A stretch of 64,000 nt of DNA, taken from NCBI GenBank assembly GCA_030066975.1, contig JASJAO010000005.1, positions 124,001 through 188,000 on the forward strand, in the 5' to 3' direction. How positions within the stretch are numbered: the first letter of the stretch is position 1; each line of letters opens with the position of its first letter. This stretch comes from Henriciella sp. GTDB taxonomy: Bacteria; Pseudomonadota; Alphaproteobacteria; Caulobacterales; Hyphomonadaceae. Under the pieces are notes generated by a model, which did not search any database, was not told the origin of the DNA, and saw nothing but the letters and a program-made list of their open reading frames with translations. A program made the position numbers and the translations under genes. Below, piece after piece: positions 1-64,000 of the stretch.

Positions 1-115
1 TAAAGCGTTCAGCTCATCCAGTCTTTTCGTGGCGACGTCCCAGTCAAAGACGCCTCCTCAGCAGTTCCGTCGACTGCTTGATCTGTTCGGCCATAGCCAG
101 AATTTCAGCGGACAT
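1..115 (-). CDS. prfB: Peptide chain release factor 2, N-terminal part (runs off the window)
   Basis: Release factor 2 reads UGA and UAA stop codons on the ribosome. Only the first part is in the window. The minus-strand ATG at 115 opens a 23-codon frame ending in an in-frame TGA at 46-44. A +1 shift at CTT-TGA-C continues as DWDVATKRLDELNAL, which fits the start of RF2. The zero-frame peptide (MSAEILAMAEQIKQSTELL) also has the RF2 N-terminal pattern. The TGA is therefore the autoregulatory recoding site of prfB and not a broken gene. The gene lies about 50 bp downstream of the penicillin-binding protein gene on the same strand and may be co-transcribed with it. The identification rests on the recoding site plus a short peptide, which together are quite specific. 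Confidence 0.85.
43..58 (-). other. prfB: Programmed +1 ribosomal frameshift site of prfB
   Basis: On the minus strand the sequence reads AGGAGG-CGT-CTT-TGA-C. It has an internal Shine-Dalgarno-like AGGAGG, three bases, the slippery CTT codon, and the in-frame TGA as codon 24 of prfB followed by C. This is the same arrangement as the known bacterial RF2 site (SD-like element, 3 nt, CUU UGA C). There, scarcity of RF2 lets the ribosome shift +1 and complete RF2, giving negative feedback. Confidence 0.88.
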
Positions 116-168
116 AACGTTCCTCAATCAGAGTCAGGCGGCTTGAATGGCGGTCTTTGATGGCCGCG

Positions 169-2748
169 TCAATAAATGTCGTCGAGATTTTCGTCGACAA
201 GGTCTTCCTCAAGGATTTCGCCTGTTTCGGGATCCAGTTCCGGGATGGTCGGGCGATCAAAGATGCTGCTATTGGTGCCTGACAAGGACAGTGTTTCTTC
301 CTGCGCAAACACCATTCCGGGTTCGGTGCCTGGGCGGAACGCTTCCAGAATGATCTCAGAGGCGCCAGCGGTTGGCAGCTGGCCTGTGCGGGCATCCACT
401 TCCACCAGTCGAACACCGGGCGGGATGCGGAATGGCAGCGCCGGAACATCAGCGAGCGCGCGTTCCATGAATTCAGTATAGACCACACCGGCAACGCTGC
501 CGCCGCCTTCATTCTCACCCAGAGAACGCGGCTCATCAAAGCCCATCCAGATCCCGACGACGAGGTCTGGCGAGAAGCCAAACATCAGGGCATCGACATA
601 ATCATTGGTTGTACCGGTTTTGGCTGCGAGCGGCTTGCCGACGCGTTGGGCCCGGCGGCCTGTACCACGCGCGACAACGCCTTCCAGCATGTGCACAATC
701 TGATACGCGATGATCGGATCAATCAGCTGTTCCCGATTGTCTGGAAGGACCGGCGGTCCGCTGCCGTCCCAAGCGTCGGCAACACAGCCCTGACAGGCCC
801 GCTCATCATGCTTGTAGAGGGTAACACCATTGCGATCCTGAATCCGGTCCAGCAGCGTTGGCGTCACTTCCTTGCCGCCATTCACAAAGGCTGCATAGGC
901 TTTTGATAGGCGCCACGGCGTGGTCTCACCGGAGCCCAATGACATGGCCGGATACGGCGGCAGGTTGTCATAGACCCCGAACCGTTCGGCCAGTTCCGAT
1001 ACCGCTTCCATGCCGATATCGGTCGCAACGCGCGCGGTGACCTGATTATAGGATTTCTCCAGCGCCACGCGCATGGTGACTTCGCCATAAGACAGGCCTT
1101 CGGAATAGTTCTCCGGTTTCCAGACCTCGCCGGTGGCGTCATCATAATACACATAAGGCGAGTCGAGGATCCGGGTGCCCGGTGTGTAGCCGCGCTCAAG
1201 CGCCGAGGCATAAACAAACGGCTTGAATGAGGACCCAGGCTGGCGCCGGGCCTGGGTTACGCGGTTGAACGGGCTTTTGAAGAAGGAATATCCGCCCATC
1301 ATAGCCAGGACGCGACCCGTATGAGGATCGAGCGCGATCAGCGCGCCTTCGATCTTTGGAATCTGTTTCAGCTCCGCCTGCCCGGTCGGCACCATGATCG
1401 GTTCGGAAATCAGCCGAGTGACGTCATCGTCTGCCGGATCACCTTCAACATTGGCCCCGGCTTCAGTCGCATTAAGCTGACGGCGTGTCACCGCGGCGAG
1501 CACGACATCGCCCGGGCGAAGACCAGTGGACTGATCGCTGCGCACATAGGTGTTGGCCCATTCCATATCCTCAGACGGGATCGTGGTTTCAGCGCCATCG
1601 GCAAGCACAACCTGCGCGCCACCGCTATTGACACCGATGATCATGGCAGGTTCCCAGGTGCCATAGCCGCCCGGCAGGGTCAGGGCGTTCATCTGCTCCA
1701 TGACATCGCTCGCAGACACGTCCAGGCTCGCAATCGGGCCGCGATACTCGTAACGGCGGTCATAGGTTTCCAAGCCGATCTGCAACGCTTCCTGGGCGGC
1801 GAGTTGCAGTTTGGTGTCGATCGTAGTGCGAATGGAAAGACCGCTTTCCTCCAGCCCGTCCTCGCCATAGCGCTCAATCAGTTGCTTGCGCAGCTCTTGA
1901 ACGAAATAGGTTGCCGCCGCATAAGCCGGCCCGCGCAGGCGCCGTGTCGTAGTCAGCTGTTTCTGACGCGCTTCCTCGGCCTGCTCCTCGGTAATGTAGC
2001 CATCCTCAAGCATCCGCCCGATGACATAATCGCGTCGTGTGACCAGTCGCTCCGGATTGGTGTAAGGATTGACCCGCCCGGGAAACTTTGGAAGCGAGGC
2101 CAGCACCGCTGCCTCTGCAATATCAAGCTCTGGCAGCGATTTGTTGAAATAATTGAGCGCCGCCGACCCAACGCCGTACGAGCGTCCGCCGAGATAGATC
2201 TCGTTCAGGTAGAGCTCCAAAATATGCTCTTTGGAGAACGCACTCTCCATCCGACGCGCAACGATCATCTCCTTCACTTTACGCACAATCGTTTGATCGC
2301 GTGTCAGCAACATGTTCTTGGCAACTTGCTGGGTAATCGTAGAGCCGCCTTGCAGACCGCCGGATCCTGTAATCCTGCTACGCACGGAGTTTAGAACGCC
2401 GCGCGTCATACCACGAAAATCCAAACCGCCATGCTCGAAGAACTTCTTGTCTTCCGCAGAGACAAACGCATTCACAACGTGATCGGGAATGGCTTCAAAC
2501 GGCACAAAGACCCTGTGCTCTGAGGCGAACTCATAAATCAAAGTGCCATCACCGGCATGCACGCGCGAGGTGATTGGCGGGTTATACTCCGCCAGTTTCT
2601 CCACCGACGGCACCCCACGGGACAGCGACATCACCCAAAGCCAGACGGCCAGCAGCGCCATAGCGGTTAGAACGGCAATGATCAGCGCGCCAATGCGAAC
2701 AACTTTCCAGGTTGGAAAGCGTTTTTCTGCGGTTTCGTACTCGTGCAT
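169..2748 (-). CDS. mrcA: Class A penicillin-binding protein 1A (glycosyltransferase/transpeptidase)
   Basis: This bifunctional peptidoglycan synthase polymerises lipid II and cross-links peptide stems in the periplasm, anchored by one N-terminal membrane helix (about residues 18-40). The 859 residues carry a GT51 domain with GGSTITQQVAKN and the KEMIVARRMES and ELYLNEIYLG motifs. The penicillin-binding domain follows, with SxxK at Ser506 (GSSFKPF), SYN (EKSYNQ) and KTG (AAKTGTTND). An OB-like insert lies between the two domains, as usual for PBP1A. The C-terminal tail is acidic. The ATG at 2748 starts directly before the membrane anchor. It lies downstream of the amidase gene on the same strand, which makes a cell-wall pair. 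Confidence 0.95.
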   Translation of the reverse strand: MHEYETAEKRFPTWKVVRIGALIIAVLTAMALLAVWLWVMSLSRGVPSVEKLAEYNPPITSRVHAGDGTLIYEFASEHRVFVPFEAIPDHVVNAFVSAEDKKFFEHGGLDFRGMTRGVLNSVRSRITGSGGLQGGSTITQQVAKNMLLTRDQTIVRKVKEMIVARRMESAFSKEHILELYLNEIYLGGRSYGVGSAALNYFNKSLPELDIAEAAVLASLPKFPGRVNPYTNPERLVTRRDYVIGRMLEDGYITEEQAEEARQKQLTTTRRLRGPAYAAATYFVQELRKQLIERYGEDGLEESGLSIRTTIDTKLQLAAQEALQIGLETYDRRYEYRGPIASLDVSASDVMEQMNALTLPGGYGTWEPAMIIGVNSGGAQVVLADGAETTIPSEDMEWANTYVRSDQSTGLRPGDVVLAAVTRRQLNATEAGANVEGDPADDDVTRLISEPIMVPTGQAELKQIPKIEGALIALDPHTGRVLAMMGGYSFFKSPFNRVTQARRQPGSSFKPFVYASALERGYTPGTRILDSPYVYYDDATGEVWKPENYSEGLSYGEVTMRVALEKSYNQVTARVATDIGMEAVSELAERFGVYDNLPPYPAMSLGSGETTPWRLSKAYAAFVNGGKEVTPTLLDRIQDRNGVTLYKHDERACQGCVADAWDGSGPPVLPDNREQLIDPIIAYQIVHMLEGVVARGTGRRAQRVGKPLAAKTGTTNDYVDALMFGFSPDLVVGIWMGFDEPRSLGENEGGGSVAGVVYTEFMERALADVPALPFRIPPGVRLVEVDARTGQLPTAGASEIILEAFRPGTEPGMVFAQEETLSLSGTNSSIFDRPTIPELDPETGEILEEDLVDENLDDIY

Positions 2749-2841
2749 CGAAATGTCTTCTCAATCTCCGGGTGAACCGGGTGAATCACATGCTTTCGCG
2801 GCAAGACTAAGGCGCTGCTGCACAGGATGAAAGCCGCAGTA

Positions 2842-4116
2842 TCAGTCTGTCATCAATCGCTGATCCTGGCGATCGAAATACGTGTCGATGGCGCGCTTGA
2901 TCGCTCTGGCCGATTCCGCGCGGCCCGTGGCGGATTTCAGCCGCCGCGAGTCGGCCCCATTGGTCAAAAATCCAATCTCCACCAGAACCGCCGGCACATC
3001 GGGCGCCAGCAATACGAAGAGATTACCTTGTCGATGCGTGTTTCGCAGCAAGGGCCCCGCGCGCTCAAGTTCAGGCACCAGCACCTCAGCAAAAATCGCT
3101 GAGTTGGATTTGGTTTCCCGAAGGACGAGATCCTCAAGAATACCCGAGACTTCTTCAGATGTCCCGTCTTCGATCGGTATTTCCCAACCATGTTGTTTGG
3201 CCGTGCCCTCGATCCGGCGCTCCCCACGGGTCGAAATCGTATAGACAGAGGCCCCGAATATGTTCGGCTTCAACGCCGCATCCGCATGGAGGGAGATAAA
3301 CAGGTCCGCGCCCCATTCACGCGCCATTGAAACGCGGTCCTCGTGCTCGACATAGATATCAGTTTCACGTGTCAGGCGGACTTCGTAGCGCGGATCGTTT
3401 TCCAGCAGCGTTTTCAGAAACAGGGCTGTTTTCAGCACGATATCCGCCTCTTCTCCACCATTCACAGCCAGCGCGCCCGGGTCGCGCCCGCCATGCCCCG
3501 GATCGATGACCACGACATGCTTGCGACGTGCGGCAGCGGCGAGTTCGGCCATCTGGATCAGCGACCACGGTTTGGCAGACGGGGCACTGGCGGCCTCATT
3601 GATGTCGGCGACAGGGTCTTGTGGGCGTTCGAACGGCGCGCGGACACTAACCGAGGCGACGACCGGGGTCGCATTGAAACGGCTGGCGTCGGCTCGGACT
3701 GCTCTCGTAAACCGTGTTTCCGAGACCGCCGACAAGTCGATGACATATCTGAACAGCGTTTCTGATCCCGTCGGTGGCAGGTCGAGCTCGCGCACCACCA
3801 TCATCGGCAGGTCGAGTTCAAACAGGATGTGATCGGATTTCAGCGTGTAGGCAAATACGCCGCCCACAGGCTCTCCGAGATAGGCATTCGGGTCGACCGA
3901 GTACTGCTGCGGCTGAACCTTGATCAGCCCGAGGTCTTCGTCCTGGCCAAGGGCAATTACCGGATCCAGCGGCGTCGAAGAAGCCAACGTAATGCGCGTG
4001 TACTGCCCATCTCCGGCAATGCCGACAGACTGAATCTGTGCCGATGCCGCAAGCCCGCAAAGACAAGCAAACACAACAAACTGCATAAGGCGTACGAACT
4101 GCGTCATCACATCCAT
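2842..4116 (-). CDS. amiC: N-acetylmuramoyl-L-alanine amidase with AMIN domain
   Basis: This is a periplasmic zinc amidase that removes stem peptides from peptidoglycan, mainly at division. The 424 residues start with a signal peptide ending ...GLAASA-Q. An AMIN-like domain follows at about residues 30-150, then an Amidase_3 domain from about 195. Zinc-ligand motifs are visible: VVIDPGHGGRDPG (His), GGEEADIVLK (Glu), LFISLHADA (His) and the catalytic VLVEIGFLTN (Glu). A region before the last motif may be the regulatory helix that is displaced by an activator such as EnvC, but this is inference. The ATG at 4116 gives a clean signal peptide. The gene is divergent from rne and upstream of the PBP1A gene. 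Confidence 0.93.
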   Translation of the reverse strand: MDVMTQFVRLMQFVVFACLCGLAASAQIQSVGIAGDGQYTRITLASSTPLDPVIALGQDEDLGLIKVQPQQYSVDPNAYLGEPVGGVFAYTLKSDHILFELDLPMMVVRELDLPPTGSETLFRYVIDLSAVSETRFTRAVRADASRFNATPVVASVSVRAPFERPQDPVADINEAASAPSAKPWSLIQMAELAAAARRKHVVVIDPGHGGRDPGALAVNGGEEADIVLKTALFLKTLLENDPRYEVRLTRETDIYVEHEDRVSMAREWGADLFISLHADAALKPNIFGASVYTISTRGERRIEGTAKQHGWEIPIEDGTSEEVSGILEDLVLRETKSNSAIFAEVLVPELERAGPLLRNTHRQGNLFVLLAPDVPAVLVEIGFLTNGADSRRLKSATGRAESARAIKRAIDTYFDRQDQRLMTD

Positions 4117-4520
4117 GGCCTGACTGCCGTATCTTTATATTTGTCAGAGGTAAACTTTATGACAGACACTCGCTTAATCGAAGATTTACGGGTGATACAA
4201 AAATATTCATCCGCGTCCACGCATTTAGGGTCTTTCAATTCATGCCTACTAGGGGCATGTAGAAAGTAACCCTGAAACAGGGTGGAACAAGAATCCCCGA
4301 CGGGCATGTGAACAGGCCTAACCCCCTGCACGAAGCCCTACCGGAATGGATGGAACCATGAGCTTACGGGCAAAAACTGCAAACACTCTGCGCCGATCCC
4401 AATGCGGATCCGGCCCGAACCGCGGTGTGCCTGTATCAACGAATCAAAAATCTGGCATCGGTCGCCATGCACTCAGAACTTTCAGAGTCTTAGCGCCGCC
4501 AGTACGCAAGGCATACCAAT
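4117..4520 (+). promoter_or_regulatory. Intergenic region and likely structured 5' leader of rne
   Basis: This 404-bp region between divergent amiC and rne holds no convincing gene. It carries several hairpins. CATGCC 4241-4246 pairs with GGCATG 4254-4259. ACCCTG 4269-4274 pairs with CAGGGT 4278-4283 around an AAA loop. GCCG/ATCC at 4392-4399 pairs with GGAT/CGGC at 4406-4414 with one bulge. A second GGCATG at 4303-4308 could compete for the same CATGCC. RNase E mRNAs often have long leaders through which RNase E controls its own message, so an autoregulatory leader is likely. Promoters for both genes must lie here, but I see no clear -35/-10 pair. Confidence 0.5.
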
Positions 4521-7145
4521 ATGAAAAAACTGATGTTGATCGACGCGGTCCACCCCGAGGAGACCCGCGTCGCTCTCGTGAACGAGCAACGTGTCGACGA
4601 CTTTGACTTTGAAGCTGCTGGTAATGAACAGCTGCGCGGCAATATCTATCTCGCAAAAGTCACAAGAGTAGAACCTTCACTACAGGCCTGTTTTGTCGAG
4701 TATGGCGGCAATCGCCATGGATTCCTGGCTTTCAGTGAAATTCATCCTGACTATTACCAACTTCCTCAGGAAGACCGCGAGGCCCTGCTGGCTGAAGCCG
4801 CACGTGAAGCAGCTGAGGCCGACGAGTCAGAGCTGGATGATGGCGAAGACGATGATTTCGACGATCACGACGATGAGGACGATCACGACGAGACCGTGAT
4901 TGAGGCTTCCGATGATCAAGACGCCGACGTCGCCAACGGCGAGGAGGATGCTGATGCAACCGAGGCGGCTGATGACGCTGACCTCGCAGCCAGCGATGAG
5001 TCCGAAGCCGAAGATGACACTGGCGAAGAGGACACAGCCACAGCTGATGCTGAAGATGTGGGGGAGAAAAAGCCCAAAGCCAAGCCCGCCGCCCGCAAGC
5101 GTGGGCCCCGCAAAACACGGGCAACCTCCGCCAGCCGTCGCTACAAAATTCAGGAAGTGATCAGACGCCGTCAGGTGCTTCTGGTTCAGGTCGTCAAGGA
5201 AGAACGCGGCAATAAAGGCGCAGCGCTGACGACTTATCTGTCACTGGCCGGTCGGTACTCCGTCCTGATGCCCAACACCCCTCGCGGCGGCGGGATCTCC
5301 AGAAAGATCCCTTCGGGTAGTGATCGCAAGCGCCTGAAACAGATCATGGATGGCCTGGATGTCCCCAAAGGAATGGGGCTGATCGTTCGTACAGCAGGTG
5401 CAAAGCGGACCAAGTCTGACATTCAGCGCGATTATGAATACCTCCAAAAACTGTGGGACAAGATCCGCAGCAAGACACTGGACTCGATGGCCCCGACGCT
5501 CATCCATGAAGAAGGCGGTCTGGTGCACCGGGCCATGCGGGACATGTTCGACCGCCAGATTGAGGAAGTGGTCATTCAGGGTGATGAAGCCTATCGTGAG
5601 GCCAAAGATCTCGCCAAAACCCTGATGCCGACACAAGCGCGCAAAGTGAAGCGCTGGACCGCACCCAATCCGCTTTTTGTCTCCGAGGGGATCGAGGATC
5701 AACTCGACTCCGTCTTCAATCCGACAGTCCAGATGAAATCCGGCGGATATCTTGTCATTAACCAGACCGAAGCGCTGGTCGCGATCGACGTGAACTCCGG
5801 CAAGTCCACCCGTGAGCGCAGCATCGAACAGACAGCGCTGCGCACGAATCTCGAAGCGGCCGAAGAGGCCTGTCGTCAGATGCGCCTGCGCGATCTGGCC
5901 GGGCTCGTTGTGATCGATTTCATCGATATGGAAGAGAACAAGAATAATCGCGCCGTCGAGAAGAAGATGAAAGAGTGCCTGAAGCTCGATCGGGCGCGCG
6001 TTCAAAATAGCCGGATTTCCCAATTCGGCCTGATGGAAATCTCCCGGCAGCGGCGACGGGCTGGCGTTCTCCAGTCAACGTCCGAGAAATGTACCGCGTG
6101 TGACGGCACAGGGCGCCGCCGCTCCATCTCGTCAGCTGCGCTCCAATTGCTGCGTGCGATCGAAGCGCGTGCGGCCGGGGGTGGCTTGCGTGGATTGACC
6201 GTGACGGCACCGACCGATGTCGCGCTGTATCTGCTGAACACGAAGCGCGATGCGATTGCCGCAATCGAAGAGGAAGCCGGGTTCGCGATTGCGATCAAAT
6301 CCTCCGGTGAGATGATCCCGGGAGACTTTAATCTCGACGCACAAAAAGCGTCGAATACGAGACGACGGCGCAAGAAATTCGTCCGTGACGACTATCTTGA
6401 GGGTGACGAGGATGATCATCTCCTTCCTGAGCCCGAAGACGGCGAACCCGACACAGGCGATGACGGCGAAACGAGTGAAGCCGGTGACGGCGACGACGGC
6501 GCAGAGGAAGACGGCAGCCGCCGCAAACGCCGACGCCGTGGTCGCCGTGGTGGACGCAGGCGCAAGCGCGACGGCGACGCGATGGACCCCGGCGCACCGC
6601 CAAGCGATGGCGGGGCTCTCCTCGACGGAATTGCGGTCAGCGTTGCCAACTTGCTAGACGATGAGCCACCGGAACTGCCCTCGGCAGAAGAAGGCGGACT
6701 CACGGCGACGCCGGTAGCAACCGTGGCGGCCAAACCAGCTGCCCCGACACAGACTGATACCCCAGAGGCAAGCGCCGAGGGCGAAGACAAGCCCCGCAAA
6801 CGTCGCCGCCGCAGACGGCGCAAGCGGGGCGGCGCCGACGCCGAAGGTGAAACAACAGAAGCCGTCGCAACTGAGGCCGAACCGGACGAGCCAGAAGCGG
6901 CTCCGAGCGAACCGGTGGCCGAGCCGATTGTTGCTGTTGAACCGGAGGTCGCAGACACTGCTGACACGGTTGCCGACGCGCCGGTCGAGGTTGAAACGCC
7001 GGAACCGGCCCAAGAGCCCGAGCCTGAACCGGAACCCGCCGCGGCTGAAGTCGTGACGACTGACACGCCTATAGCGACAGAGCCTGTGCTTGAAGCGGGC
7101 GAAAAGCCAAAGAAAAAGAAACGCGGATGGTGGTCGCGCGGTTAA
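4521..7145 (+). CDS. rne: Ribonuclease E
   Basis: RNase E is the endoribonuclease and scaffold of the RNA degradosome, acting in mRNA decay and in rRNA/tRNA processing. In the 874 residues the S1 domain starts near residue 37 but is split by an Asp/Glu-rich insertion (about 85-208), as known for alphaproteobacterial RNase E. The DNase I-like site has its two metal-binding aspartates, Asp424 (VAIDVNSGKS) and Asp467 (VVIDFIDME). The zinc link is Cys525-x2-Cys528. The C-terminal half is disordered, with two arginine-rich RNA-binding stretches (near residues 665-685 and 752-770) and a Pro/Glu-rich tail. It ends in KKKKRGWWSRG, which matches the GWW peptide that binds PNPase in Caulobacter. The ATG at 4521 gives the conserved MKKLMLIDA start. 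Confidence 0.97.
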   Translation: MKKLMLIDAVHPEETRVALVNEQRVDDFDFEAAGNEQLRGNIYLAKVTRVEPSLQACFVEYGGNRHGFLAFSEIHPDYYQLPQEDREALLAEAAREAAEADESELDDGEDDDFDDHDDEDDHDETVIEASDDQDADVANGEEDADATEAADDADLAASDESEAEDDTGEEDTATADAEDVGEKKPKAKPAARKRGPRKTRATSASRRYKIQEVIRRRQVLLVQVVKEERGNKGAALTTYLSLAGRYSVLMPNTPRGGGISRKIPSGSDRKRLKQIMDGLDVPKGMGLIVRTAGAKRTKSDIQRDYEYLQKLWDKIRSKTLDSMAPTLIHEEGGLVHRAMRDMFDRQIEEVVIQGDEAYREAKDLAKTLMPTQARKVKRWTAPNPLFVSEGIEDQLDSVFNPTVQMKSGGYLVINQTEALVAIDVNSGKSTRERSIEQTALRTNLEAAEEACRQMRLRDLAGLVVIDFIDMEENKNNRAVEKKMKECLKLDRARVQNSRISQFGLMEISRQRRRAGVLQSTSEKCTACDGTGRRRSISSAALQLLRAIEARAAGGGLRGLTVTAPTDVALYLLNTKRDAIAAIEEEAGFAIAIKSSGEMIPGDFNLDAQKASNTRRRRKKFVRDDYLEGDEDDHLLPEPEDGEPDTGDDGETSEAGDGDDGAEEDGSRRKRRRRGRRGGRRRKRDGDAMDPGAPPSDGGALLDGIAVSVANLLDDEPPELPSAEEGGLTATPVATVAAKPAAPTQTDTPEASAEGEDKPRKRRRRRRRKRGGADAEGETTEAVATEAEPDEPEAAPSEPVAEPIVAVEPEVADTADTVADAPVEVETPEPAQEPEPEPEPAAAEVVTTDTPIATEPVLEAGEKPKKKKRGWWSRG

Positions 7146-7567
7146 CCAGATCGCCCGTCAGTATTAAGCTTTTCAACAGAAAATCCGCTTGACGTTTGCG
7201 CAAGCGCTACGTATTGGCGGCTTTGACAAGTAAGCGAGCTACGACGGGCCCAGCCGTCAGTACGAGTGAGCCCAACTGTCTTCCCTTTCAATACCGGTTC
7301 GCCGGTCTTGCGCTGCGAGGATACTTGGATGACTCATCCCATGGCCGCTTTTGCGACTCTGATCAAAAAAATCGACGTGGCTTTCGACACCACGACCGTC
7401 CATCGACCCTTTGCGAAGGACGCTGACTATATGGCGGTGGTGGCTGAACCTTTGTAAGGCTGGAGCGAGCCATAGGGCTCGCCAACTCCGACTGAGCCAG
7501 GCGCCTGACAGGCGCGTCTGACCCAAAATTGCGCGACCATTCGCACATACCGGACTTTGCAATAGCC
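7146..7567 (+). promoter_or_regulatory. Long 5' leader of the ornithine-type decarboxylase, possible speF-type element
   Basis: This 422-bp stretch lies between rne and the decarboxylase start. It contains a possible promoter (TTGACG 7189-7194, then TATTGG 7212-7217 at 17-bp spacing), a small ORF with a good ribosome-binding site (7329-7457), and two hairpins after it. These are GCGAGCC 7465-7471 with GGCTCGC 7476-7482, and GCGCC 7501-7505 with GGCGC 7511-7515. There is no U-run, so this does not look like a simple intrinsic terminator. A structured RNA called the speF leader is known upstream of alphaproteobacterial ornithine decarboxylase genes. The position fits, but I cannot verify its consensus here. 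Confidence 0.45.
7329..7457 (+). CDS. Possible leader peptide upstream of the decarboxylase (42 codons)
   Basis: This is a short ORF with the Shine-Dalgarno GAGGA at 7317-7321, seven bases before the ATG at 7329. It encodes MTHPMAAFATLIKKIDVAFD and then a second half containing TVHRPFAKDADYM, ending at TAA 7455-7457. It has no signal peptide or membrane segment. Two hairpins follow before the decarboxylase start at 7568. Known polyamine genes can be controlled by upstream peptides (speFL in E. coli senses ornithine), so a leader-peptide role is plausible. I see no clear match to the SpeFL motif. It could equally be an independent small protein or chance. Confidence 0.4.
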   Translation: MTHPMAAFATLIKKIDVAFDTTTVHRPFAKDADYMAVVAEPL

Positions 7568-8752
7568 ATGTTCAACCCGCATACCTCCCGCCTGGCACAG
7601 CCAGGTCTCATACCCGATTTTGATCGACCGCACGGATTGCCCGTATTCGGCAGCGTGCAGGATGCACTTGCCGCCTATGAGGGCGACGACCCGATCTACG
7701 TGCTATATCCGAAACTCATTGAATCTGCCGCAGAAACCTTCCTGAACGGGTTTCCGGGGAAGACGATCTATGCGGTCAAGGCGAACCCACATCCGGCGGT
7801 GCTGCGCACCTTGTGGGCTTCCGGAATTCGCGCTTTTGACGTCGCCTCGGTCCGGGAGATCGATCTCTTGAAAGCGACCTGTCCGGACGCTGAACTCTTC
7901 CTCATGCATCCGGTAAAGTCGCGGCAGACCATCCGTCACGCCTATGCAGCAGGCATACGCCATTTTGCCTTCGACTGCGCCGCGGAACTGGGCAAGATCC
8001 TGGTCGAAACGGGCGATGCAGCAGACTTGCATCTGCACCTGCGGCTCAGCCTGCCACAAACTGGCAGCGCGACCATGCCGCTTGATGGTAAATATGGCGC
8101 TGGATATCGCGAGGCCGTTGAGCTTCTACGGGCGGCTCGGCCGGTCTCGCAGAAGCTCGGTGTCTGCTTCCACGTCGGCAGTCAGTGCATGGACCCGGCC
8201 GACTATATCCGCACGCTCTCTTACGTGCATGGCCTGCTCGACGAGGCCGATATTCGGATCGACAGCCTCGATTGCGGGGGTGGGTTCCCGGTGGCCTATC
8301 CCGGCCTTACCCCGCCGCCCATGCAGGACTATTTCGCCCGCATCCGAAAAGGGATTGAGATCGTCGGCTTTAGCGATCTCGAAATCATCGGCGAGCCGGG
8401 CCGCGCGCTTTGCGGTGCCGGTGGCTCGACCCTCGCCCGCGTTGAACTCCGCAAAGGCAAAGATCTCTATCTGAACGAAGGCAGCTACGGCTCACTGTTC
8501 GACGCAGCCAATTGTGCCTGGAAGTATCCAGTCAAGCTGCATCGAGACGGTAAATCTTCAGAAAAAACAGAAGATTATAGATTCTTTGGCCCAACCTGCG
8601 ACAGTCTCGACACGATGGCGGGACCGTTCCACTTGCCCAGCGATGTCCGCGAAGGCGACTGGATCGAGATCTGTCACCTCGGCGCCTATGGTCAGGCCCT
8701 GGCAACCGGCTTTAACGGGTTTCAGTCAGAAACGACGATCGCGGTGGTTTAG
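7568..8752 (+). CDS. PLP-dependent ornithine/lysine-type decarboxylase (fold III)
   Basis: This enzyme most likely decarboxylates ornithine to putrescine, the first step of polyamine synthesis. Its 394 residues have the alanine-racemase-like PLP barrel with the Schiff-base lysine in YAVKANPHP. The glycine-rich phosphate-binding loop is LDCGGGFPV, followed by EIIGEPGRALCG. The substrate-binding loop GPTCDSLDTM contains the cysteine and aspartate from the partner subunit. The length is that of short alphaproteobacterial/eukaryotic-type ornithine decarboxylases rather than arginine decarboxylase. I chose ATG 7568; a TTG at 7529 is in frame but would fall in the leader. Its long upstream leader suggests control by polyamines or ornithine. 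Whether lysine is also a substrate cannot be told from sequence alone. Confidence 0.9.
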   Translation: MFNPHTSRLAQPGLIPDFDRPHGLPVFGSVQDALAAYEGDDPIYVLYPKLIESAAETFLNGFPGKTIYAVKANPHPAVLRTLWASGIRAFDVASVREIDLLKATCPDAELFLMHPVKSRQTIRHAYAAGIRHFAFDCAAELGKILVETGDAADLHLHLRLSLPQTGSATMPLDGKYGAGYREAVELLRAARPVSQKLGVCFHVGSQCMDPADYIRTLSYVHGLLDEADIRIDSLDCGGGFPVAYPGLTPPPMQDYFARIRKGIEIVGFSDLEIIGEPGRALCGAGGSTLARVELRKGKDLYLNEGSYGSLFDAANCAWKYPVKLHRDGKSSEKTEDYRFFGPTCDSLDTMAGPFHLPSDVREGDWIEICHLGAYGQALATGFNGFQSETTIAVV

Positions 8753-8775
8753 CGAGACACTTATTCTCGCTTTAT
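8751..8775 (+). terminator. Weak intrinsic terminator after the decarboxylase
   Basis: AGCGAGA 8751-8757 pairs with TCTCGCT 8765-8771 around a 7-base loop, overlapping the stop codon and followed by a short TTAT. The U-tract is poor, so the termination strength is doubtful. Confidence 0.35.
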
Positions 8776-8860
8776 CTCAGCCCCGCAGCACACGGTTGCG
8801 TCGAACCGGACTCAGAGAATCAATCCGACCGAATGGCGGGGCCCTTTACACTCCCTCCCC

Positions 8861-9235
8861 ATGGACATTCGCTTCTCCCTTGCCGCTGTGAGCCACCTGC
8901 CAGTCTATCTCTGGCCGTGGGTGTGGTGGCAGCTGTTTGCGATCAAACGCTGGTGCCGGATCAACAATCGTAAGGTCCTCTGGCAGGCGGATGAGCACGG
9001 TAAAGTCTGGGTGACTTATGTCTCCGACGACGAGAAAGACCTGACCGCCTGGTGCCGTCAGCAGGCCAAGCTCTACCGCCCGCACTGGTACGCCCTGTAC
9101 AATGAGTCCGGTGAAATGCATCTCAGCGCCATCCACTACTGGATGGGCCGGATCATGGAATGTGGTGAGCGGTGTGTGGGCCATGTACGGGTCGAGGCAG
9201 CGCGAGCTTTGCCGGCCATCGAAGACAGCTCCTAG
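8861..9235 (+). CDS. Hypothetical Trp-rich small protein
   Basis: No function is recognised. The 124 residues have a tryptophan-rich hydrophobic N-terminal segment (PVYLWPWVWWQL, about residues 15-28) that could insert at the membrane. A basic patch (KRWCRINNRK) and a soluble part with several aromatic residues follow. Similar small WPWxWxQL proteins are, from memory, widespread in alphaproteobacteria, but their role is unknown to me. No Shine-Dalgarno is seen before the ATG at 8861. I preferred this strand because the frame on the other strand starts inside the palindromic repeat. It is isolated between the decarboxylase and a pair of REP-like palindromes. Confidence 0.6.
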   Translation: MDIRFSLAAVSHLPVYLWPWVWWQLFAIKRWCRINNRKVLWQADEHGKVWVTYVSDDEKDLTAWCRQQAKLYRPHWYALYNESGEMHLSAIHYWMGRIMECGERCVGHVRVEAARALPAIEDSS

Positions 9236-9245
9236 AGACCCGCCA

Positions 9246-9335
9246 ATGCCCGCGCAGGCGGGCATCCATGGACCGATCTCGGCCTAAAGCGCTTGAGGAA
9301 GTCGCGGTCCATGGACACCCGCCTACGCGGGTGTC
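9246..9335. repeat. Pair of REP-like palindromes in inverted arrangement (BIME-like)
   Basis: ATGCCCGC 9246-9253 pairs with GCGGGCAT 9258-9265 around a 4-base loop. GACACCCGC 9314-9322 pairs with GCGGGTGTC 9327-9335, also around a 4-base loop. An outer perfect 10-bp inverted repeat, CCATGGACCG 9266-9275 and CGGTCCATGG 9305-9314, links the two. The unit is thus two similar palindromes facing each other. It lies between convergent genes, the usual place for REP/BIME elements. The remaining intergenic sequence to 9425 holds nothing I can name. No other copy was noticed in this window. Confidence 0.7.
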
Positions 9336-9425
9336 AGCGGAAGCCTAACTACAACTCATTTCCCCCAAAACGCCGCATCCGCGGCCGCACGTGCTACGCA
9401 ACGCCCCACCGCGCTTCAAGAAGCC

Positions 9426-9665
9426 TTATTTCTTCTCCAGCTCAGCAACGCGCTTCTCCAGCGCTTCGACCTGTTCCAGTGCGCTGACGGCAATCGCTTT
9501 CAGGGCTTCAACCTCATCCCGGCTGGCGAGATCCATGTCCGCGATCATGGCCCGTACGCGCGCCTGCCCTGCCGTTCTTACCTCTTCGCCCGCACTGCGG
9601 GCCGCGCCCATGGCGCCCGTCATGAGGCCCGCCAGATCATCTAGCAGTGGATTCTTTGTGGCCAT
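9426..9665 (-). CDS. ubiK: UbiK/YqiC-family ubiquinone biosynthesis accessory factor
   Basis: This small helical protein (79 residues) belongs to the family once called DUF526/YqiC/BMFP. In E. coli UbiK binds lipid and assists late ubiquinone synthesis. The start MATKNPLLDDLAGLMTGAMG and the C-terminal coiled coil (EALKAIAVSALEQVEALEKRVAELEKK region) are characteristic. The frame extends further upstream, but the ATG at 9665 gives the family start. It is divergent from lgt. The role in this organism is inferred from the family. Confidence 0.85.
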   Translation of the reverse strand: MATKNPLLDDLAGLMTGAMGAARSAGEEVRTAGQARVRAMIADMDLASRDEVEALKAIAVSALEQVEALEKRVAELEKK

Positions 9666-9750
9666 GGCGCTACTCCTTCGCGCGTCGTGAGTCTGTCTCA
9701 CATCAGAACTAACAGATGGGGCCAGAAAGCCCCATAGGAAAGACCGCCGC

Positions 9751-10683
9751 ATGAGCCTGCTCGCCATTTCTGCCATGAGTTTTCCGGAATGGAGCCCGGC
9801 CCTGTTTCAGATCGATCTCGGGTTTCTCGGGCTCGGATCCTTCCCAATTCGCTGGTACGCGCTCGGTTACATTGCGGGTCTGTTAATTGCCTGGCGTTAT
9901 GCGATCACGCTGATCAATCGGCCCGCCCTCTGGGGAGGCACATCCCCAGCGACCCGCGAAGGGATCGACGATCTGCTCTTCTACGCGACGATTGGGGTCA
10001 TCCTGGGCGGACGGCTCGGTTACATCCTGTTCTATCAGCTGCCCAACAACTGGGATGCGACAATGGCTGATCCGATCAGCCTGCTCCGGATCTGGGAAGG
10101 TGGCATGGCCTTCCATGGCGGATTCCTCGGTGTGGCGATCGCGGTGTTTCTGATCACCCGCCAATACAAGTTCAACCTGTTGAGTATTGCCGATATCGGC
10201 GGTGTGACAGCAGGCTTCGGCGTGTTTTTCGTCCGCGTCGCGAACTTCATGAATGCTGAGCTGTATGGCCGGGTCACGGACAGTTCCTGGGGTATGATTT
10301 TTCCCCAAGGCTTTGCCGGTGGCACCCCGCCTGCCTATGACTGGGATGCAGGCGAGTGGGTCTATACCGGATCAGAATTGCCGCGGTATCCAAGTCAGCT
10401 CTATGAGGCGGTGCTGGAAGGCCTGATCCCGGTCGTCATCACCTCGATCCTGGTCTGGCGCTTCAAAGCCCTGCAACGCCCCGGTCTGATCGGCGGACTG
10501 TTCGTCTTCTTGTACGGTTGCGGGCGCAGTTTCGCAGAGTTCTACCGTGAGCCGGACGAGTTCGTTGAGTGGTTGCCGGAGTGGATCACGATGGGTCAGG
10601 TCCTGTCACTACCGATGATCCTCGCAGGGGCCGCGCTGATGTGGTTCGCCTTGTCACGACCTTCGGTGAAAGCTTCCGCGTGA
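9751..10683 (+). CDS. lgt: Prolipoprotein diacylglyceryl transferase
   Basis: Lgt transfers diacylglycerol from phosphatidylglycerol to the lipobox cysteine of prolipoproteins in the inner membrane. The 310 residues carry about seven membrane segments. Family motifs are seen: GGRLGYILFY, EGGMAFHGGFLG (conserved His), the signature RVANFMNAELYGR and CGRSFAEFYREPDE. ATG 9751 is used; a second ATG a few codons on (MSFPEW) is also possible. The following methyltransferase starts at GTG 10680 and overlaps the lgt stop by four bases, so the two are translationally coupled. The run lgt, MidA-like methyltransferase, pgeF is a common alphaproteobacterial arrangement. Confidence 0.96.
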   Translation: MSLLAISAMSFPEWSPALFQIDLGFLGLGSFPIRWYALGYIAGLLIAWRYAITLINRPALWGGTSPATREGIDDLLFYATIGVILGGRLGYILFYQLPNNWDATMADPISLLRIWEGGMAFHGGFLGVAIAVFLITRQYKFNLLSIADIGGVTAGFGVFFVRVANFMNAELYGRVTDSSWGMIFPQGFAGGTPPAYDWDAGEWVYTGSELPRYPSQLYEAVLEGLIPVVITSILVWRFKALQRPGLIGGLFVFLYGCGRSFAEFYREPDEFVEWLPEWITMGQVLSLPMILAGAALMWFALSRPSVKASA

Positions 10684-11726
10684 GTGACCTGAAATCCAGG
10701 ATTGCCAACCTGATCCGTGCTGACGGTCCGATGTCGATCAGCACCTATATGCAGCTTTGCCTGCACGATCCACGCGATGGCTATTACGCCACCCGGCCTG
10801 GTCTCGGTACTGATTTCACCACAGCACCAGAGATCAGTCAGATCTTCGGAGAGTTGCTCGGGCTATGGGCGGTGCACGAATGGCAACAAATGGGTCAGCC
10901 CGAGCAGATCAATCTCGTCGAGCTTGGGCCCGGGCGCGCAACGCTGATGTCTGATGCGCTGCGCGCCAGTGCGACGGTGCCCGGCTTTCATGAGGCGATG
11001 CAGCTGATCCTGATAGAGGCGAGCCCGGCGCTGCGAACGCTGCAGGCTGAACGTCTCTCGGCCCATCACGTCCGGTTTGAAACCGAACTCACGGCCCTCC
11101 CCTCTGGGCCCACGCTCATCCTTGCCAATGAGTATCTCGATTGCCTGCCCGCCCAGCAATACATCCGTGAAGGTGAGGATTGGCGTGAACGTGTCATCGG
11201 CCTGGATGCAGACGGCAATCTCGGGTTTGGTTTGGCCGCCGAGGCCCTGCCCGTTGCCGATGCACCCGATCTTGATGCTATCGAAGTTCAACCGGCCCTG
11301 AAGACCCTGATCGACCAGATCGCGCAATTGGTCGAGCGTGGTGACCCGGTGTGTGCCCTGTTCATCGATTATGGTCCTGTCGGTGAAACGCCATCCGACA
11401 CGCTAAGAGCGTTCCAGAACGGAGAGCAAATCCACCCATTGGCGGCGCCGGGGGAAAGCGATCTCACCGTTGATGTCGACTTTGACCATTTGAGGGGCCT
11501 CGCACACGCCGCCGGTCTCAGCGTTTACGGTCCGGTCCCACAGGGCAGCTTTCTACTTCGGCTTGGCGCGGAGGCGCGTTTGAATCAACTCGCCAAGCTT
11601 CATCCAGACAAAGCCGATGACCTGTATGACGGCATCCGCGAACTGGTTGATCCGGACCAGATGGGCACACGTTTCAACGCGATTGCAATTGGCAATGCGG
11701 CGCTGCCAAAACCGGCTGCCTTCTAA
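10680..11726 (+). CDS. SAM-dependent methyltransferase of the NDUFAF7/MidA family
   Basis: This 348-residue protein belongs to DUF185/COG1565, whose mitochondrial member NDUFAF7 methylates an arginine of a complex I subunit. The N-terminal part has the family pattern HDPRDGYYATRPGLGTDFTTAPEISQ as separate blocks, followed by the SAM-binding LVELGPGRATL. Later blocks include LILANEYLDCLPAQQYI and LFIDYG. The GTG at 10680 overlaps the lgt stop (GTGA). An upstream in-frame start would lie inside lgt. A complex I assembly role in bacteria is inference. Confidence 0.88.
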   Translation: MSDLKSRIANLIRADGPMSISTYMQLCLHDPRDGYYATRPGLGTDFTTAPEISQIFGELLGLWAVHEWQQMGQPEQINLVELGPGRATLMSDALRASATVPGFHEAMQLILIEASPALRTLQAERLSAHHVRFETELTALPSGPTLILANEYLDCLPAQQYIREGEDWRERVIGLDADGNLGFGLAAEALPVADAPDLDAIEVQPALKTLIDQIAQLVERGDPVCALFIDYGPVGETPSDTLRAFQNGEQIHPLAAPGESDLTVDVDFDHLRGLAHAAGLSVYGPVPQGSFLLRLGAEARLNQLAKLHPDKADDLYDGIRELVDPDQMGTRFNAIAIGNAALPKPAAF

Positions 11727-11870
11727 CGCGCTTCGCCGTTCGCTAACGGGTCGTAGCTGACTTGATCCAGCAAGATCGACAGAGTGTGTTCGAGCTTGCG
11801 CGTCGTTCTCACAGCTCTGGTGTCCGTCTATCTCATCGACAGAGGGGCCAACGCGCAGTAGGTACGGCTC

Positions 11871-12644
11871 ATGTCTCATCCGCCCTTTGCCACGACACCT
11901 CATATGTCCACTTTAAAGGGAATCCGGCACGGATTCTTTGGTCGGCGAGGAGGCGTGTCATCAGGCCTGTATGATAGTCTCAACATTGGCGAAGGCTCGG
12001 GCGATGAGGCCAGTCACATCTCCGCAAACCGGGATCGAGTCAAACAGGTGATGACGGCCGACCACCTGATTTCCTGTTATCAGGTTCACTCTCCAACGGT
12101 TGTTCGCGTGACCGAACCGTTCTTAGAGCGTCCTGAAGCCGACGCGATGGTAACCACGCATCCCGGTTTGGCGCTTTGTATCCTGACGGCGGACTGCGTT
12201 CCTGTGCTGTTTGCGGATGCAGAAGCTGGCATCATCGGTGCAGCTCATGCGGGCTGGAAAGGTGCGCTGTCCGGGGTCGTGGAAGCGACGCTGCAGGCGA
12301 TGGAAAATCTCGGCGCGCAGCGCAACAAGCTAACAGCTGCGATCGGCCCGGCCATCCAGCAAGCGAGTTATGAAGTTGGACCAGAGTTTCGCGACACCTG
12401 GGTCGGCACGCAGGAATGGACTGATCGTCTATTTGTCGCTGGCGAAGGCGACCGGTCTCATTTCGATCTCACGGGCTATATCCACCATGTGCTGCAGCGC
12501 GAAGGCATCGGCGCAATCGACGCGCTCAGCCATGATACATGTACGATGGACTCGCACTACTTCTCCAACCGCCGCCGTAATCATCGCGGTGAACCGGATT
12601 ACGGTCGAAATGGCAGCGTGATTGTGCTCTCCCACGAGGGATAA
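11871..12644 (+). CDS. pgeF: Laccase-domain protein PgeF/YfiH
   Basis: This 257-residue protein belongs to the YfiH/DUF152 family. Members have been described as purine nucleoside phosphorylase/adenosine deaminase-type enzymes and as a peptidoglycan editing factor that keeps L-Ser out of the stem peptide. Metal-ligand motifs are present: SCYQVHSPTV (His), LTADCVPVLFAD (Cys) and AAHAGWKGAL (His), plus AAIGPAIQQASYEVG near the C-terminus. ATG 11871 gives the usual start before IRHGFFGRRGG. It is about 145 bp after the MidA-like gene. Its end is only three bases from the end of convergent mnmC. Confidence 0.9.
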   Translation: MSHPPFATTPHMSTLKGIRHGFFGRRGGVSSGLYDSLNIGEGSGDEASHISANRDRVKQVMTADHLISCYQVHSPTVVRVTEPFLERPEADAMVTTHPGLALCILTADCVPVLFADAEAGIIGAAHAGWKGALSGVVEATLQAMENLGAQRNKLTAAIGPAIQQASYEVGPEFRDTWVGTQEWTDRLFVAGEGDRSHFDLTGYIHHVLQREGIGAIDALSHDTCTMDSHYFSNRRRNHRGEPDYGRNGSVIVLSHEG

Positions 12645-12647
12645 AGC

Positions 12648-14474
12648 TCAGATTAGTCGCCTCTTTAGATCGCGGCGAATTTGCCGCTCCGGGGCAACGG
12701 CTTGCCTTGCTCGGCGGGACGCCGCTGAAGGGGACGCCAGAATATCCGTTGCCAATATCGCAGCGGCCCACGGCCCCCAAGTGAAGCCTCGAGACCCGAA
12801 CCCACCGGCGATATGCACGCCCTCATGCAACACCGCGCTGGCCTCTGTCGCCCCCCCTGTGCGCAAGTTGGATAAGGCCTCGATACTTGCCGCGAGGTCT
12901 GGCAGAGGACCGATCACTGGCAATCGATCGGGGGTTGTCGCGCGGACTCCCGCACGCGAGTTCAAGGACGCTTTGTCGGCTTCGACGCGCCAAAAGGGAT
13001 TGAGCCGCTGGAGCGCTTCATGATTGGTTTCACGAGCCGTCATACTCGTCGCGGCGCCAGCCGCCGGAACCGGCTCGAACGTCGCGCCCCAAAGTCGGTC
13101 GTGCCCACTCGCCAGGGCATAATGCCCCGAAGCAATGGCCGAGGGCGAGACAGCGAGTGGGCTGCGATAGTGTTCGACCTGCCCCATCCGTCCCGTCAGA
13201 CGCAACCAGGGGCAAAGGGCGGCCAGATCCATACCGTTTGCGACAATGATGGCATCAAAGATCGTTCCATTTACAGAACGTGTCGCAACATCCAGATGCA
13301 CCGGGTCCGCCCAATGCACAGCCACGCCTTCAAGCAGAGCCGGGATCAGCTGTGACGGCCGGATCAGCATCGCTTGTTTATGCAGCAGTCCACCCCCGCG
13401 AAGGGCTTCCAATCGCTCCAGACCGAGGGGCGGATCGGATAGGACCTTCTGAAAGCGCTCCGCCTCGGCTGAGTCTTTCGGTAAATGCGTCACATCGACA
13501 GTCTCGCATCCGGGTAGATCGCGATAGGTTCGACAGGCTGACAGATACGCCTCCACCAAAAGGCGCGCTTCAACTGTGTCTCCAGCATCGAGCCTTGGCA
13601 TAACCAGCGCGAGCGGATTGCCGCTTGTGCCCTCTGCCGGGCCGGTCGCGCGATCGAGAACCGTAACCTCTGCCCCTCGCTGACGCAGGGCGTGCGCCAC
13701 GTTGGCCCCTGCAATCCCAGCGCCGATAATAGCAATCTGACAGCGATCTTTGCTAAGGTTTACCGGTGCATGATCGGTGTCCAATACAGCTTCGAGCCGT
13801 TCGCGCTTACGCCCGTGTCCGGGCTGTTTCGCAACCTGAAAACCCGCTGCCTCCAGCCCGCGGCGAACCGCACCCGCGACCGTAAACGTGGCCGCAAACG
13901 CGCCGGGCGCACTGCGTTCGGCGAGCAGCGGCCAGAGCGCGTCGTCCCACATCTCGCCATTGCGCGCGGGGCTGAACCCGTCCAAGAACCAGGCATCAGC
14001 TTCAAAATCGCTGTCCGGCAATGCGATTTCGACTTGACCAATATGAAGCGTGAGCGTCAGGCGTTCCTCGGGCCAAACCACATGATGAATACCGAACGCA
14101 CGCTCCGGCCAATTCGCCAGCAACTGCTGCGAAAGTTCAGACAATTCCGGCCAGACTTTCAAGGCGCGCGCTGCGTCTTCGCGATCGAGCGGATAGCCTT
14201 CAAAACTGACAAAATGAAGCCAGGTCGCGCCGTCACGTTCCTGCTGCCACATCTGCCAAAGCGCGAGGAAATTCAGCCCCGTTCCAAAACCCAGTTCCGC
14301 GACGGTGAACTGCCTTCGCCCTCGCCAGCGATCCGGCAAACCGCAGGCCCGCAGAAAAACGGCGCGACTTTCAGCCAGTCCGTCTTCGACACTGTAGTAA
14401 ATATCGCCAAACCGCGTATCGACCGGCGTGCCGTCGGGTTTCCAGTCGAGTTTCGGGCGCGGCGGTAGTCTCAT
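12648..14474 (-). CDS. mnmC: Bifunctional tRNA modification enzyme MnmC (MnmD + FAD oxidoreductase)
   Basis: MnmC completes mnm5s2U at the wobble position of tRNA. The oxidoreductase domain removes the carboxymethyl group and the methyltransferase domain adds a methyl group. The 608 residues start with the MnmD half (SAM motif ELGFGTGLNFLALW, active-site block DGFSPARNGEMW). The C-terminal half has the FAD Rossmann motif IIGAGIAGANVAHALRQRG, and GGFGSRGFTW near the end. The ATG at 14474 gives the conserved start MRLPPRPKLDW; longer upstream starts add unlike sequence. It is convergent with pgeF and divergent from the GNAT gene. Confidence 0.94.
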   Translation of the reverse strand: MRLPPRPKLDWKPDGTPVDTRFGDIYYSVEDGLAESRAVFLRACGLPDRWRGRRQFTVAELGFGTGLNFLALWQMWQQERDGATWLHFVSFEGYPLDREDAARALKVWPELSELSQQLLANWPERAFGIHHVVWPEERLTLTLHIGQVEIALPDSDFEADAWFLDGFSPARNGEMWDDALWPLLAERSAPGAFAATFTVAGAVRRGLEAAGFQVAKQPGHGRKRERLEAVLDTDHAPVNLSKDRCQIAIIGAGIAGANVAHALRQRGAEVTVLDRATGPAEGTSGNPLALVMPRLDAGDTVEARLLVEAYLSACRTYRDLPGCETVDVTHLPKDSAEAERFQKVLSDPPLGLERLEALRGGGLLHKQAMLIRPSQLIPALLEGVAVHWADPVHLDVATRSVNGTIFDAIIVANGMDLAALCPWLRLTGRMGQVEHYRSPLAVSPSAIASGHYALASGHDRLWGATFEPVPAAGAATSMTARETNHEALQRLNPFWRVEADKASLNSRAGVRATTPDRLPVIGPLPDLAASIEALSNLRTGGATEASAVLHEGVHIAGGFGSRGFTWGPWAAAILATDILASPSAASRRARQAVAPERQIRRDLKRRLI

Positions 14475-14589
14475 CCCTGCGACATAGCGCGACACCGTCA
14501 CGGGTTGAAGTCGAATAGGTGTTATCCAGAGACCAAACTTCTCTGGATCGGACATTGGCCTATCTGGGACTAGGAGAAGGAGACTGAAC

Positions 14590-14877
14590 ATGACCGACAT
14601 CACAATCACCCGCGAAGATGGGCCGACAGGCGGGCGTTATGTTACCGTCGTTAATGGGCATGAGGCGGAGATGACTTATTCGCGGGCCGGGACGAGCCGG
14701 ATTATTATTGATCATACCGGCGTGCCGAAAGAACTGGCCGGGATGGGTGTTGGCAAGGCTTTGGTATTTCGCGCGGTGGAAGATGCCCGCACGGAAAATT
14801 TCAAGATAATTCCACTCTGCCCGTTTGCCAAAGCGACGCTGGATAAGAATCCTGACTGGCAGGACGTTGTACAATAG
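14590..14877 (+). CDS. Small GNAT-like N-acetyltransferase (YjdJ type)
   Basis: This 95-residue protein matches the short GNAT family with only the core acetyl-CoA-binding fold. The pyrophosphate-binding region reads PKELAGMGVGKALV. A CPFAKATLDKNPDW block near the C-terminus is typical of YjdJ-type proteins. The strong ribosome-binding site AGGAGAAGGAG precedes ATG 14590. The substrate is unknown. It is followed by a lipoprotein gene on the same strand. Confidence 0.85.
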   Translation: MTDITITREDGPTGGRYVTVVNGHEAEMTYSRAGTSRIIIDHTGVPKELAGMGVGKALVFRAVEDARTENFKIIPLCPFAKATLDKNPDWQDVVQ

Positions 14878-14943
14878 GAGAGCTATCGCGGCTCTTGCTA
14901 TTTCCACCTTTCTCGCCAACCCTGTTTGGTAGGGAGAGGAAAA

Positions 14944-15363
14944 ATGAAAAAATTGACCTTCGCAATTGCGGCTGCCGCTATGATCGCGTCCTGCCAGGGC
15001 GCGCCGCCAAATGAGACAATCCTGACGCAAAATTGTTTGGCGCTGATGGAGAATGATCCCGAAGTGACGGGCGGTTTACTCGCCGCCAGTGGAACAACGG
15101 CAGACAAATTCTGCCCGTGCTACGCCACGACCATTCTCGCAGACGAGACAAAAATAGATCTGCACAAGGAAATCATCTTGAAAATTGTTGAAACACGGCA
15201 GGCGAACAATGTGGGCGTCGAGGAGGCTGTCGATCTGATTGAGGACATGATCGAACGCGGAGAGGTCGACTCGTTTACGTCAGAGCAGTTGGACGGCACG
15301 GGCGATGACTTTCAGGATATCGCTGGCAGTTTTGAAGAGAACGGTGTCTGTCCCGTGTCTTGA
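14944..15363 (+). CDS. Hypothetical lipoprotein with CxC motif
   Basis: A 139-residue protein with an N-terminal signal (MKKLTFAIAAAAMIASC) whose lipobox IASC suggests lipidation at Cys17. The mature part contains FCPCYA, followed by a helical region. I do not recognise a family. GGGAGAGGA precedes the ATG at 14944; an upstream in-frame GTG at 14926 is less likely because the lipobox distance fits the later start. It converges with the thioesterase gene nine bases downstream. Confidence 0.7.
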   Translation: MKKLTFAIAAAAMIASCQGAPPNETILTQNCLALMENDPEVTGGLLAASGTTADKFCPCYATTILADETKIDLHKEIILKIVETRQANNVGVEEAVDLIEDMIERGEVDSFTSEQLDGTGDDFQDIAGSFEENGVCPVS

Positions 15364-15372
15364 GTTCACCGC

Positions 15373-15819
15373 CTACGCTTCGGCGTACTGAAATGGCTTG
15401 AGCTGCTCCACGACATCCTTGAGAGGACGCATTGGTCGGCCATCTGCGTGAATCATCACGGCGGTTATACGCGCCTCGGCGATAAGATCTGTGCCGCGCA
15501 GGCAAGTCTGGTCGAAATACATGCGAACCCCTTTCACACCCATACTTCGGGTTCGGATGGTCAGCAGATCATCGACGTTGGCGGCGCTTTTGTAATCCAC
15601 CTCAACATTGGTCAGCGTGAAGGCCGCCGGGGTCTCGCGCGACAGTAAATTCTGATGGCTCACCCCCGCATCGCGCAGGAAGTCTGACCGCCCGCGTTCA
15701 AAAAAGCGCAGATAGTTGGCGTGATAGACCATGCCGGTGAAATCCGTGTCCTCATAGTAGACACGAATATTGATGAAATGCTGGCCTTGGGCGTCAAACG
15801 GCTCTGGAAGCTTTGTCAT
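15373..15819 (-). CDS. Hotdog-fold acyl-CoA thioesterase (YbgC/4HBT family)
   Basis: This 148-residue protein matches the YbgC group of 4-hydroxybenzoyl-CoA-type thioesterases, which hydrolyse short acyl-CoA esters. The active-site segment YYEDTDFTGMVYHANYLRFF holds the catalytic Asp and the family YHANYL motif. YbgC commonly precedes tolQ, but here it follows purH by six bases on the same strand, so it is likely co-transcribed with purH. The substrate is not determinable from sequence. Confidence 0.88.
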   Translation of the reverse strand: MTKLPEPFDAQGQHFINIRVYYEDTDFTGMVYHANYLRFFERGRSDFLRDAGVSHQNLLSRETPAAFTLTNVEVDYKSAANVDDLLTIRTRSMGVKGVRMYFDQTCLRGTDLIAEARITAVMIHADGRPMRPLKDVVEQLKPFQYAEA

Positions 15820-15825
15820 TCTGCC

Positions 15826-17412
15826 TTAGTGGCGGAAGTGACGCATTCCGGTCAAGACCATCGCCAGGCCTGCCTCGTCAGCCGCAGCGATCACCTCATC
15901 ATCGCGGATCGAGCCGCCGGGCTGAATAATCGCGCTGGCTCCCGCTGCGGCTGCTGCAAGCATGCCGTCGGCGAACGGGAAAAACGCATCGGAAGCAGCC
16001 ACACACCCCTGCGTACGCAGGGTCGCGAAGCCTTCCTTCTCCTTTGCATCCTCGGCCTTACGCGCAGCAATCCGGGCGCTGTCGATCCGGCTCATCTGCC
16101 CGGCGCCAATGCCCACGGTCGCACCGTCCTTGGCATACACAATTGTGTTGGACTTCACGTGCTTGGCCACGCGCCAGGCAAAGAGCAGATCATCAAGCTC
16201 CTGCTCAGTCGGGGCGCGCTTGGTGACGGTTTTCAAGTCCGCTTTGCTGATCCTGCCAAAGTCACGATCCTGTACGAGCAGGCCGCCCGCCACGGTCTTG
16301 ACCAATGTCCCGGGCGCAGCGGGGTCTGGCAAACCGTCCGTCAGGAGTAAGCGCAGGTTTTTCTTCTTGGCAAAGATTTCCAGGGCTGCCGCATCCGCAC
16401 CGGGTGCGATGACAACCTCGGTGAAGATCCTGGTGATTTCCGCCGCCGTTTCGGCATTCAGCGGACGGTTCAGCGCAACAATTCCGCCAAAGGCTGAAGT
16501 TGAGTCGCAGGCAAGCGCCTCGCGATACGCGTCAACCGCCGTCTCCGCCTGGGCCACGCCGCAGGGGTTGGCATGTTTGATGATCGCCACGGCAGGCGTC
16601 TCAGCGCCCAACTCCCCAATCAGTTCATACGCGGAATCGGTGTCATTGATATTGTTGTACGACAGCGCCTTGCCCTGAACCTGCTGGGCCGTCGCAACGC
16701 CCGGCCGGGCCTCTCCGGTCGTGTAGAATGCGGCCTTCTGATGCGGGTTTTCTCCGTAGCGGAGCGCTTCGTTCAGCTTCCCGCCATAGGCTATCCAATC
16801 CGGCGCGCTTTCATCAATCTCTTTGGCATACCAAGTCGAGATCGCAGCGTCATAGGCTGCCGTACGGGCATAGGTCTTGGCTGACAGTTTGCGCGTGGTT
16901 TCCAGACTGACGCGGCCGCCCGTCCCGGCCATCTCGGCGAGCACTGCGTCTAAATCTCCGCCATCGGTACAGACCGCAACATGCGCATAATTCTTTGCTG
17001 CAGCGCGCAACATGGCTGGCCCACCAATATCAATGTTCTCAATACAATCCTCGAAGCTGCCGCCAGATGCCACTGTTGATTCGAATGGATAGAGGTTGAT
17101 GTAAACCAAATCGATCGCCTTGATCCCGTGATGCTTGGCGTCAGCACAGTGGTCTTGATTGTCGCGAAGGTAGAGCAGTCCGCCATGAACCGCTGGATGG
17201 AGAGTTTTCACCCGACCATCCATCATCTCCGGATAGCCTGTCAGATCAGCGACATCAGACACACTGAGGCCGGCCTCTTTCAACGCCTTCGACGTCCCAC
17301 CAGTGGAAATGAGCTCCACGCCCAAGTCGGCCAGGGCTTTGGCGCGCTCTACCAGACCTTGTTTGTCAGAGACCGAAATCAAAGCACGGCGGATTTTGGT
17401 GGCGTGAGACAT
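15826..17412 (-). CDS. purH: Bifunctional AICAR transformylase / IMP cyclohydrolase
   Basis: PurH carries out the last two steps of IMP synthesis. The 528 residues start with the MGS-like cyclohydrolase domain ([36 protein letters not shown]). The AICAR transformylase domain follows, with [10 protein letters not shown] and, near the C-terminus, DAFFPFADG and [14 protein letters not shown]. Length and order are standard. It lies downstream of the CapD-like gene (87-bp gap) and directly upstream of the hotdog thioesterase. Confidence 0.97.
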
Positions 17413-17499
17413 GTTTTGCGGCTTTCGGACGAAATTGAAGAGTGTCGACGCCCGCCTATCACGTCATCAAACGGGGTCAACTCTGCCCCGTCCAAGACG

Positions 17500-19377
17500 T
17501 CACCCGCAGTTTGGCGGACGATATTGAGGTACCAGTTCCGAGAGCAGTTTGAGGGCGTTCACCCGGTCACGTTGGGCAGCCACCTCCAAGAGCGTCTTGA
17601 GACGGCGTTCAAAGTCATATGGCTCTGCCTGCCGTGCGCTCGGCAAGACCTTTCGCAGGCCCTCGACTCCCGTCTCCTGCAACCGCTCATCATCATATGT
17701 CAGTTCTTCGTGGAGCTTCTCGCCCGGTCGAAGACCTGTCGTCTGGATCTTAATGTCGTGATTGGGCAATAGGCCCTTCATTCGGATCATGGCTTCCGCA
17801 AGCGCCCGGATACGGATGGGTTCACCCATATCAAGGACAAATAGAGACGCTTCACCCGGTGCCCCGTTGTTGGCCGCGCCTTGCAAGACGAGCGAGGTGG
17901 CTTCTTCCACGGACATGAAATAGCGAGACACCTCGTCATCGGTCAGAGTCACAGGCCCCCCAGCTGCGATCTGCCTTTCGAACAGAGGGACGACCGAGCC
18001 GGACGATCCAAGCACATTACCAAATCGCACCATCGATGCGGCAAGGTTCGTCCCCCTCGCCTTCTGTTTCACCACCAGTTCTGCGAGACGTTTCGTTGCT
18101 CCCATCACATTGTCTGGGTCGACGGCCTTGTCGGTGGATATGAAAACAAAGCGAGAGACGTCGGCACTAATCGCGGCCTCGACGGCGTTCAAGGCACCGC
18201 CGACATTGGTCAGGATGGCTTCACACGCATTCATTTCCATCAACGGAACATGTTTCAGCGCAGCGGCGTGGATCAGCACATCTGGACGATCCCGCTCTAC
18301 GGCCTGGACCAAGCGCTGCCGATCCCTGACATCGCCCAATCGGATCGTTGTCTCAAGCGTTGGATCATACTCCCGCAGCTTCAGATCAATTGAGTAGAGA
18401 TTGTACTCGGATGCGTCAAAGGCGGTCAGGTGGCTGACCCGTGCTTTAGCGCACTGCATCACGAGTTCAGACCCAATCGTCCCACCCGCACCGGTGACGA
18501 AAACGCGCTTGTCCTTCAACAGGTTCGCGACAGGGAGCGGGTCCAGAACGCGCGGCGGGCGTGCCAGAAGGTCAGACGGTCGCACCGGCTTTAGCCGACC
18601 ACCATCACGCTCGCGGCCCAATGCCATGACTTTCGCCCCTTGGGCAGAGGCTTCAGCCAGGATCCGGCTCATGAATTCACGATCCCGCGTCTCTCCCGTC
18701 ACCGCAACCCAGGGCATGATGCCGTACCGGACACTCAACAAGCCGAGCACTTTGCCAAGATCGTCAAGGTCTCCAAGGATCGGAACACCGCGAATAGCGC
18801 GTCCCGGCTCCGCCCCGTCTGTTTCCAGAACGCCGAGCACGCGAACGGGCGCACCGCGACTGCTAGCAGACATATCCTTCAACACGGCCGCAGCCTGCTC
18901 TGCATTGGCAATCAGCACGGTCAGAGGTGCATCCTTGCGGACCGCGGAGAAGATCTGAAACGGCTGACGTGTTGATCGAAACAGCGCAATCATTCGCCCA
19001 AAGAAGAGGAATACCAACCATACGCCAATGGCGATGGCGATACTCGACCTTGGGAAGCCGACGAGCCGGTTCCAGAGAAACAGGATCGGCAGGAAAATGA
19101 GGACGGTCAGGCCAACTGCCTGAACGACTCTGACCGCATCTGGCCAGCCGGAATGGCGCCAGACCTGTTTGTGGACACCGAGTTGATAGAAAGAAAACAA
19201 GGCCGAGAGCCCGAAAACACTAGTCGCGACGAGCCCGGTGGTCACAAAATCAACAGGGGCGCCACCCGTCGCCACCCATCGAATGGTCAGCGCGATCACC
19301 ATGGCCGCCATCGCCGACACGACATCAAAGGTCAGCGTGATGATCATGGCCCGTCTGGCTTCACCGCGCGGCGTCAC
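17500..19377 (-). CDS. Membrane-bound nucleotide-sugar dehydratase/epimerase (CapD/WbpM/FlaA1-like)
   Basis: This 625-residue enzyme probably acts on a UDP-N-acetylhexosamine to make a sugar for capsule, O-antigen or glycan synthesis. The N-terminal third has about four membrane helices and a CoA-binding-like Rossmann region. The C-terminal SDR domain has VFVTGAGGTIGSELV, DVRDRQRLVQAV, HAAALKHVPLME and STDKAVDPDNVMGATKR. The last shows Met in place of the usual SDR Tyr, as in FlaA1/WbpM. Translation starts at GTG 19377, overlapping the heparinase-like stop (GTGA), so the two are coupled. This suggests a polysaccharide function for both. Confidence 0.9.
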   Translation of the reverse strand: MTPRGEARRAMIITLTFDVVSAMAAMVIALTIRWVATGGAPVDFVTTGLVATSVFGLSALFSFYQLGVHKQVWRHSGWPDAVRVVQAVGLTVLIFLPILFLWNRLVGFPRSSIAIAIGVWLVFLFFGRMIALFRSTRQPFQIFSAVRKDAPLTVLIANAEQAAAVLKDMSASSRGAPVRVLGVLETDGAEPGRAIRGVPILGDLDDLGKVLGLLSVRYGIMPWVAVTGETRDREFMSRILAEASAQGAKVMALGRERDGGRLKPVRPSDLLARPPRVLDPLPVANLLKDKRVFVTGAGGTIGSELVMQCAKARVSHLTAFDASEYNLYSIDLKLREYDPTLETTIRLGDVRDRQRLVQAVERDRPDVLIHAAALKHVPLMEMNACEAILTNVGGALNAVEAAISADVSRFVFISTDKAVDPDNVMGATKRLAELVVKQKARGTNLAASMVRFGNVLGSSGSVVPLFERQIAAGGPVTLTDDEVSRYFMSVEEATSLVLQGAANNGAPGEASLFVLDMGEPIRIRALAEAMIRMKGLLPNHDIKIQTTGLRPGEKLHEELTYDDERLQETGVEGLRKVLPSARQAEPYDFERRLKTLLEVAAQRDRVNALKLLSELVPQYRPPNCG

Positions 19378-21101
19378 TTGGCTTGTTCTTTCAAAAAGGC
19401 CCAGCGCACACAGTTTGGTGGCTTGGACCCGTCACTGTTTGGATGCGCCCGGCCGTTCAGCACGATCTGCTCACTGCGCTCGGCGATTCCCCTTCCAAGA
19501 TAGATTGTTTGTTCAAGTCGTGCTTCGGCATGGCTCGATTTGAACCGCCAACGCGGGCCATAATCGCTGACCAACAGGATTGAGTCGCCCGCAAGATGCG
19601 GCGTTACCGTCGGATGCAGGTGAAACCGAATGGCAAATGCGATTTGCTCATCGGACTCTGAGACCCCCGCAGATACAGGGCGCGCCAGAGAATCCTCACC
19701 TGTCAGCCGCGCCCCATCCCCCGACATGAACAGGCGGCGGCGGTGCAGAAGCCCATAAGTGGCCTTGTATCCGCCATGCTGTGCGTCGAGCCAGATTTCA
19801 TTATCTTCTTCCAGACGCTTGGCCGAAATCCCTTCTGGGCCCTCAGGATACAATAGTCCGGTTTCATCGTTTGAGGTAAATCGGGCTGAGTCAGTATTGT
19901 CGAGGATCAAGGTCGAATGCGCACCCGTCCGTCGGACCGCGGCCTGAAAGTCGATATCCACCTCGGGGCTGCAACCACATGAGGTTACGAGCCGAGCCGG
20001 TCCGTCGTGCAGCTCAAACCCCAGAGCGCCAGCATGGGCATGGTCACCGAAGGGCAGTTCAGGGGCGGCACCCGCGTCCAAAAGCAGTAAGGTGCCGCTT
20101 TTCTCCAATTTGTGAAAACCGGACTTCGGTGCGACGCTGAATTTACGCGGGGCTTGCGACAGATGAGCCAATACGGCGTCTACAGCCTCTGGCCAGCGCT
20201 CATCGCCATCATTGAAAGGTGGCAACGCACCATCACCGCTGCGGAAAAAGGCGACCATGCCACCGACGCGCTGGATCCAGCGCGGCAGGAACTCCGGCTC
20301 GTCACGTTCGCTTCGTACCAGCAGGTCATGCAGGGCGATCAGGTCAGCAAGACAGCGGACTGCCCGCGCCGGCGATCGGCTGACATGCCCGCCATCTGGA
20401 AAGAACTGGGCGGTGCATTCGCTTTCCAGCCGCATCAGCGCCTGATCGAGGCCCTTGCCCCGCCCGAGACAAATGGAGGTCGCCACCCCGAGAATAGAGC
20501 CGCGCCATCGCACCGACGGCTCAACTTCACTGTCGACCAGCGCCAGCACGTGACGGACCTGGCGACCGAGCGCATCGAGTCTCGCGTTCCGCACCGCCTC
20601 TTCGCCGACCTCGAACAGAGCGGCACCGCAATTCAGCCAATTCCAAACCCGATCTGCAGCGCATCCTGTGCGCCAGGAAAACCCATCAAACCGTCCAAAA
20701 TTGTCGATCCAGTCATCGACAAGAAACCGGGCGCGATCCGCACCGACATCGCCCTGAGTGAACAGATCAGCCAGCCAGTCGAAGCGATGCAAACGATCCG
20801 CATAATGCCGGGACGGCATGGTCTGAGCCCAAGGCGCTGTCCCATCCGGCAAACTCACGCGATCCATACCGATACGCCAAACGCCTTTGATCAGCATTTG
20901 TCCGCGAAGCTCGTCGGGTTGCACGATCTGGCGCATGTGCAGGCCGAAACCATCGGCGATCCCGCTGGCAATTTTCAGCCGGTGAACCGGTGACGCTTTA
21001 GCATCTTCTCCGGTTTTCCCAGTGTATCGCGCCCACAGCTCAGCATCCGCTTCTGCAGAGCGTCTCGGCTTGGCTTGATCATTTCTCGATGACTCACTCA
21101 T
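19374..21101 (-). CDS. Heparinase II/III-family protein
   Basis: A 575-residue protein with an N-terminal alpha/alpha-toroid region (DWIDNFGRFDGFSWRTGCAA) and a C-terminal heparinase II/III-like beta domain (LPFGDHAHAGALGFELHDG). The HAHAG segment carries the conserved His. Such proteins are uronate-polysaccharide lyases or act in exopolysaccharide metabolism. No signal peptide is seen, so a cytoplasmic location is likely. ATG 21101 has GGAG upstream; an earlier in-frame start at 21122 is possible. The gene lies two bases after the rpe end boundary and overlaps the CapD-like gene. A heparinase gene between rpe/rsmB and purH is common in this class. Confidence 0.85.
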   Translation of the reverse strand: MSESSRNDQAKPRRSAEADAELWARYTGKTGEDAKASPVHRLKIASGIADGFGLHMRQIVQPDELRGQMLIKGVWRIGMDRVSLPDGTAPWAQTMPSRHYADRLHRFDWLADLFTQGDVGADRARFLVDDWIDNFGRFDGFSWRTGCAADRVWNWLNCGAALFEVGEEAVRNARLDALGRQVRHVLALVDSEVEPSVRWRGSILGVATSICLGRGKGLDQALMRLESECTAQFFPDGGHVSRSPARAVRCLADLIALHDLLVRSERDEPEFLPRWIQRVGGMVAFFRSGDGALPPFNDGDERWPEAVDAVLAHLSQAPRKFSVAPKSGFHKLEKSGTLLLLDAGAAPELPFGDHAHAGALGFELHDGPARLVTSCGCSPEVDIDFQAAVRRTGAHSTLILDNTDSARFTSNDETGLLYPEGPEGISAKRLEEDNEIWLDAQHGGYKATYGLLHRRRLFMSGDGARLTGEDSLARPVSAGVSESDEQIAFAIRFHLHPTVTPHLAGDSILLVSDYGPRWRFKSSHAEARLEQTIYLGRGIAERSEQIVLNGRAHPNSDGSKPPNCVRWAFLKEQAK

Positions 21102-21123
21102 CGCGACACTCCAACGCCCCACG

Positions 21124-21792
21124 TCAGGCCGTAACCAAAGGCCTTAGTGCACGAATGTTTGCAGCATAGTGCTCGGGACCGCCTTTGAATACGGCTGATC
21201 CGGCCACAATGGCGTTAACGCCCGCTGAAATTGCGCGCGGCGCCGTCTCCGGATTCAATCCCCCATCCACTTCAAGGATGATGTCTTTCCCGCAGGCCTC
21301 GATTTTTGCGCGAAGCTGCTCGATTTTCCGCAGCTGACTTTCGATGAAGCTCTGCCCTCCAAACCCGGGGTTCACCGACATGACCAGGATCATGTCCACA
21401 TCCTCAATCACAGGATCGACAATGTCAGCAGGTGTGGCGGGGTTCAGCGCGACTCCGGGTTTCATCCCAGTAGCGCGAATCGCTTGCAGCGTTCGATGCA
21501 GATGCGGCCCCGCCTCAGGATGGACAGTCAGGATATCAGCGCCAGCTTTCGCGAAGGCATCGATATAGGGATCCACCGGCGCGATCATCAGATGCACATC
21601 GAACGGCTTGTTCGAGTGCGGCCGTAATTTCTCGATGACGGGAGGTCCGAATGTCAAATTTGGGACGAAATGCCCATCCATGACATCGACATGGATCATG
21701 TCAGCGCCCGCAGTGTCGATCCGCTGGATCTCAGCGCCAAGTTCGGCAAAGTCCGCTGACAGAATCGAGGGCGAAATCATCACGTCGGTCAT
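21124..21792 (-). CDS. rpe: Ribulose-phosphate 3-epimerase
   Basis: Rpe interconverts ribulose-5-phosphate and xylulose-5-phosphate. The 222 residues form a TIM barrel with the metal and catalytic blocks [58 protein letters not shown] and AGSAVFKGG. Standard length. It lies in the minus-strand run before the heparinase-like gene. A possible terminator of the upstream lipoprotein gene precedes it. Confidence 0.97.
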
Positions 21793-21803
21793 GTCAGAGG
21801 CCT

Positions 21804-21840
21804 AAAACGGAACCGCCGCCAGCACAAGACTGACGGCGGT
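21804..21840 (-). terminator. Possible terminator of the glycine-zipper lipoprotein gene
   Basis: On the minus strand ACCGCCG (21840-21834) pairs with CGGCGGT (21818-21812) around a 15-base loop, followed by TCC and G then a run of four T at about 21808-21805. A second small hairpin, AACCCGTTCTGGGTT at 21851-21865, lies just upstream of it. The position between the lipoprotein gene and rpe fits termination, but the loop is long. Confidence 0.4.
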
Positions 21841-21878
21841 GCTCAACTGTAACCCGTTCTGGGTTGATTGGTATGTCT

Positions 21879-22373
21879 TTAGTAGGTTGCCGGTGAAATG
21901 AAGACACCGTCCTGGCGGAAGGCGACATTCACCACCTGGCCTGGCTGAACAGCAATGTCGGCCGGTTGGACGATCTCTTTCAGATCGCCATTGCCAAAGT
22001 CGACCGTCACCGCAAGGCCCTGCTTGGTGTTGAGCGCTTTACCTGCTTCGTTGCCCGCAACACCGCCAATCACAGCGCCGGCAACGCCACCCGCGGTTTG
22101 AGCCTTGTCACCACCGCCAAGCTCGGACCCGGCAAGGCCGCCCAGAACAGCGCCGGTTGCAGCACCAAGAATGGAACTGTCCGGCTTGATAGTGACCTGA
22201 CGAACGGCGACCACCGTGCCTTGTCTCACTGTTGCGGCTGAGCCGACAGCAGATGAGTTGACCGTACCGGATCCGTAAGTGGTCGCACATCCGGCCAGCG
22301 CCAGCGTCATCGCCGCAAAGGCGCCCGCCATCATTTTGCTTGGTTTCGATCGAACCAGAATATCGTTTGCCAT
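21879..22373 (-). CDS. Glycine-zipper 2TM lipoprotein (SlyB-like)
   Basis: A 164-residue outer-membrane-type lipoprotein. The signal segment ends in LALAGC (lipobox LAGC). The middle holds glycine-zipper repeats (GAATGAVLGGLAGSELGGG and AGAVIGGVAGNEAG), as in SlyB/Rickettsia 17-kDa antigen proteins. A C-terminal beta-rich domain follows (VTVDFGNGDLKEIVQP). ATG 22373 has AAAGGAG upstream; the frame continues further but lacks a signal peptide there. The family stabilises the envelope; the precise role here is unknown. Confidence 0.85.
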   Translation of the reverse strand: MANDILVRSKPSKMMAGAFAAMTLALAGCATTYGSGTVNSSAVGSAATVRQGTVVAVRQVTIKPDSSILGAATGAVLGGLAGSELGGGDKAQTAGGVAGAVIGGVAGNEAGKALNTKQGLAVTVDFGNGDLKEIVQPADIAVQPGQVVNVAFRQDGVFISPATY

Positions 22374-22492
22374 TTTCCTATGTGCTCCTTTGCACCTGTT
22401 GACTGCCCGCATTGTGCATTTGGTCGGTGAACTCTGTATGAACCTGACAAGGCATTTATAGGGCAGCGTTAATGTGCGGGATGACAATTTTG

Positions 22493-23782
22493 TTAGACCG
22501 CTTTTTTCAATCGGCCGATATAGAAGGCATCATGGCTAAACCCTTGATCCACATCAAGGTTTGGTACGGTCAGCAGATCGCCCTCAGGGGTTACTTTGTG
22601 AGCGAAAGCGGGGCATTCTTTCGCGTCTATCGCCATGCGGTCCACGGCGCCGCGTGCAAGTTCGGCCTCCACGATTCGAATACCCTCACGTGGCAGGGGG
22701 GAACACACGCAATAGACGAGCGTCCCGCCGGGTTTCAGCATATCTACAGCAGAGCGAAGCAACCGGGCCTGAATGAGCGGGAAGCGCATGATGTCGTCAA
22801 GCGACTTGATCCACGCCCCTTCCGGATGTCTTCGCAACGTTCCGAGCGCTGAACACGGGGCATCCAGCAAGATTCGATCCACCGGCCCCGAAGGTCGCCA
22901 ATTCGTGGCATCTTCAGCAATCACTTCAACTGTCTGAAATCCGGTCCTTTTCAGGTTCTCACGCAAACGTTTGAGACGAGGTTTGGACCGGTCAATAGCG
23001 GTGACCTGGGCACCACTCGCTGCCAGCTGCATGGTTTTCCCACCGGGGGCCGCGCAGAGATCCAGGATATGCTCTCCGGGTTGCGCCCCCAACAGGCGAG
23101 CTGGCAACGCCGCCGCCGTGTCCTGCACCCACCAGTCGCCGTCGGCATAACCCGGAAGAGTGTCCACCACCGCCGCTGAGGCACGCACAGATCCTTCCCC
23201 GACAACCTCGCCACCGAGACACTCGGCAAGGGCTGTTGCGTTGCCATTTTTCGGGGTCAGGTGAAGTTCCGGCTGCTCTGTCTGCGCGACGGCAAGCGCA
23301 TGTGCCGCCGCGTTGCCCAATTGCTCGCTCATCTCAGTTTGCAACCAGTTCGGCCACACACTTAATGCTGGGGTATCTGCGAATGTCTCTTTCGCATCGA
23401 CGACTTTATGTAAAACAGCGTTCAAAAATCCTGCCGCGCGCTGGGCGGGTGGCCAGATTTTGGCAGCGTTTACGGTCTCGCCCACGACAGCATGGGGCGG
23501 TGTGTCAAGCAGCCAGGCTTGGGCCGCCCCCACCCGCAACAGAGCCCGAACCGCTGGAGCTGCGCTGTTGAGCGGTTTGGCAAGAAATGGATCAAGCGCC
23601 AAATCGATCCGCCCGAGATGCCGCAGGACTGCGCTCGCCATCGCACGCGCAAACCCACGATCCGACCCCGCAAGGGCGTCAAAGGCTTCGCTGCGCGCCA
23701 TGGCCTCGTCCAGAGTCCGACGCTCTTCAAGAGTAATGACAAGCAATTCTGCCGCAGCGAGCCGGGATTGAGCGCCGCTCAT
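22493..23782 (-). CDS. rsmB: 16S rRNA m5C967 methyltransferase RsmB
   Basis: RsmB methylates C967 of 16S rRNA. The 429 residues contain an N-terminal NusB-like RNA-binding domain (about 1-145) and a Rossmann methyltransferase with LDLCAAPGGKTMQLA. The catalytic cysteines sit in LLDAPCSALGTLRRHPE and VYCVCSPLPREG. The second motif reads YCVCS where many members have YSTCS, which keeps the cysteine. The start overlaps the htpX stop by one base (TAATG). Confidence 0.94.
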   Translation of the reverse strand: MSGAQSRLAAAELLVITLEERRTLDEAMARSEAFDALAGSDRGFARAMASAVLRHLGRIDLALDPFLAKPLNSAAPAVRALLRVGAAQAWLLDTPPHAVVGETVNAAKIWPPAQRAAGFLNAVLHKVVDAKETFADTPALSVWPNWLQTEMSEQLGNAAAHALAVAQTEQPELHLTPKNGNATALAECLGGEVVGEGSVRASAAVVDTLPGYADGDWWVQDTAAALPARLLGAQPGEHILDLCAAPGGKTMQLAASGAQVTAIDRSKPRLKRLRENLKRTGFQTVEVIAEDATNWRPSGPVDRILLDAPCSALGTLRRHPEGAWIKSLDDIMRFPLIQARLLRSAVDMLKPGGTLVYCVCSPLPREGIRIVEAELARGAVDRMAIDAKECPAFAHKVTPEGDLLTVPNLDVDQGFSHDAFYIGRLKKAV

Positions 23783-24672
23783 TACCCCCAGGGTCCGGCG
23801 GCACGGCGCGGCGCAGCAGGCGCGTCAACGCCAACTTCCGCAGCCAGTTTACGCAAGGCCTCAATCCGGTTGACAGTCGCCGGGTGGGTCGAAAACAGGT
23901 TGTCACCTTTGCGACCCGCCAGGGGGTTCATGATGTACATGTGCGCCATGGCCGGGTTCTGTTCGGCCCGGCGATTGATGGTCGACCTCGCGCCACGATC
24001 AATTTTCTCCAGCGCGGAAGCAAGCCAGAGCGGATTACCGCAAATCTCGGCGCCGCGTTTGTCAGCCTCATACTCGCGCGATCGGCTGATCGCCATCTGC
24101 ACGAGCCCCGCCGCCATAGGCGCGAAAATCATCACCGCGAGGCTGCCCAAGAGTCCGGCGCGCTCGCGTCCAAAAAACAGCGCGAAATTTGCCAGCATAC
24201 CAATCGCACCGGCAATCGTCGCCGTTATCGTCATGGTAAGCGTATCGCGGTTCTGAACGTGCGCCAGTTCATGCGCCATAACCCCGGCCGTTTCTTCCCG
24301 CGTCAGCATATTCAAAAGACCCGTAGTTGCAGCAACAGCGGCATGATTCGGGTCCCGTCCGGTGGCAAACGCATTCGGCTGAGCTGAGTCCATAATGTAG
24401 ATTTTGGGTTCAGGCATCCCAGCGGACCGTGCCAATGCTTTGGTGTCATTCACGAAGGTACGAATCATCGGACTGCGGTCCGACTCATTCACCTGTTGCG
24501 CGCCCTGCATACGAAGGACGATCTTGTCCGAGTTCCAGTAGGAGAAAACGTTCAATGCTGCGGCAATAACAAAGGCTATCAACATCCCGCCCATACCGCC
24601 GACCATGAAGCCAACGCCCATGAACAGCGCGGTCATGGCCGCAAGCAAAGTGAATGTCTTCAATGACCCCAT
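23782..24672 (-). CDS. htpX: Membrane metalloprotease HtpX
   Basis: HtpX is an inner-membrane zinc protease for damaged membrane proteins. The 296 residues have two N-terminal membrane helices (about 7-40), the zinc motif [10 protein letters not shown], two further hydrophobic segments, and the third ligand in [12 protein letters not shown]. The tail is Ala/Pro-rich. The ATG at 24672 lies at the expected start ([19 protein letters not shown]). It is coupled to rsmB through TAATG. Confidence 0.95.
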
Positions 24673-24758
24673 GGGGCGCTCCTTGATCAGGTTAGGTCAG
24701 ACGCTAAATATCTCACCGTCCATATATTTAGTGATTAACGCGTGCGGGAGTAGCGTTC

Positions 24759-24965
24759 ATGTCTGATGACAAAAATATAACAAAAGGCAAACCCTCTACT
24801 GCAGCAGAACGCGCGCTCGCAGAGGCAGCCGAAAGACGCGCTGCTCAGGAAGCCCGCGAAGCCGAACTCGCTGAAGCACGCAAACGCGAGAAAGGCGGTC
24901 CCAAGAAAGCCGAACCAACTCGCTTCGGCGACTGGGAGCGTGACGGTCGCGCCTATGATTTCTGA
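24759..24965 (+). CDS. DUF1674 / succinate dehydrogenase assembly factor 4 homologue
   Basis: A 68-residue protein with an Ala/Glu/Arg-rich helical first half and the conserved C-terminal block GGPKKAEPTRFGDWERDGRAYDF (21 or more residues overall; its key elements are GGP, EPTR, GDWE and the final DF). This block defines DUF1674, whose eukaryotic member SdhAF4 helps assemble the flavinylated SDH subunit. GGGAG lies upstream of ATG 24759. It is divergent from htpX and convergent with the DUF1801 gene. Confidence 0.88.
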   Translation: MSDDKNITKGKPSTAAERALAEAAERRAAQEAREAELAEARKREKGGPKKAEPTRFGDWERDGRAYDF

Positions 24966-24977
24966 TTCGGCTTCGGC

Positions 24978-25418
24978 CTAGGCGTCCCACGTCTCATAGT
25001 TTTCGCGCATATAACCCAGACCATCGGCGACGATCTCTTCCAGAACGGCGAGGTCCACATCCGCCAGTTTGTTGATGTAGAGACACGATTTGCCGAGCTT
25101 GTGCTTGCCCAGCCGGGACAGACGCTCTTTCATTTCGCCATAGCGATAACCGGGCATCACATAGACAGTCAGGTTCTGTTTGCGCGGGCTGAAGCCGGTC
25201 AGGAAGAATTCCCCTTCGCGGCCACTTTCATATTTGTAGCGGTACCGGCCATAACCAATGATCGAGGAGCCCCACATAACGGGTTCCAGTCCAGTCACAC
25301 GGTTGAAAAAGCTCAACAGCGTCTGTGCATCTGCACGTTTCCGGTCTGGCTCCACCGCGGCAACAAAATCGGTCGGATCGACCTTGGTTGACTGGGTTTT
25401 GTTTTGCGCTTTGGCCAT
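24978..25418 (-). CDS. DUF1801 domain protein
   Basis: A 146-residue protein of the DUF1801/YdhG-like family. The typical pattern is seen: DFVAAVEPDRKRADAQTLL, EPVMWGSSIIGYGRYRY and a C-terminal LGKHKLGKSCLYINKL region. Function is unknown; members are small soluble proteins. It follows the DUF389 gene by about 23 bp on the same strand, so a shared transcript is likely. Confidence 0.85.
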   Translation of the reverse strand: MAKAQNKTQSTKVDPTDFVAAVEPDRKRADAQTLLSFFNRVTGLEPVMWGSSIIGYGRYRYKYESGREGEFFLTGFSPRKQNLTVYVMPGYRYGEMKERLSRLGKHKLGKSCLYINKLADVDLAVLEEIVADGLGYMRENYETWDA

Positions 25419-25441
25419 GATCTGATCCTCCCGGCGCCAAG

Positions 25442-26449
25442 CTAACCGATCGACACTTCAGACCCAAGGTCGAGATAGAGAATCAGGAAAACGGCGATCG
25501 CCAGGAGCAGAACTGACAGCCCGATATTGATCCAGACTGCGCGTGCCGCATCTTTCCGTTCTATCCACTTTCGCGGCTGAATATTGCGCACGCGGAAGAC
25601 GACAAGTGCTGATAATACAAGGCTGGCGACGTTCAAAGCCAGCAGCAAGGCTGCGCGCAAGGCCCACGCCCATTCTCCGCTGCCCGCAAAAAGACCAATT
25701 GCGGCACCGGGCGGCAGCAATGCTGCGGCGACCATGACCCCAACCAGAACCGAGCCTTGTCCCTTCGCCATCGACATCGCGGCTGCTGCCCCAGCCGCAA
25801 TCGCGAGCGCCATACCATCCAGACGTACTTCGGCCCGGGACATCAGTTCACGGCTGTTGAAGTTAACGTCCAGAATGAAGGAAAGAAGCACCGCCGCCAC
25901 CAGCGCCAAACTGACACCGGCCAAAAGTGTAAATCCAGCCGAGGCGACTAGTTTACGGTCCCCGAGCGCCGTGCCGAGCGAAAATCCAAGGATGGGACCC
26001 AACAAGGGCGCGATCACCATGGCACCGATCACACCAGCAACACTGTTAGAGTGCAAGCCGATCGCGGCAACAATCGTCGACAAGGCCACGAGTACAAGGA
26101 AATCCGTGTCCAGTTTCGCCCCGGCTTCAATATCGGTGAAAATCTCTTCACGCAGCGCTTGCTTATTTTTACCCTCTCGATCCGGATCCTTTGGACGTTT
26201 TTCAATTTTGGGCGCTGTCGCCTCAATCGGCAGCAGCGATATGCGCCAGTCCTTTTCGTTTTCCAGACACGTCTGAAGATTGTCCATCAAGGTTTGCGCC
26301 GACCCATCCCGAAGGAAGATCGACACATAGCGCCGGTCTTTTTTCTCCACAGGGATGACGAGATAGTCGACCGGCTCAGCCGCTTTGATGGCGCTGATTG
26401 CGGTCTCGAACGCGTCGGTGTCACGCATATGCAAATCGAGACGGCGCAT
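25442..26449 (-). CDS. DUF389 membrane protein (TIGR00341 type)
   Basis: A 335-residue protein with an N-terminal soluble domain (about 1-125) and six to seven membrane helices. The family signature region is DFLVLVALSTIVAAIGL..NSVAGVIGAMVIAPLLGPI. Function is unknown. ATG 26449 lies three bases from the end of the dehydrogenase gene, so the two are probably co-transcribed. Confidence 0.85.
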   Translation of the reverse strand: MRRLDLHMRDTDAFETAISAIKAAEPVDYLVIPVEKKDRRYVSIFLRDGSAQTLMDNLQTCLENEKDWRISLLPIEATAPKIEKRPKDPDREGKNKQALREEIFTDIEAGAKLDTDFLVLVALSTIVAAIGLHSNSVAGVIGAMVIAPLLGPILGFSLGTALGDRKLVASAGFTLLAGVSLALVAAVLLSFILDVNFNSRELMSRAEVRLDGMALAIAAGAAAAMSMAKGQGSVLVGVMVAAALLPPGAAIGLFAGSGEWAWALRAALLLALNVASLVLSALVVFRVRNIQPRKWIERKDAARAVWINIGLSVLLLAIAVFLILYLDLGSEVSIG

Positions 26450-26452
26450 GCT

Positions 26453-27319
26453 CTACCTCTTCTTTCGCCCCATCCTTGCGAGCAGGCTGCTGGTATCCCA
26501 TCGCGCGCCGCCCATCGCCTGAATGTCAGCATAGTATTGATCCACCATCGCGGTCAAAGGCAGACTCGCCCCGTTCTGACGCGCCATGTCGAGCGCAATT
26601 CGAAGATCCTTACGCATCCAATCGACGGCAAATCCATGGTCATACTCGCCCGCGACCATGGTCTCCCAGCGGTTCTCCATTTGCCAGCTTTGGGCCGCAC
26701 CGCCGCTGATCGCCTCGATCACTTTGGCGGCATCGAGGCCTGCTTCCTCGACAAAGTGCAACCCCTCCGCGAGGCCTTGAACGATACCGGCAATACAGAT
26801 CTGATTGACCGATTTAGCCAGTTGGCCGGCGCCACTTTCACCAATCCGTGTCATGCGCTTACCATAAGCGGACATGACCGGTTTGGCCTGATCGAATGCA
26901 GCCTGGTTCCCGCCGCACATGATGGTCAGCGCGCCGTTTTCGGCACCCGCCTGTCCGCCGGAGATTGGGGCATCGATGAAAGCCGCGCCCCGGTCTTGTG
27001 CTCGCGATGCCAATGTGCGGGCCAGTTCCGCACTCGCCGTGGTGTGATCAACCACCACCGTCCCCGCACCGACACTGGGCTCAAGTGCGTCATAGACCGC
27101 TGCCACATCCGGATCATCACCGAGACAAAGAAATACGAACTCTGCGCCAAATACGGCATCTGCAGGCGCCTCCGCAGCGCGGCCTTTGTGTTCACTCGAC
27201 CAGGCCTTGGCTTTGGCGCCAGTGCGGTTCCAGACACTGACCTCATGTCCGGCTTTTGCCAGATGGCCCGCCATCGGATAGCCCATCACGCCCAGACCTA
27301 AAAACGCCGTTCTCGCCAT
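26453..27319 (-). CDS. NAD(P)-dependent beta-hydroxyacid dehydrogenase (HIBADH family)
   Basis: A 288-residue oxidoreductase of the 3-hydroxyisobutyrate/tartronate-semialdehyde/glyoxylate reductase family. It has the N-terminal dinucleotide-binding motif GLGVMGYPMAGHLAKAGH followed by WNRT, which by position suggests NADP use. The substrate loop is DAPISGGQAGAENGALT and the catalytic lysine is in AGQLAKSVNQI. The exact substrate is not evident. It is divergent from motB and heads the run with DUF389 and DUF1801. Confidence 0.88.
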   Translation of the reverse strand: MARTAFLGLGVMGYPMAGHLAKAGHEVSVWNRTGAKAKAWSSEHKGRAAEAPADAVFGAEFVFLCLGDDPDVAAVYDALEPSVGAGTVVVDHTTASAELARTLASRAQDRGAAFIDAPISGGQAGAENGALTIMCGGNQAAFDQAKPVMSAYGKRMTRIGESGAGQLAKSVNQICIAGIVQGLAEGLHFVEEAGLDAAKVIEAISGGAAQSWQMENRWETMVAGEYDHGFAVDWMRKDLRIALDMARQNGASLPLTAMVDQYYADIQAMGGARWDTSSLLARMGRKKR

Positions 27320-27454
27320 CGCACTGTCCTTTCAAAACTGGAGGTCTGGCAGACCGGGCAAATTTCACACAAATCCACCCGCTTCGCCTCAACCGATCTT
27401 CACCCTGATGCCCTAATAGTGCGATCACGGCCAGAAGGGTCGGACGGGAAAGAT

Positions 27455-28147
27455 ATGGCTATTGCTAACTCATCCCGGCGCATTGCGGGCAGAATGCCCG
27501 CTGCGCCAGGCCCGCGCTTGGGCAATTGGAAGCTGGCTTATGCCGACTTCCTGACGGCGCTTTGTGCGTTTTTTCTGGTCATGTGGATCGTGCATGGCGT
27601 GCCAGCCGAAGACAAAGCAGAACTCGCCCGTCAATTCGGCGCCGAGACGACAGACCAGCAACTCGTGCCCATCGACCCGTCTGCTTCAATTGCGGAAGCG
27701 GTTCTGGCAGAGCTGAGCAATGCACCCGAATTGACGGACTATCGCTCCAGCATCCGCTTCACGTCGGACCAAAATCTGGTTCGTATTGACATTTCCGACA
27801 TGGCCTCTCGCCCGCTCTTTGAGACCGGGGACGGGCGTTTGAACCCCACCGGAGAGGCCCTCGTCCGCGCTGTGTCTACGCCCCTTAAATTGCTGCCCTA
27901 TGCCATCCGTATCGAGGGGCACACAGATTCGACTCCAAGCCTGACCTTGGGTTACTCGAATTGGGAACTGTCAGCTGATCGGGCAAACTCCGCGCGACGG
28001 GTCCTTGCAGCATCAGGCATTCCTGAAACGCGGATCAAGGCCGTTGCAGGCCTCGCCGACACGCGACCGCTTCTGTTGCAAACACCGCACTTGCCAGCTA
28101 ATCGACGCATCTCCATAGTACTGGTCATCCGAGACGCAGACGTGTAG
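27455..28147 (+). CDS. motB: Flagellar motor protein MotB (orphan, no motA beside it)
   Basis: MotB anchors the flagellar stator to peptidoglycan and carries the proton-binding aspartate. In 230 residues the single membrane helix reads LAYADFLTALCAFFLVMWIV, with the conserved Asp in YADF. The OmpA-like peptidoglycan-binding domain has RIEGHTDSTPS, NWELSADRANSARR and NRRISIVL. The ATG at 27455 has GGGAAAG upstream; the frame runs upstream but without similarity. It is shorter than many MotB proteins. In Caulobacter motA and motB are also unlinked. Confidence 0.87.
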   Translation: MAIANSSRRIAGRMPAAPGPRLGNWKLAYADFLTALCAFFLVMWIVHGVPAEDKAELARQFGAETTDQQLVPIDPSASIAEAVLAELSNAPELTDYRSSIRFTSDQNLVRIDISDMASRPLFETGDGRLNPTGEALVRAVSTPLKLLPYAIRIEGHTDSTPSLTLGYSNWELSADRANSARRVLAASGIPETRIKAVAGLADTRPLLLQTPHLPANRRISIVLVIRDADV

Positions 28148-28203
28148 ACAAGCAACTTGGGGTCGGAGCCTTCCAACAAGGCAGGGAATTAGCGATTACA
28201 GCC

Positions 28204-30042
28204 ATGTCTGCAGAGATCATGACTCACTGGCCCATGTGGGCAAGTCTGGCGACGGTTGCCGTCACAATCGTCTTCTACATGTTAGACAGATGGTCGATGG
28301 AGCTGGTGTCCATCACCGTCATCGCTGGGCTTTTGCTGTTATTCAGCCTGCCGGGGGCAACCGCTGCCGATGGGTCGTCGATCACGGCTGCGGACCTGTT
28401 GATGGGATTTGCCAACCCGGCCCTGATCACAATCATGGCTTTGCTGGTCGTGGGGCAAGGCCTGTTCCAGACCGGCGCGCTTGAAGGCCCGACCAAAGCC
28501 CTTGTGCGCTCCTATGACCAACGTCCCATTCTGACCCTGATTGGTGCCTTTGCGGCGGTGTTCGCCATCAGTGCCTTCACTAATAATACGCCAGTGGTGA
28601 TTATGTTCCTACCGATCATGTCGGCCATCGCCGCCCGCATGGGGGCATCAACGTCGCGCCTGATGATGCCTCTGAGCTTTGTGTCCATCTTTGCCGGGAT
28701 GACGACTTTGATCGGGACGTCGACAAATCTTCTGGCGGCCGATTCTTATGCACGGCTCACCGGAACCGAACTTGGGTTTTTCGATCAGACCGTGTTCGGT
28801 CTGATTCTGGCCGGAGTGGGCATGCTCTATATTGCCGCCACATCGCGTATTCTCCTGCCCGAGCGGGCCACGTTCTCGGAGGAACTGGCGCGATCGGGGA
28901 AGCAGTTTGTGGCGCAGTTTGAAGTGACGCCAGGACACTTTCTGGAGGGTAAACGCGCGGTTGCCGGGATGTTTCCAGAACTTCAGGACATGACCGTTCG
29001 GATGATCCAGCGCGGCGAAAGGGCCATCTTACCACCCTACGATGACGTGCAATTGTTGTCAGGCGATTTGGTGATCGTGGCCGCGACACGAAAGGCGCTC
29101 ACTGAACTGCTTGCCGGCAAGCCCGCCATGCTCAACGATATCTGGCAAAGCGGCGCCGGTGAGGCGACAGATCAGACAGATGATGGTCAGCTGGGGCTGG
29201 TTGAAGCCGTCATCGCCCCCGGCTCTCGAATGGCGGGTCGCACCGTGGAAATGCTGGGCTTTCGCCGCCTGACCCAAGCTGTGACCCTCGGGATCCAGCG
29301 CAGATCCAGGATGATCCGCTCAAAACTGGGTGAAATACGCCTCGAGGCCGGTGACACTTTATTGCTGTGTGGTCCGATCAGCGCCTTCCGCAATCTGCGC
29401 ACGAGCCGCGACCTGATCCTGCTTGAATGGTCTCAATCAGAGTTTCCAACCACGGCAAGGGCCCAAGTCGCACGCCTGATCACACTCGCCATGGTCGTTG
29501 CAGCGGCGGTTGGATTAACCAGCATCACGATTGCTGCTGTGCTGGCAGCGACCAGCATGATTCTGCTGCAGTGCCTCAACCATCGCCAGGCGGGCCGCTC
29601 GCTGGATCTGCGCATCTATCTGGTGATCGCAGCCGCGCTTGCGATGGGCACGGCGTTGGAAGCGACCGGCGCCGCTCAACTGATTGCCGAATTGGTTGTC
29701 GGGCTCGCCTCACCTTTCGGGACCCTGGCCGTGCTTTCAGCGATTTTCCTGGCGGTCGCGATTCTGACCAATATTCTCAGCAACGCGGCCACCGCTGTCT
29801 TGTTTACACCCATCGCACTGTCAGCAGCGACTCAGACCAATTCAGATCCCTTTCCATTCCTTCTGGCCGTTATCTATGCAGCCAACTGCGCTTTCGCGAC
29901 TCCGATTGCCTATCAAACGAACATGCTTGTAATGGGTCCCGGACATTACAAATTTGGAGATTTTTTACGGTTTGGAGGTCCGTTAGTACTCATCATGTGG
30001 GCAACATTCACGATTGTAGCCCCTTGGCGGTTTCAGGTTTAG
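28204..30042 (+). CDS. SLC13-family permease with two TrkA-C (RCK_C) domains
   Basis: A 612-residue divalent-anion:Na+ symporter-like protein. About six membrane helices are followed by two cytoplasmic RCK_C domains (about residues 240-305 and 335-400) and further helices. Family blocks include SAFTNNTPVVIMFLPIM, LIGTSTNLLAA and LSNAATAVLFTPIAL. Bacterial members with this layout have been linked to sulfate or dicarboxylate uptake; the substrate here is unknown. No strong ribosome-binding site precedes ATG 28204. It is followed after 17 bases by bpt. Confidence 0.87.
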   Translation: MSAEIMTHWPMWASLATVAVTIVFYMLDRWSMELVSITVIAGLLLLFSLPGATAADGSSITAADLLMGFANPALITIMALLVVGQGLFQTGALEGPTKALVRSYDQRPILTLIGAFAAVFAISAFTNNTPVVIMFLPIMSAIAARMGASTSRLMMPLSFVSIFAGMTTLIGTSTNLLAADSYARLTGTELGFFDQTVFGLILAGVGMLYIAATSRILLPERATFSEELARSGKQFVAQFEVTPGHFLEGKRAVAGMFPELQDMTVRMIQRGERAILPPYDDVQLLSGDLVIVAATRKALTELLAGKPAMLNDIWQSGAGEATDQTDDGQLGLVEAVIAPGSRMAGRTVEMLGFRRLTQAVTLGIQRRSRMIRSKLGEIRLEAGDTLLLCGPISAFRNLRTSRDLILLEWSQSEFPTTARAQVARLITLAMVVAAAVGLTSITIAAVLAATSMILLQCLNHRQAGRSLDLRIYLVIAAALAMGTALEATGAAQLIAELVVGLASPFGTLAVLSAIFLAVAILTNILSNAATAVLFTPIALSAATQTNSDPFPFLLAVIYAANCAFATPIAYQTNMLVMGPGHYKFGDFLRFGGPLVLIMWATFTIVAPWRFQV

Positions 30043-30059
30043 GTGGCTAGATAGGTGTT

Positions 30060-30818
30060 ATGAAACTCGACGAGTCGCTTTTTCAGGTCCCTGGGGTTCG
30101 CCGTGGACTCCGTTTTTATGTCACTGGTGCCAGCCCTTGCCCCTATCTTCCGGGACAGTTGGAGCGCAAAGGGTTCACCCATCTGACACAAGACAATCCT
30201 GACGCGCTGCATGATCAGTTGAGCCGCGCCGGGTTTCGGCGCAGTCAGAGCGTCGCTTACAGACCGGCCTGCCCGACTTGCAATGCCTGTCGCAGTGTGC
30301 GCGTGAATGCCAGCGCGTTTAAATTGAGCCGCAATCAGCGCCGCCTGCTTCGAGCCAATGAGGATATTGTCAGACGCCCGGTTGAGGCCAATGGCACGCG
30401 CGAACAGTTCCGCCTGTTAAAGTCCTATCTGAAGTATCGCCACGATGGTGGGGGCATGTCTGATATGGGCTATCGCGAATACACAGCGATGGTGAATGAC
30501 AGCCCCGTGCAGACGCTCTTGTTTGAGTACCGGATTGGCAAACGCCCCGGTGCGCCGCTGGTTGGCGTCTCGCTGACAGACATCCTCCGCGACGGGTTCT
30601 CCATGGTCTACACCTTCTTTGATCCGACCCTGAAGAAACGCAGTCTCGGCACCTACATGATCCTGGATCATGTGCTTCACGCTGTGGAGCTTGGTTTGCC
30701 GCATACCTATCTCGGATACTGGATCAAAGGCAGCCAGAAGATGGATTACAAACGGCGTTTCGAACCGCTCGAGATGCTGGATGGCGGCGAATGGCGACGT
30801 CTGACCGCAAACGACTAA
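30060..30818 (+). CDS. bpt: Aspartate/glutamate leucyltransferase (Bpt)
   Basis: Bpt transfers leucine from Leu-tRNA to N-terminal Asp or Glu, making these proteins substrates for ClpS/ClpAP in the bacterial N-end rule. The 252 residues have the ATE-type N-terminal cysteine pattern CPTCNACRSVRV and later LVGVSLTDILRDGFSMVYTF and LGYWIKGSQKMDYKRRFEPLE, which are typical for the family. The start MKLDESLFQ at 30060 fits. It sits between the SLC13 and TRAP genes without an obvious functional link. Confidence 0.93.
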   Translation: MKLDESLFQVPGVRRGLRFYVTGASPCPYLPGQLERKGFTHLTQDNPDALHDQLSRAGFRRSQSVAYRPACPTCNACRSVRVNASAFKLSRNQRRLLRANEDIVRRPVEANGTREQFRLLKSYLKYRHDGGGMSDMGYREYTAMVNDSPVQTLLFEYRIGKRPGAPLVGVSLTDILRDGFSMVYTFFDPTLKKRSLGTYMILDHVLHAVELGLPHTYLGYWIKGSQKMDYKRRFEPLEMLDGGEWRRLTAND

Positions 30819-30839
30819 ACAACATGACGGGAGGGGCGA

Positions 30840-31949
30840 ATGATTGATCGCCGGAAGCTGCTCGGCGCAGCGACACTTGGAGCGGCCGGGGTTGCCGCGA
30901 CAGCGTGCAACCAGTCCACAACTGACGGCGCGCCGGGGGCGCCCGCGGTTGTGCGCCGAAGAACGCGGCTCACCATGACCACGACGTGGCCGAAGGACCT
31001 GCCCGGTCTCGGCATGGCCGCCACGCGCGTTGGAGAACGCATTGAAGCGCTTTCAGATGGCCAGATGCAGGTTGATGTGTATGCCGCTGGCGAACTGGTT
31101 CCGGCTTTCGAGGCGTTTGACACCGTCGCCTCCGGCAATGCCGACATGTATCACGGTGCGGAATACTATTGGCAATCCAAATCCAAGGCGTTCAACTTCT
31201 TTACTGCTGTCCCGATGGGCATGACAGCGGCAGAGATTATGGGCTGGATCGACTTTGGTGGCGGACAAGCCCTCTGGGAAGAGCTGTCCGGTCAGTATGG
31301 TATCATCGCGTTTCAAGGCGCAAATACCGGCCACCAGATGGGGGGTTGGTTCAAGCAGGAGGTGAACAGTCTCGATGACTTTCGCGGCCTGAAAATGCGC
31401 ATTCCCGGGCTTGGCGGTGACGTCATCCGGGCGCTAGGCGGGGCGGCGGAGGCCCTACCTGGCAACGAGATTTACCAAGCGCTTCAGACCGGCCGCATCG
31501 ACGCCACAGAATGGGTCGGCCCCTGGAATGATTATTTCCTAGGCTTCCATCGCGAAGCCAAATTCTACTACGGCCCCGGCTTCCATGAGCCAGGCAGTTC
31601 ACTGGCAGTCGGCATCAACCGGGAGAAGTGGGACAGCCTGACCCCAACAGAACAAGCCATCATTCGAAGTGCCTGCAACGAAGTAAACCACCTCTCTGTT
31701 GGCGAGTTTTCGTATCAGAACGGGGTTTACCTCGAAAAACTGGTGAACGAGGAGAGTGTCCAGCTGCGCCAGTTCGCAGAGGATGTGATGGCTCGCGTTC
31801 AGGAAATCTCGGCAGATATTCGCAGCGATGCGGGCTCCGGCGGCGATCTGGAACGCCGGATCTATGAGAGCTTCGAAGACGCGCTTCAAAAGATGCGGGG
31901 CTGGGCCAGATCGTCCGATGGGCCCTATCTTGCTGCCCGCGAGCTCTAG
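30840..31949 (+). CDS. dctP: TRAP transporter substrate-binding protein, 2-oxoacid/lactate type
   Basis: This is the periplasmic binding protein of a TRAP transporter (369 residues). The N-terminus has a twin-arginine signal (IDRRKLLGAATLGAAG) ending in ATAC, a possible lipobox, so it may be a Tat-exported lipoprotein. The family blocks TTWPKDLPGLG, YAAGELVPAFEAFD, GLKMRIPGLGG (substrate carboxylate Arg) and DATEWVGPWND match the TakP / Thermus lactate-binding group. That group binds alpha-keto or hydroxy monocarboxylates rather than C4 dicarboxylates. GGGAGGGG precedes ATG 30840. It is followed by dctQ and dctM, giving a complete transporter. Confidence 0.92.
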   Translation: MIDRRKLLGAATLGAAGVAATACNQSTTDGAPGAPAVVRRRTRLTMTTTWPKDLPGLGMAATRVGERIEALSDGQMQVDVYAAGELVPAFEAFDTVASGNADMYHGAEYYWQSKSKAFNFFTAVPMGMTAAEIMGWIDFGGGQALWEELSGQYGIIAFQGANTGHQMGGWFKQEVNSLDDFRGLKMRIPGLGGDVIRALGGAAEALPGNEIYQALQTGRIDATEWVGPWNDYFLGFHREAKFYYGPGFHEPGSSLAVGINREKWDSLTPTEQAIIRSACNEVNHLSVGEFSYQNGVYLEKLVNEESVQLRQFAEDVMARVQEISADIRSDAGSGGDLERRIYESFEDALQKMRGWARSSDGPYLAAREL

Positions 31950-31988
31950 AAGCATTTCCCTCAGCCACCGGTTCGTGTAAGCGGCAGT

Positions 31989-32645
31989 ATGGCTGATTTT
32001 GTTTCGATTGCAGGCACGGTGCTGCGCTATGCTGGGTATGCGGCGCTCCCCTTCCTGCTGCTTCCGATCGTGGTTCTGATCGCACCGAAACCAGTTTCAG
32101 GTCTCGCCAACACAGTGATACGCCAGATCGACAAAGCCTCCGGCATTGCGATGGGTTTCGCCGTGTTGGCGGCCTTCTCGATCATCCTGATCCAGCTCAG
32201 TGCCGTCCTGCTGCGCTATGTTTTTGGGCTGAGTTTCAGCTGGCTGAATGACAGCGTGATCTTCTCATTTGCGATGATCTTCATGCTGGGTGCTGCGGCG
32301 ACCCTTCGCGATGATGGTCATGTCCGCGTCGATATCCTCCGCCCCAAATTCAGCCCGCAGAGGCGCGCCATCGTTGAACTGGTCGGTGCGGTATTTTTCA
32401 TTTTCCCGATTGGCTATCTTATCCTGACGACCGGGTCTGACATGATCGCACGCTCCTGGACCGGTCTGGAACCGTTCAACGAAAGCGATGGTCTGAAGAT
32501 CAAATACCTGTTCAAGACACTCGTTCCCGCATTCGCGATCTTGATGATGGCGCAAGGCCTCAGTCAGGCGCTCAAGGCCGCTTTATCACTGCGCGGTTTG
32601 CGTCCGTTCGACCGACCTGAGCATGAGCACGGGGGCGCTGTCTGA
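31989..32645 (+). CDS. dctQ: TRAP transporter small permease (DctQ)
   Basis: A 218-residue membrane protein with about four to five hydrophobic segments. It carries the DctQ core (RYVFGLSFSWLNDSVIFSF and RDDGHVRVDIL). It partners with the large permease and binding protein. Its TGA shares one base with the dctM start (TGATG), so the two are coupled. It is somewhat longer than typical DctQ because of an extra N-terminal helix. Confidence 0.92.
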   Translation: MADFVSIAGTVLRYAGYAALPFLLLPIVVLIAPKPVSGLANTVIRQIDKASGIAMGFAVLAAFSIILIQLSAVLLRYVFGLSFSWLNDSVIFSFAMIFMLGAAATLRDDGHVRVDILRPKFSPQRRAIVELVGAVFFIFPIGYLILTTGSDMIARSWTGLEPFNESDGLKIKYLFKTLVPAFAILMMAQGLSQALKAALSLRGLRPFDRPEHEHGGAV

Positions 32646-34222
32646 TGGAAATCGAACTGATCCTCGCCCTTGGCATGTTTCTCACCGCGATTGCCGCATT
32701 GCTGGCCGGATATCCAGTGGCTTTGACCCTGGGCGGTGTGGCGCTGATTTTCGGCTTTATTGGCGTCCAGATGGACCTCATCCCGATGCCGATCCTGCGC
32801 AATCTGCCGAGCCGCATTCTCGGCTCCATGGAAAATCAGGTTCTGATTGCGGTGCCCCTCTTCGTTCTAATGGGGGTCATCCTGGAAAGATCGAAAGTCG
32901 CCGACGATTTGCTGCATACGGCGAGCCGCCTACTGGCGCGTGTTCGCGGCGGCCTTGGCTATGCGGTCGTGATCGTAGGCGCGCTGCTCGCAGCCTCGAC
33001 CGGGATTGTCGGCGCCACCGTGATCACAATGACCCTGATTGCGCTGCCGACCATGCTGCGGCAAGGCTACGACCCAAAACTCGCCACCGGTACAATTGCT
33101 GCGAGCGGGACACTGGGTCAGATCATTCCGCCCAGCATCGTGCTGATCCTGCTGGCTGATGCGGTCTCCAATGCCAATCAGTCGGCGGCGATGCGCTCCG
33201 GACAAGGGGCTGGCGTGGTCTCTGTCGGAGACCTGTTCGCCGGCGCGCTCGTACCGGGTTTGATGCTGGTTGGCCTGTATCTGCTCTATCTCATTATTAC
33301 GGCCATGCTCCGCCCGAGCGCTAGCCCGGCAGTCAAGCTGGATGATGGTGCGGAACCGCTTTCGGTGGCGCAGGTGGTCCAGACATTGGGCGCACCACTG
33401 GCCTTAATTGTTGCGGTTCTCGGCTCGATCCTCGGCGGGCTCGCCTCGCCAACCGAGGCTGCGGCGATCGGCGCGGGCGGCGCACTGTTATTGGCTGGAC
33501 TTCGTCTATCGCCAGAGCACGGACGTGCGGGCGATCCCTACAGTATCTGGGCGGCGTTCGGTGCTATTCTTGGCTTGCTAGTTTTGTCCAACGTCGCAGA
33601 TCTGAGGCTAAATCAGGAAGATATCAGCTCGGTGGATTGGCTGTTCATCGGGCTCGCGATGATCGCCACACTGGTCTTTTTCGGCGGGTTTCTCGCCGCA
33701 GCGCGAGTTCTCGTTCGGGCGTCACAGCTGAACGCAGCCCTGACGTTAGGTGTGCAGATCACCTCCATGGTCTTCCTGATCCTGATCGGGGCCAGCCTGT
33801 TTGCACTGGTCTTCCGCGCCTATGGCGGGGAGCATTATGTCGAGGCGCTGCTGACCAGCATTCCAGGCGGACTATGGGGCGCGCTGGCAGTGACAATGCT
33901 GGTTATGTTCCTGCTTGGCTTTTTCCTCGACTTCATCGAAATCGTGTTCGTCGTCGTGCCGATCGTCGCCCCACCTTTGATTATTCTCGGCGCCGATCCG
34001 ATTTGGCTGGCCATCCTGATGGCGCTCAATCTGCAGACCAGTTTTCTGACACCACCCTTCGGATTTGCCCTGTTCTACTTGCGCGGTGCAGCGCCGGAAG
34101 GCGTCAAAACGATAGACATCTGGCGCGGTGCGATCCCGTTTATCGGCCTACAGCTGATCATGATCGCCCTGGTCGCCGCCATCCCGGCGCTGGCGACCTG
34201 GCTACCGAGTTTTGTGAGGTAG
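32645..34222 (+). CDS. dctM: TRAP transporter large permease (DctM)
   Basis: A 525-residue multi-pass permease, the ion-coupled translocation subunit. Blocks such as AVPLFVLMGVILERS, GTIAASGTLGQIIPPSIVLILLAD and SPTEAAAIGAGGALLLAGL are typical. It is about 100 residues longer than most DctM proteins. The extra part (about residues 295-365) holds two added hydrophobic segments (AAFGAILGLLVLS and DWLFIGLAMIATLVFFGGFL), a form known in the alpha-keto-acid branch. It overlaps dctQ by one base and converges with the next gene three bases on. Confidence 0.93.
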   Translation: MEIELILALGMFLTAIAALLAGYPVALTLGGVALIFGFIGVQMDLIPMPILRNLPSRILGSMENQVLIAVPLFVLMGVILERSKVADDLLHTASRLLARVRGGLGYAVVIVGALLAASTGIVGATVITMTLIALPTMLRQGYDPKLATGTIAASGTLGQIIPPSIVLILLADAVSNANQSAAMRSGQGAGVVSVGDLFAGALVPGLMLVGLYLLYLIITAMLRPSASPAVKLDDGAEPLSVAQVVQTLGAPLALIVAVLGSILGGLASPTEAAAIGAGGALLLAGLRLSPEHGRAGDPYSIWAAFGAILGLLVLSNVADLRLNQEDISSVDWLFIGLAMIATLVFFGGFLAAARVLVRASQLNAALTLGVQITSMVFLILIGASLFALVFRAYGGEHYVEALLTSIPGGLWGALAVTMLVMFLLGFFLDFIEIVFVVVPIVAPPLIILGADPIWLAILMALNLQTSFLTPPFGFALFYLRGAAPEGVKTIDIWRGAIPFIGLQLIMIALVAAIPALATWLPSFVR

Positions 34223-34225
34223 ACC

Positions 34226-34531
34226 TCAAAACGGGTCATGATTTCCCCAAGCCGGTGATCGTGGTCCGGAAAAGGGCTGCAAGTCGACGCAATACTGATA
34301 GATGATCCGCCCATCCTGCTCGAACACGCAGTGCTTCACCGCAAAGACCAGATATCTGATCGGGTTCTGCGCGCTGGCGATCACGCCCACGCCATCCAGC
34401 CGATCCCACCCATGGTCGTCGAAGCGCTCACCCACGGCGAGGGGCATGAACGGCGTATCTGAAACGAATTTTGCGACAAGCTTATGCTCACCGGATATAT
34501 CGCAAATCAAAAGCTCATACTGGGTCTTCAT
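34226..34531 (-). CDS. Hypothetical protein
   Basis: A 101-residue protein without a recognised domain. No signal peptide or membrane helix is seen. The composition is ordinary, with several aromatic residues (FVSDTPFMPLAVGERFDDHGW). ATG 34531 is preferred; three extra codons upstream also give a Met. It is convergent with dctM. The opposite strand also has an open frame, but it is serine- and proline-rich and looks like a shadow. Confidence 0.55.
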   Translation of the reverse strand: MKTQYELLICDISGEHKLVAKFVSDTPFMPLAVGERFDDHGWDRLDGVGVIASAQNPIRYLVFAVKHCVFEQDGRIIYQYCVDLQPFSGPRSPAWGNHDPF

Positions 34532-34611
34532 GCGGATCAAATCTTCTCAAAGGTCGAAACTGGGTGTGCTGAATGCGCAAAGCTATCATCGCTTCCGGGT
34601 CGTCTACGCCA

Positions 34612-34998
34612 CTAAGAGCGCCTCGGACGCGCAAGCCAGAGCGCGAAAATGAATATCGCCGCATTCGTGACCAAAGTCGCCCCGAGAATGGTCATAACCA
34701 TGGCTGGCTCTTCAAGCGTAGTGCCCGCCTCTGTCTGATACACGCGGCTGAAGTAAGTGCGGTAATTGAGACAGAGCGTGAAAGCCCACCCGGCCGCGAT
34801 CCAACCTGCAGAGCTGATCTCCCGCCGTAGGAGTGAACTGCCCGCGCCAAGGAGCATCAGGCCAATGGCAATCAGGTCAACAATGTAGGCCGAAAGGGGC
34901 TGTCCAAACGCAACATGGTAATACGTCTCGCCAGCAAAATGCAGCAAGGCTGCCAACATAGTGACAATGGCAAAAGGCGTTTCGAATCTGGACCGCAA
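34612..34998 (-). CDS. Hypothetical small membrane protein
   Basis: A 128-residue protein with four predicted hydrophobic segments (FAIVTMLAALLHFAGE, AYIVDLIAIGLMLLGAG, AGWIAAGWAFTLCL and VMTILGATLVTNAAIFIFALW). I recognise no family. Translation probably starts at TTG 34998, with AGGGGGC a few bases before it; ATG 34959 is an alternative. It lies ten bases after lemA on the same strand and may share its transcript. Confidence 0.6.
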   Translation of the reverse strand: MRSRFETPFAIVTMLAALLHFAGETYYHVAFGQPLSAYIVDLIAIGLMLLGAGSSLLRREISSAGWIAAGWAFTLCLNYRTYFSRVYQTEAGTTLEEPAMVMTILGATLVTNAAIFIFALWLARPRRS

Positions 34999-35007
34999 AG
35001 CCGCCCC

Positions 35008-35571
35008 CTAGAATTTCACCTCCGGCGCGACACTCATTTCAGCCCGGCCCTCGCTGCCGAGATCGAAGAAGTCACGCGGCTCGAAATTGAAACTGCCCGC
35101 CACCAGCGATCCCGGGAACTGTTCACGCGCTGTGTTATAGTCCTGAACAGCAGAGTTGTAGAACCGGCGTGCCGCGGCGATCTTGTCCTCAATCACTGAA
35201 AGCTCGTCCTGCAATTGCAGGAAGTTCGTGTTGGCTTTCAGATCCGGGTAGGCCTCCGCCAGTGCAAACAGTCGACCAAGCGCACCTGATAGCAGGCCTT
35301 CCGCCTGCGCCATGTCACCAGGGTCCGTCGCGTTTACAGCTGAATTGCGAGCTTGGATGACGGCGTCGAGCGTTTCTTTCTCGTGGCCAGCATAGCCTTT
35401 GACCGTTTCGACCAGATTGGGGACGAGATTTTGCCGTTGCTTCAGCTGCACGTCGATGTCAGCGAAGGCCTGATTGCAGCGTTGGCGCTTCGACACCAAG
35501 CCATTGTAAATCCCGATAATGATGAATGCGAGCACCGCAATGATGCCAACAATGATCAGTAGCCCTTCCAT
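35008..35571 (-). CDS. LemA family protein
   Basis: A 187-residue protein of the LemA family: one N-terminal membrane helix (LLIIVGIIAVLAFIIIGIYN), then a helical-bundle domain with the family blocks NGLVSKRQRCNQAFADIDVQL, RQNLVPNLVETVKGYA and a C-terminal YNTAREQFPGSLVAG. Function is poorly understood; the family is often linked to membrane stress and TPM-domain proteins. No TPM partner is seen here. Confidence 0.9.
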   Translation of the reverse strand: MEGLLIIVGIIAVLAFIIIGIYNGLVSKRQRCNQAFADIDVQLKQRQNLVPNLVETVKGYAGHEKETLDAVIQARNSAVNATDPGDMAQAEGLLSGALGRLFALAEAYPDLKANTNFLQLQDELSVIEDKIAAARRFYNSAVQDYNTAREQFPGSLVAGSFNFEPRDFFDLGSEGRAEMSVAPEVKF

Positions 35572-35643
35572 GGCTTCCCCTCCAAGTAAAACGGCGTGAT
35601 CTCAAGACGTAACCCTGTCTGGTGGATCACGCAAGCAACCGCC

Positions 35644-36294
35644 TTAGGCATCAATCGCAGCGCGGGCGCGAGCGAAGACCTGTTCAAACATTTCAGGCGT
35701 CAGGCGCCGCGTATTGGTATTGTAGCGAGAGCAATGATAGCTCGATAGCAACAGACCAGAACTGGTTTCATAGGCGGTATTGTGCCCGAACGGATAGTCT
35801 TTCAGGCGCAGACCGAGCGCGCGAACCGTCGAATCATGACTGATCTTGCCCAAGCAGAGCATGACTTTGAGGTTCGAAAGCGCGCCCATACGGGCTTTCA
35901 GGAACGGACGGCATTGATTGATCTCGGCCCCGACCGGCTTGTTCTGCGGCGGCACGCAGCGCACGGCGTTGGTCACCATCGCATCAATCAGGGTCAGCCC
36001 ATCATCAGGGCGTTTGTCATAAATGCCTTTGGCAAAGCCAAACTTGCCGAGCGTCTCATAGAGCAGGTCTCCAGCCCAATCGCCCGTAAACGGGCGCCCG
36101 GTCCGATTGGCTCCCGTGATCCCAGGCGCAAGCCCGATCACAAGCAGGCGCGCGTCCGGATCTCCGAAACTCTGGACCGCTCCGTTAAACCAATCGGGAT
36201 TCTTTTCCTGGCTCGCCTGACGATAGGCAACAAGCCGGGGACAAAGCCCGCAATCTGTTGGCGCTTCGGGGGGGACGGATGCCGTTTTGCTCAT
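35644..36294 (-). CDS. Uracil-DNA glycosylase, family 5 (UdgB type)
   Basis: A 216-residue iron-sulfur uracil-DNA glycosylase of the family 5 type, which removes uracil and some other deaminated bases. The Fe-S cysteines are visible as DCGLCPRL, then RCVPPQNKP and INQCRPFL. The active-site region is [21 protein letters not shown]. Near the C-terminus [16 protein letters not shown] matches the second conserved motif. It is divergent from rpoZ. Confidence 0.9.
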
Positions 36295-36415
36295 TCAGGT
36301 CTCGGTTCTAATCTGGTCGCTTAAATCCGGGGGTAATGGAGCTGGAAAATCCATGCAAGTCCGGGTTGCGCCGCTGTGCTGCAGCGCATATAAGGGGCGG
36401 CTACAGGAGATTTGC

Positions 36416-36766
36416 ATGGCCCGTGTCACCGTTGAAGACTGCGTAGAGCAGGTTCCCAATCGTTTCGATCTGATCCTTCTGGCCGCACAGCGCGCCCGGA
36501 TGATCCGCGAGGGGTCACCAATCACAGTCGATCGCGACAATGACAAGGACCCTGTCGTATCGCTTCGGGAAATTGCCGAAACGACGGTTGATCTGAAAGT
36601 CGTGAAAGAATCGCTCATCGCGGACCTTCAAGAAGTGCGCCCCGGCGAGGAAGAAGAGCGCGAAGCCGATCGTATGGCTCTGGAATCTGCTCCGGTCGCG
36701 ACCGAAGACGATGTGATGCGTGCTTACCAGGCCGAACTCGAGTCCGGCCGCGACGACCGAATGTAG
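36416..36766 (+). CDS. rpoZ: RNA polymerase omega subunit
   Basis: Omega helps assembly of RNA polymerase and is part of a ppGpp binding site. The 116 residues have the conserved [19 protein letters not shown] start and VSLREIAE, with an acidic C-terminal extension common in alphaproteobacteria. CAGGAG lies upstream of ATG 36416; the open frame extends further but without similarity. The stop is six bases before rsh. Linkage of rpoZ with rsh is widely conserved. Confidence 0.96.
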
Positions 36767-36772
36767 GTGTAG

Positions 36773-39022
36773 ATGACAACAGCGACCGTCAATCAGGAAG
36801 ATCGGTCGCGCGATGTGTTATCACCGCGTGGGATACGCGACGAAGAACCCTATCTCAGCCGCGAGGAACTCGCTGACGCCGTGCTGGCCTACCAGCCGGA
36901 CGCAGATCGTGAACGCCTATTGGCGGCCTATGACTTCGCCAAGGACAAACACGGCACTCAACTGCGCCAATCCGGTGATCCCTATTATTCGCACCCCGTC
37001 CGAGTCGCGACGCTTCTAAGCGCGATCAAACTCGATCAGGCGACCATCATGGCCGGCCTGCTGCACGACACGGTTGAAGACTGTGACGATGTCAGTCTGG
37101 AAGATATCGAAGCGCAGTTCGGAAAAGACGTCGCGTTTCTTGTCGACGGGGTCACTAAACTCGGACAGCTTGAGTATCAAAGCGAGGCCTCAAAGCAGGC
37201 GGAAAACTTCCAGAAATTCATTCTCGCCACGGTGAGCGACATCCGCGTCTTGTTGGTGAAGCTCGCTGATCGCATGCACAATATGCGCACGCTCCAGTAT
37301 AAAAAGAACGAGGAGTCCCGCCGCCGTGTCGCACGTGAGACGATGGATCTCTACGCCCCCCTCGCCCGCCGCATCGGCCTGCATTATGTCGCCTCAGAGA
37401 TGGAAGACCTGTCCTTCCGTTTCCTCAATCCCGAAGCCCGCGAACAAATCCTGCAACAGCTCGAAGTGCTGGATCAGGAAAACAAGGAAGACCTGGCCCG
37501 CGTCCGCCTCTCCATTCGCGAGACGATGGACCGTCACGGCATCGAATGCCGGATCAAAGGACGCCGCAAAGAGCCCTATTCCATCTGGCGAAAGCTGGAA
37601 AAGAAATCGATTTCCTTCCGCGATGTCGCCGACATTTTCGGATTTCGTGTGATCGTTGAGACGGTACCAGAATGCTATCGAGCACTCGGCATCTTTCACA
37701 CCCAATGGCCCTGTCTGCCTGACCGATTCAGAGACTTCATTTCCGTTCCCAAACCCAATGGTTACGCCTCGCTCCATACAACAGTGCGTATGAGCAATAC
37801 GCGCCTGGTTGAACTGCAAATCCGTACTGAAGAGATGGACAACACCGCTGAACGTGGGGTCGCGGCGCATTGGACGTACAAGAACAGCGAATACGGCTTC
37901 GATTTGGAATCCTCGCGCGCGGCGGGTCTCGATCCGGCTGCCAACCTGCACGCCTTCGGTGAGTTGCTCGCGCATGGCGGGGATGCCAACGACTTCCTCG
38001 AGCATGCCAAGATGGAGATGTATCGCACGCACGTCTTCGCGTTCACGCCGAAAGGTCGCCTGGTCTTGCTTCCCGCCGGCTCAATGCCGCTCGACTTTGC
38101 CTATGCCGTTCATACGGCGGTGGGAAACACCTGCAACGGCGTGAAGATCAATGGCGTACCGCGAAAACTCCGCACCCCCTTGAAGAATGGCGATGTGGTG
38201 GAAATCATCCGACGCGATGAGCCACGCCCCGTGCCGGGATTCGAGACGCTGACGGTAACCGGCCGCGCCCGCGCAGCCCAGCGTCGCCTGCGCCGCGAAC
38301 AGGAAACCCAGCAATTTGCCAATCTCGGCCGGTCCATGCTGGAGCGAGGCCTTCGACGGGTCGACATTGACCCCGTCAGCGTGGATATGCGCAAGGTTGC
38401 CGAACGCGCCGGATTTGAGCGGATCGCGACCATGTTCGAATCCGTCGGACGGAATCAAGATGCCGTGAACGAGATCATTACACTCGCCTTTCCGGGTGTG
38501 TCCTTTGACGTTGAACAAGAAAAAAACCGCGTCACGCTGGATGATGAGCACGCCGCAGACATGATTTCAGGAGCACAACTGACACCGGGTGTAACCGTAC
38601 ATCTGGGTGAGTGTTGTCATCCCCTCCCCGGGGATCGGATTGTCGGTGTCCGTGAACCTGGAATGGGTCTGGTTGTCCACACCATCTATTGCGCGAAAAT
38701 TGCTCAGTTCGACGACCGCCCGGACCTTTGGGTCGATCTGCAGTGGACAGAGCTTGCCAAATCCGGGGTGCGGGCCGTCGGATCGCTCGCTGTGACGGCG
38801 GCTGACAATAAGGGCGTGCTGGCTCAGCAATGCGCTGCTGTGGCACAGGCTGGCGGTAACATTACCGGCGTCAAGACACGTGAACGCGAACCGGGCTTTA
38901 TGGAGCTTGTCTTCAACATCGAAGTAGAGGATCTACGCCACCTGGAACAGATCAAGGCGGCGCTTCGTGCCCTTGCGGTGGTCGAACGTGTTGAGCGGCT
39001 GGAGGAGAGCGAGTTTGAATAA
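36773..39022 (+). CDS. rsh: Bifunctional (p)ppGpp synthetase/hydrolase (RSH)
   Basis: This is the single long RelA/SpoT-type enzyme of alphaproteobacteria, which makes and degrades the stringent-response alarmone. The 749 residues hold the HD hydrolase domain ([23 protein letters not shown]), the synthetase domain ([30 protein letters not shown]), the TGS domain ([16 protein letters not shown]) and a C-terminal ACT domain. HD and synthetase residues both appear intact, so both activities are likely. It heads the compact pyrE-pdxJ-acpS-rnc-era-recO run, and its end overlaps the pyrE start. Confidence 0.96.
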
Positions 39023-39599
39023 TCAGGACGTGTTGGATGTGTTTCGCGAGGCGGGTGCACTGCTGGAGGGACATTTCATCCTGTCATCTGGACGTCGCAG
39101 CCCGGTCTTCCTGCAAAAAGCCCTGGTCTTCTCAGACCCTAAACTGTCCGAGAAGCTTTGCGCGGCCCTCGCCGAGAAGGTCAAAGCTCAACTAGGCGAG
39201 ATTGATGTTGTCGTTGGACCAGCCATGGGCGGCGTCATTCCAAGCTATGAGATAGCTCGACAGCTTGGCTGTCGTGCAGTTTTCGTCGAGCGGGTCGATG
39301 GTGCATTCGAGTTACGCCGCAGTTTTGAGCTGCATGAGACGGACCGCGTCCTAATCGCTGAAGACATTGTTACGACCGGTCTGTCCTTCCGAGAGACCGT
39401 CGCCGCGCTGAACAAGCTGCCGGGAACTCTGGTTGGCGGATCCTGCATTATCGACCGCAGCGGCGGTGAAGTTGATGTCGGCTGCCCGCTGGTCTCCCTC
39501 GCCGCAATCAAATTTCCGGACTATGACGCTGATGCCTTGCCGCCGGAACTGCAGAGTTTGCCGGCCTATAAACCGGGCAGCCGAGGGCTGAGCGCATGA
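39015..39599 (+). CDS. pyrE: Orotate phosphoribosyltransferase
   Basis: PyrE makes orotidine monophosphate in pyrimidine synthesis. The 194 residues have [17 protein letters not shown], the PRPP loop [17 protein letters not shown] and [17 protein letters not shown] chose TTG 39015, preceded by GGAGGAGAG at 39001-39009, over a GTG at 38967 that would extend into rsh. It therefore overlaps the rsh stop by eight bases. The last four bases overlap the pdxJ start (ATGA). Confidence 0.94.
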
Positions 39600-40339
39600 C
39601 CGATCGGATTCGGCTTGGGGTGAATATCGATCACGTTGCGACCATCCGAAACGCCCGCGGCGGCGAGCATCCCGATCCAGCGCGCGCCGCTGAGATCGCG
39701 ACGGCGGCCGGGGCTGATGGCGTCACCCTGCACTTGCGAGAGGACCGACGCCATATCCGCGATGGCGACCTGGACCAGATCCGTGCTGCAACGACGCTGC
39801 CGATCAATATGGAAATGGCAGCGACTGAGGAAATGCTCAACATTGCGCTCGCTTTCAAACCCGAAACGGCCATGTTCGTCCCGGAAAAACGCGCCGAGCT
39901 GACCACAGAAGGGGGTCTCGATGCCGCGCGTCAGCACAACCATCTCGCGGACTATGTTCGCAAACTCCAAGCTGTCGGGAGCCGGGTCTCCTTCTTCATC
40001 GAGCCTGACCCGGTACAGTTGATCGCCGCCAGCCGCATGGGGGCTGACATTACAGAGTTCCATACCGGACGCTATGTCGAACTGGTTCAGGCGGGTGAAG
40101 GTGAGCTCGCTGGCGTCGAACTTCAGCGCATTGCCGAATGCGCCGAACAAGCCGTCGAGCTTGGCATCGAGCCACAGGCTGGACACGGCCTCACCTATGA
40201 TACGGTTCAACCGATCGCCGCTATCCCCGAACTGACTGAGCTGAACATCGGCCACTTCCTCATGGGCGAGGCGATCTTCGTTGGGCTCGACGCCGCCGTG
40301 CGCAAGATGCGCGATCTTATGGATGAAGCCCGCGCATGA
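39596..40339 (+). CDS. pdxJ: Pyridoxine 5'-phosphate synthase
   Basis: PdxJ condenses 1-deoxyxylulose-5-phosphate and 3-amino-2-oxopropyl phosphate to pyridoxine 5'-phosphate. The 247 residues show the conserved [37 protein letters not shown] and GHGLTYD motifs. Both ends overlap neighbours by four bases (ATGA), with pyrE upstream and acpS downstream, so translation is coupled across the cluster. Confidence 0.97.
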
Positions 40340-40749
40340 TTATCGGCATTGGCAACGATCTTTGTAATATCGACCGTATAAAGGGCTCCCTCGAGCGCTT
40401 TGGCGAGCGGTTTGAGCAGCGCTGTTTCACCGAAGGTGAGATCGCCAAGGCCCGGCGTCGACGCCTGACCGCTGAGACCTATGCCAAACGCTTTGCCGCC
40501 AAAGAGGCCTGCGCCAAAGCCCTCGGCACCGGTGTGCCGCGCCGCGGTGTACACTGGAAAACGATTGAAGTTGTGAACCTACCCTCCGGCAAACCGACCC
40601 TCAAACTCACAGAGGGGGCGGCGCGACGCTTGGCCGAACTCACGCCAGACGGCCATGATATAGCGGTCCATCTCACCATGACGGATGACTATCCCTGGGC
40701 TGAGGCTCAGGTCATCATTGAAGCGCTTCCGCGGGTGACCGGCGGATGA
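40336..40749 (+). CDS. acpS: Holo-[acyl-carrier-protein] synthase
   Basis: AcpS attaches 4'-phosphopantetheine to acyl carrier protein. The 137 residues have the metal-binding [12 protein letters not shown] (usual GxGxDxxxxxRI) and the catalytic [16 protein letters not shown]. It overlaps pdxJ upstream and rnc downstream by four bases each. In many alphaproteobacteria lepB follows acpS; here rnc follows directly. Confidence 0.96.
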
Positions 40750-41516
40750 AACGTCCAGCCAGACCAAAGCGGACAAGACTGCGCGCCGGAGCGAAAGCGA
40801 GAACGCGCCCGACGCTCTCCACACAGCAGCGTGGCAAGCTCGAAGAGATCATCGGATACCGGTTCAAGAATGAAGACCTGCTGACACGCGCGCTCACACA
40901 TCCCAGCCTGATTGATGATTTTGGCGGTGGGGTTGGCTTCTCCAATCAACGCCTGGAGTTTCTCGGCGACCGGGTGCTTGGCCTCGTCATGGCGGAGATC
41001 CTGATCAACAAATACCCCAAGGAACGCGAAGGTCACATGACCAAACTGTTCCACCACCTGGTCAGCGGCCCGACCTGCGCGGCTGTTGGTGCGAAAATCA
41101 ATCTCCGCGATTATTTGTTCCTGGACGCATCGATGAAGCACAACCGGTCTGGCCACTATGACAAGGCCGTGGCTGATGGTGTCGAAGCGCTCATCGCCGC
41201 GATCTATCATGATAGCGGTCTGGATGCCGCCGAACGCTTCATCAAAAAGTGCTGGATCTTTGACACACTCACCAAAAAGGCCTCGGAGCCGAATGCCAAT
41301 CCAAAGACAAGGCTCAGCGACTGGTGCGGGGCTCATCAGGCCGCTTATGCGGTCTACGCCACGCTTTCTCAGGATGGACCGGCACATGCCCCTGTCTTTA
41401 CCGTTCAGGTTGAGGTAGACGGTCACGGATCAGCCACCGCAACCGGCGGCAACAAGCAAGAAGCAGAAAAAGCCGCCGCCGCGGCTCTGCTCGACAAACT
41501 GGAACAGAATGACTGA
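40746..41516 (+). CDS. rnc: Ribonuclease III
   Basis: RNase III cleaves double-stranded RNA in rRNA processing and mRNA control. The 256 residues carry the catalytic signature [15 protein letters not shown], the second acidic site [15 protein letters not shown] and a C-terminal dsRNA-binding domain (about residues 185-254, ending [19 protein letters not shown]). A basic N-terminal extension of about 25 residues precedes the domain. ATG 40746 overlaps acpS; the end overlaps era by eight bases. Confidence 0.97.
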
Positions 41517-42492
41517 CACCCCTGCCCCTGACGCGCAGATCACGCCCAACGTAGAAGACATCAAACGCGCCGGGTTTGCAGCCATTATCGGTGCGCCGAA
41601 TGCGGGTAAGTCGACACTGGTCAATCGTCTGGTCGGGACCAAGATCGCGATTGTCACGCACAAAGTGCAAACGACGCGATTTCCAGTCCGAGGTGTGGCC
41701 CATCAAGGCGACGCCCAAATCGTGCTGGTGGACACACCCGGTATCTTCCGCGCCAAAAAGCGCCTCGACCGCGCCATGGTCAAGGCCGCCTGGGCCGGTG
41801 CCGACGAAGCCGATGCGGTAGTCCACCTGATTGATGCGTCGGCCTGGGTCGCTGTGGCGGACGGAACCGCGAGCAGCGCTGAAAAGCTGTCTGTGGAGGA
41901 CGATCGCCGCGTAATCGAAACACTGCAGCAAAGCGGACGCAAAGTCCTGCTCGCGCTTAACAAGATCGACCTTTTCCCGCATGAACAGATCCTGCCAATC
42001 ATGTCAGAGCTAAGCGAGGCTGGCGTCTACGAGGAGATTTTCATGCTGTCAGCGCTTAACGGTGATGGCGTCGACAGACTTCTAAAAGCGATCGCGGCCA
42101 AAATGCCCGCTGGACCTGCCATGTATCCACCTGAGCAGACCGCCGACTTGCCCATGCGCCTGCTCGCGGCGGAAATCACGCGTGAGAAACTGATGCTCCG
42201 CCTGCATCAGGAACTTCCCTATCAGTTGATGGTCGAAACCGAGAGCTGGGAACCGTTTGACAATGGCTCAGTCCGCATTCGTCAGGCCGTTATTGTCGCA
42301 CGCGAACAGCACAAAGGCATGGTCCTCGGCAAAGGCGGCAGCGCCATCAAGGCGATTGGAAAAGCCGCCCGCGAAGAGCTGACAGAGCTGCTGGGCCAGA
42401 CTGTCCACCTGATCCTGTTCGTGAAAGTCGATCCAAAATGGCAAGAGCGCCGTGAGGCCTATACCGCCTTCGGGCTGGAGTTTGATGTTTAG
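41509..42492 (+). CDS. era: GTPase Era
   Basis: Era is a GTPase needed for 30S ribosome maturation. The 327 residues have the G1 motif GAPNAGKSTLVNRLVG, G3 DTPGIF, G4 NKID and G5 SAL, followed by the KH RNA-binding domain (VLGKGGSAIKAIGKAAR). An N-terminal extension of about 20 residues precedes the G domain. The rnc-era overlap of eight bases and the close recO are the usual arrangement. Confidence 0.97.
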   Translation: MTDTPAPDAQITPNVEDIKRAGFAAIIGAPNAGKSTLVNRLVGTKIAIVTHKVQTTRFPVRGVAHQGDAQIVLVDTPGIFRAKKRLDRAMVKAAWAGADEADAVVHLIDASAWVAVADGTASSAEKLSVEDDRRVIETLQQSGRKVLLALNKIDLFPHEQILPIMSELSEAGVYEEIFMLSALNGDGVDRLLKAIAAKMPAGPAMYPPEQTADLPMRLLAAEITREKLMLRLHQELPYQLMVETESWEPFDNGSVRIRQAVIVAREQHKGMVLGKGGSAIKAIGKAAREELTELLGQTVHLILFVKVDPKWQERREAYTAFGLEFDV

Positions 42493-42503
42493 GAAGACAT
42501 CCG

Positions 42504-43238
42504 ATGCAGTGGCGCGATGAAGCCCTGATCCTTGGCGGTCGCAAATTTGGGGAAAGCGGCCTCATTCTGGATGTTCTGACCGCCACGCATGGACGCCGCT
42601 CCGGGCTCGTCTATGGCGGTGCGAGCCGCAAAAAGCGGCCACAGCTCGAAGCGGGCAACACCGTCGAGGTCGCCTGGACCGGACGATTGGAAGAACAGCT
42701 CGGCCGGTTCGATGTCGCTGAAGCCCGTATCAGCCGCGCCGCGTATCATCTCGACAATGCCCTCATCCTGAGCGGGATCACCGCTGTCACCGCGATATTG
42801 CGTGACGCTCTGGACGAAGGCGACGCCGCCGGGTCTGCGCTGTACGACCCAACTACGCTGCTGCTCGACACAATTGAGGCGACCGAGATCTGGCCGGCCC
42901 TTTATGTCCGTTGGGAACTCGGCCTGCTGTCAACATTGGGCTTCGGGCTCGATCTAGATCAATGTGCGCTGTCGGGCGCCAATGACGGCCTCACGCATGT
43001 CTCTCCAAAAACGGGCCGCGCGGTCCGCGGCTCTGAAGCAGAAGATTATGTTGATCGACTGTTCGCTTTACCCGCCTTTTTGCTAGACCCGAACGCGCCG
43101 ACGACGGACCAGGATATTGAAAATGGTCTCGCGCTAACCGGTCATTTTCTTGACGCCCGCATCTTCGCCGCCATCAATCGGCCAACACCCGAAGCCCGGT
43201 CTCGGCTGGTCGCAAAAATAATCTCGAAAAAGCGCTGA
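42504..43238 (+). CDS. recO: DNA repair protein RecO
   Basis: RecO anneals complementary strands and loads RecA at gaps. The 244 residues show the N-terminal OB domain (EALILGGRKFGESGLILDVLT, HGRRSGLVYGGASRKKRP) and the helical C-terminal domain. The zinc cysteines found in some RecO proteins are largely missing here (only CALSG is seen). AGGAAG precedes ATG 42504. It ends the rsh-recO block. Confidence 0.93.
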   Translation: MQWRDEALILGGRKFGESGLILDVLTATHGRRSGLVYGGASRKKRPQLEAGNTVEVAWTGRLEEQLGRFDVAEARISRAAYHLDNALILSGITAVTAILRDALDEGDAAGSALYDPTTLLLDTIEATEIWPALYVRWELGLLSTLGFGLDLDQCALSGANDGLTHVSPKTGRAVRGSEAEDYVDRLFALPAFLLDPNAPTTDQDIENGLALTGHFLDARIFAAINRPTPEARSRLVAKIISKKR

Positions 43239-43322
43239 GCATTCAAACTCCGTTCACCTTTAGACGCGCATGCAGGTTCAGCGTTCTGGGGAGAGTGACA
43301 ACTCTTGAATTTCGAGGCTGAA

Positions 43323-43520
43323 ATGAAGAAGAAATCACTCCCAATTGGGGCCGCAGCAGCGGCCATGCTGGCACTGACTGGCTGCATCCACGTTGATGAA
43401 GCCCATCACAGCAATCTGGATGAAATCGCAATCAACACAGAAACCGCGCTGCGGATCTGTGGAGAAGGCTTTGTCAAACAAGTCGATGATGACGGTTTTG
43501 AATGTAAGGACGACGATTAA
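43323..43520 (+). CDS. Small hypothetical lipoprotein
   Basis: A 65-residue protein with a signal segment (MKKKSLPIGAAAAAMLALTGC) and lipobox LTGC. The mature part of about 45 residues ends in an acidic tail (DDDGFECKDDD) and has two more cysteines (ICGEGF, FECK). I recognise no family. A start at 43305 six codons upstream is possible. It converges with the extensin-like gene six bases on. Confidence 0.65.
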   Translation: MKKKSLPIGAAAAAMLALTGCIHVDEAHHSNLDEIAINTETALRICGEGFVKQVDDDGFECKDDD

Positions 43521-43526
43521 TCGACA

Positions 43527-44207
43527 TCACTTACAGGTTTCAGCGCTGCCCATGTCGAGATGGAAATGATCGGCGTGGGCAGCGTCATAATCTGGGCCCA
43601 GCGTGACAGAGAAAAGTCGGCACGCCCCGCGATGTGCACGCTTGAGAAACAAGCCATAATCGTTATCTGCGCGCCAATGCCGGCGCACACTGATCTGGCG
43701 GCCATCTTCCAGGACAAAACCGGATACATCAATCGCATTGGCAAAGCTGTGCTCAGAGCGCTGCCGCGTTCCGGCAATGTTGCGACACGAAAAACTGCCA
43801 TAGGTTTCAATCTGGCGCAGTGGTGAGCCGAAGATTCTCTCCGCTTGCGGCCGCAGTACATGGCGCTCCCAGACATACAGCGCTGCTATCTGGTGACAGC
43901 TCATTCTTAGCGGCGCGGCGTTGAACGGTGTCAGCGATTTTTGCAGGCTCAGCGTCTCCCCCAAACTACCCCTTGAGCCCGGCAAATCTGCTGGAATCAC
44001 CTCATATTCAACACCGGCCTCATCCAGTTTCGTTCGGCACATGATCGGATTGTATTTGAGCTTGGTCAGCTTGTTATAGGTCGTCCAGCCAATAGGCTCG
44101 GTCAGATCGGGTTGCCGGAACGGATTGTGTTGGCTCGGCGCTGCAAAATTCAGAATGATCAGGACGGCGAACACCACAATGAACCCGAGATTCGCTCGCC
44201 AGCGCAC
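43527..44207 (-). CDS. Extensin-like C-terminal domain protein
   Basis: A 226-residue protein with an N-terminal membrane helix (LGFIVVFAVLIILNFAA) and an extensin-like C-terminal domain, recognised by RRHWRADNDYGLFLKRAHRG, SEHSFANAIDVSGF and HADHFHLDMG, which resembles the metal sites of D-Ala-D-Ala carboxypeptidase-like proteins. I chose GTG 44207, preceded by AAAGGAG; a longer frame reaches 44372 but would overlap parC. Its role is unknown; an envelope or cell-wall function is inference. Confidence 0.85.
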   Translation of the reverse strand: MRWRANLGFIVVFAVLIILNFAAPSQHNPFRQPDLTEPIGWTTYNKLTKLKYNPIMCRTKLDEAGVEYEVIPADLPGSRGSLGETLSLQKSLTPFNAAPLRMSCHQIAALYVWERHVLRPQAERIFGSPLRQIETYGSFSCRNIAGTRQRSEHSFANAIDVSGFVLEDGRQISVRRHWRADNDYGLFLKRAHRGACRLFSVTLGPDYDAAHADHFHLDMGSAETCK

Positions 44208-44304
44208 GACATGTTCTCCTTTCCTTAACCAAAAGCCGTTTTCTGTTAACCTTAGAAACAAGTTGGCGATTCTTTGCCAAGATAAAAAGCTGTAGGGGTG
44301 CCCC

Positions 44305-46539
44305 GTGTCCGATATCGTGGAACCAGAAGATGATCGTATTATCAATGAACCGCTCAGCGAGGCGCTGACCAAGCGTTATCTCGCCTATGCGATGTCGACG
44401 ATCACCTCGCGCGCTTTGCCCGATGTACGCGACGGCCTGAAACCTGTTCAGCGTCGTATTCTCTACGGCATGCGCGAGCTGAAGCTGAATCCAGATGGTG
44501 GATTCAAGAAATGCGCAAAGATTGTCGGCGATGTGATGGGTAATTATCACCCGCACGGCGACGCTTCGATCTATGACACACTGGTCCGTCTCGCGCAGGA
44601 TTTCTCTGTTCGCTATCCGCTTGTCGATGGTCAGGGCAATTTCGGCAATATCGATGGCGATGGAGCTGCGGCCTACCGCTATACCGAAGCACGGATGACA
44701 AAGGCCGCCCAGATCATGCTGGAAGGCCTCAACGAAGACGCCGTTGATTTCAAAGACAATTATTCAGAAGAGCACAAGGAACCCGTCGTCCTACCCGCCG
44801 GATTCCCAAATCTGCTGGCCAACGGCGCGACCGGCATCGCGGTCGGTATGGCGACCTCCATTCCGCCGCACAACATAGCCGAGGTGATCGATGCCGCCGT
44901 CCTGCTGATCGAGCGCGCCTCCACGACGACAGAGCAGCTGCTCGAAGTCATGCCCGGCCCCGACTTCCCCACTGGCGGGGTCATCGTCGAGGACAAGGCG
45001 TCTATCGCCAAAGCCTATGAGACCGGGCGCGGCAGTTTCCGCATGCGGGCAAACTGGACTGTCGAAGAGCTCGGTCGCGGCCAATGGCAGGTGATCGTCA
45101 CCGAGGTGCCGTACCAGGTGCAGAAATCCAAACTGATCGAGCGTCTGGCGGATCTGATTGAGAGCAAGAAAGCGCCACTCCTTGCGGACATTCGCGACGA
45201 AAGCGCCGAGGATGTACGCTTGGTGCTGGAACCTCGCTCCAAAACCATTGAGCCGGAAGTGCTGATGGAGAGCTTGTTCAAGCTCTGTGATCTCGAAACC
45301 CGATTCAGCCTGAACATGAACGTCCTGCACAAGGGCGCACCGCAAGTTATGGGCCTGAGACAGGTATTGCGGGCCTATCTGGATCACCGGCGTGAAGTCC
45401 TGATCCGACGTTCAAAATTCCGCCTCGACAAGATTGAGAAGCGGCTGCACCTGCTTGATGGCTATCTGATCGCCTATCTCAACATCGATGAAGTGATCCG
45501 CATCATTCGCGAGGAAGACGAACCAAAACAAGTCATGATGGACAGGTTCGGGATCTCTGACATTCAGGCCGAAGCCATCCTCAATCTGCGTTTGCGTGCC
45601 TTGCGCAAACTTGAAGAGATGGAGATTCGTAAGGAACGCGATGATCTATCCGAAGAACGCACTGAAATCATTACGCTTCTAGGGTCTGACGGGCGCCAGT
45701 GGACGAAGGTCAAGAAGGAGCTGAAAGCGGTTCGTGAAGTGTTTGACCCCTCCACTGAACTCGGTCGACGCCGCGCAGCTTTCGGTGAGGCTCCGGAAAT
45801 TGACATTGATGCGGCGCTGGAAGCTTCGAAACCCAAGGAGCCGCTGACGGTCGTGCTGTCCACAAAAGGTTGGATCCGGGGCATGAAAGGTCACGGGCAC
45901 GACCTCAACACGACCAAATTCAAGGACGGCGATAGTCTACACCTCTCCGAAGAGGTCAATACGACTGACAGGCTGGTCCTGATGGCAAGCGATGGCCGCG
46001 CCTTCACGCTCAGCTGTGATCGCCTACCGGGCGGTCGCGGACATGGCGAACCGATCCGTCTGTCCATCGATCTGGAAGACAGCGTCGATATCGTCGCCAT
46101 GTTCAAACTGGTTCCAGGTCGCAAGCGGATCATGGCCTCAGACGCGGGATACGGCTTCCTGATGGACGAGAAAGAACTCGAATCGAACCGCAGAGCCGGC
46201 AAATCGGCGGTCAATGTATCCCCTGACGCCAAGCTGAAGGTCTGTCAGATCGCAATCGGGGATTATGTTGCGGTGATTGGCACGAACAAGAAGCTGCTCA
46301 TCTATCCGCTGGACGAGCTACCCGAAATGGCCCGTGGCAAAGGGGTGAAACTGCAAGCTTATCGCGGCAATGACAAGCTTGCCGACGCGACCGTGTTCGA
46401 CCGGGAAGATGGCCTGATCGTGATGACGGGGGATCGCCACCGTGCCTTCCCGGAATGGACAGAATGGGTCGGAAAACGTGCTCAGGCGGGCAAGGCGGCC
46501 CCTCGCGGGTTCCCAAGATCGGGTGTGTTTAACGGCTAG
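44305..46539 (+). CDS. parC: DNA topoisomerase IV subunit A
   Basis: ParC cleaves and rejoins DNA in chromosome decatenation. The 744 residues carry the catalytic Tyr126 ([10 protein letters not shown]), the winged-helix region and a short C-terminal beta-propeller. The GyrA box is not seen, and the length fits ParC rather than GyrA. It starts at GTG 44305. In the quinolone-resistance region the residue equal to E. coli GyrA Ser83/ParC Ser80 is Ala87 ([10 protein letters not shown]), while the Asp is kept at 91. It converges with the UPF0262 gene, overlapping by four bases. Confidence 0.94.
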
Positions 46540-47024
46540 CGGACTTGGCTGCGCACCTGCCCGGAATGCAGGGCGCAGATTAGCGTAAACAAACGCCGCG
46601 AGGTATCGAAATCCACCGTGACTTTGCCTTCCAGACGCGCGGCCAGCAGCTCTGAGCCCTCATTGTGGATACCGCGCCGCGCCATGTCGATCGCTTCGAT
46701 CTGATGCGGAGTCGCGGATCGGATCGCGTCATAATAGCTCTCGCAGATCATGAAATAGTCGCGGATCACGGTCTTGAAGGGCGTCATGGAGAGGCCAAAC
46801 ACATGCACCGGCGAATCGTCCTCTTTGCGCACATCGAATGCCAGACGACGCTCGACCATCGACAGATGCAAGCAATACGGGCCCTCATCGCGATCGGCGA
46901 CGGCAAACGAATTCTGCTCAATCAGGTCGAAAATCGCCACACGTCGCTCGTGCTCGGCATCCGGACCGGAAGCACCAAGGGTCTCATCATCAATCTCAAT
47001 GCTGACCAGGCGATCCTCTGCCAT
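46536..47024 (-). CDS. UPF0262 family protein
   Basis: A 162-residue protein with the UPF0262 pattern ([66 protein letters not shown]). The function is unknown. The family is restricted largely to alphaproteobacteria and usually follows hisD, as here, with a 17-base gap. The tail overlaps parC on the other strand. Confidence 0.92.
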
Positions 47025-47041
47025 CGTCTCGCTTCTGCCGA

Positions 47042-48337
47042 TTAACTTTCATTTGTCCGGATAGAGACCGATCGGGCATGCGCTGGCAACCCCTCCGCCT
47101 TGGCGAGTGTGAGTGCAGCGGGCGCAAGCGCCGAGAATCCTTCCGGACTCGCCTTTTGTACACTCATTCGTTTTAGAAAGTCATTCAAACCGAGCCCTGA
47201 GCTGAACCTCGCAGCCCGGCTTGTCGGTAAAACGTGATTGGAACCAGTGACATAGTCGCCCAATGCCTCCGGCGTATGGTGGCCCAGGAACACAGCGCCG
47301 GCATGTTTGATGCGCGGCAACAGAGCCTCTGGATCGGCTATGGCCAGCTCCAGATGCTCAGCGGCGATCAGGTTCGCAACGTCTGCAGCCTGATCCATGT
47401 CTGAAACCAGAATGATCCCGCCATGATCAAACCAGGCACTGCTCGCCCGTGCGCCGGTTGAGAGGGTCTCCAACTGGGCTCCCACAGCTGCTTCTACCGC
47501 GGCTGCAACAGACTCGCTCTCTGTGATCAGGATCGACTGAGAGGAAGCATCATGTTCGGACTGGCTCAGCAAGTCGGCCGCAATCCAGTCCGCATTGGCC
47601 GTCTCATCCGCAATCACCAAGATCTCTGACGGGCCTGCAATCGTGTCGATCCCAACTGTGCCAAACACCTGACGCTTGGCTTCGGCGACATAAGCATTGC
47701 CCGGGCCGACAATCTTATCCACAGGCGTGAGCCGCCCTGCCCCGAACGCCAGAGCCGCAACGGCCTGCGCCCCACCAATCGGATAATACTCGTCAATGCC
47801 CGCCTTCAATGCGGCATAGGCCACTGCGGGGGCGAGCTGCCCTTTCGGCGCGGGCGCGACCATGACAATCCGCTCAACGCCCGCGATCTTGGCAGGCACG
47901 ACATTCATCAGAACGGAGCTGGGATAAGAGGCGAGCCCGCCAGGGACATAAACCCCAACGGAATCAAGCGCGGTCCAACGCCAGCCAAGTTGCACGCCAG
48001 CCGCATCGGTGAACTGATGATCTTCCGGACGTTGTTTCTCGTGATAGGCGGCAATACGCTCGGCTGCGAAATCGATCGCCGCTTTCAAATCATCCGGGCA
48101 CGCCGAAGCCAGTCGATACAGATCCACATTGTCGGACTGCAGCAGCGTTGGGTCGAGGACCAGTTCATCAAACTTCGCCGTGTAGCGCGCCACGGCTTCC
48201 CCGCCGCTACCGCGCACGTCCGCAATCATGTCACGCACGGTGTCGACCAGATCCGGCACCGCGCCGCGGGGCTCATTCAAAAATGCCGTGATGGTTGCTA
48301 CATAACCCGGCTTTCGCGCATCAATCCGTCTCGCCAT
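47042..48337 (-). CDS. hisD: Histidinol dehydrogenase
   Basis: HisD oxidises histidinol to histidine in two NAD-dependent steps. The 431 residues show [27 protein letters not shown], the zinc and catalytic region [25 protein letters not shown], and [11 protein letters not shown] near the C-terminus. ATG 48337 shares one base with the DUF2948 stop (TGATG). The order murA, DUF2948, hisD, UPF0262 is a known alphaproteobacterial arrangement. Confidence 0.96.
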
Positions 48338-48777
48338 CAGCGCCGCCTTTTCTCGTGATCGGGTTTGGCCCGCGTCGACCACTCATAGGTTGAGTCAAGT
48401 AAAGTTAGATCAAGCGCTTCGACCTGCAGCTCCAACTCCCCATCCCCGGAAAACAGAATCGACAGTTTTCCGCCGGGCGGTTCCGGATCCGGTGTAAATT
48501 CCAGACTGAGGAGCGACATCACCATGTCCGGATCAGCCTTTGAGACAGCGCGTGTTCGTACACCCAGCACCGTATCCACACCCAGAATCGCGCGCACACG
48601 CGATTTGTCCTCAGGTGTTTCCCAACGGTAGCGATTCAGCTCGATCGTAAACCGGCGCTCGCGGCGATGGAGCTTCAGATTGCCCGCTTTCAGGACCGCG
48701 TCCTGAACCGCTGCTGAGACAATTTCAAGATCATCACCGTCCTGGACGATCAGCCGCAGCGGTTTTGGGTCAGCCAT
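48337..48777 (-). CDS. DUF2948 family protein
   Basis: A 146-residue protein matching DUF2948 (LRLIVQDGDDLEIVSAAVQDAV, RRFTIELNRYRWE and LEFTPDPEPPGGKLSILFSGDGELEL split over the length). Function is unknown. It lies between murA (eight-base gap) and hisD (one-base overlap) on the same strand, its usual place in this class. Confidence 0.9.
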   Translation of the reverse strand: MADPKPLRLIVQDGDDLEIVSAAVQDAVLKAGNLKLHRRERRFTIELNRYRWETPEDKSRVRAILGVDTVLGVRTRAVSKADPDMVMSLLSLEFTPDPEPPGGKLSILFSGDGELELQVEALDLTLLDSTYEWSTRAKPDHEKRRR

Positions 48778-48785
48778 TCGTTTTC

Positions 48786-50063
48786 CTATTCGCTATCGGC
48801 CAGCCGCCGAATATCTGCTCCACACCCAGATAGCTTCTCTTCGAGACGTTCAAAACCCCTGTCGAGATGATATATGCGATTGACCGATGTCTCGCCTTCG
48901 GCCGCAAGCCCAGCAATCACAAGTGAAACAGATGCGCGAAGGTCCGTCGCCATTACTGGAGCGCCTTTTAGCGCTTTCACACCTCGAACCACCGCTTCCT
49001 TGCCGCGCACTTCGATCTTGGCCCCCAGTCGGGACAGTTCCGGCGCGTGCATGAACCGGTTTTCAAAGATGTTTTCGCGAATGATCGACGTGCCGTCAGC
49101 CAGCGACATCAGCGCCATGAACTGCGCCTGTAGATCGGTTGGAAAGCCGGGATGTGGCTGCGTGTTGATATTGACCGCTTTTAGCGCGGAGCCATTACGC
49201 TGAATGCGTAGCGTAGCTCCCACTTCGTCGGCGTCGACCTCAACGCCTGCTTCTCCCAGAGCGGCAATCATTGCACCGAGCGCTGCAACAGGCGCTCCGG
49301 TGAGGGTAACGTCGCCCCCCGCTGCAGCCGCTGCCATGGCGTAGGTTCCCGCCTCAATCCGGTCCGCCATCACCGCGTGTTCCGTCCCGTTCAGGGTCTC
49401 CACACCCTCGATCCGGATCGTATCGCTGCCGGCACCGGTAATCTTTGCGCCCATCTTGTTGAGACAATCAGCAAGATCTGCGATTTCAGGCTCGCGCGCG
49501 GCGTTTTCCAGGACGGTTGTGCCTTTTGCGAGTGTCGAGGCCAGCATGGCATGTTCGGTCGCGCCGACAGAAACGAACGGAAACACCACCCGCGCGCCCT
49601 TGAGACCGTGTATCGCGGCAGCTTTGACATAGCCGCCCTCCACCAGCAGGTCTGCCCCCATCGCTTCCAGAGCCTTCAAATGAAGATCGACCGGCCTTGC
49701 CCCAATCGCGCACCCACCGGGCAGCGACACGGTGGCATGCCCATAGCGCGCCAGCATTGGACCAAGCACGTTGAAACTCGCCCGCATCTTTCGCACCTGA
49801 TCATACGGGGCAATGGTTGAGGTCAGCGTCTCGGCGTTCAGGCGGCACTCAGAATGCCCCTTCGGCCAGTACACTTCGACACCGAGGCTCGCCAAAAGCT
49901 GCGACAGGAACCGCGTGTCGGCCAGATTCGGCATATTGGTCAGGGTGAGCGGCTCGCCTGTCAGAAGCGAGGCGGCCATGAGTTTCAATGCGGAATTCTT
50001 GGCACCTGAAATCGAGATTTCGCCATTCAGCTTGCATCCGCCGGTAATACTGAGTCTATCCAT
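48786..50063 (-). CDS. murA: UDP-N-acetylglucosamine 1-carboxyvinyltransferase
   Basis: MurA makes the first committed peptidoglycan precursor from UDP-GlcNAc and phosphoenolpyruvate. The 425 residues show [15 protein letters not shown] and the active-site loop [20 protein letters not shown]. The loop has Cys as the catalytic residue, so the enzyme should be of the fosfomycin-sensitive type. ATG 50063 gives the standard start MDRLSITGG; a longer frame to 50150 overlaps the hppA terminator. Confidence 0.97.
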
Positions 50064-50136
50064 CCCCGCTTGTATAGCGCTGAGCACGGCCATTGAAAGG
50101 CGCAATTGCGGCAACAGCAGGCGGGGAAAAGGCAGC

Positions 50137-50167
50137 AAAAAAGCCCGCACCTTTCGATGCGGGCTTT
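50137..50167 (-). terminator. Intrinsic terminator of hppA
   Basis: On the minus strand AAAGCCCGCA (50167-50158) pairs with TGCGGGCTTT (50149-50140), a 10-bp stem with an 8-base loop, followed by a run of six U (50142-50137). It begins 23 bases after the hppA stop. Confidence 0.9.
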
Positions 50168-50190
50168 CGAAGTTGAGATCAATTGAGCGC

Positions 50191-52398
50191 CTAGTGGCCG
50201 CCCGCCAGAACCGCGAGCATCAAAAGCGCCACGATATTGGTGATCTTGATCATCGGGTTCACGGCCGGTCCGGCGGTATCCTTGTAGGGGTCACCGACTG
50301 TATCGCCGGTCACAGCCGCCTTGTGGGCCTCAGAGCCCTTGCCGCCATGATTGCCGTCTTCGATATACTTTTTCGCATTGTCCCAGGCGCCGCCGCCTGA
50401 GGTCATGGAAATCGCAACGAAAATCCCGGTCACAATCACACCGAGCAGCATCGCGCCCACCGCAGCCAGAGCCGCCGGTGCCCCGGCAATACCCCAGATG
50501 GCAAGGAACAGAACCACAGGCGACAGCACAGGCAGCAAGGATGGAACCACCATTTCCTTGATCGCCGCAGAGGTCAGAATGTCCACAGCACGGCCATAGT
50601 CCGGCTTCGAAGTGCCCTCCATGATCCCGGGATCGCTTCTGAACTGACGACGAACTTCTTCGACGACCGCTTGCGCAGCGCGGCCCACAGCCATCATCGA
50701 CATGCCGCCGAAGAGGAAAGGCAGCAGACCACCAAACAGCAAGCCGACCACCACATAGGGGTTGGCAATCGAGAAGTCGACCGACACGCCTCTCAGGATC
50801 GATCCCTCCGCCGCATTCACGGCAAAGTATTTGAGATCCTCATTATAGGCTGCAAACAACACCAAAGCCCCGAGCCCGGCAGAGCCGATCGCATAGCCTT
50901 TGGTCACCGCTTTCGTGGTGTTGCCAACCGCATCCAGCGCATCCGTCGTGTCACGCACAGAGCTTGGCAACTCTGACATTTCCGCGATACCGCCCGCATT
51001 GTCGGTCACCGGACCGAACGCGTCGAGCGCGACGATCATACCGGCCAGGGCCAGCATCGTCGTGGTCGCAATCGCAATGCCGAAGAGACCGGCCAGATTA
51101 AAGGTCACGATAATGCCCGCAATGATCACAAGCGCCGGCAGCGCCGTGGATTCGAGCGAGACTGCGAGCCCCTGAATCACGTTCGTCCCGTGACCGGACT
51201 CTGAGGACTTCGCCACAGATTTCACCGGTCGATATCCCGTTCCGGTATAGTATTCCGTGATCACCACGATCAACGCAGTCACAGCCAATCCAACGATGCC
51301 GCACCAGAACAAGGCTGCTCCGGTAACGACCTTCGCGGTACCATCGGCCGCCATAAGACCAAGCACTTCACCGCTGGTCTGAGTGACGCCGGATGCTGTG
51401 GTGATGTCACCCAGCGCGCCGAATCCGCCCGGCAAACCGAACTGAACGGCGATCGCAAGCCCCACGACAGTGAAGACACCTGTGGCGATCAGACCTTTAT
51501 ACAAAGCGCCCATAATGTTGGTGGAGCCTTTGCCCAGTCTGACAAACCAGGTCCCGATGATCGACGCCACAATACACACGGCGCAAATCGCCAGCGGGAA
51601 GAGCAGCATATCGCCAAGATAAGTGGCATTGGAGAAATAGATCGCTGTCAGAACCATGGTCGCGACAATCGTCACGGCATAGGTTTCGAACAGGTCTGCG
51701 GCCATGCCCGCACAGTCACCGACATTATCACCCACATTGTCCGCAATCGTTGCGGCATTGCGCGGGTCATCCTCCGGGATGCCAGCCTCGACCTTGCCCA
51801 CCATATCGCCGCCAACATCTGCACCTTTGGTGAAGATACCGCCGCCGAGACGGGCAAAGATCGAAATGAGAGACGCTCCGAAACCGAGTGCCACCAGTCC
51901 GTCAATGACGATCCTTTCTGTTGCCGGGTTCATGCCAAACACACCGACCAGCAGGCCATAATAGCCAACCACGCCAATCAGCGCGAGGCCCACTACGAGG
52001 AGCCCTGTAACAGCGCCGGACTTGAACGCCATTGAAAGGCCGCTTTGCAGACTTTCGCTCGCGGCTTGTGTGGTGCGTACATTGGCCTGGACCGACACTT
52101 TCATGCCGATAAAACCTGCCGCACCCGACAAAACGGCGCCTAGGATGAAGCCGAGTGGCACTTCCCAATTGCGGAACAGAATCGCCAAAATGACGACAAC
52201 CGCCACGCCGACATAGCCGATTGTTGTATATTGCCGCTTCAGATAGGCATTCGCCCCTTCCTGAATCGCGGCGGCGATTTCCTGCATGCGGTCATTGCCG
52301 CTGCTCGCCTTCATAATTGAGTTCGATTGCAACCAACCGAACAGCACTGCCAACACACCGGTTGCCAGTGCCACGTAAAACCATAGCGTGAGATCCAT
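50191..52398 (-). CDS. hppA: H+-translocating pyrophosphatase, K+-independent type
   Basis: This is an integral membrane pump that hydrolyses pyrophosphate and moves protons. The 735 residues have about 16 membrane helices. The catalytic loop is [35 protein letters not shown], given here only as its blocks [22 protein letters not shown] and [12 protein letters not shown]. The ion-dependence segment reads [10 protein letters not shown], with Lys where K+-dependent enzymes have Ala, indicating the K+-independent class. The gene is monocistronic, with a clear terminator. Confidence 0.95.
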
Positions 52399-52467
52399 AC
52401 GTATGGGCCCTCCCTTTTCGTCCCATTGCGAGAGTTAGTCTCTCAATCCTTTATTGTGTCGCCACGC

Positions 52468-52523
52468 TGCCAAACCTTTGCGCGTTTTACAACCTCGCTC
52501 GTTCGCAAAGGGAATCTGGCAGA
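52468..52523. repeat. Extended inverted repeat between thiL and hppA
   Basis: CCTTTGCG 52476-52483 pairs with CGCAAAGG 52505-52512 around 21 bases. It is flanked by CTGCCA 52468-52473 and TGGCAG 52518-52523, also complementary. Together they form a long imperfect hairpin downstream of thiL and upstream of hppA, both on the minus strand. No U-run is seen, so it may be a processing or regulatory hairpin rather than an intrinsic terminator. The rest of 52399-52534 has no clear promoter. Confidence 0.5.
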
Positions 52524-52534
52524 ATTGCTACAGG

Positions 52535-53431
52535 TTAATGCTCAAACCCGAGAGTTTCAGGAAGATTAACGGATTGGCCTCTGAAATTCAGCGACAAGCC
52601 GGGGTCTTCGATCACAATTCCGATCTTTGTGAACTCCTCAAGAACCTGCCCCGCTGGTGCCGTCATCAAGACCTGGTAATCGTCGCCTCCTGTGCACTGA
52701 GCCATGATTTGCTCCAGATCTGAACTCGGTCTGGCAAGCGGAACGTCAGCAAGATCCAGCATGATGCCACAATCCGACGCCTCAGCGAGCCGATATGCGT
52801 CGATCAACAGTCCATCGGAGACATCCAGACTGGCTGTGGCGGCGTCTGACACAGTCTTCGCCACGTCAGGATTGGGCAGAGCGGGAACGCGATAACGATC
52901 AGCAAGGTCATCACCGGGCTTTGCTCGCGCCGCCTCCAGGCCGATATGCCCCCAGCCAATCTGACCGGAAACCCAGACCTCGTCACCGATTCGCGCACCG
53001 CGGCGTCTGACTGGCCCTTCGCCATAACAAACACCCGTGAGGGTGAGAGACAGGCAAACCGGTCCATCGACCGTTACAAAGTCACCGCCCAGTAGATCGA
53101 TACCATATTGTTTCAGATCGGTCGCAATTCCCGCCATCAATGCGGCAAAGTCCTGCTCGCTGCGCTGCGACGACCAACTCACCGACAATAGCGCCTCATG
53201 CGGGCGGGCGCCTTTGGCAAGAATGTCTGAGACGTTCACCCGAATCAGTTTCTGCCCGACCGTACCGATCGGGTCTGAAGGCAGAAAGTGCGTGCCTTCA
53301 ACCAGTGTATCCATCGTCGCGATCATTGTACCGCGCCCTGACAGGACAGCGACATCGTCTCGTAATTGATCTGCGCCCGGCGCCGTAACGAGCGGGCGGA
53401 TATAGCGGTCGATCCAGTCCCGTTCAGTCAC
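52535..53431 (-). CDS. thiL: Thiamine-monophosphate kinase
   Basis: ThiL phosphorylates thiamine monophosphate to the active diphosphate. The 298 residues have the family's acidic ATP/Mg sites: RDDVAVL, MDTLVEGTHF, VNVSDILAKGARP, GGDFVTVDG, SLDVSDGLLIDAYRL and CTGGDDYQVL. Translation starts at GTG 53431, overlapping the upstream LOG gene by eight bases (GTGACTGA). So the two genes are likely coupled. Confidence 0.95.
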   Translation of the reverse strand: MTERDWIDRYIRPLVTAPGADQLRDDVAVLSGRGTMIATMDTLVEGTHFLPSDPIGTVGQKLIRVNVSDILAKGARPHEALLSVSWSSQRSEQDFAALMAGIATDLKQYGIDLLGGDFVTVDGPVCLSLTLTGVCYGEGPVRRRGARIGDEVWVSGQIGWGHIGLEAARAKPGDDLADRYRVPALPNPDVAKTVSDAATASLDVSDGLLIDAYRLAEASDCGIMLDLADVPLARPSSDLEQIMAQCTGGDDYQVLMTAPAGQVLEEFTKIGIVIEDPGLSLNFRGQSVNLPETLGFEH

Positions 53432-53987
53432 CGAGCTTCACAATGCGATCGCAAAGCGCCTGGATCGACGCTTCCGGCGTCTGCTCATGGACCAGCGTGG
53501 CGCGGAACTCCTGAGGGGTGAACCGGCCATCAATAATGTGATCCATCAGCTCAAAGAAGGGCGTCCAGAACCCGTCCTCGTCGAGAAAGGCCATAGGCTT
53601 GGCGTGCAGGCCGAGACGCGCCCAGGACAGCATCTCGACCGCTTCCTCAAGGGTGCCGATCCCGCCTGGAAGAACGATAAAGGCATCACTTTCATCGAAC
53701 ATGCGCTGTTTACGCGTGTGCATGTCTTCGACGATCTCGTGCGGCACCTCGTCGAAGACACGTTCTTTCTGGAGCAGAAAACGCGGCATGATGCCCAGCA
53801 CTTCGCCGCCATCACTGTGCACGGCTCTGGCGCAAGCCCCCATCAGACCAACCCCGCCGCCGCCATAGACCAGCCGAATGCCCTTCTGCGCCAGTGTGCG
53901 GCCGAGATCCTGTGCCAGACGCAAATAATCAGACTTCACATCATCAGATGATCCACAATACACACATACAGATTTCAGTGTTGCCAT
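53424..53987 (-). CDS. LOG family protein (TIGR00730, Rossmann fold)
   Basis: A 187-residue protein of the LOG/YvdD family, whose members act as cytokinin riboside 5'-monophosphate phosphoribohydrolases, probably in nucleotide turnover in bacteria. The signature PGGIGTLEEAVEMLSW and the N-terminal SVCVYCGSSDDV and LVYGGGGVGLMGA blocks are present. A good ribosome-binding site, GAGGAG, precedes ATG 53987. It is divergent from the Atm1-type exporter gene. Confidence 0.93.
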   Translation of the reverse strand: MATLKSVCVYCGSSDDVKSDYLRLAQDLGRTLAQKGIRLVYGGGGVGLMGACARAVHSDGGEVLGIMPRFLLQKERVFDEVPHEIVEDMHTRKQRMFDESDAFIVLPGGIGTLEEAVEMLSWARLGLHAKPMAFLDEDGFWTPFFELMDHIIDGRFTPQEFRATLVHEQTPEASIQALCDRIVKLGD

Positions 53988-54124
53988 TTCAAGCTCCTCA
54001 ATCCACGCGGATCAAACAAACGACCAACGCTCTAGGACAGGTCGCACCAACCTGCCAGCCCCGAACCAAGCGAACTCGCCATTTGTCAGTATTTTTGTTG
54101 GCGGTGTGGGCGCTCTTGCCCCAT

Positions 54125-55972
54125 ATGGCGGGGATGAGCACTGCACACGCCCAAACCGACTCCGACAAGATTGAAAGCGCTGATGGCGGCATTGGCGTTT
54201 CAATCGGCCGTATCCTGAAGCTGCTGGCACGATCGGAGCTCGCCAAATGGCGTCCGGTCATGGTGCTGGCTGTACTTCTCACGCTCGGTGCGGCCGTGCT
54301 GGAAGTCGTCTTCCCGCTCTTGCTCGGTTACGCGATCAATCAATTGGTTGCAGACGAAGCGGGCCTTGTCACCGGTGCTGCCGCGGCGGCCTTGTGGCTT
54401 GCTATCGCCTTCGCCATCAAATTCCTCGCCGGTGGCCTGCCGCAATTGCGCGACTGGCTGTTCTCCCCCGTCAGTCAGGATGCCCAGCGCGTGGTCTGTG
54501 TCGATGCGTTCGGTCACGCTCAAAGCCTGTCGCTTGGCTTTCATCAGACCCGGCGCACCGGGGCTCTAAATCGTGTGATTGAGCGCGGCGCCAGCGCGAT
54601 CGACTACCTCATCCGTTTCCTCGCCTTCAATATCGGCCCGACCATTGTGCGACTGGGGCTTGCTGCGATCGCGTTGGCGCTGGCCTATGACGCCTGGCTC
54701 GCTGTCATCGCGGTCACGACGATCGTGATCTATGCTGTCACCACCATCATGATCACCGAGTGGCGAGTTCGCCAGCGCCGGAAAATGAACGAAGCCGACA
54801 CAAGGTTCCGCGGGATCGCGGTCGACATCCTGACCAATTTCGAAACGGTAAAGTCATTCGCAGCCGAGACCCGCGAAACGGGCCGCTTCAATGACGCCAT
54901 GCAGAACTATAATCACCGCTATGTCGACGCCGTCCGCTCGATGTATGTGCTGAATGCAGCACAGGCCCTGGTCATGAATCTCGGCTTCGTCGCCGCTCTT
55001 GTTCTTTCGGCCTGGCGGGTCTCCCAAGGCAGCATGCAGATCGGAGACCTGATGGCCGTGTTTGCAATGTTCTCGTCACTGTATGCCCCGCTGAACATCC
55101 TCGGTTGGGCCTGGAGGGAGATCAAACAGGGCGCCGTCGATCTGGAGAAACTGTACGGTCTGCTGCAGATGAAACCTGAAGTGGCTGATCGCCCCAACGC
55201 GACCACGCTGACCAAGCCCGAAGGCCGCGTCACATTTGAAAATGTCGGCTTCACCCATGATGCGCGCGCGATCGGGGTTCAGGACATCAGTTTCGAAACC
55301 CCGCCCGGCAAAAAGATCGCCTTTGTCGGCACGTCCGGGGCTGGCAAGTCGACGCTTCTGAAGCTGCTCTTCCGTTTTTACGATGTGCAATCGGGTCGCG
55401 TTCTGGTCGATGGCAAAGATGTGCGGGACCTGACCCAGGAAAGCCTGCGAAATGCCTTGGGCCTGGTGCCGCAAGACGTGGTTCTGTTCAACGAGACGAT
55501 CAAAGCCAATATCGCCTATGCCCGTCCTGACGCAGATATGGACGCACTTCGCGACGCCGCCAAACGCGCCCAATTGCTCGACTTCATTGAAGGCCTGCCC
55601 GACGGCTGGGACACTCGCGTCGGCGAACGCGGCCTGAAACTCTCCGGCGGGGAGAAACAGCGTGTTGGCATCGCCCGCGTGATTCTGGCCAATCCGGCCG
55701 TGCTGGTTCTGGACGAAGCGACCTCCGCGCTCGACAGCGCAACCGAAGAAGCCGTGCAAGGTGCCCTGGATGAGGCCGCGAAAGGCCGTACCACGCTGAT
55801 GGTCGCCCATCGCTTGTCGACGGTGCAAAACGCCGATGAAATCATCGTTCTGAAAGCGGGTCGGATCATTGAACGCGGACCACACGAAGACCTATTGGCA
55901 TTAAAGGGCGAATATGCCGATATGTGGGCGCGACAGGCCAAGCGCGATGCCTTGGCGGTCGCCGCGGAATAG
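54125..55972 (+). CDS. Atm1/HMT1-type ABC exporter (fused membrane and ATPase domains)
   Basis: A half-transporter of about 612-615 residues like mitochondrial Atm1 and bacterial NaAtm1, which export glutathione-linked sulfur or metal compounds. The membrane domain has the Atm1 blocks RTGALNRVIERG, FNIGPTIVRLGL and EADTRFRGIAVDILTNFETVKSF. The ATPase has Walker A GTSGAGKST, signature LSGGEKQR and Walker B VLVLDEATSALD. The start is uncertain: ATG 54125 or 54134 are both possible and neither has a good ribosome-binding site. A hydrophobic stretch upstream in frame resembles a signal peptide but would be unusual here. It is followed by a PSD-like gene. Confidence 0.9.
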   Translation: MAGMSTAHAQTDSDKIESADGGIGVSIGRILKLLARSELAKWRPVMVLAVLLTLGAAVLEVVFPLLLGYAINQLVADEAGLVTGAAAAALWLAIAFAIKFLAGGLPQLRDWLFSPVSQDAQRVVCVDAFGHAQSLSLGFHQTRRTGALNRVIERGASAIDYLIRFLAFNIGPTIVRLGLAAIALALAYDAWLAVIAVTTIVIYAVTTIMITEWRVRQRRKMNEADTRFRGIAVDILTNFETVKSFAAETRETGRFNDAMQNYNHRYVDAVRSMYVLNAAQALVMNLGFVAALVLSAWRVSQGSMQIGDLMAVFAMFSSLYAPLNILGWAWREIKQGAVDLEKLYGLLQMKPEVADRPNATTLTKPEGRVTFENVGFTHDARAIGVQDISFETPPGKKIAFVGTSGAGKSTLLKLLFRFYDVQSGRVLVDGKDVRDLTQESLRNALGLVPQDVVLFNETIKANIAYARPDADMDALRDAAKRAQLLDFIEGLPDGWDTRVGERGLKLSGGEKQRVGIARVILANPAVLVLDEATSALDSATEEAVQGALDEAAKGRTTLMVAHRLSTVQNADEIIVLKAGRIIERGPHEDLLALKGEYADMWARQAKRDALAVAAE

Positions 55973-55984
55973 CACAGGAGGGAC

Positions 55985-56926
55985 ATGATGTCCGGCACCG
56001 ACAGTGATCTCAGCACAAAGCAGTTTCCCTGGCTGCGCAGTGGATTTGATCTAGAAGGATGGGTTGGTGCGATCGCCGCTCTTCTGGTCGGTATCCTGCT
56101 GAGCATGCTGTGGAGCCCGCTTTTCCTGATTGGTCTTGCTGGAGCTGTTTTGATCCTGTTCGCCACGCGGACTGCGACGCGCACACCGCCTCAGGGCGAC
56201 AATATGATCGTTGCCCCATGTGACGGCCTGGTCGTTTCTGTTGCAGGCGCCCGCCCGGCGGATGAGCTGCGCCTTGGCAGTGGCGAATGGACCCGGATCC
56301 GGGTCTCCAAGGGACCGACCAAGAGCAACGGCGTTTACGCGCCCATGGACGGGGCGATCGACCACGTGATCAGCGAGACGGGTGATCCGGCTGCGTTCGC
56401 TGCGATGAAAGTCGATCGACCGGGCCTGGCCGTCACGTTTATTTCGTTTGAAAGCGGTGCTCGCAGCATGGGCTTGCGGCTCGCAACCGGCGGGCTCGGC
56501 CCCCGTCTCGAGATGAGCTCGGACCCGGGCGATGCGGTACGGCTAGGCCGCAATATCGGCACACTTCGTTTGGGTGGTTGGTGCGACATCTATGTTCCGA
56601 AGGAAGCCGGTGTCAGCGTCTTGCCCGGTCAAACATTGATCGGATCTGAAACCGTCATCGCCACGTTCGAAGCTGACGCGATCCAGCCCGTCGCCCCCGC
56701 GCCAATGCCCGCACCAGCGGCGCCAGACCCTGAACCAGCTCCCAAGCCCGAATCTGAGCCGGTCGCAGATGCAGACGAAGAAGACGAACCTTCCGGCTCA
56801 ACCGCTGAAGAGCCGCCAGAGGGCGACGAGGGAAAAGAGACTGACGCATCGGTTGAAGACGACGAAGACGTCTCTGACATGCTCGCCCGCCTTCGTGAAG
56901 AGGCGCGCAAGGACTATGACGATTAA
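55985..56926 (+). CDS. Phosphatidylserine decarboxylase-like protein, predicted inactive
   Basis: The 313 residues align with short-type phosphatidylserine decarboxylase over about residues 25-230. It has two N-terminal hydrophobic segments, then VAPCDGLVVSV (usual SPADGxV), a PADELRLGS region and a C-terminal RLGGWCDIYVP, followed by VLPGQTLIGSETVIATF. In true PSD the last block is RFGSRxDVYLP, and self-cleavage at the Gly-Ser bond forms the pyruvoyl cofactor. Here the Ser is Gly198. The conserved HVNRxP histidine is also lost (KSNGVYAP), as is the NER block. A Pro/Glu/Asp-rich tail follows from about residue 232. It lies twelve bases after the exporter gene, where psd is often found in this class. 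A structural or regulatory role is inference. Confidence 0.75.
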   Translation: MMSGTDSDLSTKQFPWLRSGFDLEGWVGAIAALLVGILLSMLWSPLFLIGLAGAVLILFATRTATRTPPQGDNMIVAPCDGLVVSVAGARPADELRLGSGEWTRIRVSKGPTKSNGVYAPMDGAIDHVISETGDPAAFAAMKVDRPGLAVTFISFESGARSMGLRLATGGLGPRLEMSSDPGDAVRLGRNIGTLRLGGWCDIYVPKEAGVSVLPGQTLIGSETVIATFEADAIQPVAPAPMPAPAAPDPEPAPKPESEPVADADEEDEPSGSTAEEPPEGDEGKETDASVEDDEDVSDMLARLREEARKDYDD

Positions 56927-56927
56927 C

Positions 56928-56942
56928 CGCCCCTACGGGGCG
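56928..56942. other. Small hairpin between convergent genes
   Basis: CGCCCC 56928-56933 pairs with GGGGCG 56937-56942 around TAC, between the PSD-like and RibD genes. No U-run follows on either strand, so it is at best a weak terminator. Confidence 0.3.
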
Positions 56943-56944
56943 CG

Positions 56945-57604
56945 TTAGTCTCGTACATAGGTCTCCAGCACATCGTCGCCGATACGCGTCGCAGACACAC
57001 TTCGCCAGCGCGGCGCGTTCTCCATTTTGGTGAGACCAAGCGCGGCAATCGCAGGCAAGCCATCGCCGCCAATCAGGATCGGGGCACGAAACCACTGGAT
57101 CGTATCGACCAGACCTGCGGCGACAAAGCTTGCCGCCAGTTTGCCGCCACCCTCCAGAAAAACGCTCTGCATCCCTTCCACAGCGCAGCGATCAAGTAGC
57201 CGCGCTGGAGAGACTTGTCCCTCAACATCGCCGCAGCGCCAAACCTCTGCACCTGCTTGCTCCAGCGCCTCGACCTGACGCCCTTTCGGTTGCGACGCCG
57301 CGACCACAACCCGGCCAAGGCCAACCGACTGTACCAGTCGCCCTGTCACAGGCGTGCGCGCCTGACTGTCGGCAACAATCCGAACCGGCTGCACATTTGG
57401 CAACGGCACAGTTCGCGCGGTCAGCAAAGGATCGTCGGCCAGGACCGTTCCGACCCCGACCAGCACGACGTCATGTTCCGCCCGCATCTGGTGCACGCGG
57501 GCGCGCGCCTCTGATCCTGTAATCCATTGACTCACGCCATTCGCCAGCGCGATCCGACCATCCATGCTGGTGGCAATTTTCAGCGTGACCGTTGGGCGCG
57601 GCAC
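56945..57604 (-). CDS. RibD reductase-domain protein (no deaminase domain)
   Basis: The 219 residues match the C-terminal reductase half of RibD, which reduces the ribosylaminopyrimidine intermediate of riboflavin synthesis with NADPH. Seen blocks are VTLKIATSMDGRIA, SQWITGSEARARVHQMRA, DVVLVGVGTVLADDPLLT, VFLEGGGKLAASFV and APILIGGDG. The N-terminal zinc deaminase domain (HAE, PCxHxGRTPPC) is missing. It starts at GTG 57604, sharing one base with the nrdR stop, so there is no room for a lost deaminase. Following rib genes are also not present. Confidence 0.88.
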   Translation of the reverse strand: MPRPTVTLKIATSMDGRIALANGVSQWITGSEARARVHQMRAEHDVVLVGVGTVLADDPLLTARTVPLPNVQPVRIVADSQARTPVTGRLVQSVGLGRVVVAASQPKGRQVEALEQAGAEVWRCGDVEGQVSPARLLDRCAVEGMQSVFLEGGGKLAASFVAAGLVDTIQWFRAPILIGGDGLPAIAALGLTKMENAPRWRSVSATRIGDDVLETYVRD

Positions 57605-58062
57605 TAGTCGTCTTCCAGTGCCGATTGTTCAATAAACTGAGCAAAATCAGCCGGATCGCCAAAGTCGCGATAGACGCTCGCATAGCGAACATAGCCTACC
57701 GGATCGACCGCGCGCAGGCTCTCCATCACCATCTCGCCGATATCTGAAGACGACACTTCCGTTTCACCGCTGCTTTCCAGCTTGCGGTTGATGCCGGAAA
57801 CAAGCTGCTCAATCTGTTCTGGAGTCACCGGGCGCTTGCGCAGCGCAATTGAGACCGAACGCACCAATTTGTTGCGTTCAAAAGCCGAGCGTTTGCCGTC
57901 CCGCTTGATCACGGTGATTTCACGCAACTGCACCCGTTCAAACGTCGTAAAGCGCGCGCCACAATTATCGCACCCCCGACGACGACGCACAGCCGTATTG
58001 TCTTCCGCAGGACGGCTATCCTTGACCGCCGTATTCTCAGAGCCGCAGAATGGACAGCGCAA
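57604..58062 (-). CDS. nrdR: Transcriptional repressor NrdR
   Basis: NrdR is a zinc-finger and ATP-cone repressor of ribonucleotide reductase genes. The 152 residues have [18 protein letters not shown] and [16 protein letters not shown] (four zinc cysteines), then the ATP-cone start [19 protein letters not shown]. It starts at TTG 58062 with the glyA stop three bases before. The glyA-nrdR-rib order is conserved in many alphaproteobacteria. Confidence 0.96.
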
Positions 58063-58065
58063 GCG

Positions 58066-59373
58066 TCAGGCCCCCAACCCGTTATAGATCGGGAACCGGG
58101 CCGTGAGCGCCTTCACTTCACCGCGAATACGATCCTCCGTGGCGAGACTGTCGCCGGAGGCAACCGCGTCGACGATCTCCCCAATCCAGGCACCGACTTG
58201 GGTGAACTCTTCCAGACCAAATCCGCGCGTGGTTCCCGCCGGAGAGCCGACACGAATCCCGCTGGTAATCATTGGCTTTTCCGGATCGAAGGGCACACCA
58301 TTCTTGTTACAAGTAATGTAGGCCCGCTCAAGCGCTTCTTCCGCGGCTTTTCCTGTCACGCCTTTCGGACGCAGATCGATCAAAGCGACATGCGTGTCGG
58401 TGCCACCCGACACAAGATCCAGACCGCTCGCCTTGGCCGCATTTGCCATGGCCTGGGCATTGGCCACGACGTCGGCGGCATACTGTTCAAAAGCAGGGCT
58501 GAGTGCTTCACCGAAGGCAACGGCCTTTCCGGCAATGACATGCATCAGAGGCCCGCCCTGAATGCCTGGAAACACGGCCGAGTTGACCTTCTTTGAGATG
58601 TCAGGATCGTTGGTCAGCACCATGCCACCGCGCGGCCCGCGCAGGGTCTTGTGCGTTGTCGTGGTCGCGACGTGACAGTGGTCCAGTGGATTTGGATGCA
58701 CTTTGCCCGCGACCAAGCCTGCGAAGTGGGCCATATCAACCAGGAAATAGGCTCCCACCTCATCTGCAATCTCACGGAATCGCGCAAAATCAATGTGGCG
58801 CGGATAAGCTGACCCGCCCGCAATAATCATCTTGGGCTGATGCTCTTTCGCCAGCGCTTCGACCTGATCAAAATCAATCAGGTGATCGTCTGCGCGAACG
58901 CCATATTGGATCGCATTGAACCATTTGCCGGACTGATTCGGCTTCGCACCGTGCGTAAGATGGCCCCCGGCATCGAGGCTCATACCAAGAATTGTATCGC
59001 CCGGCTTGATTAGAGCCTGAAACACGGCCTGATTCGCTTGACTGCCCGAATTCGGCTGAACATTGGCGAATCGACACTCGAACAGCGCCTTCGCCCGGTC
59101 GCGAGCGAGGTTTTCCACAACATCAACAAATTCGCATCCGCCATAATATCGACGTCCCGGATAACCTTCCGCATACTTGTTCGTCAGAACAGTCCCTTGT
59201 GCATCGAGCACCGCTTGCGACGCAATATTCTCAGACGCGATGAGTTCGATCTGCTGCTGCTGGCGGGACTGCTCGTCTGAAATCGCAGCAAATACTTCAG
59301 AATCGGCGTCACGAAGCGAGGTTGAAAAAAAGGCGGCTGTATCGAACGCTGCCGTGTTTGATGTATCGGGCAT
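58066..59373 (-). CDS. glyA: Serine hydroxymethyltransferase
   Basis: GlyA interconverts serine and glycine, feeding one-carbon units to folate. The 435 residues show [33 protein letters not shown], the PLP lysine in [13 protein letters not shown] and [21 protein letters not shown] 59373 gives a short Ala/Thr-rich N-terminal extension; an earlier in-frame start adds unlike sequence. It heads the glyA-nrdR-RibD run. Confidence 0.97.
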
Positions 59374-59584
59374 ATCGGCCTGCTCCTCAGGTTTGCCTCT
59401 ATCTACGGTGCGCCGGTCACCACCGCAAGAGACCAATCACCCGCCGAATCTCAAGTGTGGGATTAGCCAAAATTAAGCAGCCCCAACAAATATATTGCCT
59501 ACCCCACCTATTCCATGATTTACTTCGTAGATGCACCATTCAAAGAAATGGGCAAAAACAAAAAAGCACTGCGAGCAAAACAGC
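59374..59584. other. AT-rich intergenic region between glyA and mucR
   Basis: This 211-bp divergent intergenic region is notably A+T-rich against the rest of the window, especially 59460-59580. It must hold the promoters of both genes. MucR proteins bind AT-rich DNA and usually repress their own gene, so autoregulation is likely. I see no clear -35/-10 pair. Confidence 0.4.
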
Positions 59585-59989
59585 ATGAATACACACAACA
59601 AAAGTGAAGTTTTAGAAATGACATCGGACATCGTATCGTCCTTTGTTGCCCACAATCCAGTTCCATCAAGTGCGCTGGTTGATCTGATTAAAACTGTACA
59701 TGAGACAATAGAGGAACTGGCGTCTGACAAGCCTGCAGAGCCGCCCAGACCTGATCCAGCCGTACCGATTTCGAAGTCGATTACGCCTGATCACATCATC
59801 TGCCTGGAAGACGGCAGAAAACTGAAAATGCTGAAAAGATACCTTCGGTCGCGTTATGAACTGACACCAGATGAGTATCGGGCCCGCTGGGGACTTCCGG
59901 CAGACTATCCAATGGTCGCTCCGAATTATGCGAAGAAGCGATCTGCCTTCGCCAAGGAGATTGGCTTGGGACGTAAAAGAGCAAGTTAA
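59585..59989 (+). CDS. mucR: MucR/Ros-family transcriptional regulator
   Basis: A 134-residue regulator of the MucR/Ros family, which control exopolysaccharide, motility and cell-cycle genes in alphaproteobacteria, partly in an H-NS-like way. The N-terminal oligomerisation region starts at EVLEMTSDIVSSFV. The C-terminal DNA-binding domain reads SITPDHIICLEDGRKLKML, ELTPDEYRARWGLPADYPMV and APNYAKKRSA. Of the zinc ligands only Cys73 and Asp76 remain; the usual histidines are Tyr86 and Arg90. Zinc-free members are known in the family. ATG 59585 is used; ATG 59618 is possible. A strong terminator follows. Confidence 0.92.
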   Translation: MNTHNKSEVLEMTSDIVSSFVAHNPVPSSALVDLIKTVHETIEELASDKPAEPPRPDPAVPISKSITPDHIICLEDGRKLKMLKRYLRSRYELTPDEYRARWGLPADYPMVAPNYAKKRSAFAKEIGLGRKRAS

Positions 59990-60008
59990 AGCTCACGATC
60001 TGGGACAC

Positions 60009-60045
60009 AAAAAAACGCGCCGGGGATTTTGGAGCGCGTTTTTTT
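60009..60045. terminator. Bidirectional intrinsic terminator of mucR and hemA
   Basis: A run of seven A and CGCGC (to about 60020) pairs with GCGCG and a run of seven T (60034-60045). It makes a G+C core stem with U-tracts on both strands. It lies about 20 bases after the mucR stop and 20 bases after the hemA stop on the other strand, so it can serve both convergent genes. Confidence 0.88.
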
Positions 60046-60067
60046 ATGCCTGAATTTCTGAGACGGT

Positions 60068-61288
60068 TCAGGCGGCTTTCTCGTCCAGGCCCAATTGTTT
60101 CCAGACCGCGAGAATCGCAGCGACGAGGTCGTTCATCATCTCTTCTGTATGGACCGGCCCCGGTGTAAAACGCAGGCGCTCTGTTCCTTTTGGCACCGTG
60201 GGATAATTGATCGGCTGAACATAAATGCCGAAATCGAACAACAAGGTATCAGACAACGCCTTGCACTTTTCAGGATCCCCCACTAGCAGCGGCACAATAT
60301 GCGTTTCGCTGTCCATCACTGGCAGATTATTGTCGCGAAATTTCTGCTTGAGCAGCGCCGCTTTGGCCTGATGATCGCGGCGCAAGGCGCGGCCGGCTTC
60401 GGTGCGCAGCTTGCGAATACTCGCGAGGGCCCCGGCCGCCATGACCGGACAGGTTGAGGTCGTAAAGATGAACCCGGATGCGGTGGACCGGATCGCGTCA
60501 ATGACCGTCTCGTGCGCAGCAATATAGCCGCCCATCACCCCATAGGCCTTGCCCAGCGTCCCTTCGATAATGTCAACGCGGTGCATCACGTCATCACGCT
60601 GCGCTACACCTGCGCCCTCATCCCCATACATGCCCACTGCGTGCACTTCATCGAGATAGGTCAGCGCATCAAACTCGTCGGCGAGATCGCAAAACGCTTC
60701 AATCGGGCCAATGTCCCCGTCCATTGAATAGACGCTTTCGAAGGCGATCAGCTTTGGCGCTTCCGGGTCATCATTCTCCATCAGCGCGCGAAGGTGGTCG
60801 ACATCATTATGACGGAACACGCGATAGTCGGCCTTGGACCGGCGGATACCTTCAATCATCGAGGCGTGATTGAGCTCATCTGAATAGATGATCAGCCCAG
60901 GCAGGATCTTGCCGAGCGTCGACAAGGTTGCATCATTCGCCACGTATCCTGATGTGAACAGTAAAGCACCCGTCTTACCATGAAGGGAGGCGAGCTCTTG
61001 CTCTAGATCCACGTGGTAGCGCGTTGTCCCCGAAATGTTTCGGGTCCCGCCTGAACCAGCACCGAAGCCATCAATCGCCTCATGCATCGCATCAAGTACG
61101 GTATCGTCCTGGCCCATGCCGAGATAATCGTTTGAACACCAGACGATGATCTCTCGCTCGCCATGATCGAACCGGGCCGTCGCGCGCGGGAACTGCCCAC
61201 GGTGGCGCTGCAAATCCACAAACACCCTATAGCGTCCTTCGTCATGGATCTTGTCGAGCGCGCTTTCGAAGGCTTTGAGGTGCTTCAT
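60068..61288 (-). CDS. hemA: 5-aminolevulinate synthase
   Basis: HemA condenses glycine and succinyl-CoA to 5-aminolevulinate, the C4 route to haem found in alphaproteobacteria. The 406 residues have the PLP fold with [45 protein letters not shown] and the PLP-lysine segment [15 protein letters not shown]. The C-terminal [15 protein letters not shown] is typical. It is monocistronic and shares the terminator with mucR. Confidence 0.97.
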
Positions 61289-61405
61289 TACAGTCAGTCC
61301 AGTTTATGATTTTTACCCATGTAGGGCGACGGCGGCAGGAATGGAACGGTATTAAAAGCCGCACGTCTGCTGAAATATAAGGGAAACTACCTAGGCCTGT
61401 CTGAA

Positions 61406-62182
61406 TTACAGGTCGTAGCCAGGGCTTTCGCGATCGAGTTTACGCAGCAAACCCGGCCAGGCGAGCATGTTCGCAAGGGTCTTTGTCCCCTCTGGATTGG
61501 ACTGTCCGCGGACAACCTCTTGAACATCATCTGTGCCGAGCAAAACCCCATCACGCCCGGCTGACAGCGTGCGCACCTGCATTGTGCAGGCGCGTTCCAG
61601 GAAGAACATGCGCAGGAAACACTCTGCCGCTGTTCCACCTGCTGTAAGCGTACCGTGATTGCGCAGGAGCATCGAATTGGTGTTGCCCATATCCGCGACC
61701 AGTCGCTCACGCTCACCGTGATCCAGGGCGATGCCCTCATAATCATGATAAGACAGATCTGTTCGCGCAATCATCGATGTCTGATTGAGCGGCAACAGAC
61801 CCTCCTTCTGCGCCGAGACGGCCACACCATCATCGGTATGAAGGTGCATGACAACATGTGCATCATCGCGCGCGGCGTGGATCGCCGAGTGTATCGTAAA
61901 CCCTGCCGGATTGATGAAATACGGCGTCTCCTGAACGATGGTTCCGTCGAGATCCACTTTCACCAATGCAGACGCTGTGATCTCTTCGAAGAACATTCCA
62001 TAAGGATTGATCAGAAAGTGATGATCAGGACCCGGAACGCGGTGCGAAATGTGCGTGAAGATCATGTCCGTCCAGCCATAAAGCGCGGTTAGCCGATACA
62101 TCGCGGCAAGATCGACCCGTACTTTCCACTCTTCTTCGCTGACTTGCCCCTTCAGGCTTGCGACTGTCATCCCGTCTGCCAT
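61406..62182 (-). CDS. Class II aldolase/adducin-family protein
   Basis: A 258-residue protein of the class II aldolase/adducin N-terminal family. It shows MIFTHISHRVPGPDHHFLINP and the metal histidines in VMHLHTDDGVAVSAQ, with LRNHGTLTAGGT near the end. The family includes sugar-phosphate aldolases and decarboxylase-like proteins of unknown substrate; none can be assigned here. ATG 62182 has AGGAAG upstream; a longer frame to 62296 would overlap nadK. It is divergent from nadK. Confidence 0.87.
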   Translation of the reverse strand: MADGMTVASLKGQVSEEEWKVRVDLAAMYRLTALYGWTDMIFTHISHRVPGPDHHFLINPYGMFFEEITASALVKVDLDGTIVQETPYFINPAGFTIHSAIHAARDDAHVVMHLHTDDGVAVSAQKEGLLPLNQTSMIARTDLSYHDYEGIALDHGERERLVADMGNTNSMLLRNHGTLTAGGTAAECFLRMFFLERACTMQVRTLSAGRDGVLLGTDDVQEVVRGQSNPEGTKTLANMLAWPGLLRKLDRESPGYDL

Positions 62183-62289
62183 ATCTTCCTCCAGATTTGT
62201 CCTTATAGCGATACTACGCCGAGACTTGACCCGGCGCAATCTGCACCAGTGCTTGACCCCGCGGCGAAGGCCATCGACATATTTGAAGC

Positions 62290-63054
62290 ATGACACTTAA
62301 AATTTCTTTCAGCGCCTCAAAGCGTCCCGAAGCCCAGGAGGCCTGGACCCGGCTCACACGACGGTATGGACAAGTCGATGAGGGCGACGCGGATGTGATC
62401 GTCGCCCTTGGGGGCGACGGTGCGATGCTGGACGCCATGCGCCGCCGCTTTGGCGACCACAAGGCGGTTTACGGCATGAATCGCGGAACCGTTGGCTTCC
62501 TCATGAATGAGTATCGCGAAGACGATCTGCCAGACCGGATCGACCGCGCTGAGCGGGCTGTGGTCAATCCCCTATCGATGATCGCCACCAACCAACTGGG
62601 CGAACAGGTGCACAGCCTTGCGATCAACGAAGTGTCTGTCCTGAGGCAAACCGCGCAAACGGCGAAATTGCGCATCGTGGTCGATGGCCGAGAGCGTATG
62701 GCGCAACTGTCCTGCGACGGGTTGATGGTCGCCACGCCAGCCGGTTCAACCGCGTACAATCTGTCGGCGCACGGTCCGATATTGCCAATTGGGGCCAATC
62801 TGCTGGCTCTCACCCCGGTCAGCGCCTTTCGTCCGCGGCGCTGGCGCGGCGCACTGCTTCGCCATGACGCCCAAGTCGACATAGAAATCCTGCATCCGGA
62901 GCGACGGCCCGTTGCCGCCTCTGCAGACAATCAGGAAGTCCGCGACGTGACACACGTATCCATTCGCGAGGACCGCTCGCAACACCTGACCATGTTGTTT
63001 GATCCCGGGCACGCCCTGGACGAGCGCATTCTCACAGAACAGTTCGCGTTTTGA
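62290..63054 (+). CDS. nadK: NAD kinase
   Basis: NadK phosphorylates NAD to NADP. The 254 residues have the GGDGAMLDAMRR motif, YGMNRGTVGFLMNEY and DGLMVATPAGSTAYNLSAHGPI, all conserved. The ATG at 62290 gives the usual start with a short beta strand (LKISFSASKRPEAQ). It is followed after about 60 bases by the HPt-like gene on the same strand. Confidence 0.96.
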   Translation: MTLKISFSASKRPEAQEAWTRLTRRYGQVDEGDADVIVALGGDGAMLDAMRRRFGDHKAVYGMNRGTVGFLMNEYREDDLPDRIDRAERAVVNPLSMIATNQLGEQVHSLAINEVSVLRQTAQTAKLRIVVDGRERMAQLSCDGLMVATPAGSTAYNLSAHGPILPIGANLLALTPVSAFRPRRWRGALLRHDAQVDIEILHPERRPVAASADNQEVRDVTHVSIREDRSQHLTMLFDPGHALDERILTEQFAF

Positions 63055-63116
63055 TTTTATTATTCTTCTGAGCCCATGATCACGGCTGAAGTAAAAAATT
63101 GTTGCGGGATGGAGCC

Positions 63117-63623
63117 ATGTCTCTGTTCAAAAAAATCCAGAGCCTTGTCAGAAAAGAACCGGAAGTGATCCCACCACCGGATCTCAGCCGCGTGCTCGCA
63201 CCAGGCGAGCTGCCACCCGCAGAGGCCGCGGACACCGAAGACGCACCAGAGATTGATTTGGAGGCCTGGCTGGAGCGCGACCTACAAGCGCTCACCGACG
63301 CTTGGACTGAGGCAAGTCGGGACAACCCGACATCCAAGTCCATCAAGGCCTTCCGTAAGGCTGTTCATAATTTTCACGGGGCCTCAGGTGCCTATGGCGG
63401 CGGAGCCCTCACGCGCCTGACCGGGTCTCTGCAGCGGCTGATCGCAAGTGATCATGATATCCAGATGCAACCGGCCTTGATTAATCTGCACGTCCAAGCC
63501 TGCCATGCGGCCTCTCTCGCCACAGCGGACGAAACCGATTCCATCGCCATGGCAGTGTGCGACTCCTTAGAGAAGCAGGTCGAGCGCGTGGTGAGCGATC
63601 GACCCGACGCCAGTCCGGCCTAA
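63117..63623 (+). CDS. HPt-domain-like protein
   Basis: A 168-residue protein with a charged, proline-rich N-terminal part (about 1-50) and a helical domain containing AVHNFHGASGAYGGGALTRL. This resembles the histidine phosphotransfer motif HxxKGxxxxxG, with His84 as the likely phospho-acceptor and His87 in the place of the usual Lys. Such proteins pass phosphate between a sensor kinase and response regulators. No kinase or regulator gene is adjacent. ATG 63117 is used; the frame also opens at 63099. The end overlaps secF on the other strand. Confidence 0.6.
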   Translation: MSLFKKIQSLVRKEPEVIPPPDLSRVLAPGELPPAEAADTEDAPEIDLEAWLERDLQALTDAWTEASRDNPTSKSIKAFRKAVHNFHGASGAYGGGALTRLTGSLQRLIASDHDIQMQPALINLHVQACHAASLATADETDSIAMAVCDSLEKQVERVVSDRPDASPA

Positions 63624-64000
63624 CCGACCCCCTGAAAGCCTTCGACTTCACGCTTCGGTTTATCGCCGCGATCAAGACTTGGCAGCATCAGCAGCACGGT
63701 CGACGCCACAAAGATCGATGAATAGGTCCCGACAATCACGCCAAAGATCAGCGCAAAGCTCATCCCGCGCAACACATCGCCGCCAAAGATAAAGATCGAC
63801 AGCAATGCGAGCAGTGTTGTGGTCGATGTGAGGAGTGTCCGGGACATGGTCGCATTGATCGCCAGATCGACGACCTGCGAAGCTTCCAGCTTTTTATACT
63901 TGCGCATCTCTTCGCGCACACGGTCAAACACAATCACAGTATCGTTCATCGAGTAACCCACGATCGTCAGAAGCGCCGCAATCGTTGCCAGATTAAACTC
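63620..64000 (-). CDS. secF: Protein translocase subunit SecF, C-terminal part
   Basis: SecF works with SecD to pull proteins through SecYEG using the proton gradient. The last 126 residues are in the window; the start lies beyond 64000. Family blocks are VGYSMNDTVIVFDRVREEMRK, SRTLLTSTTTLLALLSIFIFGG and GVIVGTYSSIFVAS, with three membrane segments. The C-terminal tail is short and basic. SecD is expected upstream, outside the window. Confidence 0.94.
   Translation of the reverse strand, partial: EFNLATIAALLTIVGYSMNDTVIVFDRVREEMRKYKKLEASQVVDLAINATMSRTLLTSTTTLLALLSIFIFGGDVLRGMSFALIFGVIVGTYSSIFVASTVLLMLPSLDRGDKPKREVEGFQGVG

Follow-up and report, generated by a model that had tools for sequence, protein, structure and literature searches.

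A degenerate phosphatidylserine decarboxylase conserved beside an Atm1-type exporter gene in Hyphomonadaceae

Introduction

Phosphatidylserine decarboxylase (PSD) is usually treated as a housekeeping enzyme. E. coli PSD (7cnw-7cnz, 6l06) is cleaved at the motif LGST into two chains, and passages of PMC7952604 report that its S254A variant remains uncleaved, while the H144N and H144A variants are unable to decarboxylate yet still undergo slow cleavage. Likewise, according to excerpts of PMC10172927, an uncleavable malarial PSD, S308A of P. knowlesi, keeps its lipid binding, with values of 80 and 66 nM for liposomes of PS and PG. Both serine mutants are single chains through loss of the nucleophile.

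Here we describe a gene of PSD descent in a window of 64,000 nucleotides (the whole stretch of DNA analysed) from Henriciella sp., whose product lacks the serine at which E. coli PSD is cleaved. Unlike the laboratory-made mutants, the change in this protein and its orthologues, called pseudo-PSDs below, is natural, common to several genera and accompanied by further remodelling. Our literature search, in a coverage from which subscription papers are mostly absent, found nothing pairing phosphatidylserine decarboxylase with the term pseudoenzyme or with Hyphomonas.

Results

The gene lies at 55985..56926 (forward strand, as are all window features below unless stated otherwise) and encodes 313 aa between an ATG, with an alternative ATG at 55988, and the stop codon TAA at 56924-56926. 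A ribosome-binding-site-like AGGAGGG (55976..55982), read directly from the sequence, stands inside the 12-nt gap downstream of the stop codon of the preceding exporter gene. PF02666 matches residues 61-226 of the protein (E 2.9e-8, 34.1 bits, cut-off 22) as well as 20 out of 20 members of our pseudo-PSD alignment A1, whereas the NCBIfam models for short-type PSD match far below their equivalog cut-offs (PRK05305.1-1 with 92.2 bits against 315). Judged by these profile scores, the PSD homology of the reading frame is real but remote. The initial annotation had proposed looking for a second psd elsewhere in the source genome (3.57 Mb, 24 contigs, given as 99.98% complete), and a whole-genome search returned the pseudo-PSD as the single PF02666 match. 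Searching the PDB by sequence, with the single sequence and with the profile, did not find PSD, and fold comparison alone did: the top nine Foldseek rows for the model were E. coli PSD chains, none of them at E <=0.001 and with a poor fit to the whole model (TM-score about 0.3-0.4, rmsd 10-19 Å). M23/LytM peptidases and RNA polymerase inserts also matched in fold and were discounted, the barrel being common to all.

Hydrophobicity and the AlphaFold2 model predict a membrane hairpin at residues 23-60 (56051..56164; helices 23-42 and 46-60), in line with the membrane-bound protein initially suggested, followed by a PSD-like beta domain at residues 61-230 (56165..56674; PF02666 and Foldseek). Next comes an acidic, Pro/Ala-rich linker (residues 231-295, 56675..56869) modelled at low confidence, with a mean pLDDT of 45-71 per block of ten over residues 231-290, and the chain closes with a predicted C-terminal helix at residues 296-312 (56870..56920; pLDDT 74 for 291-300, 92 for 301-310 and 78 for 311-313). 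The long acidic tail had been recognized in the initial annotation, which missed this helix; in 83 sequences the tail has a median length of 78 aa and a median net charge of -19 (range -39 to -2). An FxRLR-like motif (LARLR in the window) ends the tail in 72 of these 83 members and is absent from 11, compared with 0.001 occurrences per shuffled tail.

With the short-type PSDs (PRK05305/PF02666) encoded by alphaproteobacterial psd genes, the protein shares the locus, the N-terminal hydrophobic segment, the predicted fold and the residues Arg62, Arg66, Asp80, Gly81, Gly188, Gly197, Asp201, Gly215 and Glu222. It differs from them in the added acidic linker and C-terminal helix, in lacking an accompanying pssA and in the replacement of Ser by Gly, His by Asn, and the N-E-R block together with other pocket residues. 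The initial annotation had read Gly198 for the cleavage Ser and the loss of the HVNR His and of the N-E-R block, and all three hold: the window protein has Gly198, has Asn115 (56327..56329) at the place of the His and has Gly-Leu-Ala for the N-E-R block (147-149). Its RLGGWCD (residues 195-201, 56567..56587), a dead self-cleavage site, stands where RFGSRxD is expected. Across pseudo-PSDs the N-E-R block has turned into Gly-Leu-x, 98% of the 83 have Asn and 2% have Thr at position 115, and Gly-Gly-Trp occupies the old cleavage site in all 83 that reach it (81 by pattern, L223 and L225 by eye; the 84th, L252, is cut by a contig end), a count that uses only the 84 loci from the family genome search and leaves out loci found by the patterns GGWCD and A[TS]GG[LF]GPR. 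The real short-type PSDs from other families of the class, upon realignment, have Gly-Ser-Arg, Asp, His and N-E-R in 42 out of 42. A first set of 23 real PSDs had been pattern-selected for Gly-Ser, which made its Ser and Gly columns circular; the 42 were re-selected from 47 loci by a profile without the Gly-Ser pattern, itself built from the first set, with L041-L043, L051 and L067 giving no short-type match.

Twelve positions are newly fixed in at least 98% of the 83 pseudo-PSDs, namely Trp16, Asp22, Ser85, Arg106, Pro111, Asn115, Leu148, Gly163, Gly170, Gly172, Pro173 and Trp199. Because the pocket has been rebuilt with new conserved residues, a trace that decay would not leave, a selected new role is very likely. 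Asn115 was equated with E. coli H144 by the HVNR context alone, and since the H144 mutants still cleave, the case for an uncleaved chain depends on the loss of the serine. Self-cleavage or other chemistry through a shifted nucleophile would need a candidate such as position 200, which is C in 75, S in four and T in one of the 83; the three others have Tyr there and are otherwise normal members, and Cys200 was rejected on that ground. Considering also that the histidine, the N-E-R block and other pocket residues are gone and that no pssA supplies substrate, we regard a still active enzyme as very improbable and the protein as almost certainly a non-catalytic pseudoenzyme.

Orthologues occur in 84 of 105 Hyphomonadaceae genomes with one match each, or in 73 of the 89 good family genomes and six of ten genera, the named relatives being Hyphomonas, including Hyphomonas jannaschiana VP2 (L133), Henriciella and Ponticaulis. 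They are 38-66% identical to the window protein (own genome excluded), and none of the 84 has an internal stop. By the NG86 method, 27 of 29 close pairs gave a dN/dS value for the domain, ranging from 0.022 to 0.155, with several saturated pairs (dS >1); the tail lies above the domain in most pairs, reaching 0.395. Furthermore, 25 columns are invariant in 46 sequences, a count biased by the fact that these loci were found via two motif patterns. The family alignment that the initial annotation had recommended thus shows the glycine site and the acidic tail in 83 sequences, and the falling away of conservation that it had named beforehand as the mark of a decaying pseudogene was looked for and not seen. 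Purifying selection on the pseudo-PSD is, at the level of the sequences, well supported. A slowly decaying functionless relic would agree with the lack of a match in 21 of the 105 family genomes and in almost every genome of the order outside the family, but we rejected it as hardly credible given that domain dN/dS is below 0.16 in every pair with a value, that the reading frames are intact, and that newly near-invariant residues appear in the unbiased set in addition to the invariant columns of the biased one. In an unrooted tree of the core of 44 of the 83 pseudo-PSDs and 42 real PSDs, one branch (100/100) parts the two groups, which by itself is no proof of one origin.

Directly upstream of the pseudo-PSD gene on the same strand lies an Atm1-type ABC exporter gene (53894..55972; PF00664 and PF00005; start codon uncertain); the PDB entry matching it best is 4mrn, a heavy metal exporter of ATM1 type (E 5.3e-142). 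A divergent SLOG-type gene (53424..53987, reverse strand; PF03641 and PF18306), which we take to be LOG, marks the other side of the locus. The exporter holds this place in 64 of 64 loci (the window and 63 others), and LOG was located, divergently oriented, in 63 of them; the exporter-to-pseudo-PSD gap extends elsewhere up to 48 nt, and short overlaps occur (-20 being the lowest value that the calculation could give). Identity to the window proteins in 13 loci is 57-74% for the exporter and just 40-60% for the pseudo-PSD. Behind the pseudo-PSD, 39 of 64 loci have a ctaA-like gene (presumably haem A synthase, judged by a motif) at a distance of up to 4 kb, with at least 1.5 kb of sequence to inspect in 56 of the 64; the window has none there. 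This ctaA-like gene is often the next gene behind the exporter or the pseudo-PSD (L170-L189, L107-L169).

Other observations concern the surroundings of the locus. At 56945-57604 on the reverse strand, ribD consists of the reductase half alone (RibD_C, 219 aa), and frames for the deaminase half lie elsewhere in the genome (G000:C2:134742 and, weaker, C13:366975), so that the usual fused RibD seems split; a ROS/MucR-type regulator gene (PF05443) is located at 59531-59989. Moreover, L144, L149, L157 and L165 have this locus, in Hyphomonas-like form, under Acidobacteria or Candidatus Sulfopaludibacter titles, which are probably wrong.

In class genomes with a true psd, a pssA-type gene stands directly behind or overlapping in 14 out of 14 loci (called by motif, for L083 and L085 in long stop-to-stop frames, with TIGR00473 at the same places in all 14), and five of the 14 (L081, L082, L086, L087 and L094) also have a related exporter in front, at most 0.7 kb away. 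The arrangement of exporter, psd and pssA that the initial annotation had called common therefore holds throughout for pssA and in only five loci for the exporter. That the pseudo-PSD is psd by position, with pssA gone, is well supported, and the ancestral order of the locus would have been LOG, Atm1 exporter, psd, pssA. Loss of catalysis and descent from psd are equally well supported, which bears out the initial view of a degenerate short-type PSD in the psd position.

TIGR00473 (pssA) passed its cut-off in none of the 105 Hyphomonadaceae genomes (best 40 bits) and in none of 80 genomes of the order, 17 of which belong to the family (best 38 bits). Scores at the psd locus of the 14 control genomes are 97-130 bits, nine of them over the cut-off. 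The cut-off is strict, but the score gap between family and controls is wide. In agreement with the initial remark that no pssA follows, window frames of at least 120 aa hold no CDP-alcohol-transferase motif, the source genome, which the initial annotation had also wished searched for pssA, gave no pssA-level match, and the 12 pseudo-PSD neighbourhoods scanned (of 13) contain no pssA-type motif. Another route to phosphatidylethanolamine (PE) in the source genome was rejected, as the CDP-alcohol transferases there are only a pgsA-like protein (L002:1297-2079, G000:C13; 260 aa, 96.8 bits against a pgsA cut-off of 109.1) and an inositol-phosphate-synthase-like protein under every cut-off. No PLD-type PF13091 match exceeded the cut-off in the genome, where a 734-aa frame holds one weak match (G000:C22:116087-116422). 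As separate observations, the match of the pgsA-like protein covers 173 model positions with 235 residues, which suggests an insertion, and L003:940-3309 encodes in a row a CDP-alcohol transferase and what we assume to be a HAD-like phosphatase and a nucleotidyltransferase, perhaps for inositol-phosphate lipid synthesis.

PF02666 was found in 77 of 398 genomes of the order, 74 of them Hyphomonadaceae and three others (G206, G260 and G365, with strong and long matches), and in 132 of 190 genomes of a class sample, two of them Hyphomonadaceae. Together with the pssA counts this indicates that little is left of the pathway in the order, the Hyphomonadaceae having kept the psd gene without it. One pseudo-PSD genome has a second PF02666 match of 76 bits at a contig end (L044, G014:C150:4-273), possibly contamination. 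Regarding the lipids themselves, a passage of PMC3368421 gives phosphatidylglycerol as the single phospholipid found in Hirschia members, leaving unclear if those lipid studies looked at phospholipids alone, and its reference list holds a title calling Hyphomonas jannaschiana 'lacking in phospholipids'; the parts of PMC6445935, PMC7179689 and PMC13109427 at hand state nothing on PE absence in Hyphomonadaceae. From the missing genes, one passage and one reference title we infer that PE is absent from the pseudo-PSD lineage; of the PE loss initially suggested, it is the absence of the pathway genes that was observed.

No pseudo-PSD match was obtained in 21 of the 105 family genomes, 19 of which have the exporter, G088 and G102 (about 80% complete) giving none. 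LOG adjoins the exporter in 19 out of these 19. Ten of 11 genomes sampled from other families, which have almost no psd, likewise gave an exporter match. A search for degenerate PSD (A1 profile, E 1; ORFs of at least 40 aa in flanks up to 1.5 kb) detected no PSD-like ORF beside the exporter in any of the 29 loci without a pseudo-PSD match, and the same profile recovers 84 of 84 positives. Five of the 19 have a ctaA-like gene in the exporter flank, a picture that resembles a clean deletion of what lay between exporter and ctaA. A FastTree phylogeny of 21 of the 69 exporters with a pseudo-PSD and all 29 without places those with the pseudo-PSD in one clade (0.95) and those from the 19 family genomes lacking it in another (0.77); with a single exporter clade carrying the gene, its retention counts here as one phylogenetic event and not as repeated evidence. 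Vertical descent from psd requires several losses elsewhere in the order, and the alternative, a late insertion exactly at the old psd position, seems less likely.

Pseudo-PSD and exporter do not co-occur strictly in both directions, given the 19 family genomes, and because these and the genomes of other families keep the exporter, the protein is dispensable for the exporter there. The same retention favours a free-standing lipid sensor or scaffold, the pocket of which would bind an anionic or glucuronosyl-type lipid and report to a target other than the exporter, the gene order being merely inherited. Such a protein would also fit the binding of PG and PS by an uncleaved PSD proenzyme (passages of PMC10172927) and the unusual lipids of the family indicated by the Hirschia passage and the Hyphomonas reference titles in PMC3368421. 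Against it stands the constant exporter neighbour of all 64 loci, next to a variable region on the other side, an argument weakened by the fact that these genomes share one clade, and we consider the free-standing sensor unlikely, though worth serious attention. The exporter link of the initial annotation is suggested by synteny and is weakened by exporter and LOG persisting without the pseudo-PSD. Also counting against it are the lack of the C-terminal motif in 11 of 83 members and, in the 13 loci compared, the lower identity of the pseudo-PSD than of the exporter.

Discussion

We suggest, with a slight leaning in its favour, that the pseudo-PSD is a former psd product kept after the loss of pssA, now acting as a membrane-anchored, uncleaved, lipid-binding accessory of the exporter. 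The lineage would have lost pssA and, by inference, PE, while the psd gene stayed. Without the cleavage serine the protein would remain a single uncleaved chain, permanently proenzyme-like, anchored by the hairpin so that the PSD domain faces the cytoplasm at the inner membrane. Lipid binding may have been retained or altered, and the rebuilt pocket might bind an anionic or glyco-lipid headgroup or else a protein surface. The acidic linker and the C-terminal helix would then touch a partner, most likely the exporter, for which the protein would serve as a non-catalytic accessory. The exporter is the best candidate because of synteny, which is circumstantial, and its assignment as the main partner is therefore tentative, falling somewhat short of an even call.

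How such an accessory might work can be pictured in more than one way. The phosphocarrier IIA-Glc binds the MalK ATPases. A regulator clamping the exporter in a similar manner is improbable for the pseudo-PSD, whose 18% identity to IIA-Glc (1f3g) accompanies a match in fold only. A bolder version of the exporter accessory sees in the PSD an uncleaved lipid-sensing exporter subunit arising after PE loss, whose dead pocket reads a lipid while the acidic arm and helix gate or assemble the transporter, even in a species reported to be without phospholipids; taken as a whole, we rate this as rather doubtful.

Since pseudo-PSDs exceed the Pfam cut-off for PSD, annotation pipelines may attribute to Hyphomonas and Henriciella a PE synthesis that they probably lack. 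The natural Ser-to-Gly family of PSDs, spread over several genera, is a clean example of an enzyme turning into a pseudoenzyme, linked to a shift in membrane chemistry, and specialists would be surprised to see a PSD pseudoenzyme conserved in bacteria that lack the pathway. The bacteria concerned are mostly marine, appear to have given up PE synthesis and include a cultivable genus, and the pseudo-PSD gives a testable lead on the possible control of Atm1-type exporters.
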